From the NCBI GenBank assembly GCA_021108215.1, contig JAIORK010000031.1, forward strand, positions 1 through 46,281: a stretch of DNA of 46,281 nt, given 5' to 3'. Position 1 is the first letter of the stretch. The number at the start of each line of letters is the position of its first letter. The notes under the pieces were generated by a model that ran no database searches, was not told where the DNA came from, and was given only the letters and a program-made list of their open reading frames with translations. The position numbers and the translations under genes are program-made. The stretch comes from a bacterium (lineage in GTDB: Bacteria; Oederibacteriota; JAAXVQ01; JAUVAV01). Below, one piece after another: positions 1 through 46,281 of the stretch.

Positions 1-3000
1 TGTGCTTCGCTCCGGTGAGTCCAAAATTATTATCCGCTACTGATTTCGCCGCATTACCTACATCCTTCACATACCAGGTTTGGGTGCGCCCCAACTCGTT
101 GGTCCCATCGGTGTATTCCGTGATGCCGTGGAAATCACTCGACTGAATGGTGGTTTCCGTATGCTTCGCTCCGGTGAGTCCAAAATTATTATCCGCTACT
201 GATTTCGCCGCATTGCCTACATCCTTCACATACCAGGTTTGTGTGCGCCCCAAGTCATTTTCCGCGTCTGTGTGTTCTGTGATGCCGTGATATTCGCTGG
301 AAGTGATTGTCGTCTCAGTGCGACGTGATCCTTTCAGACCAAAGAAATTGTTAATTTCAGACCAGATAGCATTTCCAATGTTTTCCTGATACTCGGTTTT
401 TGTGATGCCTAAACCATTTTTAGCCATGGTTTCCTGAGTAATACCATTGTACTTACTGGCCGTGATCTCCGTGGTGCTTACCAAAGAACCCTTTAAACCA
501 TAATTATTCCTGCTCGTGCTTTTTACGGCAATACCATAAGGCCCGCCATCCCGCGTATCAAAAAAAGTTTCCGTGACTCCCAACTCGTTGGCAGCTTTAG
601 AGTATCGCTGCAATCCATGCCGGGGATCCATATCAACCATGGTTTCTGTATAAAGCGCACCTTTGAGACCAAAATTATTCATCGAAATATTTTTGGATTC
701 CAATCCGGTTCTGGCATCAAATCCCAAACTCGTGGTTGTCCCAAAATCACTTGCGGAAACCCGCCGGGTGGTTATGCCTGTCTCCGTATGAAACTCGGAA
801 TGGGTTGTGGTATTACGAGAAGCATACAGTCCGACCTTGCTATAGCGAATGGTATCTATAGCGTCACCATGAATGTCATAGGTGCTGACAGTTTTACCAA
901 GATCATCTTCTGTGGAATTACTCTGAATACGGCCAAATTCGTCATACACATACTCGGCACTGACTTTGTATCTCCCGTTCAACAATCCGTAATTATCATT
1001 TTGTTCTGAATACCGGACCAACGAATCTTTATCAAACTCTTTTTTTATCGTGGTGAGAAGATTCTTACTCAGCGCTGTTGTCATGAATCCATTGCTGTCA
1101 TACCGGTTTGTTGTTATCGTGTTCCGACTAAATTCGAGACCATATTGATCATACCGAATATTGTGAGTGGCCAAGCCATCAATGTCGAACTCCGTTATCG
1201 TGCATCCCTTGATGTCTGTTTCTTTACTGTTGCTCAGGTAGCCGACACTGTTATATAAATTGACCGTCCATTGATTCCTGGCATGCCCATAGGTATTCAC
1301 ACGATGCGAGACCGTAACCAATTCATCAATATTATAAAAATTTTCAGTAGTGCCGTTGACATCTTCGCTACGACTATACGTCATATAAGCGTTGTTATCA
1401 TATTCAAAGGTCGTATGCTCTGTTCTTGGAAATCCGATTTTTTTCTCCTTGGTGGTTTCACGCATAAGACCGTCAACATCAAATTTATTATGATCTGTGA
1501 AGCGATCTGTATCCGTAATGCTGCTTACCAGTTCCCCTTTCTCATAAGTATACGTTGTCGTTTTTCTTTTTGGAAACCCATGAATATCCAGACGAACACT
1601 TTCTTCCATCTGACCATCACTATTAAAAGTATTCCGTGTTTGACCACGATCATCCAGCTGTACACTCGATTCGATATCACCACCATCGTCATAAAAGTTA
1701 TAGGTCCAATTCTCGCGAGGGAATCCATGATAATTAATGCGATGCACTTTATACGGAAGCTCATTTTCATTATAATAGGTAATCGTCTTGCCTTTTACGT
1801 CATAAGATACTGAAACGTGAAGCATCGCATCTTTGTAAGTTCTTTCTTCTTCTGTTTTGCGCGGATAACCAATTTCATTTTCACGGACAATTGTTTCCAA
1901 ATCGCCGTATTTATTAAATCTGGTAATCGTTTTTCCTTTATCATCCGTCATCAACGAATTCGAGATTTTTCCTTCGGCATACTGATTGACTGTGAATTTT
2001 TCCCCTCCCCATTTATCTGTATTATGAGCTTCGATGGGTTGGCCGGTTCCATTGTAATTGCTCTTGGTGATGCCATCCGGCCCCTGTTCCGTACTGGTAA
2101 TCATATATTTTCCGGCATATTGATACGTAGTGACAATAACTTTTCCATTGTGCTTGGTATAGGTTGTTTCCTCGGGCTGATCCGAGGTTGCATCCCGATT
2201 GACCGAAACTGTCACGCCAAATGAACCGTATGTATATTGGACACGTTTGCCACTGGCGGTCATGCCATAGCTTGTGATTTCAACCACACCGCTGTTTTTA
2301 ACCATAACCTTACGCTCAGCCAATTTGGTGTCTTCCACATAATCCGTCATAGTCATACTTTTTCTGTCTTTTGTGATGCTGAAAACCAAACGGTTGGCAT
2401 CATTATACGTATAATCTGTAATCGAATCCTCATTTTCAGAGCGAATACGGTTGCCCTTGCCATCATAAATGTTCTTGGTTTTTTTTCCGTACTGATCAGT
2501 CTCAGCAAGCACATTACCGTTGTCATCGTACTGTTTGATCACCACGGACGAGTAACTTTGACCGCCAAATTTATAAGTAATAATCTCAGAGGACGATATC
2601 AAATTACCCTTTTCATCGACAACATTGGTAATAGTGGTTTCGCTCTGATCAGTTCTTGTTCCGACAACCTTGCCGGTTTCATCATAAATGGTTAGTTTCT
2701 GTGTCGGTTTAGTACCATCGGAGGGCTTGGTTTCTTCGTTCCGCGAAAGAATTTTTCCCTCTGCATTGGTTTGGTATGTATAAGTATGTTGTCCATTTGC
2801 ATTTTCCATCTCCCTGACTCGACCCTGATCATCATATTTCTTCGTGGTAATGTCTTCCATCAAACCATTGGAAGTCGGCATCATTTTAATCTCTTTTTTC
2901 TCAATTAAAACACCTTTTGAATTCACAATATTTTCAAATGTGGTTTTAATTCCATTACGGCGTTCTTCAACCATTTGGCCATTTTCATATTTCTTGGTAA

Positions 3001-3733
3001 CAACATTCCCGGCAGAATCACGTTCTACCACGCCGACTTTCTCGCCATCCTCATTGTATTGATTCTCGATATCGGTCCGGATATTGTTGCCGTCAATTTT
3101 AGCAATAACTTCACCATTTTTCGGGTTCAGGATGCTGGTTATAGTTTTATTGCTGGAGAGGTCAGTCTCGATATAACTGACTGTTTTTCCTTTATCATTT
3201 TTTATATGGTTGGAAAATATTTTAGTTCCTTGAGAATCTGTGACTTGTATCGTATTGCCCTTGTCATCAAACAACTTGGTGAACACCCCGGCAGCGGAAT
3301 GCTTCGCCATTTTTTGCAGTTTACCGGTAGATGATTTAAAATACTTGGTGTGTGAAATCAGCGCACCGTCGGGAGCCCTCTCCTCCGTCGGCATACCGTC
3401 TTCATACAGTGTGGTTTTACCGTACTTATCGGTAACTTTAGTAAGCTGGCCCTTGTCATTGTACTTCCGAACTTCATTATTCATCAATGTAATCGTAATT
3501 TCCGGTTCATCGCTCACATCCAACACCGAAGTGCTGCGAATGTTCTGCCCTTGATCTTCCAGTAATTTTATAATCTTAGGAAGAATTTTCTCTTCTACCA
3601 CTCCGGCATTGGACAGGGACACGCCTATAAATAGCAACAGGGTGCCTAAGAGTGCGAGTGTCCCCAGCCAATTGATCCTGCCAAAGACTAAACTCAAAGA
3701 ATTCATTTTTGGATACGCATGAATGGAAGCCAT
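1..3733 (-). CDS. Giant secreted YD/RHS-like repeat protein (3' end outside window)
   Basis: An uninterrupted reading frame starts at ATG 3733 and runs off the left edge, giving at least 1244 residues. AAGGAGG sits 7 bases before the ATG. Residues 18-38 are one hydrophobic helix followed by SNA, a signal peptide or membrane anchor. Residues about 60-600 carry irregular YD-like units (KYDDQGRV, YDGKGNRIRSEN, YNDANRLVFS) typical of RHS/YD-repeat surface proteins. From about residue 622 the units become regular, 48-49 residues long and ending in G(F/Y)PR or GFPK. From about residue 1015 they become 53-residue units with the motif NNFGLKG or NNFGLTG. The family is known for extracellular shells and toxin delivery, but no toxin, RHS core or cleavage motif is visible, because the C-terminus is missing. 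Neighbours give no functional clue. Confidence 0.85.
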   Translation of the reverse strand, partial: MASIHAYPKMNSLSLVFGRINWLGTLALLGTLLLFIGVSLSNAGVVEEKILPKIIKLLEDQGQNIRSTSVLDVSDEPEITITLMNNEVRKYNDKGQLTKVTDKYGKTTLYEDGMPTEERAPDGALISHTKYFKSSTGKLQKMAKHSAAGVFTKLFDDKGNTIQVTDSQGTKIFSNHIKNDKGKTVSYIETDLSSNKTITSILNPKNGEVIAKIDGNNIRTDIENQYNEDGEKVGVVERDSAGNVVTKKYENGQMVEERRNGIKTTFENIVNSKGVLIEKKEIKMMPTSNGLMEDITTKKYDDQGRVREMENANGQHTYTYQTNAEGKILSRNEETKPSDGTKPTQKLTIYDETGKVVGTRTDQSETTITNVVDEKGNLISSSEIITYKFGGQSYSSVVIKQYDDNGNVLAETDQYGKKTKNIYDGKGNRIRSENEDSITDYTYNDANRLVFSITKDRKSMTMTDYVEDTKLAERKVMVKNSGVVEITSYGMTASGKRVQYTYGSFGVTVSVNRDATSDQPEETTYTKHNGKVIVTTYQYAGKYMITSTEQGPDGITKSNYNGTGQPIEAHNTDKWGGEKFTVNQYAEGKISNSLMTDDKGKTITRFNKYGDLETIVRENEIGYPRKTEEERTYKDAMLHVSVSYDVKGKTITYYNENELPYKVHRINYHGFPRENWTYNFYDDGGDIESSVQLDDRGQTRNTFNSDGQMEESVRLDIHGFPKRKTTTYTYEKGELVSSITDTDRFTDHNKFDVDGLMRETTKEKKIGFPRTEHTTFEYDNNAYMTYSRSEDVNGTTENFYNIDELVTVSHRVNTYGHARNQWTVNLYNSVGYLSNSKETDIKGCTITEFDIDGLATHNIRYDQYGLEFSRNTITTNRYDSNGFMTTALSKNLLTTIKKEFDKDSLVRYSEQNDNYGLLNGRYKVSAEYVYDEFGRIQSNSTEDDLGKTVSTYDIHGDAIDTIRYSKVGLYASRNTTTHSEFHTETGITTRRVSASDFGTTTSLGFDARTGLESKNISMNNFGLKGALYTETMVDMDPRHGLQRYSKAANELGVTETFFDTRDGGPYGIAVKSTSRNNYGLKGSLVSTTEITASKYNGITQETMAKNGLGITKTEYQENIGNAIWSEINNFFGLKGSRRTETTITSSEYHGITEHTDAENDLGRTQTWYVKDVGNAAKSVADNNFGLTGAKHTETTIQSSDFHGITEYTDGTNELGRTQTWYVKDVGNAAKSVADNNFGLTGAKH
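3..644 (-). repeat. Tandem 159-bp (53-residue) coding repeats
   Basis: Units begin near 3, 162, 321 and 480, with a further related unit starting near 645, all in the same frame of the giant repeat protein. The first 53 bases of the units at 3 and 162 are identical, and the first ~80 bases differ at only two positions; the second halves have diverged more. Each unit encodes GLTGAKHTET...FHGITE...NELGRTQTWYV...GNAAKSVADNNF in variants. The unit starting at 480 carries about two extra codons. Confidence 0.85.
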
Positions 3734-3803
3734 GCCGGTCCCTCCTTAACAACTAAATTATTTATAAAAATATTAATAAATATTGTTTTTTCGTTTTGGA
3801 TAA

Positions 3804-3832
3804 AGCATATCACACCAACTAGGGGAATACAA
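3804..3832 (-). promoter_or_regulatory. Candidate promoter of the giant repeat protein
   Basis: On the minus strand TTGTAT (3827-3832), a 17-base spacer and TATGCT (3804-3809). Both boxes match the sigma-70 consensus at four of six positions. The predicted leader would be about 60 bases and ends in a strong Shine-Dalgarno. Confidence 0.4.
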
Positions 3833-4169
3833 ATCTCGCCATTTCATGATACCGATTATTTATTATTGTTTTTATGAATTTCACCCTTCCGGAAATCTCT
3901 TGTAAAAAAACCGGGAATTAGCCGAGAAAAACTCCAAATGGGGCCTGTTTTCTTCTCAATAACAATTTCTGTATCAGTTTAAAAAAGAAAAACTACCGAA
4001 AAACTTTATTCCGCCTACATTATAGTGCACTTTTTTTCCAAAACAACTTACCGGCGCTTTGTTCCTTTCCCACCAAAATAATCCTTGGATAGTATTATTT
4101 TCCAACACACCTCAAAAAGAGCAACTTGCATTTTTTTTTATTTTTTTCAATTCCCGTTCTAATCCGGCA

Positions 4170-4287
4170 TCCTGCATTCGCCGGACACGATCCACCGAAC
4201 AAGAAATCGTGTGCCCAACGGAAGTCCCAATGCTACTCTATTTCCGGCCAGGATGACTTCTGAAAACCCTGTCCTGCGAATGCAGAA
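4170..4287. repeat. 118-bp inverted-repeat element
   Basis: The left arm TCCTGCATTCGCCGGACA (4170-4187) matches the reverse complement of the right arm (4270-4287) at 16 of 18 positions. The interior contains CCAACGGAAGTCCCA (about 4214-4228), a word also found in the ~200-bp elements at 7017 and 19018. No ORF is inside. It looks like a small non-autonomous palindromic element; only one copy is in the window. Confidence 0.6.
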
Positions 4288-4381
4288 CGACTAGGGGGCC
4301 TGCCCGGTACCCTGCCTATCCACAAACAGGCCACCCCCACCTGTACGCAGTTGCGGAATTATAAAGAAAAATAATCAACTT

Positions 4382-5191
4382 TTATGGATTTATTTGAATC
4401 ATGGCGAGCATTCGTCCGGTATTGCCGCCATCCCGCCGGTGGGAAAAATAATAGCTCCGATGACTGTAAGTACACTCACGAATAACTTTTATTTTGGAAC
4501 GATGAAGCCCAGACGCAATGAGCTGATCATGGGCGGCTTTCCATAAATCAAAAAATGTTTTCCGGGAGTTTTGGTTTGTATACAGTGCATCAGGATTTAC
4601 TTTTCGAAGCTTTTCCAGCGCTTCCCCCTGGACCTCAAACCTCTTAGATCCTATGGCCGGACCGATAACCGCTCTTATTGAACCGGGATGCGATTGTTTT
4701 TTAAGAATCATTCTCCGTACAGCTCCGGGAAGTATCTTTTTTTCAATTCCCCGCCACCCGGCATGCACTGCGGCGACACAGCGCTGCCGCTCGTCTGCCA
4801 AGAGAATCGGAACACAATCCGCAATCGTAATTGCCAGCGGTAAACCTTTATACGCTGTCATCAAACCGTCTGTTTGCGGAATCGCTGTTTCAACTGAAAA
4901 CCACCCCCGGCCTTGCTGTCCAGGGCCAACGACCGTCACCGTGTGATGATGAACCTGCTGTCCTACAACGGGCAGTGCAGGACCCATCCCGGAAACGTTT
5001 AGTGCCTTTTTCCTATTCCTAAGAATCGTTTCAAAAGCATCCGACGTATTCAACCCCAGGTTGAGACTTCGAAAATCACCGCCGCTCTTGCCGCCCTGCC
5101 TTAAAAAAAAACATGCCCTGCATCCAATAGCCTCAAAAAAAGGAATACGCCAATATCGAATTCCCTGTTTTTCTTCCAAAATAATATCCAT
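4382..5191 (-). CDS. pgeF: Polyphenol oxidase/laccase-domain protein, YfiH family
   Basis: 269 residues, normal for the family. These cytoplasmic enzymes are zinc-dependent purine nucleoside phosphorylase/adenosine deaminase-like enzymes (earlier called multicopper oxidases); some are implicated in peptidoglycan editing. The three metal/catalytic positions are visible: His81 in QQVHHH, Cys126 in ADCVPIL and His143 in VHAGWRG. The later conserved segment reads IGPAIGSKRFEV (177-188) where relatives usually have a GPCIG..CYEV type sequence, so the usual cysteines are absent. The start lies 8 bases after the stop of the upstream histidine kinase, so the two are probably co-transcribed. Confidence 0.9.
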   Translation of the reverse strand: MDIILEEKQGIRYWRIPFFEAIGCRACFFLRQGGKSGGDFRSLNLGLNTSDAFETILRNRKKALNVSGMGPALPVVGQQVHHHTVTVVGPGQQGRGWFSVETAIPQTDGLMTAYKGLPLAITIADCVPILLADERQRCVAAVHAGWRGIEKKILPGAVRRMILKKQSHPGSIRAVIGPAIGSKRFEVQGEALEKLRKVNPDALYTNQNSRKTFFDLWKAAHDQLIASGLHRSKIKVIRECTYSHRSYYFSHRRDGGNTGRMLAMIQINP

Positions 5192-5199
5192 TTTTAAAA

Positions 5200-6894
5200 T
5201 TACATTTTCCTCAGTATGCGCGACGGATCCCGGTCATCATGTTTCTTTTTTTTCACCATGTTTCTAATATTTTTTGGACCGTCGATGGGTAATTGTACAA
5301 AAAAAGTGGCCCCCTGGCCTTTCTCGCTTTCAACCCATATTCGCCCTTCGTGTAATTCAATCAGATCCCTGACAATGGTCAGGCCCAATCCGATGCCGGC
5401 CGATTCACGCGTCAAAGACCTTTCCGCTTGCTGAAATTTTCTGAAAATCTTTTCTTTCTCCCATGCCTCAATACCGATCCCTGTATCGGATACCTGAATT
5501 TCAACACGACTTTCATCAACACGATTCAATTTAACTTTAACCTCCCCGTGGGCCGGTGTAAATTTCATGGCATTTGAGAGTAAATTATCCAAAACTTGTT
5601 TGATTCTTCCTGTATCACCCAGTACCCGGGGGGTTTCCGCATCAATTTCGCCGGAAATACGAATAAAACTTTTTTTGGCAATTTCTCTAAATTCTTCCAT
5701 GCTCTCGCGAACCAGACGCACCATATCCATATGATCCACTTCAAGCTTCATTTGCCCGGATTCCAATCTGGAAAGATCGAGTAAGTTGGTAATAAGTAGG
5801 TTTAAATGGTCTGCATTGCTCTTGGCCATACTTAGATATTTTTTATACCGCTCAGCACTTAATTTTGTACCATCGGTCAACAAAAGATTGAGCGCCCCTT
5901 TGATGATCGTAAGCGGGGTCCTAAGTTCATGAGATGTAATGGAAAGGAAATAGGATTTCATTTCATCCAAATCCTTCAACTGCGTGATGGTATCTTCCAA
6001 TTCGATGGTACGCGCAGTTACTTTTTTTTCAAGCGCTTGGCTGAGCTCAATCCTCTCTTCCAACAATTTCTCAAGCAAATTATTATTTCTACGGAGTTGC
6101 CGGTTCTGCTTCTCGACAATCTCGTATTCATAAAAGAGCTCCTTTTTAATCTTTTCCATCTGCTGATTCCTAAAACTAAAAAAACGGACCAGCTGCGACC
6201 ATCGTCCCGGTTTGCTTTTCCACTCCAGGCGATACATACAACTTGAAGTCCCATAGTCAATACCCGCATAATGAAACACTCCCATCTTATCCGGTGCACC
6301 GATTGCTTCTTTCACACCTGACCCAAGATTGGTTCTCCAAACCTTTCCTTGCTCCAGGGAAAATGTCGCATCCGCAACCACCCCTTTTTCCCACAGGGGT
6401 ACGGAACACTGGGTTTCACTTATACGCATGCTCTTAACCCGCAGGTTGTCCAACATCGACTGGTAAAGTCCCTGGGTATAATCACACGCACCACGCGACA
6501 TTTTCTTTTTAGGATGTCTTTCAATAACCGCGTGGTGTGATCCCATTTCACGTATTTTAATCTTGGATAACGAACTAAATAACGCAGCATATTTCACTGA
6601 AAGTTTTATGGCATGGACCGGATTGGAATCAAGCCTAATTAAGAGATCGACAATCCCGGTACTCTCCAGTATGACGGCTTCCTGTCCTACCTTAAACATA
6701 ATATGGTCGTCCTTAAAAATCTTTTCCGCCCGCAGATAGAGAATATCCATTTCATCAGCAGATATCCAGTGATGTTCATTGGTCAACTGCACCATGTCAA
6801 ACCCCGCCAATAATTCTGTCAGCGATCGGGGACGATATTTTTTAAAATATTGGATAAGTGTATTACTTGTCCGACAATTAATCTCACGCTGCAT
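5200..6894 (-). CDS. Sensor histidine kinase with V4R-like N-terminal region
   Basis: About 564 residues from ATG 6894, which has AGGA just upstream; an in-frame TTG at 6915 is a less likely start. Residues 1-195 form a soluble sensor with CDYTQGLYQSML and a later ETQC..P...G motif, reminiscent of V4R or related small-molecule-binding domains; this assignment is tentative. A long coiled coil spans about 245-315. The kinase core is complete: H-box SHELRTP with His322, N-box DNLLSNAMKF, G1 DTGIGIE (about 470) and G2 GIGLGLTIV (about 500). No membrane segment is seen, so it is probably cytoplasmic. No response regulator is encoded nearby. Confidence 0.88.
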   Translation of the reverse strand: MQREINCRTSNTLIQYFKKYRPRSLTELLAGFDMVQLTNEHHWISADEMDILYLRAEKIFKDDHIMFKVGQEAVILESTGIVDLLIRLDSNPVHAIKLSVKYAALFSSLSKIKIREMGSHHAVIERHPKKKMSRGACDYTQGLYQSMLDNLRVKSMRISETQCSVPLWEKGVVADATFSLEQGKVWRTNLGSGVKEAIGAPDKMGVFHYAGIDYGTSSCMYRLEWKSKPGRWSQLVRFFSFRNQQMEKIKKELFYEYEIVEKQNRQLRRNNNLLEKLLEERIELSQALEKKVTARTIELEDTITQLKDLDEMKSYFLSITSHELRTPLTIIKGALNLLLTDGTKLSAERYKKYLSMAKSNADHLNLLITNLLDLSRLESGQMKLEVDHMDMVRLVRESMEEFREIAKKSFIRISGEIDAETPRVLGDTGRIKQVLDNLLSNAMKFTPAHGEVKVKLNRVDESRVEIQVSDTGIGIEAWEKEKIFRKFQQAERSLTRESAGIGLGLTIVRDLIELHEGRIWVESEKGQGATFFVQLPIDGPKNIRNMVKKKKHDDRDPSRILRKM

Positions 6895-7016
6895 AAGTTC
6901 CTGCCCTATTTTCAAATTTCACAGCCTCAATGAGTGCGCCAAACCTTACATTTTTGCCAAAATCATTCCGGTAAAACCGCTCCCCGGCATTTATCATTTC
7001 AGAAAAAACGCTACTG

Positions 7017-7209
7017 TAGTGTCTCACACTGTTTGTCCTTTATACATATCATTACAAGAAGCGTTTTTCACGACAAAACAATCTATTTTGAACTCAAAGT
7101 GCTTGGAAAATCAAAATTGCGACCAACGGAAGTCCCATACGATCCCCCATCCGGTCGGGGCTTCGCTCTGCCCGCAATAACAAACACGCCATCAATTAAA
7201 AGTGCACTA
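7017..7209 (+). mobile_element. MITE-like ~200-bp element, copy A
   Basis: Begins TAGTGT and ends CACTA, matching the ends of copy B at 19018-19221 in opposite orientation. The internal 43 bases at 7116-7158 are identical to 19074-19116, and flanking blocks (GCG.GACAA.GCAATCT type sequence, CGCAAT.ACAA) are clearly related but diverged. No ORF is inside. The terminal CTA overlaps 7207-7209, which is also the stop codon of ccdA, so the element appears to have inserted at the very end of that gene. Confidence 0.65.
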
Positions 7210-7932
7210 AAATCCAAACCGGCCAAAGATGCTAAACCAGGAGGAAACCCGCATCATGGCACCCATCATCATGACCACACCAATCATCATCAACAACCCG
7301 CCGGCAATGATTTCAATCCAACGCATATACCTGCGAAATTTTTGCGACCAACTTAAAAAACGTTCTACCGCAGCAGCAGCAAGAATAAATGGAATACCCA
7401 AACCCAGAGAGTATACGATCAGTAAAAAAATCCCTTTTCCCACTGTATCTTGTGTTCCGGCCAGCGCCAGTATTCCCGCCAATAAAGGACCTATGCAAGG
7501 TGACCAGCCAAAGGCAAAAGCCGCACCCACAATAAATGCCTTGCCCATATTCATCCCCTGGGATTGAACACGCATCCGTTTCTCAACCATTAAAAAAGGA
7601 ATGCGAATAATCCCGGTAAGATGAAGGCCCAAAACAACCAGCAACAAACCAGCGAGTTTACCAAGCCAAAATACATTTTGAGAAAACCATTTCCCCAAAA
7701 ATGTAGCCGAGGCGCCCATGGCAACAAAAATAACTGTGAAACCCGCCACAAAAGCCACTGCGGTTAGCAGTATTTTTTTCCGCACCGCCTTCCCGGAATC
7801 ACCTTTTATTTCCTCCAGGCTCGCGCCTGCAAGAAAGGACAAATACGCCGGCACCAGTGGCAATACACAGGGAGAAAGAAACGAGATCACCCCTGCAAAA
7901 AAAGCACTAAAAATACCAATTTCTAAATTCAT
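7207..7932 (-). CDS. ccdA: CcdA/DsbD-type thiol-disulfide transporter
   Basis: 241 residues from ATG 7932, which overlaps the TGA of the upstream kinase as ATGA; a GTG three codons upstream (7941) is possible but has a larger overlap. Six hydrophobic segments are visible. The two signature redox cysteines are in FLSPCVLPLVPAY (Cys22) and FGWSPCIGPLLAG (Cys146). The family moves electrons from cytoplasmic thioredoxin across the inner membrane to extracytoplasmic thioredoxin-like proteins, for cytochrome c maturation or periplasmic thiol reduction. A TlpA-like partner is encoded in the same run at 10947-11522. Its stop codon coincides with the end of the MITE-like element. Confidence 0.92.
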   Translation of the reverse strand: MNLEIGIFSAFFAGVISFLSPCVLPLVPAYLSFLAGASLEEIKGDSGKAVRKKILLTAVAFVAGFTVIFVAMGASATFLGKWFSQNVFWLGKLAGLLLVVLGLHLTGIIRIPFLMVEKRMRVQSQGMNMGKAFIVGAAFAFGWSPCIGPLLAGILALAGTQDTVGKGIFLLIVYSLGLGIPFILAAAAVERFLSWSQKFRRYMRWIEIIAGGLLMMIGVVMMMGAMMRVSSWFSIFGRFGF

Positions 7933-9758
7933 ACTGTACACGCATTTTCCGGGGTGGGCGGTTGATCCGGCAAGACTATATTAAAACGGCTGCCAATGTT
8001 TGGTTCGCTCTCCACCCGCATACTTCCTTTGTGCATTTCAATAATTCGTTTTGCAATCGTCAAGCCCAATCCTGCCCCTCCCCTTTTTCGTGTCAATGTT
8101 TTTTCAGCTTGATAAAATCGTTCAAAAATCTTCCCCTTCACTTCATTTGACATACCGATACCTGTATCCGAAACAGCCAGCTCATATTGATGCTTTTCAG
8201 GAATGTGTTTGGCAGACAGGGTTATTTTTCCGGGGCCTTCAGAAAATTTAATCGCATTGACTACCAAATTCGTAAGCGCCCGTTCAACCTGTTCCGGGTC
8301 GGCCATCAGCCCGGGAAGTCCCTTGGGAAGCTTAATAACCAATTCCTGGTCCTTCATTTGTAACTGCGGGCCTAAATCCACACTAATTTCTTCATACAAA
8401 TCATAAAGATTAATTTCCTCATAATGCAGCGACAATGTTCCCGAATCCAGTTTCTGCATCGCCAGCAAATCCTCAATCATATGTGCCAATTTCTGACCGT
8501 TTTCCAGCGCAATATTAATATAACGGCTTAATTTGCTTTTATCAAATTTGTCCACCGCGCTATTGGCATAACTAAGAAACCCGATAATCGATGTAAGCGG
8601 CGTCCTCAATTCATGTGAAATCGTGGCAATAAACTCGGTTTTAATCCGGTCAACTTCTTTGAGTTTAAGCACATCTTCCCGCACCTGTTCATAAAGCCAG
8701 GCATTCTCAATGGCCCACCCCGCCTGAACACCGATCGCCATAAAAATATCCCATTCCTCATCCAGAACTTTTCGATCCACTTTGGAAAAAAGCGTCATCA
8801 CTCCCTGAATCGTCCCTTTTGCCCGAAGCGGCACTGCCACGACTAATTTAATATCCGCTTTCTTCATTTCCGGCATATCCGGACCGTCAACCTGCAAAAA
8901 ACCATTGCCGGCCGCCCTACCGATAATTCCCTCACCTTTTTTAACCCTCTGGATTTTGTGCAATAAATAATCGGGAATATTAATCTGAGCACGAATAACG
9001 ATCGTTTCCTCATTTTCAAAAGGCAATACAACCCCCATATGAAAACCGGTCAATTCCAAGACCAACCGTAAAATGTTATTTAACAACGTATCGAGTTCCA
9101 GTGATTGACTGGCAACGGTGGATACATGATTAAGCACCAACAGGGTTTGGGAAAGCACCTCAAGTTCATTGGTTCGCTGCCTAACTTTTTCCTCCAACCG
9201 CTCATGAGAATCCCGCAAAGCTTCTTCAAGTTTAATCTCATGTGAAATATCCTTGAAAATCGTTATACTGCCACCCTGAATACCATCTTCATTTTCATCG
9301 CGCAACTGAGAAATAGACATCAAAATTTCTGCAATTCCACCATCTCTTTTACGGATCCGTGAGCGGATGTTTCGATAACTTTTTTCAATCGGAAGTTTTG
9401 CGATTAATTCAAGATAATGCTTTGGTTCAACAAATAAAAAATCCAATGAACGCCCGATGACTTCCTGAGTTTTATAACCCGTAACCTCTTCGGCGATCTT
9501 ATTGAATGTATTGACTTGATCATGGGCATCAAGTACCCAGATCGCATCCGGCGAGTTGGCAAGCAAATTGGTGACATATTGGCTGATCCGCAATAATTCC
9601 TGACGCGCCATTTCAAGATCACTGTTCTTTTGTTCCAACTCAATATTTGTATCTGTAAGCATGATGTCACGTTTTAAAAGCATTTTCGTCATGTGATCAA
9701 GTGCTTCAAAAGCCTGATAAATGTCCCCGCGGGGTGTTAAAAAAGGATTTTTAGACAT
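7929..9758 (-). CDS. PAS-GAF sensor histidine kinase
   Basis: 609 residues, start 6 bases after the FIST gene stop. Order: coiled coil (15-60), PAS (about 60-175, with NSPDAIWVLDA), coiled coil, GAF (about 205-355), short coiled coil, HisKA with SHELRTPLTS (His382), HATPase with N-box TNLVVNAIKF, G1 DTGIGM (531-536) and G2 GAGLGLTIA (561-569). No membrane segment, so it is likely cytoplasmic. The tight coupling to a FIST protein upstream and ccdA downstream suggests it reports a ligand or redox signal. There is no receiver domain in the protein and no response-regulator gene in the window. Confidence 0.9.
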   Translation of the reverse strand: MSKNPFLTPRGDIYQAFEALDHMTKMLLKRDIMLTDTNIELEQKNSDLEMARQELLRISQYVTNLLANSPDAIWVLDAHDQVNTFNKIAEEVTGYKTQEVIGRSLDFLFVEPKHYLELIAKLPIEKSYRNIRSRIRKRDGGIAEILMSISQLRDENEDGIQGGSITIFKDISHEIKLEEALRDSHERLEEKVRQRTNELEVLSQTLLVLNHVSTVASQSLELDTLLNNILRLVLELTGFHMGVVLPFENEETIVIRAQINIPDYLLHKIQRVKKGEGIIGRAAGNGFLQVDGPDMPEMKKADIKLVVAVPLRAKGTIQGVMTLFSKVDRKVLDEEWDIFMAIGVQAGWAIENAWLYEQVREDVLKLKEVDRIKTEFIATISHELRTPLTSIIGFLSYANSAVDKFDKSKLSRYINIALENGQKLAHMIEDLLAMQKLDSGTLSLHYEEINLYDLYEEISVDLGPQLQMKDQELVIKLPKGLPGLMADPEQVERALTNLVVNAIKFSEGPGKITLSAKHIPEKHQYELAVSDTGIGMSNEVKGKIFERFYQAEKTLTRKRGGAGLGLTIAKRIIEMHKGSMRVESEPNIGSRFNIVLPDQPPTPENACTV

Positions 9759-9764
9759 TGACCC

Positions 9765-10928
9765 TCATCCCAACGTTAGAATGACCACGGTTTCATTATG
9801 AAAACGGGTGTTCGTCTTCCCGGCCCGACCCAAAGGCGCAATCTCTCCATAACCAAAAAATCCGATGACCGGGACGCTTTTACCTATAATTTCACGAATC
9901 ACTTGGATCTCAGCATTCGCCTTTAATCCCAACACGCGACGGCGGGCAACCCCGCTAAAAACCAATGCAACCTGTGGTTTGGTATCGCCCATTTGATCCA
10001 ATGCATCCTGTGCCGCCTTGCGCGCAGCAGACAACGCCTCTTCCACACTGCCAATCATAAGACGCACTTCTGAATTTTCAGGTATTTCAGCAGTAAATTT
10101 TATAGCACCATCGGCTTCAACAAAAAGCGGTGCGCGCAACAAATAACCATCCACCTCAGGTGCCGGTATGCCCAATGGATAATAAACCGCCAACCTTGCC
10201 AAGGGTTCATCACGCAAACGCTTGGTATACGCGCTAAAATATTCATCGTACAATTTTATGGCCGAAATATTATTAATCTCCATCAAATGATTCCCATGCG
10301 TCCGGGTCGCCGTCACCGGCAGTCCAACCGGTTCCCACCCATGATGGACTCCGATTCCATACCGGACCGAACTGTCCAGCTTAACCCCTACCAGGGTTCC
10401 GGTTAAAACCGCATCATTGATATATTGATATGTTTGCTTAAACTGCGCATCATCACCCGCCGCACCGCCGATCATGGGCATTTGATTCCCCAAGCCGGCC
10501 TGCATCCCTCTGACAACGGCTTCGCCATCACCAGCCACGCCGTCAGTTAACAAAAGAATTAACGCCCCGGCTTCGCCGCCAAGTTTTGAACCGAGCATTT
10601 TTCCGGCTAAAAACGCATCCTCCGCAATATCACCACCAGCTGCCAAATTCACCTTGATACCGGCAATGCCCAACAACCCAATCGTTTTATCCTCTATGCC
10701 GGTAGTGTAAATCTCACCGGCCGAACTACAGCCAATCAAAGGAACATTTTTATAAAATTCACGGACCGTTTCCAACACATCATGCGAATTGTAGAAAGGA
10801 TTTAAAAACAAAACCAACAAGTCCGGTTGCTGTGCGCCAAGTTGAAACTGACAAGCCTCCGCAGCTTGTCTGGCAGCTTGTTTTGAATTCCTATCCTTCC
10901 CTTTTCCCACCCCAAACGTCAAAGCCAT
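9765..10928 (-). CDS. FIST-domain signal-sensing protein
   Basis: 387 residues with both FIST_N (about 30-215, including GCSSAGEI at 66-73) and FIST_C (about 225-365). AAGGA precedes the ATG. FIST proteins are small-ligand sensors paired with histidine kinases or chemoreceptors; one characterised branch, NosP, binds haem and nitric oxide and controls a co-transcribed kinase. Here the next gene, 6 bases downstream, is a PAS-GAF histidine kinase, which fits that layout. The ligand cannot be read from the sequence. No signal peptide or membrane helix is visible. Confidence 0.88.
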   Translation of the reverse strand: MALTFGVGKGKDRNSKQAARQAAEACQFQLGAQQPDLLVLFLNPFYNSHDVLETVREFYKNVPLIGCSSAGEIYTTGIEDKTIGLLGIAGIKVNLAAGGDIAEDAFLAGKMLGSKLGGEAGALILLLTDGVAGDGEAVVRGMQAGLGNQMPMIGGAAGDDAQFKQTYQYINDAVLTGTLVGVKLDSSVRYGIGVHHGWEPVGLPVTATRTHGNHLMEINNISAIKLYDEYFSAYTKRLRDEPLARLAVYYPLGIPAPEVDGYLLRAPLFVEADGAIKFTAEIPENSEVRLMIGSVEEALSAARKAAQDALDQMGDTKPQVALVFSGVARRRVLGLKANAEIQVIREIIGKSVPVIGFFGYGEIAPLGRAGKTNTRFHNETVVILTLG

Positions 10929-10946
10929 TTTTAGTGTCCTTGCCTC

Positions 10947-11522
10947 TTATTTTTTCTGCAACCAAGTCAGCAGGTCGCTTTCAAACGTTTGTTCTGAAAC
11001 CACACCTTCAATCCTTTTCAAAATACGTCCGTTTTTTGATAACACCAAAATCATGGGCGCACCATTAATTTTTTGAGCATTGGTAATAATTTCTTTCGGG
11101 AGCACAGCATAGGGTAACTCGGTTTTTTGAGCACGCACAGTCCGTTGAACCGTCTCCGCTTCCGTATCCAAAGCAATCGCTGTCATGGTCAGTCCCGTTT
11201 GCTCATAGCGACGCCAAAGACGATTTAACCAGAGAGTCATGGCTTCACACGGCTGACACCACGTTGACCAAAAATACAGAACAACGATCCGGCCTTTATC
11301 CGTTTCCGAAGATTGCCAGGCGCCGGTGGAATTATAAAACCCGTAGACGACTTTTTCATGCTTAAACGAAAAATAAGGATCGCGAATAACCACCGCAGGT
11401 GTCGTCACCGGCAAAATCGTGTCCGGCGGAACCTTTGTGCTTTGGACACCGACAATGGCCGTCCCCGCAAGCAGCAACAGAATAACACCTATAGTACTTT
11501 TCACGCGCATACCCATTTCCAT
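10947..11522 (-). CDS. TlpA/ResA-like membrane-anchored thioredoxin
   Basis: 191 residues. An N-terminal helix (about 9-27) anchors it or acts as signal peptide. The thioredoxin fold follows, with the active site FWSTWCQPC (84-92) and the cis-proline segment GAPMILV near 154. Such proteins reduce disulfides in apocytochromes or other exported proteins and take electrons from CcdA, which is encoded three genes downstream. The start is four bases after the coaX stop; in-frame ATGs at 11516 and 11510 are alternatives. Confidence 0.87.
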   Translation of the reverse strand: MEMGMRVKSTIGVILLLLAGTAIVGVQSTKVPPDTILPVTTPAVVIRDPYFSFKHEKVVYGFYNSTGAWQSSETDKGRIVVLYFWSTWCQPCEAMTLWLNRLWRRYEQTGLTMTAIALDTEAETVQRTVRAQKTELPYAVLPKEIITNAQKINGAPMILVLSKNGRILKRIEGVVSEQTFESDLLTWLQKK

Positions 11523-11526
11523 TCCA

Positions 11527-12297
11527 TCAACCCCGGCTCTTTATCGTGTCCCATGCAATCCGCAAACCTTCCAAAGTAAGCTCCGGACGCACTGCTTGAA
11601 TCGCTTCACAATAAGGTGCTACCAGGAAAGCCAGACCGCCGGTGGCAACCACTTTTACCGCTGGTCTGATTTCTTTTTTCATTTGCGTAATTAAAAGGGA
11701 AACCGCACCGGCTGCCCCTAAAATGATTCCCGACCTCAGGCTCTCTTCTGTATTCCGCCCCAAAGCATGCGCACCTGATTTAAGCTCCACCCGATGCAAA
11801 AGAGAGGTTCCGCGGGCGAGCGCATCCGCCGACAAAGTCAACCCCGGCAAGATCGCGCCGCCCAGATATTCTTTTTTTTCAGAAACCACATCCACGGTAA
11901 TCGCGGTCCCAAAATCGACAATAATCACGGGTGCGCCGAATAGTTGAACTGCCGCCACCGCATTGACCAGACGGTCTGCGCCCACCACTTCCGGTGGATT
12001 GTACTTATTGGTGACAGACAACGGCGTCGTTGATTGCACCACTTCCACGGGTGCCCCAAACGCATGTTGCGCAGCCTGAATCATTACAGAATCGAGTTCA
12101 GGTACAACGCTTGCAATAATAACACCCTCCCACTGCGGCTCAGGACTGATTCCCTTTACCAACCCTGAAAGAATCAGACCGGTTTCATCGGCGGTTGCAT
12201 AACGATTGGTACTAACCCGAAACTCTTTGATCAAAATTTGCTGATCAAAAACACCCAAACAGATATGTGTATTCCCGACATCCATGGCGATCAGCAT
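11527..12297 (-). CDS. coaX: Type III pantothenate kinase
   Basis: 256 residues, first step of coenzyme A synthesis (pantothenate to 4'-phosphopantothenate). The ASKHA-fold motifs are present: DVGNTHICLGVFD at the N-terminus, GADRLVNAV (106-114), and DFGTAITVDVV (128-138) followed by GGAILPGL. Its start overlaps the end of birA by 7 bases, a common birA-coaX pairing in bacteria. Confidence 0.96.
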   Translation of the reverse strand: MLIAMDVGNTHICLGVFDQQILIKEFRVSTNRYATADETGLILSGLVKGISPEPQWEGVIIASVVPELDSVMIQAAQHAFGAPVEVVQSTTPLSVTNKYNPPEVVGADRLVNAVAAVQLFGAPVIIVDFGTAITVDVVSEKKEYLGGAILPGLTLSADALARGTSLLHRVELKSGAHALGRNTEESLRSGIILGAAGAVSLLITQMKKEIRPAVKVVATGGLAFLVAPYCEAIQAVRPELTLEGLRIAWDTIKSRG

Positions 12298-13292
12298 TTT
12301 TTTCTTCCCTTTCCACCTAGCGGGTGCTCATGCATCGCAGCGACTTCCCCGGTGATCAGTGTTTCTATCCTGCCATCATCCAACTTTAACCGGAGCGCGC
12401 CATTTCCACTCACCCCCTGTACAACCCCTTCCCAAATCCGACCATGCGGCTGCTCTACACAAACACGCTTTGCCTGCAAATAAGAGAGTGCTTGCCAAGC
12501 ATCCACCACGGTTGACAAACCACCTTCCAACGCAGTGTTATAGAGCATTTCCACTTCGCTTAAAATATTTTTCAAAAGCGGAATACGCAAAACCATTTCT
12601 TTATTTTCTGCGGCCAAAGACGTCGTCGGATAACGCATCGTCCCAAACGGACTATGATTAACATTAATACCAACACCACAAACCAAAAAAGCAATTTTAT
12701 CTGTCTGCGCCTGCATCTCCGTCAAGACACCGGCAAGTTTTTTCCCTTTACAAAGAATATCATTGGGCCATTTTATCATAACCTCTATGCCGCAGGTACT
12801 CCGAATTGCCCGGGCAACTGCTGTTGCCATCAACAATGTCATCAAAGCACCTTGCTCAGCAACCCAAGGTGGTCTGAAAATGATGGAAAACAACAAATTT
12901 TTCCCTGCCTGTGAAACCCAGGTATGCTCGCGGCGTCCCCGCCCCTGTGTCTGATACTCCGCCGCGACCAAGGTTCCTTCCGGCAACCCATCCTGGGCCA
13001 ATGCCATTGCCCGATCATTGGTGGATGTCGTCTCCGAATAGCAATAAATTTCCCGTCCAAACACGCGGGTCGCAAGATCAAATAAAATTTCATCAGGCAA
13101 CAACTGATCCGGAACGGATATCATCCGGTAACCGCGATGCGGAACCGCCTCAATGACATAGCCGGCCGCTTCCAAAAGGTGAATATGCTTCCAAACAGCA
13201 GTACGGGATACGCCTAATTTTTCGGACAATTCCTCCCCGGAAACAAAGCCGTTTTTTCTGCGCAGTAAAAGCAATAACGTTCCGCTATCCAT
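12291..13292 (-). CDS. birA: Biotin-protein ligase with N-terminal repressor domain
   Basis: 333 residues. The N-terminal winged helix-turn-helix (about 1-60, with LGVSRTAVWKHIHLL) marks a bifunctional BirA able to bind DNA. The ligase core has GRGRREHTW (117-125; biotinyl-AMP loop), KWPNDIL (174-180) and GVGINVN (206-212), and the C-terminal SH3-like domain is intact. It activates biotin and attaches it to carboxylase carriers. No biotin operator or biotin synthesis gene is seen here. It starts 6 bases after nadC ends. Confidence 0.96.
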   Translation of the reverse strand: MDSGTLLLLLRRKNGFVSGEELSEKLGVSRTAVWKHIHLLEAAGYVIEAVPHRGYRMISVPDQLLPDEILFDLATRVFGREIYCYSETTSTNDRAMALAQDGLPEGTLVAAEYQTQGRGRREHTWVSQAGKNLLFSIIFRPPWVAEQGALMTLLMATAVARAIRSTCGIEVMIKWPNDILCKGKKLAGVLTEMQAQTDKIAFLVCGVGINVNHSPFGTMRYPTTSLAAENKEMVLRIPLLKNILSEVEMLYNTALEGGLSTVVDAWQALSYLQAKRVCVEQPHGRIWEGVVQGVSGNGALRLKLDDGRIETLITGEVAAMHEHPLGGKGRKKC

Positions 13293-13298
13293 GGCAGA

Positions 13299-14147
13299 TT
13301 ACTCCAACTCCATATGAATGGGGAGCCATGGGGCTGAATGGGTGATGGCGCCTACGCTGATACGGTCAACACCCAGTTGCGCAATAACCCGGGCGGTTTG
13401 AAGGGTAATCCCGCCTGAAACTTCGCTTCGGGTGATCCCTTTTACCAATTTAATCGCTTGGCGAAGTTCCGGTCCTTTAAAATTATCCAACAAAACAATG
13501 TCCACCTGTTCGGTCACGGCCGCCCTGACCTGTTCCAATGTTTCCGCCTCAACTTCAATGGGGACCTTTACCTGCATATTTTTCCGTGCTCGATAAATTG
13601 CCTCAACAATCGAACCATTCGCAAGTGCGATATGGTTATCCTTGATAAGCACGGCATCATAAAGTCCCATACGATGATTACTGCCGCCGCCTGCAACCAC
13701 TGCATACTTCACCAGGTGGCGCAGCCCGGGCGTGGTTTTACGTGTGTCTAATATTTTTGTACGGCTCCCTTTGACTGCCTTGACAAACTGAGATGTCTGG
13801 GTGGCAATCCCGGACAGCATACCGAGAAAATTCAGAGCCGTCCTCTCACCGGCTAAAATTGCCGTTGCCGGTCCCTGGATACGCAATAGGGGAGTCTGAC
13901 GGTAAACTTTTTCTCCATCTTTTTTCAATACTGCAACTCTGATTTTATTGCTTAGCTGCCTAAACACCTCCAGTGCAACCGGAATTCCCGCCAGTATTCC
14001 GCCGGCCTGAGCCGCGATGACACCTGTAATACGATCTCCCGGCTTTGCGATCCATTGCGTGGTAATATCCCCGCTGCCCACGTCTTCCTTCAAGGCCGTC
14101 TTGACTGCATCCGCAACATTTTTCCTGCTTAAAAGGGGTGATAGCAT
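13299..14147 (-). CDS. nadC: Nicotinate-nucleotide pyrophosphorylase (carboxylating)
   Basis: 282 residues from ATG 14147; the open frame extends further upstream but only by running into valS, and the family begins just before the conserved EDVGSGDIT. Quinolinate phosphoribosyltransferase motifs: ERTALNF (101-107), DTRKTTPGLR (134-143), NHRMGLYDAVLIKDNH (157-172), VEAET, and the C-terminal SGGI and VDRISVG. It converts quinolinate to nicotinate mononucleotide in de novo NAD synthesis. nadA and nadB are not nearby. It starts 19 bases after the valS stop. Confidence 0.95.
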   Translation of the reverse strand: MLSPLLSRKNVADAVKTALKEDVGSGDITTQWIAKPGDRITGVIAAQAGGILAGIPVALEVFRQLSNKIRVAVLKKDGEKVYRQTPLLRIQGPATAILAGERTALNFLGMLSGIATQTSQFVKAVKGSRTKILDTRKTTPGLRHLVKYAVVAGGGSNHRMGLYDAVLIKDNHIALANGSIVEAIYRARKNMQVKVPIEVEAETLEQVRAAVTEQVDIVLLDNFKGPELRQAIKLVKGITRSEVSGGITLQTARVIAQLGVDRISVGAITHSAPWLPIHMELE

Positions 14148-14166
14148 CGTTATTGCACTCACTTTA

Positions 14167-16857
14167 TTATACTGTAATCTGTTTAAGATTTTCTTCCAGC
14201 TGATTTTTGCGCTGCCGGTACTCCAACTGTTTTTCCCGTTCCCCCTGGACAACCTGCACCGGTGCCCGTTCAACAAAACTGCTATTGGCCAATTTTGCTT
14301 CGAGCTTAACTAACAGACTATCCAGATTTTGAATTTCCTTATTCAAACGAATCTTCTCCTTTTCCGGATCAAGAATTCCTGAAAGTGGAACAAACAATTC
14401 AAATCCTTCCGTTACAGCCGCAGCTGAAAATTCTGGTTTTTCCATGGTCGGATCAACCTGCAACGTCTCGACTTTGGCAAGATCACAAACAATGGCTGCA
14501 TGTTTTTCCAAAACCGATCCCGCGCCTTCCAGCGGTCGGACCCATAAAGACACCTTTTTAGAAGGCGGTACATTCATCTCACCCCGGATATTACGAACAG
14601 CATAGATCACTTTCATCAATAAATTCATCTCTGTTTCCACAGCCTCGTTGCGGCGCGCCGGTTGGGTTTCCGGCCAGGAACTACGCATGATAAAATCCTG
14701 TTTCCCGGGAAGATAAAACCAGATTTCTTCTGTAATAAACGGCATAAAAGGATGTAATAAACGCAGTGTTTCCTCCAGGGTACAATAAAGATAGTACTGT
14801 GCAGCACTTTGGTTCCCGCTTTTCCCGAAAAGACTGGGCTTGGAAAGCTCAAGATACCAATCACAGAATTCATGCCAAATAAAATCATAGAGTGCCTGTC
14901 CTGCTTCAGCAAAACGATAGCCGCGAAGGGCCTTGTCCACTTTTTCAATGGTATGATCCAGGCGTGATTGAATCCAAGCGTCAACAAATGAGGCCTGTGG
15001 CGCCAGTCCAGGTATCTGATACTCCTCAAGATTCATCAATACAAATCTGGCGGCATTCCAAATTTTATTTGCAAAATTTCGTGATGATTCAAGCCGATCC
15101 GGGGTAAACGCCACATAGCGGCTCTGAGTTTCGATCATAATCATGGTAAAACGCAATCCATCCGCCCCGGAATGCTTCATAATATCAAGCGGGTCCACGG
15201 TATTGCCCTTGGACTTGCTCATTTTCTTGCCTTCCGCATCCCCAACCAGGGAATTAATACATACCTCCTGGAAAGGAACCTCACCCATAAACTTCAATCC
15301 CAGCATTGCCATACGCGCCACCCAGAAAAAAATAATGTCCCAGGAAGTCACCAACACGCTGGTGGGATAATATTTTTTCAAGTCACGGGTGGTGTTCGGC
15401 CATCCCAGGGTTGAAAAAGGCCACAAGCCGCTGGAAAACCAGGTATCCAGCACATCCGAATCTTGCCGCAGTTTTCCATGCCCGCAAGTTTCACATTTTC
15501 CAGGGCCGGTTTTGGCAACATGGATGGCATTGCATTTTTCACAATACCAAGCCGGAATACGATGCCCCCACCAAATCTGCCGCGAAATGCACCAGTCACG
15601 GATATTTCCCAGCCACTCCAGGTAATTTTTTGCCCAGTGATCCGGTGTAAAACGAATTTTCCCCTGCCGGACCGCTTCCATGGCCGGCTCGGCCAGTGGT
15701 TTCATTTTGACAAACCATTGCCGGGACAAGTAAGGTTCCACCACGGTCTGACAGCGGTAACAATGTCCAACCGCATGCGCATGATCCTCAATTTTTACGA
15801 GCAACTGTTCTGTTTTCAGATCTTTTACAACTTGTTTCCGGCAGGCAAACCGGTCGAGTCCGGCATACTTCCCGGCCGCAGCACTCATCGTACCGTCTTC
15901 ATTCATGACATTGATCCGCTCCAAATGATGCCGCTCGCCCACCCAAAAATCATTAGGATCATGTGCCGGCGTAATTTTGACCGCGCCGGTGCCAAACGAT
16001 TTGTCAACATAGGTATCGGCAATAATGGGAATCTCGCGATTCATCAGTGGCAGGCGCACCCGTTTCCCAATCAAATGCCGGTAGCGCTCATCTTCAGGAT
16101 GGACCGCAACCGCCGTATCACCCAACAGGGTCTCCGGACGCGTTGTGGCCACAACAATTGTCTCGCCGCCTTCCACTAAGGGGTACCCTATCGACCAAAA
16201 ATGGCCGTCTACATCCTGATGCTCCGTCTCAATATCGGAAAGCGCAGTATGACAACGCGGGCACCAATTAATGATATAATCTCCGCGATAAATCAAGCCA
16301 TCATGATACAGACGCACAAAAACTTCATTGACTGCTTCGGAAAGACCGGCATCCATGGTGAACCGCTCACGTGACCAGTCCAACGAAGAACCCAGGCGGC
16401 GAAGCTGACGCATAATCGTGCCGCCGTACTCCTCCTTCCACCCCCAGACACGTTCAATAAATTTCTCCCGACCCAAATCATGCCGGTTTTGTTTCTCTTC
16501 GGCAAGCTGCCGTTCAACAACATTCTGCGTCGCGATCCCGGCATGATCACACCCCGGCACCCAGAGCACGTCATATCCCTGCATTCTCTTCCGGCGGCTC
16601 AAAACGTCCTGGAGCGTATTGTTCAAAGCATGTCCAATATGCAACGACCCGGTGACATTGGGCGGCGGTATCACAATGGAATAGGCGGGCTTGTCCGATT
16701 CCGGATCAGCTCGAAAAATATCCGATGCTTCCCATTTTTTGTACCACCTGTCTTCTACCGCATGCGGATCATATTTTGAAGAGAGTTGTGCCGTGATATC
16801 CGTTTGTTTGTTGACTGTTTCTTGTTCACTCACTGCTGTTGTTACCCCTTTCTGCAT
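14167..16857 (-). CDS. valS: Valyl-tRNA synthetase
   Basis: 896 residues, full length. Class I motifs HIGH (73-76) and KMSKS (545-549), an editing domain with [10 protein letters not shown] (about 238-247), zinc-type Cys pairs (NWCPRCH near 197; CEKC and CETC near 439-458), and a C-terminal coiled-coil arm (about 830-896). The first ATG has AGG too close upstream; a GTG at 16833 preceded by AAAGGGG is an alternative start, eight codons later. It leads the nadC-birA-coaX run. Confidence 0.97.
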
Positions 16858-16903
16858 TTACCTGGCGGTATCGCACATTGGCAATCCCGATTAAATTATT
16901 TGA

Positions 16904-17032
16904 ATCATCCCGGAGTCATTTACCACATTGGAACGGAACAATCATTTTCCAATAAAACCGCTCGCCGAACAGCACCTATTCATATACCCGTGGAATTTTC
17001 GTTTCCATTGTTGTAAATGACTCCGGGGTGAT
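16904..17032. repeat. 129-bp element with ~35-bp inverted termini
   Basis: The left arm (16904-16939) and the reverse complement of the right arm (to 17032) agree at about 32 of 36 positions and share CCCGGAGTCATTTAC exactly. About 55 bases separate the arms, with no ORF. It lies between the TPR gene at 17090 and valS. No second copy is in the window. It may be a non-autonomous element or a long transcript-end hairpin; it has no terminal T-tract. Confidence 0.6.
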
Positions 17033-17089
17033 AATTAAAACGCAAATGTAAACCTGCATCCCATAGTTCAATATAATATCCGGTTGAAG

Positions 17090-18994
17090 CTACCGCCCCT
17101 CGGTCAATTTTTTGATTGCCCTTAATTTCGACTGTGCGCGTTCGATGTTGATGCGGGCATCGTCATTGTCCGGATCCAATTCGCGTACTTTTTTCCAAGC
17201 GATAATCGCTTCCGCGATTTTACCTTTCACGTACAGGTCAACACCTTGATAATACATTTCCTTAACTTTTTCCGCATTGACCTTGGCCTCCGAAACCGAC
17301 CCGGTCATTTTACGAATATAATCATTGGCCGTTTTGTTTTGTGGATCCCGTTTCAGTACCCGATTAAAATATTTTTTAGCCTCACCCCTGGCTTTGGTCT
17401 GAAATGCTTTAATCCCCAGCCGCAAATCATTGCGTATCTGCTTGGCACGTCTGTCATTTACACGATTGAGTCCGGCATGCGCCTTCTCCAGCCAGTCAAC
17501 TTCATCAAAAACCGGCGCCTGTGCCTTCATCTGTTCGAAGTAACGTTTGGCCGCCTTATAGTCATGTTTCGCCATGGCACTCCCGGCCAGCTGGTTAAAG
17601 CGGCGCATGTTTTTTCGCAATTTCCCTTTCATAAATACCAACGCATCTTTGGCCGCAGTATAATTTTTCTTTAGAATCAATGTCGCTTCATAATGCTCGC
17701 GGGCGGCTGTATAATCACCTATCGCTTCAGCCCGCCTGCCGTTTTTCATTTTTAATTTTAATAAACTGCTGATCTGAACACGGGTCCGCTGGATACCTGC
17801 CTGCGCAAGACGATTACCCGAATCCAATTGAAGCATTAATTCGTACTCATTGTAGGCGTCCTCCAAGCGACCATCCTGATAAAATTTTTCCGCCAGATTT
17901 AAGTGCGCGCTCAATTCCTCTTTGAGCCGACGTTCCGTATCTTCCAAAAGCGCTTTGGCTTTATGGTGGGTCCGGTCTATCTGCAACACCTTTTGAAAAA
18001 CGGCGATCGCTTGATTGTATTGTTCTTTCGCAATATACATGCCGCCCTGCTGCAGATATTGGTCGACTGCAGCGCTCTGTGCCTGCCCTAAGAGATTCAA
18101 GCCCTCAACGTCTTTAGGGTTAAGCGTGACCGCTTTTTTCAAAGATTCAATCGCCATATCGTAACGCGTCTGATAAAAATAGGCCATGCCGAGATTGTAG
18201 TGTGCATCCGCCAAATCCGGTTTAACCGCCACCGCCCGATTGTAAGCTGCCACCATTTCAGAGTATTTTTTTTGCTTATAATAATTGAGACCCAACAAAT
18301 AATTGGCGTTAAAATTCATCGGATCGTGCTTCACCAGTTTTTTTAAAACCGCAACCGCATGTTTGTCATCCTTCTGCTTGTGGTATAAAAAAGCCAGCGA
18401 TTCAAGTACCGGCTGATAGTCATCGCGCAGCACAAGTGCTTGTTCATAACTGGCAATTGCCTCTTTTTCTTTACTCATAGCCTGCCAAGCGCGCCCAATA
18501 TGGTAATGAACTTCCGGATCCCGGTCCCGGCCTTTTTCAATTGCCAGTCCAAAATGTTTCACCGCATCATGATAGCGCTTCATGCGCAAATAAGCCAATC
18601 CCATTGCATAAAAGGTCGTGGGATCATCCGGCAAACCTTTCAAACTCCTTTTCAGCGCTTCAATTGCCTTGCCGTCATTTTGAACATGTGAATAATAGAT
18701 CATACCCAGCACTTGATTTGCCGGTGAATCCACCTGACCATGCGATTCTTTATCACCCCGATTCACATAGCGGCATTTCTCAAGAATTTCCAGAGCATCA
18801 TCAAATCGATCGAGATTATAATACGCCAGGCCAAGATTAAAATGTGCTATAACATCTTTGGGATCAGTAGCAATCGCTTGTTGGTATGTACTAATAATCG
18901 AATCTTGTTCCACTGCGCTTGTGCTGCCAACGATCCCCCACAAAACCCCACATAGTACAATACCGGACACACTATATTTCAAAGCACGAAACAT
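17090..18994 (-). CDS. Exported multi-TPR protein
   Basis: 634 residues. The N-terminus is a signal peptide (about 1-27, ending GSTSA) after a strong AAAGGAG site. The rest is a superhelix of TPR units with the typical A..P..A and Y-x-G patterns (for example AHFNLGLAYYNLDRF and HYNLGMAYFYQTRY), with a more basic, less regular stretch about 320-560 and a last TPR near the C-terminus. It is probably a periplasmic scaffold; its partner is unknown. The 5' side is bordered by a MITE-like element. Confidence 0.85.
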   Translation of the reverse strand: MFRALKYSVSGIVLCGVLWGIVGSTSAVEQDSIISTYQQAIATDPKDVIAHFNLGLAYYNLDRFDDALEILEKCRYVNRGDKESHGQVDSPANQVLGMIYYSHVQNDGKAIEALKRSLKGLPDDPTTFYAMGLAYLRMKRYHDAVKHFGLAIEKGRDRDPEVHYHIGRAWQAMSKEKEAIASYEQALVLRDDYQPVLESLAFLYHKQKDDKHAVAVLKKLVKHDPMNFNANYLLGLNYYKQKKYSEMVAAYNRAVAVKPDLADAHYNLGMAYFYQTRYDMAIESLKKAVTLNPKDVEGLNLLGQAQSAAVDQYLQQGGMYIAKEQYNQAIAVFQKVLQIDRTHHKAKALLEDTERRLKEELSAHLNLAEKFYQDGRLEDAYNEYELMLQLDSGNRLAQAGIQRTRVQISSLLKLKMKNGRRAEAIGDYTAAREHYEATLILKKNYTAAKDALVFMKGKLRKNMRRFNQLAGSAMAKHDYKAAKRYFEQMKAQAPVFDEVDWLEKAHAGLNRVNDRRAKQIRNDLRLGIKAFQTKARGEAKKYFNRVLKRDPQNKTANDYIRKMTGSVSEAKVNAEKVKEMYYQGVDLYVKGKIAEAIIAWKKVRELDPDNDDARINIERAQSKLRAIKKLTEGR

Positions 18995-19017
18995 GTATAA
19001 CTCCTTTCAAAAACATC

Positions 19018-19221
19018 CTAGTGTCGCGCGTCATAAATGACTTTACAGTTGTCATTGCGAACGAAGCGAAGCTCCGACCGGATGGGGGATCGTATGGGAC
19101 TTCCGTTGGTCGCAATCCCGTTTTCATCATCATTTTGCAATCAAAACAGATTGCTTTGTCGCAAAAAACACTCCTCGCAATAACAATCAAATGTAAAAAA
19201 ATATTGAACGCACAACACTAG
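19018..19221 (-). mobile_element. MITE-like ~200-bp element, copy B
   Basis: 204 bases bounded by imperfect terminal inverted repeats: CTAGTGTCGCG at the left and, read inward on the other strand, CTAGTGTTGTG at the right (9 of 11 match). Inside are GTCATTGCGAACGAAGCG and GCGACAAAGCAATCTG style blocks, resembling dispersed repeats of other bacteria, and the 43-base core (19074-19116) identical to copy A. It has no ORF. It sits 23 bases upstream of the TPR gene start, so it may alter that gene's expression. Confidence 0.7.
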
Positions 19222-19256
19222 CGTGATCACTAAGCTAATTCACCAAAAGTCAAGCT

Positions 19257-20399
19257 TCAGGGTATAATCTTAATTTGCTTACTTTTCTTTATCCCCTTGG
19301 CATCCCAGACAACCGTATAGAGTCCCGGTTTGGGCAGGCCGCCGTCCAAACCCTGACCATTCCAAACAACACTGCCAATCCCTTGGTAATGTATCCCTCT
19401 TGATAACCTTGTAAACAACTGCCGGTTCGGCGTCAGGACTTTCATTTCCAAAAGACCCGTGACCGGTGTCGTATAATAAATCAACAACTCCCGATCTTTT
19501 TTCAAAGAAAAAGGATTGGCACTAAAAACCATCGTCTTGGCCGCTTCAGGCACAGGCAAATAATAAAGGCGCAGATCATCAATAAATGCCCGGGTTTTGT
19601 AAGTAAACACGCCCACTTTCCCACTGCCAATCATGGCATCATCCATCATACGGATTTCCCTGCCATCCAGTTTTAAAATAATCCGCTCCCCATAACACAC
19701 CACCGTAAGGGTATGCCAACTGTCTTGGGTATATTTCCAAGGAAGAATCATAAGCAAGTGTTCATCACTTTTTCCAAACCGCCCGGTAACGGAGGCTGCA
19801 CGGGAATTCCCAATCTGACCGGGAAGCACCGTCTCTTTTTGGGGAGAGCATCGCAGCAAAGCAATATTGGCGGCCGTAATTCTGAATTTATAATAATAAT
19901 TGGGATCCGCCTGTCTGAAAATAAGACCCAGCTGCCAATTACGGGTCTTTTGCTCAAACATATCCGTCCGCATCCGGGCAGAAAATTCAAAATTCACAAA
20001 CTGCTGCTTGCTCATCAGATATTGAAAATTTCTTTTAATCGCTTTTTGTTGTACAACCCGATTCCCCGGATGTTCCGGTTCGACCACGATCTTCCACTGA
20101 CCGGACAGGGATTCCCACACTTGAGGAATTTTTTCAATACTCGGATCTTGGAAATCCCATGACCGCCGGATCGATTTTTTCAATTCTGTAACCTGATATT
20201 TCGCTGCTTTACGTTCGTATCCGGCTTGCTTTTGCCTGGATGGGAGACCGGATTTTTTCTTCTGAGACAGTGTATTTTTTACAATTTTCTTTTTACTGTG
20301 CGTCAATGCTGGTTTCGCGGTTGGGGTTACAGTCGCAGCCCAAACAGGACCCATGCTTAAGCCAACCACTAGGATGGTATAACAGACAATCCTGATCAT
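19257..20399 (-). CDS. Secreted DUF1080/LamG-like protein with FlgD-like tail
   Basis: 380 residues from ATG 20399, which has GAGGGG upstream; the open frame continues 16 codons further without a ribosome site. Signal peptide about 1-22 (ends VWAA), then a basic linker, then a concanavalin-like region (about 75-280; WDFQDPS, GLIFRQADPNYYYKF, VKLDGREI-like LKLDGREI, IDDLRLYYL) typical of DUF1080/LamG-like sugar-binding folds. The C-terminus (about 290-380) is a FlgD-like Ig module (VVWNGQGLDGGLPKPGLY). Substrate unknown. Transcribed from its own promoter. Confidence 0.75.
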   Translation of the reverse strand: MIRIVCYTILVVGLSMGPVWAATVTPTAKPALTHSKKKIVKNTLSQKKKSGLPSRQKQAGYERKAAKYQVTELKKSIRRSWDFQDPSIEKIPQVWESLSGQWKIVVEPEHPGNRVVQQKAIKRNFQYLMSKQQFVNFEFSARMRTDMFEQKTRNWQLGLIFRQADPNYYYKFRITAANIALLRCSPQKETVLPGQIGNSRAASVTGRFGKSDEHLLMILPWKYTQDSWHTLTVVCYGERIILKLDGREIRMMDDAMIGSGKVGVFTYKTRAFIDDLRLYYLPVPEAAKTMVFSANPFSLKKDRELLIYYTTPVTGLLEMKVLTPNRQLFTRLSRGIHYQGIGSVVWNGQGLDGGLPKPGLYTVVWDAKGIKKSKQIKIIP

Positions 20400-20462
20400 C
20401 AATTTCCCCTCTCTGTTGTGATGTCTTGGCATCATGAAACCACACATATTACAAAACTACTT

Positions 20463-20491
20463 ATTTTAACGGTATTTTCCATGACTGTCAA
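20463..20491 (-). promoter_or_regulatory. Sigma-70-type promoter of the DUF1080 gene
   Basis: Minus-strand TTGACA (20486-20491), 17-base spacer, TAAAAT (20463-20468). The -35 box is consensus and the -10 box differs at one position. The predicted leader is about 57 bases. Confidence 0.7.
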
Positions 20492-20592
20492 CTTCAGGAA
20501 CCGGGTTGTCGGGAATCACCGTTCATTTCACCTGCATCCCGGCAATAGCTTCAAAACTCAGCCGCCTATTAGCGACCGCTTCTGTTTCAACA

Positions 20593-20610
20593 CCTGAGCC
20601 TGTCGAAGGG
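20593..20610. repeat. Fragment of a CCTTCGACAGGCTCAGG-type dispersed repeat
   Basis: The sequence CCTGAGCCTGTCGAAGGG contains the word CTTCGACAGGCTCAG on the other strand, familiar from short palindromic repeats scattered in many bacterial genomes. It lies in the gap between the lipoprotein and DUF1080 genes. Only this copy was noticed. Confidence 0.35.
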
Positions 20611-20637
20611 ACTGATCGAAAAAATCGGCAATTCGTT

Positions 20638-21669
20638 TCACTGCACAGCTTTTTCAAGCTCTCTCAAATAAATAGTCCAAGGTGCACCCAATTTTTCCGC
20701 AGCATAGCGATAGTCCTTGAGCGCCTGGGCATATTCTTGCGCACCCTCGCGTAAAATCCCTAAATTAGCATGTGCTTCCGGACGTTGTGGATCAAGTATA
20801 ACTGCTTCGAGCCACAAACGACCTGCCAACATCCAATCATTTTTCAACGCCGCCGCATTGCCTTGTGTCACAAAATCGGCATACGCATTTTTTTCTTTCA
20901 CGCATGCCAACTGTCGATAACGTATTACACGGCGCGGCAATAAATCCTGCACCAATTCCCCAACTGTCTGGTGTAACGCTGCAAAACGCAAATTTTCTTC
21001 AGATCGCTGCTGTGATACTCTAAGCGACCCTTCCATAAATACCACTTCATCATCAACCTGTCCCTCCGCCTGACCTTCCCATAAAACAACACCATCCTTT
21101 ATCCGAATGAGCCGCGCTTTGGCTAAAACCGCCAATTGCCTGTTTCGCGTATGCTGTGTCACCTCTTCAAACAAAGGAATTTCCCTCCAAAAAGACCGCG
21201 TATTTCCCAGGGAATCAAACACTGTTTCCAATTCCCTGCGCACCCCCACCTGATGCATCATTTTTTCTTTTTTATGAAATGTTTGCATCGCAGGTATCGT
21301 AAGATCACCAAAAAGCAATGCATGCGCACCCAGCGCCTCACCGACCCGGCGGACAGTCTCCAATCGGCGAAACCGACTTAACCGTATATTCATTTTTTTG
21401 ATAATTATATGAGAGGTGCCTGGTGCAATCATTCGATAGTCGGATTGCTCCTCAAACAAATCATACAGGGCACGCGCAAACCACCGCCCCTGTGCCGCAT
21501 CACCCAAGGGAACTGCAAAATCTAAAATCGCAATACGATTGACTTGGTCCAGCTGAATTTTACTCGGCAATAAAACCGAATAGTGTACCTGAGGTCGTAA
21601 ACTTGCGCATCCGGACAGAAAAAAAACAAAACCCAAGAAAGAAAACAATATACCACTAACTCGTTTCAT
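20638..21669 (-). CDS. Outer-membrane lipoprotein with C-terminal TPR
   Basis: 343 residues with a lipoprotein signal and lipobox FFLSGCAS (Cys21). Residues about 45-240 (VNRIAILDFAVP near the start) resemble a CsgG/LpoB-like or DUF6340-type periplasmic fold; this is tentative. Residues about 265-335 contain TPR-like helices (AHANLGILREGAQEYAQAL). The ATG overlaps the uvrC TGA as ATGA, so it is translated with the repair operon although no repair role is evident. A lipoprotein regulator of envelope synthesis is one possibility. Confidence 0.75.
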   Translation of the reverse strand: MKRVSGILFSFLGFVFFLSGCASLRPQVHYSVLLPSKIQLDQVNRIAILDFAVPLGDAAQGRWFARALYDLFEEQSDYRMIAPGTSHIIIKKMNIRLSRFRRLETVRRVGEALGAHALLFGDLTIPAMQTFHKKEKMMHQVGVRRELETVFDSLGNTRSFWREIPLFEEVTQHTRNRQLAVLAKARLIRIKDGVVLWEGQAEGQVDDEVVFMEGSLRVSQQRSEENLRFAALHQTVGELVQDLLPRRVIRYRQLACVKEKNAYADFVTQGNAAALKNDWMLAGRLWLEAVILDPQRPEAHANLGILREGAQEYAQALKDYRYAAEKLGAPWTIYLRELEKAVQ

Positions 21670-23489
21670 ACAACTTTCCTTAAAACCTGCTGAATTCTCC
21701 CGGCCAAATCCCGTCCAATGCCTGCCACCGCCGCCAATTCGGTTTCGGAAACCTCCAGGAGCGCCGCCACACTGCCAAACTGACGCAGCAATTGTGTCCG
21801 CCGGACTTTGCCCAGGCCGGTTATATGATCCAGGTGGGATAGCTTCATCCGGCGGCCGCGCAATTTGCGATGATACGTCACCGCAAAACGATGCGCTTCA
21901 TCCCGAAGATTCGTCAGTACCTTTAATGCTTTGCTGGATTTTGGCAATCGCAACGTTTTTTTTTGGCTTGGCAAATAAATTTCCTCTTCTTTCTTCGCCA
22001 ATCCAATGACTGCCAGGTGTTGTAAACCTAAATCCTGCAATACCATTTTCACTGAAGAAAGTTGACCGGCACCGCCGTCGACAACAATTAAATCAGGCGG
22101 CGTCTCCTGCTTTTCCTTCATTCTTTTTAAACGTCGAAAAAGCACCTCTTGCAGCATGGCAAAATCATTGGGACCTTCAACACTTTTTATGCGATAGCGG
22201 CGGTAGCGTGTTTTTTCCGGATGGCCATTGACAAAAACGACTTGAGAACCCACCGCGTCCTGACCGGCTATGTTTGAAATATCATACCCCTCAATCACCA
22301 ATGGCGGACCGGACAATTCCAGTTTTTGTGCCAACTCAGAAAGAACTTTTCTATCATTTTCCGACAGCCCCTCTGAATTTTCCCTGACTTGATGTTTTAA
22401 ATAAAGCCAGGCATTATTTTCGGCTAATTTCACCATACGGCGCGCTTCGCCGCTTTTAGGAACACGCATTTGAATCTTCACTCCGTAACGATTTAACAGC
22501 CAACGCCGGATAACCGCCTCTTCCCGGCATGCCTGCGGTAAATAGATCACCGGAGGTATGGTGACCGGTTGCGAGTAATACTGAATAAGCACTTGATCTA
22601 ATATCTCGTCTGTCGCATCCGTCCCGGCGGTATTCAAATAAAAGTGACGCCGTCCCTCAAGATTACCTTCCCGTACAAAAAAAACTTCAATGGCCGCCGA
22701 CGAACCTGAACGCGCCAAACCAAATACATCTCGATCCTCACGCCGCGGCGAACTCACCAAAGGTTGATGGCGAATACGCTTGATGATGACAAGTTCATCC
22801 CGAATAGCCGCCGCCAGTTCAAACGCCTGTTCTGCCGCGGCTTTGTGCATCTGCACTTCCAATTGCGGGCTCAACACATCCTTACCACCATTTAAAAATT
22901 CCTGAACTTGTTCCACTGTTTTCATGTATTGGTCCCGGGGAATCTTCCCCATACATACGCCATCGCATTGTTCCATTTGATAATAGAGACATGTTCGCTT
23001 TTCCCCGATAGTGATATGCGTCGTACGATTTATCTGACATAAACGAAAGTGACGTGAAATTGTCTGGGTTATTTTTTTTAATGTTCCGCCTGCAAAAGGT
23101 CCGAAATATTTGGCATCATCGACAAATGGCTTACGCGTCGAGAGTAACCTCGGCACTTCCTCATGACTGGTCAATTTAAGGTAAGGATAGCTTTTGTCAT
23201 CTTTCATAACAATGTTGTAGCGGGGACGATATTTTTTAATCAGCGTATTTTCCAGCACCAGTGCATCAACTTCCGAACCGGTCACCATCCATTCAATGAT
23301 CGCAATTTTAGAAACCAGCACCCGGGTTTTGGCATCCAACTGTGCTTCCGCGCGAAAATAAGATGCCAAACGCTTTTTTATTGAAATGGCCTTGCCCACA
23401 TAGATGATTTTCCCGTTTGCATTGCGCATTAAATAGACACCCGGTTGATCAGGCGGTTGCAGGCGTTTGAGGTCTGCGAGCGTCATCAC
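21666..23489 (-). CDS. uvrC: Excinuclease ABC subunit C
   Basis: 607 residues. The GIY-YIG nuclease is N-terminal ([19 protein letters not shown]), a UVR segment near 200-235 contacts UvrB, the RNase H-like second nuclease has [14 protein letters not shown] and [14 protein letters not shown], and tandem HhH motifs end the protein. It makes both incisions in nucleotide excision repair. The start overlaps uvrB by four bases (ATGA). Confidence 0.97.
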
Positions 23490-25579
23490 GAAACATCCCG
23501 TCCCAGACGTTTGGTTACCTTTTTCACTGCGCTTTTCGGTACCAAACGCGTTTTTCTTTTTCGTTTACCCTGGCTTTTAGATTTACCGGGCCGGTATGCC
23601 CGGCCGGGATTCATCTCACGCAATTCCATAATTTTGTCGCGCAGCGCCGCTGCTTTTTCAAAATCCAGTTGAACAACAGCTTTTTTCATCTCTGCATCCA
23701 ACGCAATGATCCTTCGGGGTATTTGCTCCGGCGTGAGGTATTCCCCTACCATTTCATTCGCCGCCGGCACTGTAAAATAATCCATTTCATAAATTGATCC
23801 CAAAATATTCTGAATGTGTTTTTGAATTCCGGCCGGCGTGATTCCGTGTTTCAAATTATAGGCTTTTTGTATTTCACGTCTGCGATTTGTTTCGGAAATC
23901 GCGTAGGCCAATGATTTCGTCATGGTGTCCGCATAAAGAACAACCTCGCCGTTGACATGTCTGGCTGCCCGCCCGATGGTTTGCACCAGCGACGTCTTCG
24001 AACGCAGAAATCCCTCTTTGTCCGCATCCAAAATCGCCACCAACGAAACCTCCGGCAGATCCAATCCTTCCCGCAAGAGATTAATCCCTACCAAACAATC
24101 AAACTCACCCATACGGAGTTCTTGAATAATTTGTATCCGTTCCAGCGTATCTATATCTGAATGCAAATATTTGGCTTTCACGCCAAGTTCATTTAAATGG
24201 CTGTTGAGGTCCTCGGCCATACGTTTTGTCAGGGTTGTCACCAAAACACGTTCGTTTTTTTCCACCCGTTTACGTATCTCACCCAACAAATGGTCCACCT
24301 GATCTTTGAGCGGTTCGACTCTCACTTGCGGGTCCATGAGTCCTGTGGGACGGATAATCTGTTCAACCACCCTCCCGGAACTTTTTTCCAATTCATAGTC
24401 CGCCGGGGTCGCAGACATATACAGCACCTGCCGGGCTCTGTTCTCAAATTCTTCAAAATAGAGAGGCCGGTTATCATATGCCGAGGGCATGCGAAATCCG
24501 AATTCCACCAATGTCTTTTTCCGCGAGTGGTCACCGCGATGCATCCCCCGTATTTGCGGGACTGTCACATGTGACTCATCAATAACAATCAGACTGTCAG
24601 CCGGCATATAATCCAACAATGTAAACGGCGGTTGACTGGGTTGGCGCCCTTCCAGATGTCGCGAATAATTTTCAATTCCCTGACAAAAACCCAGTTCACG
24701 GATCATCTCAATGTCATATTCCGTACGTCGTTTAAGACGCTCTGCTTCCAATAAGCGGCCTTGTTTTTCTAGTTGCGGAACCCACTGTTGAAGTTCCGCC
24801 CGAATCGAGGAAACTGATTTTTCAATCTGTTCATACGGCAGGACATAGTGGCGGGCCGGATAAATTTTCGCCTTTGAAAGATTTTGTTTGACCACACCAC
24901 TGAGCGGATCAATCAAAGATATTTTTTCAAGTTCATTTCCAAAAAAATCAAACCGCAGTGCATTTTCATCATAAGAAGGATAGACCTCCACCACATCACC
25001 TTTCACCCGGAAGCGTCCGCGAAAAAACTCCAGATCGCTTCGCGTATAAAGCATCTCTACCAGTTTATGCAGAAATTCATCCCGCGAAAGTGTTTCTCCC
25101 TTTTCCAAAACCTGATACATATTTTTATAAATTTCCGGCGATCCAATACCAAAAATACATGACACCGATGCCACCACAATGGTGTCACGACGTTCCAATA
25201 GTGAATGCGTTGTTTCCAAACGCAATCGATCCAATTCTTCATTGACAGACGAATCTTTTTCAATATAGGTATCCGGTCCAGGCAGGTAGGCTTCAGGTTG
25301 ATAATAATCATAATAAGAAACAAAATAACGCACAGCATTTTCCGGAAAAAATGTTTTAAATTCTCCATATAATTGTGCCGCCAGCGTCTTGTTGTGGGAA
25401 ATAACCAGCGTGGGTTTCTGGAGCTTTTCCACCACATTGGCGATGGTAAACGTTTTTCCGGATCCAGTAACCCCCAGCAACGTTGCTGACGGAAGATTTT
25501 CCTTAAAAAATCCGGTTAATTTCCGAATAGCCGCCGGTTGGTCTCCATCAGGTTTGTAATCAGATTTTAATTTAAACAT
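23486..25579 (-). CDS. uvrB: Excinuclease ABC subunit B
   Basis: 697 residues from ATG 25579 with GGAG six bases upstream; the in-frame TTG at 25600 would fall on the predicted transcription start. Walker A GVTGSGKT (36-43), beta-hairpin [12 protein letters not shown], helicase motifs ([14 protein letters not shown]) and the C-terminal UVR motif are all present. The tail is strongly basic. It verifies damage and loads UvrC. uvrA is not in the window. Confidence 0.97.
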
Positions 25580-25606
25580 AACAGCTCCACAATCCGACAA
25601 ATCTTA

Positions 25607-25635
25607 ATTCTAAAAGCAATTCTAAAATAGCTCAA
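25607..25635 (-). promoter_or_regulatory. Promoter of uvrB-uvrC-lipoprotein
   Basis: Minus-strand TTGAGC (25630-25635), 17-base spacer, TAGAAT (25607-25612). Transcription should start near 25600, leaving a ~20-base leader to ATG 25579. No clear LexA-type palindrome was seen. Confidence 0.6.
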
Positions 25636-25800
25636 ATCACGTTTATTTCCAACCAGAAAAAGAAGTCATATTTTTGAAGTCTGCGGGCAATCCCGGGGTG
25701 TTCCGGGAGCGAGACAAACTAAAAAATACTTCTGGAATACCAGATTTACCATGTTTAAAAAGTGATTTTGCGAATAAAGGAAAATCCACAGGCGCGAAGC

Positions 25801-25832
25801 GTCCCAAAAGTTCAATACGACTCCGGTCGGGA
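25801..25832 (+). repeat. Degenerate intergenic core repeat
   Basis: GTCCCAAAAGTTCAATACGA followed by CTCCGGTCGGGA shares the GTCCCA...CCGGTCGGG layout with the identical core of the two MITE-like elements, and more closely with the copy at 27154-27197. The rest of the 25601-25899 gap holds the uvrB promoter, a short TCCCGG/CCGGGA hairpin near 25694, and nothing else seen. Confidence 0.45.
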
Positions 25833-25899
25833 CCAAGTCTTCATCTTGTCTCCACACTTGACACTCATCGTATTCGCGCTGATATGCTAAAAAGAGGGA

Positions 25900-27102
25900 C
25901 TATCCGAGTTCTTTCTTATCGTAGATTTTTTTAAGGACATTCCGGACCTCTTTATTCTGCGGATCCAGTTCTAAAATATTCTGCGCCAAACGCATGGACT
26001 CTACTAACATATTCTGCTGAACATACATTTGTGCCTGTGTTAATAAAACTTGAATATTTTGATCGCGCTCAGCATCAACTTCCATATCCTTAGCAGTCAG
26101 TGTTTCGGATACTACCGGGCCGCGCGAGGCTATTTGCTCATCCCGTTCCCGCCGATCTTTTACTGCCAAACGAAGTTTTTCCTCCGCTTTCACGCGCAAT
26201 TTTTCCAATTCTTCAAAACTTTTACCTTTTTCAGCTGCCGGATTTTTTCTTCCTGCCTGATCGAGCAACTGAGATGTCGAAGAATCCATCGTCTTGGGAT
26301 TATTTTTGGCCAAACTCTTGGCTTGTTCGATTGACTTTTGACGCTCATCGGAAATGCGCGACCACACTTCATTGGATTTATCTTTTTGAGTAACCTGGCG
26401 GTAGAGTTGCTTAAGTTTATTTTGAACCAACGTATTGGCCGGTTGAAAACGTAAAACCGTAATATACGTCTCAACCGCCTCATCCCAAGCCTGCTTTTTC
26501 TCATAATGATCAGCCATGGCCAAAAGATTCTTCACGACTTCTTCATTTTTCAGTGCGTCGTCGTGCTCTTTGGCTGCGGCGTGCTGAGCAACCACCCCGG
26601 AATCAACGGATAATGCACTATTTTGCGCTGCTGATTCCTGTTTCTCAATCAATGCCTCTATTTCCGTAATTTTAGACTCAACCGCATTGTTTTCAGGCAA
26701 TCGCATGGAAAGTTTTTCGCATATCTCAAGTGCATTTTTCAGAGAACCCCGGCGAACATAGTCATCGACTTCAATTAGGCGGGCGCGAAGCAACGTTTCA
26801 ATTTTTTGAATGGATTCCTGATGGTCAGGTTCCAATTTCACAATATTTTTATATGCATGTATGGCTTTTTCTATATTATTGGTTGCGCTGAGCAGGCTGG
26901 CCGCCTTAAGAAATTCACTAACCGCTTTTTTTTTGTCATCTTTGCGGATATGAATTTCAGCCATCATATTATGCACAAGAAAATCCATTGGATCGATGGC
27001 AATCAGCTTCAAATATTCAGACAACGCCCGATCCCACTTACCTTCCTGGAAATAATTATAGGCAACCTTAACAATAATCCGTTTTTCTTCCTGATCCGCC
27101 AT
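25900..27102 (-). CDS. Cytoplasmic TPR protein
   Basis: 400 residues without a signal peptide. TPR-like helical repeats occupy about 8-175 (YNYFQEGKWDRALSEYLKL, IEKAIHAYKNIVKLEP) and 190-245 (YEKKQAWDEAVETYITVL), followed by a charged coiled region (about 250-345) and a final TPR near 350-395. Its function is not known; such proteins scaffold complexes. It is preceded by a ~190-base leader and transcribed alone from 27298-27326. Confidence 0.82.
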   Translation of the reverse strand: MADQEEKRIIVKVAYNYFQEGKWDRALSEYLKLIAIDPMDFLVHNMMAEIHIRKDDKKKAVSEFLKAASLLSATNNIEKAIHAYKNIVKLEPDHQESIQKIETLLRARLIEVDDYVRRGSLKNALEICEKLSMRLPENNAVESKITEIEALIEKQESAAQNSALSVDSGVVAQHAAAKEHDDALKNEEVVKNLLAMADHYEKKQAWDEAVETYITVLRFQPANTLVQNKLKQLYRQVTQKDKSNEVWSRISDERQKSIEQAKSLAKNNPKTMDSSTSQLLDQAGRKNPAAEKGKSFEELEKLRVKAEEKLRLAVKDRRERDEQIASRGPVVSETLTAKDMEVDAERDQNIQVLLTQAQMYVQQNMLVESMRLAQNILELDPQNKEVRNVLKKIYDKKELG

Positions 27103-27153
27103 AAATCACTCTCTTCATCCTTTGGATTCAATGCCCCTGCTCTAAAAAGCGGG

Positions 27154-27197
27154 CGACCCACAAAAGTCCCACAGTTCAATTACCCATCCGGCCGGGA
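27154..27197 (+). repeat. Degenerate copy of the intergenic core
   Basis: CGACCCAC..AAGTCCCA at the left and CCCATCCGGCCGGG at the right match the layout of the 43-base core identical in the MITE-like copies (CGACCAACGGAAGTCCCA ... CCCATCCGGTCGG), with a diverged middle shared with 25801-25832. Confidence 0.55.
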
Positions 27198-27235
27198 GAC
27201 TTGGATGCAATCTGTAAAAAAAATATTACTGTCCC

Positions 27236-27260
27236 ACAGTTTGTTTCTCAAACAAACTGT
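27236..27260. other. Perfect hairpin in the TPR-gene leader
   Basis: ACAGTTTGTTT, loop CTC, AAACAAACTGT: an 11-bp perfect stem. It lies inside the predicted 5' leader of the TPR gene at 25900-27102. Neither strand shows a run of T after it of the kind needed for an intrinsic terminator. Confidence 0.6.
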
Positions 27261-27297
27261 ACCCGGTTTAAGCGTCATCCTATCAATTCTATTAAAA

Positions 27298-27326
27298 AGT
27301 ATACGCGCAGGCCGACTTGCATGCAA
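27298..27326 (-). promoter_or_regulatory. Promoter of the cytoplasmic TPR gene
   Basis: Minus-strand TTGCAT (27321-27326), 17-base spacer, TATACT (27298-27303). The predicted start near 27291 gives a ~190-base leader containing the hairpin and the degenerate repeat. Confidence 0.6.
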
Positions 27327-27345
27327 GATGGAAATCGCGTCAGGC

Positions 27346-27374
27346 TTGACAGTCGCTTACGCAAATTGTACGAT
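27346..27374 (+). promoter_or_regulatory. Promoter of the cvpA-like gene
   Basis: TTGACA (27346-27351), 17-base spacer, TACGAT (27369-27374). It is back to back with the minus-strand promoter 20 bases away, and leaves a ~80-base leader to ATG 27463. Confidence 0.6.
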
Positions 27375-27462
27375 ACTATAAGTTCATTTGAGTTATGCAC
27401 CATCTAATAACCACCTGTCACCTTCAAACACTTTGACAGGAGAATACTCCAAGGATAAAAAC

Positions 27463-27951
27463 ATGAATTATCTCGACATTTTTATAATCATTTGTCTGGC
27501 AATCAGCTTCTTTTTCGGTTGGAAGCTTCGCGCCATCAGTCTATTCGGAATGGTGATTTCACTTATTGCCGGCATCTGGGTCGGCAATCATTTCCACCCT
27601 CATTTAATTGGCCTTTATCGTGATCTGCCTGCTGCCGTCGGGCATACCCTGGCTTGGGTAACCGCTTTTCTTGCAGCCGCCATTACCCTTTCCATCGCCT
27701 TTGGACTTATTTCCAAAATTTTTGAAGTCATTCGCTTGCAATGGCTCGATCACTTGCTCGGTGCCGCTCTGGCCATCACGCTTATGCTGGGTATGCTGAT
27801 CATTAGTATGACAGTCATTGACAATCTGGCGAAAAATTATCACTGGAAAGTTATTAAAAATTCAACTCTCGCACCTTTTCTGGTCAAAACCGCCAGACCG
27901 TATATTCAACAAGGCCTGGAAAAATTCCCGCGATGGAAACAAATGAAATAA
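27463..27951 (+). CDS. cvpA: CvpA-family inner-membrane protein
   Basis: 162 residues from ATG 27463 with AAGGAT upstream; a longer frame from 27388 adds a hydrophilic stretch unlike the family. Four hydrophobic segments follow the usual CvpA pattern, with MNYLDIFIIICLAISFF at the start and a conserved GWKLR turn after TM1. CvpA proteins are linked to colicin V export, envelope stress and biofilm in enteric bacteria; the biochemical activity is unsettled. It is the only confident plus-strand gene here and converges on pheS. Confidence 0.8.
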   Translation: MNYLDIFIIICLAISFFFGWKLRAISLFGMVISLIAGIWVGNHFHPHLIGLYRDLPAAVGHTLAWVTAFLAAAITLSIAFGLISKIFEVIRLQWLDHLLGAALAITLMLGMLIISMTVIDNLAKNYHWKVIKNSTLAPFLVKTARPYIQQGLEKFPRWKQMK

Positions 27952-28063
27952 AATCCCCAACAAGATTTTAAACTTTAAAACGACTCCGGATGGATTGCAA
28001 GCTCTTTTTCTGTTTTTTTGGCTTAATAGTATTTTGTGAGGTTTCAAAAATGCTTTTTAAGGC

Positions 28064-29077
28064 TTAAAATTGCTGCAAAAATCTTAAATCATTCTCATAA
28101 AAATTTTGAATATTATCAATTCCATACTTGAGCATGGCAATTCTTTCCACACCCAGCCCAAACGCAAATCCGGTATATTTTTTCGGGTCAATTCCCCCGT
28201 TGCGGAGCACACTGGGATGCACCATGCCTGAACCCAAAATCTCCATCCATCCCGTCCCTTTACACAACGAACACCCTTTGCCATGGCATTTTACGCAATT
28301 GATGTCAATCTCAGCCGACGGCTCGGTAAACGGAAAAAAACCGGGTCGAAAACGCACACCAAGGTCTTCTTCAAAAATTCTATGAATAAACAGCGTTAGA
28401 ACAGCCTTTAAATCACAAAAGGAAATATGTTTATCAATCATCAAACCTTCCACTTGATGAAACATGGGAGAGTGAGATGCATCATCATCAAAACGGTATG
28501 TTTTGCCTGGTATCACGACTTGAATCGGCGGTTTATGTTCTTCCATATAACGAATTTGAACAGGTGTGGTATGGGTGCGTAGTAATGTTTTTTCTGAGAT
28601 GAAAAAAGTATCATGCTCATCCCGCGAGGGATGGTCTGCCGGAAAATTAACTGCCTCAAAATTATAATAATCCGTCTCAACTTCCGGGCCTTCGGCTATC
28701 CCAAATCCCATTCGAGTAAAAATTGAAATAACTTCATCCATTGTTTTATTAAGAATATGATGGTGGCCCGTTTCTGATGGCCGTCCCGGCAAAGTTGCAT
28801 CAGGACGAAGATGGGTATCCGATATCCAGCCGGCGCGTTTTAATTCATCAATTTTCTTTTCCACCAACTGGTTAAGCTTATTTTTAATATCATTGGCCGC
28901 CTGGCCGGCTTCACGTCTTTGATCAGGGGACAAATCCTTCAACCCATGAAGCAACTGTGTCAAGCGTCCTTTTCGGCCCAGCACTTGAATACGAATTTCA
29001 TCCAGTTGTTTTATGTCTTTTTCATTCTCAAGCGCTGCGTGTGTCTCGTTATAGATAGCTTCCAGTTGAACCTTCAC
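28064..29077 (-). CDS. pheS: Phenylalanyl-tRNA synthetase alpha subunit
   Basis: 337 residues from a GTG start with GGAGG nine bases upstream; that site lies within the last codons of the SpoU gene. Class II motifs are present: motif 2 region SHSPMFHQVEGLMID, motif 3 GFAFGLGVERIAML. A Cys cluster CVKCHGKGCSLCKGTGW resembles that of Bacillus-type PheS. The enzyme needs a beta subunit (PheT), but no pheT follows; the next gene converges from the other strand. Confidence 0.96.
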   Translation of the reverse strand: MKVQLEAIYNETHAALENEKDIKQLDEIRIQVLGRKGRLTQLLHGLKDLSPDQRREAGQAANDIKNKLNQLVEKKIDELKRAGWISDTHLRPDATLPGRPSETGHHHILNKTMDEVISIFTRMGFGIAEGPEVETDYYNFEAVNFPADHPSRDEHDTFFISEKTLLRTHTTPVQIRYMEEHKPPIQVVIPGKTYRFDDDASHSPMFHQVEGLMIDKHISFCDLKAVLTLFIHRIFEEDLGVRFRPGFFPFTEPSAEIDINCVKCHGKGCSLCKGTGWMEILGSGMVHPSVLRNGGIDPKKYTGFAFGLGVERIAMLKYGIDNIQNFYENDLRFLQQF

Positions 29078-29079
29078 TT

Positions 29080-29898
29080 CTATTTCCTCCGTGAAATAGC
29101 CTGGGATAGTCTACGCTGTCTGACGGTTTCATAAATCAATATCGCACCTGCTGCCGACACATTCAGGGATTCCGTCCCACCGGGCATGGGTATCTGCGCG
29201 ATATCCGTACAGGCGGAAATCACCTCTGTAGGAAGACCCTTCCCTTCACTACCCACAAGGATTACTGTGGGTTTGGTGAAATCAAAAACAGTATACGGTT
29301 TCCCCTTATCCGCGACCGATGCCACTATCTGAATCCCCGCTTCACGAAAACGTGAAATGGCATTCATCATGTCAACTTTCTCAAGTACCGGTATCCGATA
29401 AACCGCGCCTGCCGATGCACGCAATACTTTCGGTGATCCAATTTCGGTATTTCCCTGACTTAAGCAAACACCGCTGCCACCCGCAGCCGCCATCGTCCGA
29501 ATCAATGTACCGAGATTTCCAGGATCTTGAATGCCGACTGTCATCAACCCAAAAAAATCATCTAGCTGGATTTTTTCCCAAAAAAGCGAAGACGGGGTTT
29601 CCGGACATGATACCACAGCCAGCACACCAGCTGAGTGTTCAGTAAGCGTCAGCATCGCCATCTGCTTCTCAGACACCAAAGATGTATGGATCCCACTTGA
29701 AGAAAATTTATGCACCAAATCCATACGTCGGGCCCAAAAATCACCTGTACCGACTGCCGCTTCCATAGACAGTCCGGTGTGCAACGCTTCGCTGACAAGG
29801 CGCTCACCTTCCAACAGAGTCAACCCTGTGGCCTGACGTTCTTTTTTTACATGCAAAGCCCGGATTTTACCAAAACGTCTTTTTGAAATCGAAGTCAA
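29080..29898 (-). CDS. SpoU/TrmH-family RNA 2'-O-methyltransferase
   Basis: 272 residues if started at TTG 29898; an in-frame CTG at 29907 sits at better distance (8 bases) from GGAG, so the start is uncertain. The N-terminal substrate-binding domain is followed by the knotted SPOUT fold: GIQDPGNLGTLIRTMAAAGG, VILVGSEGKGLP and IPMPGGTESLNVSAAGAI. The family methylates ribose in rRNA or tRNA; the target here is not assignable. Its place between rplT and pheS fits a translation operon. Confidence 0.92.
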   Translation of the reverse strand: MTSISKRRFGKIRALHVKKERQATGLTLLEGERLVSEALHTGLSMEAAVGTGDFWARRMDLVHKFSSSGIHTSLVSEKQMAMLTLTEHSAGVLAVVSCPETPSSLFWEKIQLDDFFGLMTVGIQDPGNLGTLIRTMAAAGGSGVCLSQGNTEIGSPKVLRASAGAVYRIPVLEKVDMMNAISRFREAGIQIVASVADKGKPYTVFDFTKPTVILVGSEGKGLPTEVISACTDIAQIPMPGGTESLNVSAAGAILIYETVRQRRLSQAISRRK

Positions 29899-29927
29899 AG
29901 TAGACAGAACAAAAGCTCCTTATCGTA

Positions 29928-29966
29928 TTAAACGCGCATTGACGGATGAAAACTCATCAATGCGCG
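29928..29966 (-). terminator. Hairpin after rplT
   Basis: Perfect 10-bp arms CGCGCATTGA and TCAATGCGCG around a 14-base loop, followed on the minus strand by only TTT. A weak terminator or processing hairpin between rplT and the methyltransferase gene is plausible. Confidence 0.5.
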
Positions 29967-30027
29967 CGATACTATCACCATACATGATAAAAACCCACAG
30001 ACTGCCGGCCCGGCGTACTGCGGATTT

Positions 30028-30387
30028 TTATGCTGCCAGTGCCTGTTTAGCGATACCGGCAATCTCGGTAAAAGCCTTGGCATCGGTCACGGCAAGTTCC
30101 GCCAGAACCTTGCGGTCAATAGTCACTTCGGCGGTTTTCAACCCATTAATGAACTGTGAATAAGACAAACCACATTCGCGCACTGCTGCATTGATACGTG
30201 CGATCCACAAACCACGAAAATCACGTTTCTTGGTCCGACGATCCCGTGTCGCATATTTTAAGCTGTGACGAACCTGCTCATTGGCCAGCTGAAACTGATT
30301 TTTCTTCGCACCCCAATACCCTTTCGCGCGCTTAAAAACCTTCTTTTTACGGGCGCGAGTTGTCACGCCACCTTTTACTCTAGGCAT
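30028..30387 (-). CDS. rplT: 50S ribosomal protein L20
   Basis: 119 residues, standard length. Starts [19 protein letters not shown], with the conserved [14 protein letters not shown] segment. It binds 23S rRNA during early 50S assembly, and in several bacteria represses its own operon by binding the leader. GGGAG precedes the start. It follows rpmI by 44 bases. Confidence 0.98.
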
Positions 30388-30431
30388 AGTCGTAAAGCTC
30401 CCTTCTCATAAATCAATCATTATCCAAATCA

Positions 30432-30629
30432 TTAACAATAAGGCATAACCGCCTTAATATTTTGGGCGACCCTGCCCTTGACTTCTATGGTCTGACGCAT
30501 CTGGCGAAGCTTTTTAGGTGCCTTATCACTTAAAAGATGCCTACGACCGGTCGCCTTTGCCAGTACTTTCCCGTTTTTTGTAACACGAAAACGCTTCGCA
30601 GCCTTTTTCTTAGTTTTCAACTTCGGCAT
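30432..30629 (-). CDS. rpmI: 50S ribosomal protein L35
   Basis: 65 residues, basic, starting MPKLKTKKKAAKRFRVTKNG, with the conserved HLLSDKAPKKLRQ segment. AAAGGAG precedes the ATG. It lies between infC and rplT in the classic order; the 129-base gap to infC contains a weak partial match to the intergenic core near 30708-30730. Confidence 0.97.
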   Translation of the reverse strand: MPKLKTKKKAAKRFRVTKNGKVLAKATGRRHLLSDKAPKKLRQMRQTIEVKGRVAQNIKAVMPYC

Positions 30630-30758
30630 TTGAACATTCTCCTTTCCTAAAACTCCACAGGCTTAATATACATGATATACAATTTATCTGATCATATCCA
30701 TACTTGACGCCCCGACCGGCATGAGATTTCAATCTTGCATCAGTCCGCGTGTATTCGC

Positions 30759-31301
30759 CTAGGATTTTCTTTTTTCGACCTTGGCAGGTATATCAATACG
30801 CTTGGGAGCCACCATCATCACCATATTACGTCCGTCAACCTTGGGCATGGATTCAACCACCACCTTATCTTGAAGATCCTTCACCAAACGATCGAGAATT
30901 TTCCGACCCAGATCAATATGGTCCATTTCACGACCACGAAACATAATGGTAACTTTGACTTTATTTCCCCCTTCAATAAACCTCAGCACATGACCTTTTT
31001 TAGTCTCATAGTCATGCGAATCAATCTTTGGACGAAATTTAATCTCTTTTACCTGAATGGTATGCTGGCGCTTTTTAGCTTCTTTCTCTTTTTTCCCCTG
31101 CTCAAACTTGAACTTTCCAAAGTTAAATATCTTACATACCGGTGGTTTGGCTTCAGGAGAAACCTCGACCAAATCCTCATCCTGATCCTCTGCAAGTTTT
31201 AACGCCTCTGCCAAGGGCATAACACCCAACTGCTCACCATTGCTGTTTACAACCCTCACTTCTCGGGCTTTAATCTCCTCATTGATTCTCTGTTCAGGAA
31301 T
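30759..31301 (-). CDS. infC: Translation initiation factor IF-3, AUU start
   Basis: 180 residues from ATT 31301, read as Met-PEQRINEEIKA. GGAGGT is six to seven bases upstream and the family start is here; the ATG 17 codons upstream (31352) lies inside a terminator hairpin. AUU is the classic infC start used for autorepression, since IF-3 itself discriminates against it. The N-domain (VSPEAKPPVCKIFNFGKF) and C-domain (VKVTIMFRGREMDH) are both intact. It heads infC-rpmI-rplT with its own promoter and leader. Confidence 0.95.
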   Translation of the reverse strand: MPEQRINEEIKAREVRVVNSNGEQLGVMPLAEALKLAEDQDEDLVEVSPEAKPPVCKIFNFGKFKFEQGKKEKEAKKRQHTIQVKEIKFRPKIDSHDYETKKGHVLRFIEGGNKVKVTIMFRGREMDHIDLGRKILDRLVKDLQDKVVVESMPKVDGRNMVMMVAPKRIDIPAKVEKRKS

Positions 31302-31328
31302 AGTTCCACCTCCAATTTGTGTAATAAT

Positions 31329-31443
31329 AAAAAAACGGATGATAGTAATCATCCGCTCAAGATATTTTTATCCTGTTGAACATGCATAAAGCCCTGGCTG
31401 ACAGCCTTACAATGCGCGTCGCCGGGCGAGAAGCGGATGCTTC
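31329..31443 (-). promoter_or_regulatory. infC leader: probable transcription attenuator
   Basis: The 3' part is an intrinsic terminator: arms CGGATGAT and ATCATCCG (31336-31355) followed by seven T. The 5' part has a small hairpin GAAGC-ATCC-GCTTC (31430-31443). The upstream CATCCGCT can instead pair over 8 bp with AGCGGATG of the terminator's left arm, giving mutually exclusive folds. This is the layout of an attenuator such as the L20 leaders of other bacteria; which ligand acts here is inferred only. Confidence 0.7.
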
Positions 31444-31475
31444 TTCTTTGATCGTCACCTAATTTTTAAAAAATT

Positions 31476-31504
31476 ACTATACTGTTCCCCCGACATTCTG
31501 TCAA
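31476..31504 (-). promoter_or_regulatory. Promoter of infC-rpmI-rplT
   Basis: TTGACA (31499-31504), exactly 17 bases, TATAGT (31476-31481), on the minus strand just after nusB. It gives a ~168-base leader before the AUU start. Confidence 0.8.
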
Positions 31505-31512
31505 GTATATTT

Positions 31513-31917
31513 TCAATCCCGGGTCTGAATGATTTTATCAAGGATTCCGTTTATAAAAGAACTGGATTCTTGTGTGCTAAATTTTTTCGCAAGCTCTATG
31601 GCTTCATTAATCACCACATTTTTAGGTACATCCGGGCATCGTAATAACTCATAAACCGCAAGTCTAAGCAGACTTCTATCCGCAGCGGCAATCCGCTCCA
31701 GCTCCCACTTATGTGTTTTCTCACGAATAAATTTATCAATCACCTTTTGTTCACTTACCACACCACCGGCAATCATTTTTGCATAGCTTTTCACCGGTTC
31801 CGACGCCTTTTGTTGTCCAAGAAAATAGGTTATAACATCTTCCGCCTTTAACTGTCCTACATCGACTTGAAACAATATTTTAAATGCAATTTCTCGTGAT
31901 TGCCGTCTTCTTCCCAT
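31513..31917 (-). CDS. nusB: Transcription antitermination factor NusB
   Basis: 134 residues, normal length. Starts MGRRRQSREIAFKILFQVD, ends with the conserved helices PKNVVINEAIELAKKFS and SSFINGILDKI. It binds boxA RNA with NusE (S10) in rRNA antitermination. It starts two bases after ribH, a common ribH-nusB pair. Confidence 0.96.
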   Translation of the reverse strand: MGRRRQSREIAFKILFQVDVGQLKAEDVITYFLGQQKASEPVKSYAKMIAGGVVSEQKVIDKFIREKTHKWELERIAAADRSLLRLAVYELLRCPDVPKNVVINEAIELAKKFSTQESSSFINGILDKIIQTRD

Positions 31918-31919
31918 AA

Positions 31920-32390
31920 TTATACCTTCTTAATCTCCTCATATAAATTCACCATCTCAATTGCTGATACGGCCGCATCAAAACCCTTATTCCCGGATTT
32001 GGTTCCGGCCCGTTCAACAGCCTGTTCAATTGTGTCTGTGGTTAAAATACCATAAATAACCGGAACGTTTGTTGAAAGTGCAACCTGAGCCACTCCCTTC
32101 GCAGATTCAGAAGCCACAAAATCAAAATGCGGTGTATTTCCGCGAATCACAGCCCCCAAACAAATAATTGCATCATAATTACCTGTTTCCGCCACTTTTT
32201 TGGCCAAATAGGGAATTTCAAAGGCCCCAGGTACCCAGGCCATCTCAATGTTTTCTTCAGTCGCCCCATGACGGGTAAGGGCGTCTTTTGCTCCACCCAG
32301 CAATTTTTGTGAAATAAATTCATTAAAACGACTCACAATTATAAAAAATTTTTTCCCTTTTACAATTAATTTCCCTTCATGTACTTTCAT
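31920..32390 (-). CDS. ribH: 6,7-dimethyl-8-ribityllumazine synthase
   Basis: 156 residues. Motifs [37 protein letters not shown] (catalytic His) and [12 protein letters not shown]. It condenses the ribityl-aminouracil with the 4-carbon butanone phosphate in the penultimate step of riboflavin synthesis. AGGAGG precedes the ATG; 88 bases separate it from ribBA with nothing notable. Confidence 0.97.
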
Positions 32391-32478
32391 CGTCTCCTCC
32401 TTAATTTAAGCGAAATTTTTTGTTCAATTTCCCCGCACATGTCACGCAGTCAAAACCGGGTAATTCACGGCTAACATG

Positions 32479-33681
32479 TTAAATTTCTAAAAAGTGCCCT
32501 AGCTTATTTTTTTTGGTTCTAATATAGTTAATGTTCTCTTTCGTACATTTTACTTGAATATGTACCCGTTGAGTGATTTTCAAACCATACCCTTCCAAAC
32601 CGACAATTTTTCTTGGATTATTTGTCAGCAATGCCAATCGCTTTAATCCCAGATCCGCAAGAATTTGAGCACCGGTCCCATAATCCCGCAAATCAGGAGC
32701 AAATCCAAGTCTTACATTGGCTTCAACTGTATCGAGCCCAAGGGACTGCTGCAAATGATATGCCTTGAGCTTGTTAACCAAGCCTATGCCTCTGCCCTCC
32801 TGACGCATATATAAAAGAACTCCCAAACCACTTTTCTCAATCATTTCCATGGCAGCATGTAACTGATCGCCGCAATCACACTGTAAAGACCCTAAAACAT
32901 CACCGGTTAAACATTCCGAATGAACACGAACCAATGGAATTTTCTTTTTCTGATTTAATAAGTCGCCCTTGACCAAAGCCAAATGCGGACCCTTCTCCCC
33001 AGTGGATTCATAGGCAAAAAGCTTAAATCGTCCCCAGCGCGTCGCCAATTTAGTTTCAACAACACGGGTTATCAGACGCTCGGTTTTCCTCCGTAATTTA
33101 ATAAGATCCGCTATTGTAATCATATTCAATTTGTGTTTTGCAACAAATCGCTTCAGCTGAGGAAGCCGCGCCATCGTGCCGTCTTCATTCATAATTTCAC
33201 AAATAACACCTGCCGGATACAAACCGGCCATTCTTGCCAAATCAACAGCTGCCTCGGTATGCCCGGCACGTTCTAAAACGCCATGATCACGTGCTCTGAG
33301 TGGAAAAATATGCCCCGGTTTTGCAAGATCACCATGGGTTGTTTTTTTATGGATCAGAGCCTGTATGGTTTTGGCACGATCATGGGCGGAAATACCTGTG
33401 GTTGTGCCGTGCTTCGCATCAACCGAAACGGTAAATGCCGTTCGCATTCTATCCGTATTTTCGCTTACCATACTCCCTAAATTCAGGATATCCAGACGTT
33501 CACCGAGCATCGGAGCACAAATGAGCCCGCGACCATATTTTGCCATAAAATTGACTGACTTATCCGTTACCTTTTCAGCAGCCATGAGAAGGTCACCCTC
33601 GTTTTCGCGCGATGCATCATCCACGACAACAACCATCTTTCCTTTTTTGATATCATGCAATGCTTCATTAATCATATTCAT
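32479..33681 (-). CDS. ribBA: Bifunctional DHBP synthase/GTP cyclohydrolase II
   Basis: 400 residues. The N-terminal half (1-~200) is 3,4-dihydroxy-2-butanone-4-phosphate synthase: [43 protein letters not shown]. The C-terminal half is GTP cyclohydrolase II: zinc cysteines in [19 protein letters not shown] and [10 protein letters not shown]. Together they supply both precursor branches of riboflavin. The ATG at 33681 has GGAGG five bases upstream. Confidence 0.97.
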
Positions 33682-33708
33682 CCTTGCCTCCGCAGTTTAC
33701 ACATCATT

Positions 33709-34356
33709 TCATAAAAATCCATTTTCAACCAGTTTCTCAATCGTCAGGGTTTCACGAGAATCACGCGAAACCAGCAACCGTTCTACATACCTGGCGATAA
33801 TGTCCACCTCAATATTTATTTTGCCACCGGGCAGCATCATTCCCAAAGAAGTATGCTCCAATGTGTGAGGAATCACGGCAACAGAAAAAATACAGTTTGA
33901 TGCAACTGATGCAACCGTCAAACTAATGCCATCCAACGTTACCGATCCTTTCTCGGCAATATAGCTTATTAACTTTTTCTCAGTGCTTACCCGAATACGT
34001 TTTGCGCTGCCTTCCGGTTTGACATCAACCACCACCCCAACCCCATCCACATGACCGCTTACCAGATGTCCATCCAACCGATCTGTAAGACACATGGCTC
34101 TTTCAAGATTAACCGACCGGCCCGGTTTCCAATCAGACAGGGTGGATTTTTGCATGGTTTCAAGCATTGCCTGCACTTCAAAAATCCCCTTCGTGATAGT
34201 AACGACCGTCAGGCAAATACCATTTAATGCAACAGAATCACCTTTTTTTAAAGTTTGGTCGCAAAGCTGCGGTGCTTGGATTCCAATTTTCAGAACACCG
34301 GATTCTTTCCGCACATGTTTGATTATTCCCTTTTCAGCAATCAATCCGGTAAACAT
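33709..34356 (-). CDS. ribE: Riboflavin synthase, alpha chain
   Basis: 215 residues with two lumazine-binding halves: MFTGLIAEKG and SVALNGICLTV in the first, and HVDGVGVV with VTLDGISLTV in the second. It converts two lumazines to riboflavin. It starts five bases after ribD. Confidence 0.96.
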   Translation of the reverse strand: MFTGLIAEKGIIKHVRKESGVLKIGIQAPQLCDQTLKKGDSVALNGICLTVVTITKGIFEVQAMLETMQKSTLSDWKPGRSVNLERAMCLTDRLDGHLVSGHVDGVGVVVDVKPEGSAKRIRVSTEKKLISYIAEKGSVTLDGISLTVASVASNCIFSVAVIPHTLEHTSLGMMLPGGKINIEVDIIARYVERLLVSRDSRETLTIEKLVENGFL

Positions 34357-34361
34357 CTCCG

Positions 34362-35483
34362 TTATTCCTTCCTCGGGTATGCTTTGATTAAAATATCGTC
34401 ACCCATTTTTTCCCACATCATCTCTGTCATGATAACCGCTTTATCCGGGGATTTCACACCTACACCACCTACCGGACCTGGCGCCGCATGTCCACCAAAA
34501 ATTTTCGGTGCCAACATCACATGCATTTCATCACAAAGAATTTGACTACGCCGTTTTTTCAATCCCAGAAAAGCTGCATGGGTTTGAGCACCGCCTTCAA
34601 CCATGACGATACTCATTTTCATTTCGCCCAGTTTGAGTAAGAGCTTATCCAAATCCACCTGACCATCCGAACCGGGAATATGCCACCGTTCAATTCTCTT
34701 GTCACGCAATTGTAAAGAACGATTCGATTTCGCAGACACTATAATAACATCCTGATTTCCAATTTCTTTAAACATACTCAAATCATGCGGCACCCGTCTC
34801 CGACCTTCTAAAATAATGCGCAACGGCATTTTATTCCGTTTAGGTAGTGCATCCCGGATTGTCAAAAGTGGATCATCCTTGATTGCAGTACCCATGCCAA
34901 CCACAATAACATCTGCCAGCGCACGCAATTGATGAGCATAACGCCTTGAATGCCGTCCGGATACCCATCGCGAGGCACCATTAACACAGGCAATTTTCCC
35001 ATCCAAGGACATGGCAATTTTATTAATGACAAATGGGCGATGCTGTGTAACCCGCTTAATAAAAACCCGGTTTAAATTTTCCGCTGCCTTTTTCATCAAA
35101 CCGATTTCCACACGAATTCCGGCACGCCGCAATATTTTAAACCCCCTGCCGGAGACTTTTTTGTGGGGATCCCTCATCGAACATACCACACGTGTAATGC
35201 CATATCGAATAACCGCCTCAGCGCATGGCGGTGTTTTTCCATAATGTGAGCACGGTTCTAAATTCACGTACAGGACCGCATCCTTGGCCTGGCCGCCTGC
35301 CTGCCGCAAAGCAAAAATTTCTGCATGCGGACCACCATAGTGACGATGCCAGCCTTTTCCTACAACCGTGCCATTTTTAACCACAACCGCGCCAACCAAG
35401 GGATTTGGCCATGTTTTCCCCAATCCCCTGGTTGCCAACTGATGGGCTTGCTGCATATATATTGAATCTTGTTGTAGTCCCAT
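34362..35483 (-). CDS. ribD: Bifunctional pyrimidine deaminase/reductase
   Basis: 373 residues from ATG 35483; the upstream open frame runs through the riboswitch terminator and is not coding. The N-terminal deaminase has zinc ligands GPHAEIFAL (His53) and EPCSHYGKTPPCAEA (Cys78, Cys87). The reductase (about 150-370) has SLDGKIA and MVEGGAQTHAAFL. It performs the second and third steps of the GTP branch. The ATG directly follows the terminator T-tract, so its ribosome site (GGGG) is inside the hairpin. Confidence 0.96.
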   Translation of the reverse strand: MGLQQDSIYMQQAHQLATRGLGKTWPNPLVGAVVVKNGTVVGKGWHRHYGGPHAEIFALRQAGGQAKDAVLYVNLEPCSHYGKTPPCAEAVIRYGITRVVCSMRDPHKKVSGRGFKILRRAGIRVEIGLMKKAAENLNRVFIKRVTQHRPFVINKIAMSLDGKIACVNGASRWVSGRHSRRYAHQLRALADVIVVGMGTAIKDDPLLTIRDALPKRNKMPLRIILEGRRRVPHDLSMFKEIGNQDVIIVSAKSNRSLQLRDKRIERWHIPGSDGQVDLDKLLLKLGEMKMSIVMVEGGAQTHAAFLGLKKRRSQILCDEMHVMLAPKIFGGHAAPGPVGGVGVKSPDKAVIMTEMMWEKMGDDILIKAYPRKE

Positions 35484-35513
35484 AAAAAAACCCCGGTGTA
35501 TTACACTCCGGGG
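35484..35513 (-). terminator. FMN riboswitch expression platform
   Basis: Intrinsic terminator: arms AAACCCCGG.. and ..CCGGGGTTT with an inner TGTA/TACA pair, then seven T, ending one base before the ribD ATG. The GGGG in the 3' arm is the only Shine-Dalgarno-like sequence for ribD, so the hairpin could block both transcription and translation. Confidence 0.85.
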
Positions 35514-35540
35514 TTTAAATACGACCAATGATCGCAATTG

Positions 35541-35650
35541 TCTTCTCTCATCCCGACTTTAACGGTCGGCTCCGGAAATGAACCGGATCAATCCTGTTAC
35601 CAGGATTCGCGGGCTTTACCGCCGGTGGAGAATCTCACCCCGCCCCGAAG
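35541..35650 (-). ncRNA. FMN riboswitch aptamer (RFN element)
   Basis: The minus strand carries the conserved blocks of the RFN element in order: CTTCGGGGCGGGGTGA, CACCGGCGGTAAAGCCCGCGA, GATCCGGT, TTCCGGAGCCGACCGT and AAAGTCGGGATGAGAGAAG. It should sense flavin mononucleotide and switch off ribD-ribE-ribBA-ribH. Only about 12 bases separate it from the OmpA-like gene; a weak TTGTTT/TATGAA pair lies inside that gene's last codons. Confidence 0.93.
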
Positions 35651-35662
35651 ACTTCATAAAAT

Positions 35663-36598
35663 TTATTTTAGTTTAAAAACAATTTTACTTCTACGTGATT
35701 TTTTACCAATAATCTTAATACGTTTTTTTGGTACAACCAATAATTTTGAAATATACTCCTGAATGATTTCCCCTTTATAATTCGCATCATCGACATCTTT
35801 GAAATAAGACTCAATGACAAGAGGAAAACGCTGTCTGACTGTTAATAGATCGCCAATTTCCTTCAAATACAGTTTCCCTTTATCGCTAATAACCGTCTTC
35901 CGTCCCTTTTTTTCAAAGATGGCATCTGAAACAACTTTGGCGATAATCGCGGTGTTCTCCTCATAAATCAAGGATTCAAGTACAATGGGTTTTCCCATCT
36001 GACTCGTCGGATTCGAAGCAACATCAATAATCGAAAAAATATACGAGTAGGATGTTCCTACGTCCAGCATTTGTTGTGTCTTGCTCATGCCGTCCCAAAT
36101 AATCTTCTTGGGAAGCTTCCCCTTACCCGAATAATCCTTAAAAACATTACCAAAACTATCCGTAATCCGCAGACGCCATTTGGCAATACCCACTTTTCCT
36201 TTGTAGCGGGGATTCAACGTCAAAATAGGCGGTTTACGGAACAACTGAATATGTGGCGAAGCGGCAATAGCACTATTTAATCGACTCGGAACTGTAACCG
36301 CCGGATATGCCATGGATGACGGAGATACATCCAAAACACTGTCCTCTGTTTTCACATAGGGGATTGCTATTTCATCGACATCAAAACTAATATCCGGTAC
36401 AGGCTTCTCAACTTTCACTTTCAAGCGCTGCACACCCCGGATAACAACATCTTGGTCCTGACCGGCACTCTGCACTGTTTTTTTCTCAGGCGGGCCAGCC
36501 AATTCGTCCTTGGCATCCTTGGCCATCAGTCTTGTTCCCAACCCCAGAGCAACTACCATAACAAACATAACAACCAATTTTAGAAACCGCCCACTCAT
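35663..36598 (-). CDS. OmpA-like/Pal-like protein with FlgD-like module
   Basis: 311 residues from ATG 36598, which has GAGGTG upstream; a GTG at 36607 overlapping the tonB stop is an alternative. Signal peptide 1-26. An Ig/FlgD-like region (about 135-215) contains KKIIWDGM. The C-terminus (about 225-305: SDKGKLYLKEIGDLLTVRQ, YISKLLVVPKKRIKIIG) has the layout of a diverged OmpA peptidoglycan-binding domain, though the usual Asp/Arg binding motif is not clear. It follows tonB, where Pal would stand in a tol operon. Confidence 0.65.
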   Translation of the reverse strand: MSGRFLKLVVMFVMVVALGLGTRLMAKDAKDELAGPPEKKTVQSAGQDQDVVIRGVQRLKVKVEKPVPDISFDVDEIAIPYVKTEDSVLDVSPSSMAYPAVTVPSRLNSAIAASPHIQLFRKPPILTLNPRYKGKVGIAKWRLRITDSFGNVFKDYSGKGKLPKKIIWDGMSKTQQMLDVGTSYSYIFSIIDVASNPTSQMGKPIVLESLIYEENTAIIAKVVSDAIFEKKGRKTVISDKGKLYLKEIGDLLTVRQRFPLVIESYFKDVDDANYKGEIIQEYISKLLVVPKKRIKIIGKKSRRSKIVFKLK

Positions 36599-36603
36599 GC
36601 TTT

Positions 36604-37644
36604 TCACCTCGATAACCGGAAATAGAAAATGATAACACCTTCTTGTTCTTCCTGTCGCTCACCGCTTCCGAGTGGCGCAAATTTAAATCCCAGCAAAGCC
36701 TTCATGGATATTTGATCCATTTCAGTATACCCGGAACTTTGCTCGACATACACATTATTTTTCACCGACCCATCAGGCAAAACAAAAAAATGCAACCCAA
36801 CCTGACACTCAATTCCCTGTTCTTCCGCCCAGCGCGGGTAACGCGGCAGGGATATCCGCAAACGCGGTCTGTCCTTCAAAGCACCAAAAATTTGAAATGT
36901 GTTTTTTTCCCTTTTAATCGTAAAATTCTGGGTACTTAGATCAACTTTCTTTTTTACCTTCGGTTTTTTTATTGTCGGCATATCCGCCAAGCCGCCACCG
37001 CGTGCTTGCAGATTCGCTCGTCTGGCAAATCGTTGTGTATTCACCAGCGGTGCCTGCTTCGATGGTAAAAAACCGCTTTTTTTGCCAAGTCTGATTCCCG
37101 ACGGCAATTTGGACGTACTGGCCAGCGAATCCTTTTTTTTATTCATCTGCAAAGGATTAATATTCATTCCCGCCGGTGCTTTAACCGCCTTTCGACCTAC
37201 CAGGTCCAACGGCTGATTTGCAATGGCAGGTTTGTCCAGGTCTTTCTTACTCCCCAGTTTCAAAGCATCCGGCATGGCAGCCATTTCAGGTTTCGCATCC
37301 TTCTTCGGAAGATCTACCAGCAATTGATTTGCCAATTGCTGATCCACCTTAATCGGGATCGCTTGTTTAAGAAAATCCCAAACATTTTTCTTTTCTTCCG
37401 GCTGCATGGGAACCGGCGGCAACAGTGCTTCTTCTTCCGGAGGGAGCGGAATAATCTGATCAACCAGGGATATTTCCGTTAATAAAACTTCAGCCTTTTG
37501 CTGCTGATGTGATACCATCGCAACCAAAAAAAAGACTGAAGCATGTAAAAACAGAGAAACAAACCCCCCTTTGGTCAATCCAGGGATGTTATAATCCGCT
37601 GCAAATTTTTCTTCCTCATCAATAATAACTCGAATACGTCCCAT
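36604..37644 (-). CDS. tonB: TonB/TolA-like energy transducer
   Basis: 346 residues. A short cytoplasmic start, one membrane helix (about 25-46), a Pro-rich segment (PPEEEALLPPVPMQPEEK) and a long basic linker are followed by a C-terminal TonB fold (about 268-345: YPRWAEEQGIECQVGLHFFV, YTEMDQISMKALLGFKFAPL). It would pass ExbB/ExbD energy to an outer-membrane partner. It starts three bases after exbD. Whether the role is TonB-like transport or TolA-like constriction is not decided by sequence. Confidence 0.85.
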   Translation of the reverse strand: MGRIRVIIDEEEKFAADYNIPGLTKGGFVSLFLHASVFFLVAMVSHQQQKAEVLLTEISLVDQIIPLPPEEEALLPPVPMQPEEKKNVWDFLKQAIPIKVDQQLANQLLVDLPKKDAKPEMAAMPDALKLGSKKDLDKPAIANQPLDLVGRKAVKAPAGMNINPLQMNKKKDSLASTSKLPSGIRLGKKSGFLPSKQAPLVNTQRFARRANLQARGGGLADMPTIKKPKVKKKVDLSTQNFTIKREKNTFQIFGALKDRPRLRISLPRYPRWAEEQGIECQVGLHFFVLPDGSVKNNVYVEQSSGYTEMDQISMKALLGFKFAPLGSGERQEEQEGVIIFYFRLSR

Positions 37645-37647
37645 TAT

Positions 37648-38049
37648 TTAATCCTTATGCTCTGTGGCAAATACCATTTTTTTAGCACCCAGCTCCTTGG
37701 CAATATCCAGAACCTTTAACACAATACCGTGATTGGTAAGATTGTCTGCCCGAATAATCACATATTTTTCGGCACTTTCCTGCAGCTTCATCTTCAATTC
37801 CGGCTTTAACTCTTCAAAAGTAACTTCCTTGGCATTGACTGCAATCTTTTCATCAGGATCAATGGTGATGGTGACATTTTCCGTGGATTCACCCTCATCC
37901 GTTGTCGCTTTTGGTAACTCCACTTTCATGACCGGTTGACTAAAAAGCGGTGCGGTTACCATAAAAATAATAACCAACACCAAACACACATCCACCAATG
38001 GCGTTACATTAATTTCTGTAATCGGTCCATCACTACCTGCAGCACCCAT
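37648..38049 (-). CDS. exbD: ExbD/TolR-family proton channel subunit 1
   Basis: 133 residues with ITEINVTPLVDVCLVLVI at the N-terminus; Asp20 is the conserved proton-carrying residue of the single membrane helix. A periplasmic domain follows. It is 22 bases after the second copy. Bases 37949-37998 are identical to 38418-38467 in that copy. Confidence 0.93.
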   Translation of the reverse strand: MGAAGSDGPITEINVTPLVDVCLVLVIIFMVTAPLFSQPVMKVELPKATTDEGESTENVTITIDPDEKIAVNAKEVTFEELKPELKMKLQESAEKYVIIRADNLTNHGIVLKVLDIAKELGAKKMVFATEHKD

Positions 38050-38071
38050 GGTGTTTACTCCTTCCGTTCAC

Positions 38072-38521
38072 TTAGCGCCGACGACGACGCTTTTTCTTTT
38101 TTTTATCAACTTTACCCTTTACAGGTTTACGCATAATGGATAATCCCTCGGCACCGCTTTGCTTCGATATATCCAACACCTGCACGATAATACCGTGTTT
38201 TACATCTTCATCCGAGGTGATGGTAACAACCTTTTTTTTATTCACCTTTAACTTTGCTGTCATCAATGCCGGCAAGGATTCCAATGTAACCACTTTTTTA
38301 TTCAAATATATTTTCTCCGCTGTGATACGCACCGCGACTGATTCATTCTGCGAAACTTCCCCTTCAGCTGCATTTACCTTGCTGCTGGCAACAATAATAC
38401 CCGCCTGCATCGCCATGGGTGCGGTTACCATAAAAATAATAACCAACACCAAACACACATCCACCAAAGGTGTCACATTAATTTCCGTAATGGAATCTCC
38501 GCCGCCACCACCCATACTCAT
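38072..38521 (-). CDS. exbD: ExbD/TolR-family proton channel subunit 2
   Basis: 149 residues, same helix motif with Asp21, and a Gly-rich start (MSMGGGGGD). The periplasmic part differs from copy 1 and the C-terminus is a basic KKKKKRRRRR-type tail absent from copy 1. Two adjacent ExbD genes suggest a mixed dimer in the ExbB pentamer. Confidence 0.92.
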   Translation of the reverse strand: MSMGGGGGDSITEINVTPLVDVCLVLVIIFMVTAPMAMQAGIIVASSKVNAAEGEVSQNESVAVRITAEKIYLNKKVVTLESLPALMTAKLKVNKKKVVTITSDEDVKHGIIVQVLDISKQSGAEGLSIMRKPVKGKVDKKKKKRRRRR

Positions 38522-38566
38522 GGCACACTACCCCCGCATTGATTGGCCTAGCCTTTTATGGCTTAC

Positions 38567-39217
38567 TTATTTTTTTCTGGCTCCCGCTGTTTCGATATCT
38601 TTATTCGTAAGTAAAATCAAGAATTTTTTCGAAACAGATTCCATCTCAACCGCTATATTCTTAACTTTTCTCATATAAGCATTAAAAACCATAACGCAGG
38701 GAATCGCGACTGCGAGCCCTGCCGCTGTGGCAACCAACGCTTCCGCAATACCAGCCGCGACAACCGTTGGTCCCCCTGAACCGGAAGCCGCCAGATCATG
38801 AAACGCTTTAATGATGCCGACAACTGTCCCGAACAAACCAATAAAAGGTGATGAATTTCCCAACGTCCCCAACACTCCCAGATAACGTTCCAGTTTGACT
38901 CTCTCCTCTTCGCGTGTTGCCATCATCAGCTCGTCCAGTTGGTGATACGGCAATTCACGATTAAGCAGGCCGACACGCAAAACCGCCGCAACCGGACTCC
39001 GATCGCGCTCACAGGTGGAAATGGCCTCCTGAAAATTGTCACTTTCCATAGACATCTTAATTTTCGATAAAAAACGGGTCGAGTCCACTTTGGCACGACG
39101 ATAAAATAAAAATCTTTCTATCATAAACGCTACGGCCAAAATTGAGCAGACCAAAAGAATCATCAGTGTAAAACTGCTCCTAAATATTTCAATAAAATCC
39201 AGATTTCCGAGATCCAT
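38567..39217 (-). CDS. exbB: ExbB/TolQ-family motor protein
   Basis: 216 residues with three membrane helices (about 15-36, 112-138, 152-180) and the signature PFIGLFGTVVGI (124-135). AGGAGG precedes the ATG. It forms the proton-driven motor with the ExbD proteins downstream. The large TPR gene ends 29 bases upstream. Confidence 0.94.
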   Translation of the reverse strand: MDLGNLDFIEIFRSSFTLMILLVCSILAVAFMIERFLFYRRAKVDSTRFLSKIKMSMESDNFQEAISTCERDRSPVAAVLRVGLLNRELPYHQLDELMMATREEERVKLERYLGVLGTLGNSSPFIGLFGTVVGIIKAFHDLAASGSGGPTVVAAGIAEALVATAAGLAVAIPCVMVFNAYMRKVKNIAVEMESVSKKFLILLTNKDIETAGARKK

Positions 39218-39246
39218 ATGTTCCTCCTAATTACTATTTTTTTTTA

Positions 39247-42200
39247 CTACTTTTTTTTCTTTTTTGATTTAGAACCCGATTTTTTAGTCGACTTCGGTGC
39301 CTTTTTCTTATTGGTGTTTTGCTGTAAAAAAGCATCAACATCAGCTTTATGCTCAAGTTTTATGATTGAAACACGACTTTTAGCCGCTTCCGTCCATTCC
39401 GGTTTTCCACCGGAAGTCGCCAAATCACTATAAATATCGTACGCATTTCCCCATTTTTGCAGGTCTTCGTAAAGGGTACCCAGTTTGGCCAATGCCGTCA
39501 AGCGATAAACATCACTCTTCGGCCGCAACGCCCGCATCCTTTCAAACGCTTTGGCAGCTTCTTCCTTGCTTTCCATTTGTAAATAGGCATCAGCGATCGA
39601 GTACAAAAGTTCCCCTTTTTGATCTGCAAATTCCTTTTTGCCTGCCATTTCTTCATAAATTTTGATTGCCGACGGAAAACGTTTCTCATCCCGGTACGTA
39701 CTCGCAATCTGCATCAGACTCTCTTTGGCCTTGGGGTCCTCCGGATATTTTTTATAAAATTCAGTATAGGTTTCAATTGCTTGCCGCCATTTTTTTAACC
39801 GCTTATACCCCAGGGCGATATTGTACATTGCATTGGCGGCATATTCAGAATCTCCGTGCAAATCAACAATGTCCCGATAAGCAACAATAGAGGCTTCATA
39901 ATCTTCTTTGGCAAAATAGGCCGACCCCAGACGAAAGCGGACATCTTCTACAAGTTCATGGGTCGAAAAATTTCTGATAAATGCCTGATAACTGCGAATG
40001 GCCTTTGCCCGTTTCCCCAGCCCTTCATGACAAATGGCAATATAATATTGTGCGTTGGGAAGCATGGTACTTTCCGGATAATCAGCAATCACTTGTTGAA
40101 AAGTAGCAATGGTTTGCTCAAGATTTTTTTCCTGATAATAAATTTCCGCCACTCGGTAAAGTGCATCAACCGCCAAACGGCTATTGGGGAAATTGGTAAC
40201 AAACTCCATCAACTGCGGCACCGCATCTGCTGAGGCGCCTTTGCGGTAAAAACTCATTTGGATGCCTTCCATGGCCGTTTTTACCTTCGGATCCTCCGGA
40301 TAATCATTAATGAACTTCTTATAGGCTGCTATGGCCTTGTTATCCATTTTCGCATTGTAGTAGCATTGGGCGATATGCAGTTGCATTTCCTTACGATGGG
40401 GATTGCTCTCTTCAGGCCACTCTTCCAGCATTTTGTATGCAGCGATGGCTTGTTCATATTTTTGAGCTTTAAAAAACGTATCCGCCATTTTGTATGCCGC
40501 CTCAGGCGCTTTTTCACTTTTTCTAAAATAGGTAACAACACGTTGCCAGGCATCAATCGCATTGGCATAATATTCCAACTGAAAGTAAGCCTGCCCGGCA
40601 TAAAAATAGGCATCCCCGGCTTCTTTCATTTTGGGATTTAGTTTTGCAAACGTTTCGTATTTAACAATGGCATCTTCATATTTTTTTCGATTAAAAAGAT
40701 TGTGCGCTACCATCAGCGTCGCAAACGTTTTTAACTTAGCCGGTGCATCCTCTGATTCTTCCAGGTCCTTGGCAGTACGCCGGGACTCTTTAAACTTTCC
40801 CTCTTCAAACAAACTATATGCCAGCCCCAATTTGGACCAATGCAATATCGGTGAATCGGAAAAATTCTCCACTATTTTTTTATACTGTCCTGCAGCCTGC
40901 GAATACATATTCATATGAAAATACGCCTCCCCAAGGTAAAAATACGAGAGAGAACGCCATGTGCTCTTTGAAGGCGGAAAATTTGCCGCCAGCACTTTGA
41001 GAATATAATGCGTGGTGGAAATAAGTTGCTCATACTGTTCGGGAATATAATAGGCCATTTGTAAGGCCGCCAGCGCAGCATCGGAAACATCGGAATATTT
41101 ATACTTCATCAAAATACTCTGATAAATCGGAATTGCCTGCACATAACGTTCTTGCTTAAAATAACTATTCCCAAGTAAATAAGTGGCCAATTGAACATTT
41201 TCATGAATCGGATAGGTTGTCAAAAACTCTCTAAATGTTTTCAAGGCCTCTTTGGAACGGTCCATTTTCAAAAGTGTCCAACCCGCCTTGAATTTAGCGC
41301 TGCCGGATACATACATATTCGGATAATCATTACTAACTTGATTGTACGTTTGGATTGCTTCTTGCCTATTTCCCATTTGGCGGAGGCATTCACCCTTGAT
41401 ATAAAGCGTATTGGCCACCAAGGTGGACCGTCCATTTTCAGAAATCAATGTGTTTAAATTTTTTAAAGCAGCTGTGAAATCATCTTGGCGGATTTGGCAA
41501 ACCGCTATTTTATACAGTGCATAGGCACGATATTTGGATTGCGGATAATCCCGCAAGAAACCCCGGAATTCCTTAACCGCAACCGAGTAATTTTTCCCTT
41601 TGTAGTATGAATCCGCCTTACTATAGGCGGCATCCAGCAGATAGTTGGAGTCAGGATATTTTTCCAGGATTTTTTTATAATTTGCCGCCGCCGGTAAAAA
41701 ACGCCCCAGATGCTCCTGACAACGCCCGACAAAATACAACGCCATATCACCGTCAACGCTGCTAAAGTATTGCAATGCCTGATTGTATTGACGGTTATGA
41801 AAATAAACCAATCCCAGGGGTAATTTAACCTTCTTTTCTTTACGATAATGCGGAAAACGCCGGGTTAATTCATTAATCGACTTTGATGCATTTCGCCATT
41901 TTTTCCGCGCAATATAACAAAGGATCTTGCCATAGTAGGCCTCCGCTTTTAAAAAAGACCGCGGATACTTTTGCATAAATTTATCCCAGTGAAAAACGGC
42001 CATTTTATAATCTTTTTGATTATACGCACATTCGCCGATACGGTAGGCAGCCGAATCAGCGTAAGGTTCATTGGGATGTTTTTTTAAAAATTCTTGATAG
42101 GATTTTAATGCCTTATCATAAAAACGTTGTTGAAATTGCGTCTCGGCCACCATATAAAAGGCGCGGGCGGCATTATCCATCCGGTTATATTTTTTGTAAA

Positions 42201-42387
42201 AATCCTGCCACATCTTAGGCAACGCTGTATCTTCCAGATCAACCACCGTGGAATCAAACGCTTGCTGCCAAGCCTCCTTGGCCATTTTCTCTTTTTCCAA
42301 ATCCTCGGCAACCGCCGCTAATCCGGAGAAAAAAACCAGCATCAGTCCAACTAGGACAACAAACAATCCTTTAGCTTTACCAAACAT
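39247..42387 (-). CDS. Giant exported TPR protein
   Basis: 1046 residues from ATG 42387 with AGGGG upstream; the longer open frame overlaps the PorV-like gene and lacks a ribosome site. Signal peptide about 1-27 (LAAVA). About 25-30 TPR units fill nearly the whole protein, each with A/Y-rich helices and a DYP or KYP turn (for example FMQKYPRSFLKAEAYYGKIL). The C-terminus is a basic tail of K and S. In tol-type clusters a smaller TPR protein (CpoB/YbgF) often lies here; this one is about four times larger. Function unknown. Confidence 0.85.
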   Translation of the reverse strand: MFGKAKGLFVVLVGLMLVFFSGLAAVAEDLEKEKMAKEAWQQAFDSTVVDLEDTALPKMWQDFYKKYNRMDNAARAFYMVAETQFQQRFYDKALKSYQEFLKKHPNEPYADSAAYRIGECAYNQKDYKMAVFHWDKFMQKYPRSFLKAEAYYGKILCYIARKKWRNASKSINELTRRFPHYRKEKKVKLPLGLVYFHNRQYNQALQYFSSVDGDMALYFVGRCQEHLGRFLPAAANYKKILEKYPDSNYLLDAAYSKADSYYKGKNYSVAVKEFRGFLRDYPQSKYRAYALYKIAVCQIRQDDFTAALKNLNTLISENGRSTLVANTLYIKGECLRQMGNRQEAIQTYNQVSNDYPNMYVSGSAKFKAGWTLLKMDRSKEALKTFREFLTTYPIHENVQLATYLLGNSYFKQERYVQAIPIYQSILMKYKYSDVSDAALAALQMAYYIPEQYEQLISTTHYILKVLAANFPPSKSTWRSLSYFYLGEAYFHMNMYSQAAGQYKKIVENFSDSPILHWSKLGLAYSLFEEGKFKESRRTAKDLEESEDAPAKLKTFATLMVAHNLFNRKKYEDAIVKYETFAKLNPKMKEAGDAYFYAGQAYFQLEYYANAIDAWQRVVTYFRKSEKAPEAAYKMADTFFKAQKYEQAIAAYKMLEEWPEESNPHRKEMQLHIAQCYYNAKMDNKAIAAYKKFINDYPEDPKVKTAMEGIQMSFYRKGASADAVPQLMEFVTNFPNSRLAVDALYRVAEIYYQEKNLEQTIATFQQVIADYPESTMLPNAQYYIAICHEGLGKRAKAIRSYQAFIRNFSTHELVEDVRFRLGSAYFAKEDYEASIVAYRDIVDLHGDSEYAANAMYNIALGYKRLKKWRQAIETYTEFYKKYPEDPKAKESLMQIASTYRDEKRFPSAIKIYEEMAGKKEFADQKGELLYSIADAYLQMESKEEAAKAFERMRALRPKSDVYRLTALAKLGTLYEDLQKWGNAYDIYSDLATSGGKPEWTEAAKSRVSIIKLEHKADVDAFLQQNTNKKKAPKSTKKSGSKSKKKKK

Positions 42388-42442
42388 GGTAAGACCCCTT
42401 TGTATACATTTAGATTCATTGCCCCGGGAAGGAGCCTTTGAT

Positions 42443-43684
42443 TTAGTCAAGTTCAAGTCCGCCTTCGCCGCCAAGTGGAACAGCACTTTGAATTTTGACT
42501 GACTCAAAATTTGACTTAATAATTTTTCCGTTTGTATCTGTAATAATCAATTGCGCACTAAAATTACCATCCGGTGCCGGCAATCCACGATCGTCCTTGC
42601 CATTCCAAGCAATCTGGTTCGGAGGATTTTCTTCCCCGGAATAAGAACGAACGATATCACCGTTTTGATCCTTAATGTTCATTTCCCACTCAATCACTGG
42701 ATATTTCGACACCGCGCGGACTGCAAAAGTCGTAATTTTTTTGATACCAACAGGCGAAAAAATCTTTGGAGTCGCTTTGATGTTCATTTCAAATCCACCC
42801 ATGGAATACCCTGCAGATATTTTATGCGCCAACCCGAGATCCTCAATACTGATGGCATAATCCAAGGTGATGTTTATATATTTTCCACCCAATCCCAAAT
42901 GAACTTTTAATTCATCATTCAAACCGGCACGGACAAACGCCATATCTTCATAAACATCCAGTTCGCCGCCCACCTCCCACTTAAACCCCTGGTTGCCCAA
43001 TGATTTGCTTACATCCAGATCAAGCAGCAAATCATCATTAAACAGTTTCCCGGCAATACCCAAAACCACATTGGTGAAATACATATCGCCGAGCACATTA
43101 GGTGTTAATGCGTTATTCACGTAAATACCAACCTGCATTTCCGGTATCGGACTGTACAAGCCACCCAAATCAATGCCGACGCCTGTCCCGGTGTGGCCAA
43201 AAATATCTTCATAAGCAACCTTAACATTCGCACCCGCAGAAAATCCAGGAATAATATCCCGGGCGTAACTAAGATAAACCGAACCTTGGGAAATGGAATC
43301 CGAAATATTCAGAGGTGTATAGGTTTCATCGACCACGTTAAACCCGGATGAATGCAACATGATAATACCGACACCAATATGACCCACATCTACAATCGGC
43401 ATGGAAAACCCCAGGAAATCAAACATGGTATCCTCAAAAAGGATCACATGCTGGACACCCACCTGAATGGGGTTTTGGGTTGCCAAACCGGCCGGATTGT
43501 AAAAAATCGCGGTCACATCATCAGCCAACCCCGACATGGCACCACCCATACCAGCTGCACGGGCACCAATATCATAGGTCAAGTACTCCCCCGGTAATCC
43601 GTGATCCCCCGTACCGGCTGATGTGATTTGACCAAATCCCGTCAAGGCTACCAGGGACATTGCTATCAGAATACTTTTTTTCAT
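42443..43684 (-). CDS. PorV/UPF0164-family outer-membrane protein with FlgD-like tail
   Basis: 413 residues. Signal peptide 1-23, then GARAAGMGGAMSGLADDVTA and FYNPAGLA, the hallmark of PorV/PorQ and UPF0164 barrels, then beta-strand repeats to about 310. The C-terminus (about 325-405) is a FlgD-like Ig module with QIAWNGKDDRGLPAPDG. PorV proteins shuttle type-IX substrates at the outer membrane in Bacteroidota. It follows the Ig-like protein by 34 bases. Confidence 0.82.
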   Translation of the reverse strand: MKKSILIAMSLVALTGFGQITSAGTGDHGLPGEYLTYDIGARAAGMGGAMSGLADDVTAIFYNPAGLATQNPIQVGVQHVILFEDTMFDFLGFSMPIVDVGHIGVGIIMLHSSGFNVVDETYTPLNISDSISQGSVYLSYARDIIPGFSAGANVKVAYEDIFGHTGTGVGIDLGGLYSPIPEMQVGIYVNNALTPNVLGDMYFTNVVLGIAGKLFNDDLLLDLDVSKSLGNQGFKWEVGGELDVYEDMAFVRAGLNDELKVHLGLGGKYINITLDYAISIEDLGLAHKISAGYSMGGFEMNIKATPKIFSPVGIKKITTFAVRAVSKYPVIEWEMNIKDQNGDIVRSYSGEENPPNQIAWNGKDDRGLPAPDGNFSAQLIITDTNGKIIKSNFESVKIQSAVPLGGEGGLELD

Positions 43685-43718
43685 GTGTAGCTCACCCGCT
43701 TTCTCGGAATAAACTCAA

Positions 43719-46281
43719 TTATTGTTCTTTATAGACACCAATTTTAAAACGATATTTTTCATTGTCATTTGCTTTGATCACGCAGATATATCCGCCATTG
43801 GCAATTGTGACGCCGTTGTCATTTTTTCCGTTCCAACGAATCGAGTTGACACCGGCATAGCCGCCATTGGCTCCAGAAGCGTATTCATCATGCCAAACCA
43901 AATCCCCCATCAACGTATAGATGGCAATCTTTACAGGTGCATCCTGGTCAAGGCGATAGTCAATATTCGCCCATTGATCAGGGCGTAAGGGATTGCATGG
44001 ATTTGGATAAACGCCACCGTCCTCTGTGACTGTCACGTCCATATACATGCGTCCGGTCACAGCCGCCCCCGAAGTATTGGTTGTCGCTTCAATCGTATTA
44101 CGTTCATTTCGCGCCCCGGCAGTAAATGTGACTGTTGCGGTGCCGCTGGAATCCGAGGTCGTAAGAATCGGCTGGGCCGCGCCACCGTCCAGATCACTGG
44201 CAGTCTCCTCGATAATCCGGAAATAGACATTGACGCCTACGATCGCATTGTTATTCACATCATAAACATGTGCATTCACAGCCCCATTCTGATTGGCTTG
44301 CATTTGATAGCGAACGATGCCGCCTTCTTGCGGGAGCACCGTGGCATTTGAATCCATAACAATATGATCTGCACCTGAAGCACCTACTCTAACCTCAGGA
44401 GAATACGCATACGTAGGACGATCCGCACCGCCGGCCTCACTGATCCGCAGATAAATGGTCTCCGCTGCTGTATAGGTCTGGTTGGGTATTTCAAGCACAC
44501 CGCCGATGGTCTGGCCGAATGTAACATTCAAAACACCGCTTCCCGCAGCATTGGTTGATTGATTAGTGACCGCCTGAATCTGGAAATTAACATTGGCGGT
44601 CCTCACCACTTTATGTGAAGTATCATCGCGTACTTCCACCAGAGCTGTAAACTGGTCCGGCGCAGCTGCTACCGTAACCGGCCCAGGCTGCTCAACCCCG
44701 TTGACCCATACTTTGAAATAGGTCTGACCATAGGAAACAATTTGGACATCCGAACGGGATTCCTGATTGTGATTTAATGTACCATTGGTGGTATCCCAGG
44801 GATAGATGGTCAATTGGCCCAGAGTATACAAAGTTGCTTCCACCCATGCGGAAGCATAATTAAAAGCGTCCAGCACCAATGCGCTTACAATGGGTGAGGA
44901 AACATTCGGTACCCCCAGTGGATCACTTTCAGAATTTGTCCGCACTTCAAAATCATCCACAATACTCTCTACCTGATTGCCAAAACGATCAACCGGATAG
45001 ACAGTCACACCAAAAGCGGCACCGGAAATTTCCGGATCTGCCAGCAGAGAATTTTCCACATCACCGGACGGCTCGGTCAAGGTTACACCACTGTACCAAC
45101 CGCCTGATGTAACACCGCCGATACCGCTGGCCATAAGGGAATTGCCGCTGCCTTCCACCAATATCTGTCCGGGTGCCACCGTGACCAAGCCGTACACTGA
45201 CGCCGGATTAACATAAATACCCGGTGTGGTACCGGTCGAAATACCGGCCGGATTGGAATAAACCCAATGCGCAGTAAAACCCGCACCACCTGCAGGCGCA
45301 TCTCTTCCCAGCCACTCGATGGAATCACCATTTTGCTGATAATCCCAGTTTTTCACATAGACAGCACTGCCATCATGCACCTTGATAATATCAATAACAT
45401 TCGTAGTTCCCAACGCATCCAATGTTGAACCATTGGCACGGGTCAGCGATTGGGTAGTCTCAATCACGTCATAGGCTGTAATGATAAACGGTGTGTTGCT
45501 AATATCTGCGTCAGCCGCCTGATGGAAAGCAAATGCCTGCGATCCATTGAACTCGGCATAACCGCTGGTCCAGTTTATCTGTACCGGTGTGGGAATAGAG
45601 GCGAAGCGATCGGTGGTTTTTACATAAACCCAGTCCACCGCCCCTTCCGTGACATTACCATAAGTATCGCAGGCATACACTCTGAAAGAAGCAATCGGCG
45701 TTCCTGCATTTTGTGTTCCCGGCGAACCGGAATACCCGACAAATCCGGCACCCGGACTCGGTGTGCTATAGACACCGCCGCCATTAATATCCATGGAAGG
45801 AACAACCGGTATCAATCGCGCGAAACTATTGGCATTGACATTGGATGCGGATGAAGTTCCGCCATGGGTTCCCTCAGTATCACTAAATGTTGCCGTAATA
45901 CTGTTGCCAATATATTCTTTGTACAATGTCAAGCTGGGATAACCAACGCCGCCATACGTCCCGCTGGGCAACTGAATCACGGTTGGGTATAATGTATTAG
46001 TCCCTGAACCTGAGCTTAAATTAACATTATTCGACGCCGGGAAGGCTGAGGCTGTATTGCGGTTGTCCATGGTGTTGCCATATCCATCCTGGGCAGTCAC
46101 AGTTACCGAAAAAGCCACACCGGCAGTTTTGGCCGAGGTATCCATATCCACCTGAAACTGACGTATCTGATCATTGTGCCGCACATTGATCGGGGGATTA
46201 CCGCCGCCACCCAATGTAAAGGAGGTCACACTGCCATTATCCAGATTGGCCACCGTCAATGTCTGATAGCCATTAATGCCA
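43719..46281 (-). CDS. Secreted Ig-like protein with FlgD-like/type-IX-like C-terminus (5' end outside window)
   Basis: The frame is open to the right edge and continues upstream of TTG 46259 without a stop, so the true start is outside the window; at least 853 residues are present. It is built of repeated beta-rich Ig-like/adhesin modules (QDGYGNTMDN, DTYGNVTEG, VDRFGNQVES, VNNNAIVGVNV, which recall Big/filamin-type repeats). The C-terminal 100 residues start VYPNPCNP and contain IRWNGKNDNGVTIANGGY, a FlgD-like module of the kind used as type-IX-like sorting tails. It is probably surface exposed or released; ligand unknown. Confidence 0.85.
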   Translation of the reverse strand, partial: GINGYQTLTVANLDNGSVTSFTLGGGGNPPINVRHNDQIRQFQVDMDTSAKTAGVAFSVTVTAQDGYGNTMDNRNTASAFPASNNVNLSSGSGTNTLYPTVIQLPSGTYGGVGYPSLTLYKEYIGNSITATFSDTEGTHGGTSSASNVNANSFARLIPVVPSMDINGGGVYSTPSPGAGFVGYSGSPGTQNAGTPIASFRVYACDTYGNVTEGAVDWVYVKTTDRFASIPTPVQINWTSGYAEFNGSQAFAFHQAADADISNTPFIITAYDVIETTQSLTRANGSTLDALGTTNVIDIIKVHDGSAVYVKNWDYQQNGDSIEWLGRDAPAGGAGFTAHWVYSNPAGISTGTTPGIYVNPASVYGLVTVAPGQILVEGSGNSLMASGIGGVTSGGWYSGVTLTEPSGDVENSLLADPEISGAAFGVTVYPVDRFGNQVESIVDDFEVRTNSESDPLGVPNVSSPIVSALVLDAFNYASAWVEATLYTLGQLTIYPWDTTNGTLNHNQESRSDVQIVSYGQTYFKVWVNGVEQPGPVTVAAAPDQFTALVEVRDDTSHKVVRTANVNFQIQAVTNQSTNAAGSGVLNVTFGQTIGGVLEIPNQTYTAAETIYLRISEAGGADRPTYAYSPEVRVGASGADHIVMDSNATVLPQEGGIVRYQMQANQNGAVNAHVYDVNNNAIVGVNVYFRIIEETASDLDGGAAQPILTTSDSSGTATVTFTAGARNERNTIEATTNTSGAAVTGRMYMDVTVTEDGGVYPNPCNPLRPDQWANIDYRLDQDAPVKIAIYTLMGDLVWHDEYASGANGGYAGVNSIRWNGKNDNGVTIANGGYICVIKANDNEKYRFKIGVYKEQ

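Follow-up and report, generated by a model that had tools for sequence, protein, structure and literature searches.

The described proteins closest to the giant reported here are the Rhs effectors (RhsA, 7q97; Tse5, 8cp6; RhsP, 8h8a/b) and TcB-TcC, with which it has in common a YD/RHS repeat signal and an RHS-type sheet. Nevertheless, it is 2-4 times longer, is built from repeat types of its own (53-63 aa), and neither an RHS core nor an autoproteolysis module, a variable toxin or PAAR/VgrG was found in it. Teneurins and a bacterial teneurin-like protein share with it a long YD shell-type sheet (Foldseek), a location outside the cell (probable for the giant) and the lack of a T6SS toxin role, although the giant carries no EGF, beta-propeller or other teneurin domain recognized by Pfam and its regular array is far longer. 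The giant open reading frames of Omnitrophota and PVC-related bacteria, with few annotated domains and poor conservation (PMC10066038, PMC12057145), resemble it in being very long, poorly annotated, probably surface-located and from uncultured bacteria, whereas the RHS-fold family is conserved across six genera and has a defined architecture; moreover, Omnitrophota-type giants are ORFs of >20 kb with multiple transmembrane helices, while the complete members of this family measure 13.7-14.5 kb. Periscope proteins vary in length through near-identical repeats (PMC9704523) and, like the giant, have a tandem array by which the reach of a surface projection would be fixed, but the units of the giant are saturated at silent sites and its array length is near constant in the few complete members. 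Named relatives are MAGs of candidate division FCPU426 and Candidatus Goldiibacteriota; in the portion of PMC7031533 used here, Goldbacteria are described as cellulose degraders and giant proteins of the RHS-fold type are not mentioned.

The window, that is, the whole stretch of 46,281 nucleotides analysed, is an entire contig (C31) of a 67-contig genome. On its reverse strand, positions 2-3733 encode the N-terminal 1,244 aa of a giant RHS-fold protein in a single ORF, which is open at the contig start, the 3' end of the gene lying beyond the contig end. A ribosome-binding site read from the sequence (AAGGAGG, 3741-3747, reverse strand) is placed 7 bp before the ATG, and residues ~22-43 (WLGTLALLGTLLLFIGVSLSNA; 3605-3670, reverse strand) form a putative hydrophobic export signal or signal anchor, where WLGTLALLGTLLLF is kept in most of the aligned relatives. 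This stretch looks like a Sec signal or a signal anchor, and it is the hydrophobic segment which makes export probable and from which a surface location would follow. Genes for apolipoprotein N-acyltransferase (Lnt) are found beside giants at C9:22834-24525, C9:7200-8894, C48:27662-29374, G002:C123:4212-5879 and G004:C308:4066-5796. A lipoprotein reading, prompted by these genes beside several members, was rejected, since inspection of the export signal of the RHS-fold giants revealed no lipobox cysteine.

A paralogue on contig C9 is 78% identical across all 1,244 window residues, and the ratio between both copies (pN 0.116 / pS 0.682) indicates that the window gene is under purifying selection. 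About 450 bp of the 5' region were carried along in the duplication, the non-coding stretch at 3736-4179 (reverse strand) being 76% identical to that upstream of the C9 paralogue. A misassembly of the open contig end or of the nearly identical units next to it might be suspected in a short-read MAG whose contig break falls exactly in a repeat; nonetheless, the frame stays intact over 1,244 codons, its pN relative to the paralogue is far lower than its pS, and complete arrays were assembled in C1, C9, G004 and G006, which makes such an artefact very improbable. Elsewhere in the window, an FMN riboswitch (106 bits; 35536-35656, reverse strand) and an L20 leader (61 bits; 31321-31454, reverse strand) precede their usual genes and are ordinary, and a 1,086-aa protein consists nearly throughout of TPR repeats (39247-42507, reverse strand).

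The complete window protein probably has ~4,600 aa, the window showing its first quarter; complete relatives measure 4,555 aa (C9), 4,832 aa (C1), 4,634 aa (G004) and 4,695 aa (G006); a divergent family member of 3,200 aa is found on C49. All complete members follow one plan, with a hydrophobic signal, a region of ~1,000 aa in which each unit is conserved in its place and repeat drift is absent, an array of ~1,820-2,090 aa and a C-terminus of ~1,700 aa. In the latter no domain was found by Pfam or NCBIfam, although it is 29-69% conserved among the main members and has a common xDxR motif at or near its end. The genome holds two N-terminal halves broken inside the array (C31 and C9:2-6661) and two C-terminal halves starting in the array at a contig end (C14:66862-73413 and C36:183407-189169), while the array of the C9 paralogue runs on for at least 1,160 aa. 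The C14 end has an exact 54-bp stretch in common with window positions 177-230 and matches both end copies of the window at 61-62 of 63 positions, and no such stretch links the end units of the window to C36 or C9. Because of this shared repeat DNA, the C14 half-gene is probably the missing C-terminus of the C31 gene, and C9a and C36 would, by exclusion, form another single gene.

This completion of the gene bears on the possibility of an ordinary Rhs polymorphic toxin, with core and toxin outside the window, as the YD/RHS repeats of the N-terminal part would allow. The sequence-only reading had noted that the RHS core was lacking in the visible part, and in fact the core model (TIGR03696) matched neither this part nor the C14 half, the other C-terminal half or the complete relatives. 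Its only match in the genome is C39:17517-24803 (G000), an ordinary TcB/SpvB-like protein of 2,429 aa unrelated to the giant family, which confirmed that the search could detect a core and has the SpvB and TcdB-mid domains that are absent from the window giant. Furthermore, no toxin family and no variable C-terminal toxin were found, the C-termini of C14, C36 and the complete relatives being mutually conserved with the common end motif, and Pfam gave no match to PAAR/VgrG (T6SS delivery) in the window protein or the complete relatives. The refuting outcome that had been named beforehand, an RHS core and toxin just outside the window, was therefore looked for and did not materialize. An Rhs toxin is thus hardly credible, and what the window encodes is a real unusual protein, neither an artefact nor an Rhs toxin. 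A search of plasmid records gave generic RHS proteins alone, at ~25% identity.

The YD-like nature of the chain, already proposed from the single frame of at least 1,244 residues, was confirmed by matches to RHS_repeat (Pfam, E 2.1e-9) and TIGR01643 (E 1.4e-5), and the complete G004 member matches RHS_repeat at E 5.8e-19. When the window protein alone was searched against PDB sequences, all matches were attributable to chance, while a profile of the N-terminal region matches Rhs structures in the PDB at E 2.2e-17. AlphaFold, applied to residues 45-1244 with four homologues, predicted an all-beta chain (pLDDT 74, pTM 0.38), and in the model of six array units of G004 each 54-residue unit has four strands, with a short helix in addition (pLDDT 88.6, pTM 0.69). 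The nearest Foldseek matches of both models are Rhs effectors (prob 1.00), teneurins and TcB-TcC, with E-values of 2.6e-27 and 1.6e-9, and the array model also matches OspA single-layer sheet mutants. The predicted fold is therefore a beta sheet of RHS/teneurin type. Its strand pattern carries conviction, but with low TM-scores (0.14-0.33) the models do not discriminate between an open stalk and a closed shell as the overall shape.

Along the window protein, residues 45-1018 (680-3601, reverse strand) form a colinear conserved YD-like region, as indicated by the alignments, the RHS_repeat matches and the structure models. No period is detected in residues 51-600 (-0.498 against -0.503 +/- 0.045 in shuffles), while residues 601-1010 show a weak period at lag 49 (-0.105 against -0.522 +/- 0.057) and residues 1011-1244 a strong one at lag 53 (1.87 against -0.41 +/- 0.08), these statistics, like the others on repeats given here, having been computed on selected sequence stretches. 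Within the second of these segments, the 48-49-residue units that had been announced from about residue 622 could be located: G(F/Y)P(R/K) boundaries stand at residues 622, 670, 719 and 767, followed by GHAR at 816, with a spacing of 48/49/48/49, giving five units with G(F/Y/H)(P/A)(R/K) boundaries over residues 622-864 (1142-1870, reverse strand). The 53-residue units are also present, but they start at about residue 1076 and not at 1015 as had been stated, since the NNFGLKG-type boundaries (1019, 1076, 1129, 1182 and 1235; spacing 57/53/53/53) place one 57-residue unit before them. Residues 1019-1244 (2-679, reverse strand) thus constitute the left edge of the central array.

From this succession it had been concluded that repeat regularity increases in the C-terminal direction, which does not hold in the complete relatives. 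There, the lag profile climbs around residues 1,050-1,120, keeps a high plateau and falls near 2,850-3,050, with irregular flanks on both sides of the array, so that regularity peaks in the middle and decays both ways. Since the profile drops on both sides, the gradient is one of centre against edge and not of N- against C-terminus, and its apparent C-terminal direction is an artefact of the window, in which only the left, rising half is seen. The array spans 1,872, 2,016, 2,088, 1,953 and 1,823 aa in five complete members, at periods of 54, 54, 54, 63 and 53, respectively; as the five are few and share ancestry, this near-constant length is a pattern, not a law.

Continuing recombination at the far end had also been proposed from this gradient, two of the 53-residue units being nearly identical in DNA. 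This near-identity is confined to the right halves of the last two window units (exact over 53 bp, 162-214 and 3-55), whose right 25 codons have a pS of 0.20 against 0.93 in the left 28, the whole units being identical at 133 of 159 positions. The tract, of ~75 bp, can be described as a recent conversion or duplication with one copy at 162-230, which includes the exact 54-bp match to the C14 end, and another at 3-71, which is exact over 53 bp at a lag of 53 aa and matches the C14 end at 61 of 63 positions (both on the reverse strand). The recombination claim therefore stands for one short tract and fails as a general explanation of regularity. In the six arrays tested, comparisons of units within one array give a pS of 0.57-0.79 and a pN of 0.11-0.42, with hardly any effect of distance, whereas fully independent codon choice would give a pS of 0.81-0.85. 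Even C9a units ~83% identical in protein are at a pS of 0.62-0.71, close to the value by which C9a and the window differ in their N-terminal part (0.68). Moreover, each unit of G003 has its counterpart in G004 in the same order (identity of 0.60 on the diagonal against 0.435 overall; 0/2,000 permutations, p<=0.0005), the diagonal exceeding identity within the arrays (0.42-0.47), which means that in this lineage the array has been unchanged since the genera split. As silent sites approach saturation and two genera share the order of their units, the uniformity of the units is mostly old and kept by selection.

A different history is found at the radA-murA locus, where the giants of C1 and G004 have N-termini 58% identical but arrays whose units do not correspond (0.26, the mean being 0.27) and have a different consensus, so the whole array has been replaced in one of the lineages, its length being kept. 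A better reading than continuing recombination is therefore that whole arrays are replaced episodically and then remain in stasis for long periods under purifying selection. For a periscope-type adhesin whose array recombines fast, varies in repeat number between strains and is homogeneous through continuing recombination, it can be argued that a recent tract lies in the last window units, that contigs C31, C14, C9 and C36 all stop inside arrays and that the last C9 units are 83% identical. Nevertheless, near-saturated silent sites in 6/6 arrays, colinearity between genera and the near-constant array length speak against it, with the one recent window tract on the other side of the balance, and we consider such an adhesin unlikely.

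In a set of 45 genomes from the phylum, the RHS-fold giant has strong matches in 6/6 genomes of its own family and 1/2 of the sister family, the rest giving short generic YD matches at most, so that the family is so far confined to one order. Directly beside its members stands a second giant family with KLKxxGxAA-like end residues, which occurs in 6/7 genomes with the RHS-fold family and nowhere else in the phylum set, reaches 23 kb and has no Pfam assignment save one weak RHS match in one member. It follows the C-terminal halves on C14 (6,778 aa) and C36 (7,831 aa), precedes the members on C9 and on C49 (7,247 aa in the latter case) and is found upstream in G002:C123, while the giant at the radA-murA locus stands without a member of it alongside. 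Complete frames measure 6,689, 6,778, 7,247, 7,690 and 7,831 aa, and the loci comprise open frames at C36:159586-183078, C14:46431-66764, C9:24660-35972, C48:~29600-52690 and 53219-61957, G004:C308:6340-26406 (L048/L063), and L061:170-14998 with L038:3-6911. Altogether, the measured open frames of both families amount to ~63,000 codons, or ~5% of the genome.

The same repeat (RVLETVV.DGMTVTVMESLLDTNQN) is present at the open frame ends C48:61957 and C9:35972 (L093, L045), and for this reason C48, C9 and possibly C36 may form one giant-gene cluster of >100 kb. A family of ~900 aa with an N-terminus like that of the giant (C36:156077-158770, G004:C308:290-3007 and G003:C65:185-2884) adjoins or lies near the second giant on C36 and G004:C308. 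A SecA-like helicase, suspected by eye in the second giant of C14, was not confirmed by profile search; SecA_DEAD (51.6 bits) was found at C4:25684-26409 (G000), in an open frame of 9,337 aa, and a normal SecA is encoded on C49.

The partner family is of relevance for a further alternative, a giant closed RHS cocoon resembling TcB-TcC, which would enclose the second giant or assemble with it. The nearest folds, Rhs effectors and TcB-TcC, are indeed closed shells, and the second giant is directly alongside on C14, C36, C9, C49 and G002:C123 and present in most genomes of the family. However, core, plug and cleavage domain were not found, ~4,000 aa of sheet would be twice any solved shell, and the radA-murA copy stands without a partner, all of which renders the cocoon rather improbable. 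Our preferred reading, which we hold to be evenly balanced between right and wrong, is that of lineage-specific exported giants (~4,550-4,830 aa) made nearly entirely of RHS/YD beta sheet, which are not Rhs toxins but stalks or tubes with array fold and length under selection; in broader terms, an exported surface stalk or shell is most likely. Once exported, the chain would build an extended, uninterrupted beta-sheet stalk or tube at the cell surface, anchored or capped by the N-terminal region, its length set by the array, and the conserved C-terminal region would carry a binding or capping function. Selection would fix the array fold and its total length (1,823-2,088 aa) and not the unit sequence, and because of this one unit type could occasionally be amplified and replace the whole array, after which the units would stay put and diverge slowly. 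The window copy, with its recent conversion tract at the broken end, may be at the start of such a replacement episode. More tentatively, and with the chances tilted against it, a two-giant surface machine can be envisaged, in which an RHS-fold stalk or tube, its array held near 1,950 residues while the sequence is periodically replaced, would operate with a dedicated membrane-linked partner of 6,000-7,800 aa, in several paralogous copies that take up, partner family included, the above share of the genome.

In a deep uncultured lineage, the RHS fold is here seen apart from the toxin function that it normally serves. The family also offers a clean natural case in which unit sequence is exchanged but array length is conserved, so that one can ask whether it is structural length or unit sequence that selection acts on. 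These results also concern how repeats are read in general, since uniformity at the protein level is commonly taken as recent recombination, a view that silent sites here mostly contradict. Finally, the neighbouring second giant family suggests an undescribed surface system on which these bacteria would spend a large share of their genome.

Follow-up and report, generated by a model that had tools for sequence, protein, structure and literature searches.

A conserved N-terminal kinase motif linked to a clade of FIST proteins in one bacterial order and in Patescibacteria

Introduction

The FIST protein NosP is encoded beside a kinase and regulates that kinase in trans, as described in excerpts from PMC12570481. 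A 2022 review (PMC8846402, likewise in excerpts) considered ligand binding and signal relay by FIST proteins to be little understood. A FIST domain is also present in FBXO22, a component of an SCF ubiquitin ligase, where it serves as a protein-docking surface, and the excerpted part of the preprint concerned (PMC11185555) reports no obvious ligand pocket for it; the likeness of FIST to the chorismatase and cyanuric acid hydrolase folds has been published in the same source. In the open-licence literature we found nothing on a docking motif between FIST and a kinase, nor on FIST in Patescibacteria. The pairing of FIST with a kinase is itself already known, and the new element in this work is a FIST-linked kinase motif which crosses kinase lineages.

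Results

A FIST-kinase pair in a compact gene block

The window, meaning the whole stretch of 46,281 nucleotides that was analysed, is contig 31 of a draft genome of 3.56 Mb (97% complete), whose nearest named relatives are records of candidate division FCPU426, Firestonebacteria and Goldbacteria. As judged from ORF coordinates, coaX, tlpA, the FIST gene, HK1 and ccdA all lie on the minus strand (Table 1). The initial annotation, placed at 9765-11522, which corresponds to FIST plus tlpA, had described tight packing of these five genes and a PAS-GAF kinase following FIST after 6 bases. Both descriptions hold, with computed distances of 4 (coaX-tlpA), 18 (tlpA-FIST), 6 (FIST-HK1) and -13 bases and with the domains assigned by Pfam; the last value is the HK1/ccdA overlap when ccdA starts at GTG, which becomes 4 bases with the inner ATG start (ATGA). 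The transcription unit exceeds the five genes first noted, valS-nadC-birA being located 5' of coaX. On the 3' side, ccdA is followed by a 291-base gap, by HK2, a second soluble kinase, and then by pgeF. No response regulator gene was seen inside the conserved block. Further along, a large open-ended ORF (window 2-3733, minus strand) has a weak RHS-repeat match only.

Table 1. Positions of the FIST-HK1 pair, the FIST-linked motif and neighbouring genes in the window
Feature	Position	Strand	Domains, basis and remarks
FIST protein, 387 aa	9765..10928	-	FIST N 10269-10823, FIST C 9834-10262; cytoplasmic, putative auxiliary sensor
HK1, 609 aa	7929..9758	-	PAS 9279-9569, GAF 8703-9098, HisKA 8439-8642, HATPase 7962-8300 (Pfam)
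FIST-linked motif, HK1 residues 17-49	9612..9710	-	Profile and alignment
TlpA/ResA-like thioredoxin-fold protein with N-terminal anchor	10947..11522	-	Pfam; CQPC at 11247-11258
CcdA/DsbD_TM-like membrane protein	7207..7941	-	Pfam; start GTG 7941 or ATG 7932
coaX, type III pantothenate kinase, upstream housekeeping neighbour	11527..12297	-	Pfam; phylum census
HK2, 571 aa	5200..6915	-	N-terminal sensor 6403-6894; HisKA/HATPase 5284-5961
pgeF (peptidoglycan editing factor), last gene of the conserved block	4382..5191	-	Model matches; relatives

In the phylum, a FIST of whatever kind is found in eight of 45 genomes, and orthologs of the window FIST, full-length or partial, are found in seven of the eight genomes of the order (G000, G001, G002, G003, G005, G006 and G007); all of these genomes are drafts in which genes may be missed. 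HK1 is the gene directly after FIST in all seven. The five-gene order, which the initial annotation had suggested looking for elsewhere, is complete in three of the seven other genomes of the order, so that it is intact in four of eight (G000, G001, G002 and G006), spans two families and is more than chance. It is interrupted by contig ends and otherwise compatible in G007 and G003, the gene downstream of ccdA in G003 not being HK2, while in G005 it is split between tlpA and FIST, with coaX-tlpA and FIST-HK1-ccdA on two contigs and other ORFs flanking both. Neither FIST nor coaX was found in G004. Since coaX-birA, in some cases with nadC, occurs without tlpA-FIST in other families of the phylum (L105, L111 and L115, for example), the block from tlpA to HK2 appears to be restricted to the order of the window. 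The window's genome also encodes a second, unrelated FIST paralog (L023:6029-7225 on G000:C50; also L024 and L025). No kinase adjoins the L023 paralog, and its surroundings, alike in two relatives, resemble by eye a MoxR/DUF58/VWA/TPR (Bat-type) cluster.

The FIST protein falls in a set apart from annotated NosP

The FIST protein carries the two Pfam domains (PF08495/PF10442) in tandem, with 145.8 bits for FIST N (E 1.9e-42, cut-off 23.2) and 112.2 bits for FIST C (E 2.6e-32, cut-off 28.5). It scores 82.3 bits with the NosP equivalog model NF041558, whose cut-off is 450, and the relatives L020 and L043 score 93.8 and 113 bits. What stands of the NosP/NahK-like arrangement put forward in the initial annotation is thus a conserved, tightly spaced FIST-kinase pair, while NosP identity is not borne out by this score. 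An AlphaFold2 model of FIST (pLDDT 92) has the FIST domain of FBXO22 as its closest solved fold (Z 21.4-22.5 over 258-275 residues, 15-16% identity), followed by chorismatase (Z 14-15) and by cyclic amide hydrolases such as cyanuric acid hydrolase (Z 10.7-12.6); chorismatase and cyanuric acid hydrolase are enzymes that bind metabolites. A sequence search of PDB chains with FIST gave no match, though FBXO22 was matched by fold.

A search of named genomes using the FIST alignment yielded 31 loci, of which 12, the Patescibacteria-type, hold the closest FISTs outside the order (35-42% identity). In the tree, the order's FISTs and those of Patescibacteria are placed within one 27-row set (support 99/99), apart from annotated NosP, the paralogs and other bacterial FISTs; the set also includes L150-L153, a second Patescibacterial class, and the FIST of G415. 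L054, a partial FIST from a genome already represented by L022, entered neither the FIST alignments nor the tree. L062-L064 and L066-L069, which match FIST in part only, were excluded from the tree, and L059 is present in alignment A5 and not in the tree.

A conserved motif precedes the PAS domain of HK1

HK1, of PAS-GAF-HisKA-HATPase architecture, is a soluble kinase with no transmembrane segment by hydropathy and with His382 in SHELRTP; Pfam detects no receiver domain (Response_reg) in it, and the protein ends after HATPase. At its extreme N-terminus, immediately before PAS, it displays a motif of about 33 residues, D..xKxLxxRDxxL, in which D21, K25, L27, D31 and L34 are invariant and R30 nearly so in an 18-row alignment. 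The consensus common to the N-termini of FIST-adjacent genes is ELDRIAKMLIRRDLELxE. In the window, the gene after the FIST of the 27-row set matches the motif with 56.8 bits (E 9.5e-15) when the model includes the window sequence itself, and with E 2.9e-4 when a Patescibacteria-only model is used.

In the 12 Patescibacterial loci, the gene after FIST encodes a histidine kinase in eight and, in L050, L055 and L056, a small coiled-coil-like protein lies directly after FIST. A pattern scan of all loci placed the motif next to FIST in seven of seven cases in the order and in 11 of the 12 Patescibacterial loci. In the twelfth, L049, the contig stops 283 bases past FIST, before the motif site, and the end residues resemble, by eye, the stretch preceding the motif in L042. 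The same scan gave no match at L057-L069, the partial FIST matches L062-L064 and L066-L069 included, nor in the surroundings of the order's FIST paralogs.

By HMM, no homology was detectable between the motif and the N-terminus of NahK, and the motif therefore does not account for FIST/kinase pairs generally. The NahK/ErcS model NF041832 (cut-off 400 bits) is not among the best 25 of 87 models for HK1, the 25th of which scores 120 bits. HK1 has neither a receiver domain nor a NahK-like N-terminus, and a NahK identity is not supported for it. A by-eye link of the motif to the segment DRKLLERSLELSS in the neighbours of L150-L153 and to RVERSMD of Azospirillum NahK gave no HMM signal and was dropped. 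In L150, L151, L152 and L153, the genes after FIST encode kinases or a protein of 103 aa, whose N-termini show another conserved segment (FDxDRKLLERSLELSSxEL, as read by eye) that may represent a second FIST partner segment.

The motif and the FIST clade occur together

The motif profile A3 comprises 33 positions and 18 rows. Across the 45 genomes of the phylum, it gives one match in each of seven (E 2.9e-14 to 6.4e-17), in every case in the gene that follows FIST, while among the remaining 38 genomes two have marginal matches (E 0.04) and 36 have none. Every strong A3 match in the 12 Patescibacterial genomes is located at the FIST locus, and one weak match (E 0.02) lies elsewhere in G052. Cross-detection was carried out on 1,872 ORFs (385,928 residues). 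A profile built from the order only (6 rows) retrieves the Patescibacterial neighbours with E 8.6e-17 to 8.6e-4, above unrelated ORFs among the matches listed; reciprocally, a Patescibacteria-only profile (12 rows) retrieves the HK1s of the order with E 8.3e-8 to 2.9e-4, all of them stronger than its best unrelated match (E 0.009).

In a 379-genome sample of the Patescibacterial phylum, the motif is present in seven genomes, FIST of the same clade in seven and both in six, a co-occurrence with a Fisher p of 1.2e-11, or of 5.7e-10 without G046, whose sequence is in the model. Other FISTs were found in five of the sampled genomes. FIST and motif are adjacent on one contig in five of the genomes having both (G046, G185, G196, G384 and G410); three of these (G196, G384 and G410) were found from the motif alone via a 17-residue core, and the neighbouring gene proved to be FIST. 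In G076, FIST and the motif kinase are on different contigs, and this genome was counted as having both. G415 was counted as without motif, the near-motif having been noticed after counting: it has a FIST and no profile match, and a kinase two genes away reads LDQSARLLLRRDLDL (E 0.078), which is a motif by eye only. G329 has the motif where a contig ends, and no FIST was found in this genome. The linkage between FIST and motif could reflect the co-inheritance of two neighbouring genes.

The motif is carried by two kinase lineages and by kinase-less proteins

We compared the motif kinases by their catalytic cores in a tree of 30 rows, restricted to ORFs in which the H, D-G and G boxes could be recognised. 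The HK1s (support 100/99) and the Patescibacterial kinases (96/94) separate, and a single clade of motif kinases is rejected by a difference of 40.5 log units (p-AU 0.00027; 18 vs 12 rows). The kinase cores are not one clade and the FISTs fall in one set; the association of FIST with the motif is therefore kept across different kinases. Apparent membrane segments precede the motif in L046 and L141 (by eye), tandem motifs are present in L045 (two copies) and L047 (four), and directly after FIST in L050, L055, L056 and L133 the motif is found on proteins of about 125-160 aa without a kinase domain. The four copies in L047 (7337-7687) belong to a FIST-adjacent kinase and would let several FIST molecules bind.

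An alternative reads the motif as a generic dimerising coiled coil of the signalling-helix type, co-inherited with FIST and devoid of any docking function, the link between FIST and kinase being functionally loose. The polar D, K and D are invariant and R is near-invariant, no strong match is found elsewhere in the 45 phylum genomes, and the motif occurs on kinase-less proteins beside FIST and crosses kinase lineages, all of which goes against a generic helix, although heptad-like leucines and coiled-coil-like flanks are visible by eye and the small protein of L050 has coiled-coil Pfam matches. We regard this alternative as unlikely, with some weight left to it.

Haem, cytochrome c and thiol functions

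The TlpA-like protein of the window is thioredoxin-like and has a CxxC (CQPC), and scores 62.3 bits with the ResA model NF002854 against a cut-off of 170. CxxC is kept in four of six TlpA orthologs, including all those of f1 seen, and is lost in both orthologs of f2 (L020:5275-5949 and L021:1603-2190), where the gene position is kept. The ccdA product matches DsbD_TM with 65.7 bits and has one cysteine per half (Cys25 and Cys149), as in CcdA-type proteins; both membrane cysteines are kept in six of six relatives. The 12 annotated Patescibacterial loci yielded no homolog of tlpA or ccdA.

Porphobilinogen deaminase (HemC) is required for tetrapyrrole synthesis generally. In our census it is found in one of the eight genomes of the order (G006 only) compared to 17 of the 37 other genomes of the phylum, and in none of the 12 Patescibacterial genomes with the same FIST clade. 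Ferrochelatase was found in 0/8 genomes of the order versus 11/37 in the rest of the phylum, and Cytochrom_C_asm (PF01578) above cut-off in 0/8 versus 16/37, G003 showing one sub-threshold match. These counts speak against two suggestions of the initial annotation, namely haem-based NO sensing and cytochrome maturation as the output. In a NosP-type sensor, FIST would bind haem and NO would alter HK1, and hence the maturation of exported thiols or cytochromes. Such a sensor would agree with a FIST gene adjoining a kinase gene as in the NosP operons of the PMC12570481 excerpts, with the weak match to the NosP model and with the conserved cysteines of CcdA. It would also agree with H377, which is invariant in the window's clade and common to all ten aligned FISTs, two annotated NosPs included, so that the FIST residues cannot rule haem out; H196 of the window FIST is not present in NosP, and in the open-licence literature we found no statement on the haem-ligand residue of NosP. 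Set against the NosP score of 82 versus 450 bits, the missing ferrochelatase and cytochrome-c assembly genes, the lack of HemC in seven of eight genomes and the TlpA of f2 without CxxC, the NosP-type sensor is very improbable. An NO-haem-cytochrome circuit was thus rejected as unlikely in these organisms on the basis of the censuses, the NosP score and the CxxC loss. Haem could be taken up from outside, and NO or redox state could also be sensed by a haem-free route.

A haem-free sensor of thiol or redox state was also considered, in which Cys67 of FIST or the GAF domain of HK1 would read cytosolic redox and the unit would adjust the TlpA/CcdA reduction of exported non-cytochrome proteins. We consider it rather improbable: Patescibacteria keep FIST and the motif kinase at loci where tlpA and ccdA were not found, the TlpA active site is lost in f2 and tlpA is not adjacent to FIST in G005, even though FIST-HK1 is located between tlpA and ccdA in four genomes, Cys67 is nearly invariant in the alignment and the CcdA cysteines are conserved. 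Since neither f2 relative has CxxC in its TlpA, conservation of a thiol function in this protein is not upheld. TlpA and CcdA are operon neighbours, and the FIST-HK1 pair does not require their thiol role.

HK2 as a possible second branch

HK2 has no transmembrane segment, and no Pfam family is above cut-off in its N-terminal domain. In a profile comparison, this domain is related to V4R-like Patescibacterial proteins of about 200 residues (probability 92%, E 6.7e-7) which lie near FIST or a motif kinase (L043, L045, L047, L055, L137 and L138), while controls gave 0.0-0.8% (TlpA 0.8%, three FIST alignments at most 0.4%). Among the 1,872 ORFs, the best non-self matches of the HK2 N-terminal profile are four of these V4R-like proteins (top E 1e-4). 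V4R itself (PF02830, threshold 31 bits) has no match in the HK2 of the window and gives 18.5 bits for the HK2 of L019. An AlphaFold2 model of the HK2 N-terminus, made from 3 sequences, had a mean pLDDT of 50 and was kept out of the fold search. The HK2 of G001 and of G005 has only 335 aa and is without the V4R-like domain; since this is the state of HK2 in genus g2 (335 aa, L017:4015-5022 and L018:10008-11015), the sensor domain has been lost or gained. HK2 is probably a second branch of the FIST-HK1 signalling module.

Solute-binding (Bmp, SBP_bac_3), Cache/HAMP and receiver-domain proteins are encoded nearby in L043 and L044. The region L043:1531-9913 and L138 look like dense signalling islands, with solute-binding, Cache/HAMP, V4R-like, PAS, kinase and receiver domains, which is notable given genomes of about 1 Mb or less.

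Discussion

With little better than even confidence, we propose that a cytoplasmic FIST sensor docks on the motif of HK1 and tunes the kinase through a ligand which is probably not haem-bound NO. The gene pair, the motif, its co-occurrence with the FIST clade, its presence in two lineages of kinases and, in almost every carrier, the absence of genes for haem and cytochrome c were read from the sequences; docking, allosteric control, the class of ligand and the output are what we infer. FIST would act as a trans-acting auxiliary input subunit of HK1 and would dock on the helical motif of about 33 residues at the extreme N-terminus of the kinase. Binding of a small cytosolic ligand would alter the autokinase or phosphatase activity of HK1, the motif-bound FIST shifting the setting of the following PAS/DHp domains in a manner reminiscent of NosP, which acts in trans according to the excerpts of PMC12570481. 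The phosphoryl group would then be transferred to a response regulator encoded elsewhere. Because the FIST domain of FBXO22 is presented, in the excerpted part of PMC11185555, as a docking surface without an obvious pocket, docking is consistent with the fold and a small-molecule ligand is uncertain.

A broader proposal, plausible to us yet short of probable, is that the D..xKxLxxRDxxL helix is a portable docking tag. It would recruit a soluble FIST to unrelated signalling proteins (PAS-GAF kinases, apparently membrane-anchored kinases, kinase-less adaptors and tandem arrays) and would have moved between kinase lineages together with the FIST clade, in bacteria of which most cannot synthesise haem, so that the ligand would be other than haem-bound NO. 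If the motif is a docking site, the residues to mutate are named, kinases with FIST input become predictable from sequence alone, and the FIST clade is one whose ligand cannot be presumed to be haem and NO. The results also caution against labelling FIST-kinase pairs as NosP/NahK from their layout.

Several known systems can be compared with this locus. The N-terminal domains of HK2 in relatives and FIST-adjacent Patescibacterial proteins are weakly like V4R sensor proteins, below the Pfam gathering score. The DsbD_TM and thioredoxin-fold neighbours recall the CcdA/TlpA (ResA) relay, from which the window differs by a ResA score of 62 versus 170 bits and by a genome in which no cytochrome-c assembly genes were found. 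FBXO22 shares the fold of the window FIST, whereas it is eukaryotic, is fused to an F-box, binds the BTB domain of BACH1 and is 15-16% identical. The pairs of Nitrosomonas, Microvirga, Armatimonadota and Actinomycetota (L060, L100, L061 and L057) also have FIST followed by a kinase or an ATP-binding protein, but they are without the motif and their FISTs are outside the 27-row set. Compared to NosP/NahK (NosK) of Proteobacteria, the window pair is far under the NosP cut-off, HK1 is without a receiver domain and has a different N-terminal segment, the operon has no response regulator gene, and the hosts are mostly without haem synthesis. What the two have in common is a single-protein FIST gene adjoining a soluble kinase gene (annotation of L098/L099 and excerpts of PMC12570481), FIST being encoded beside its own kinase, here with a 6-base gap.
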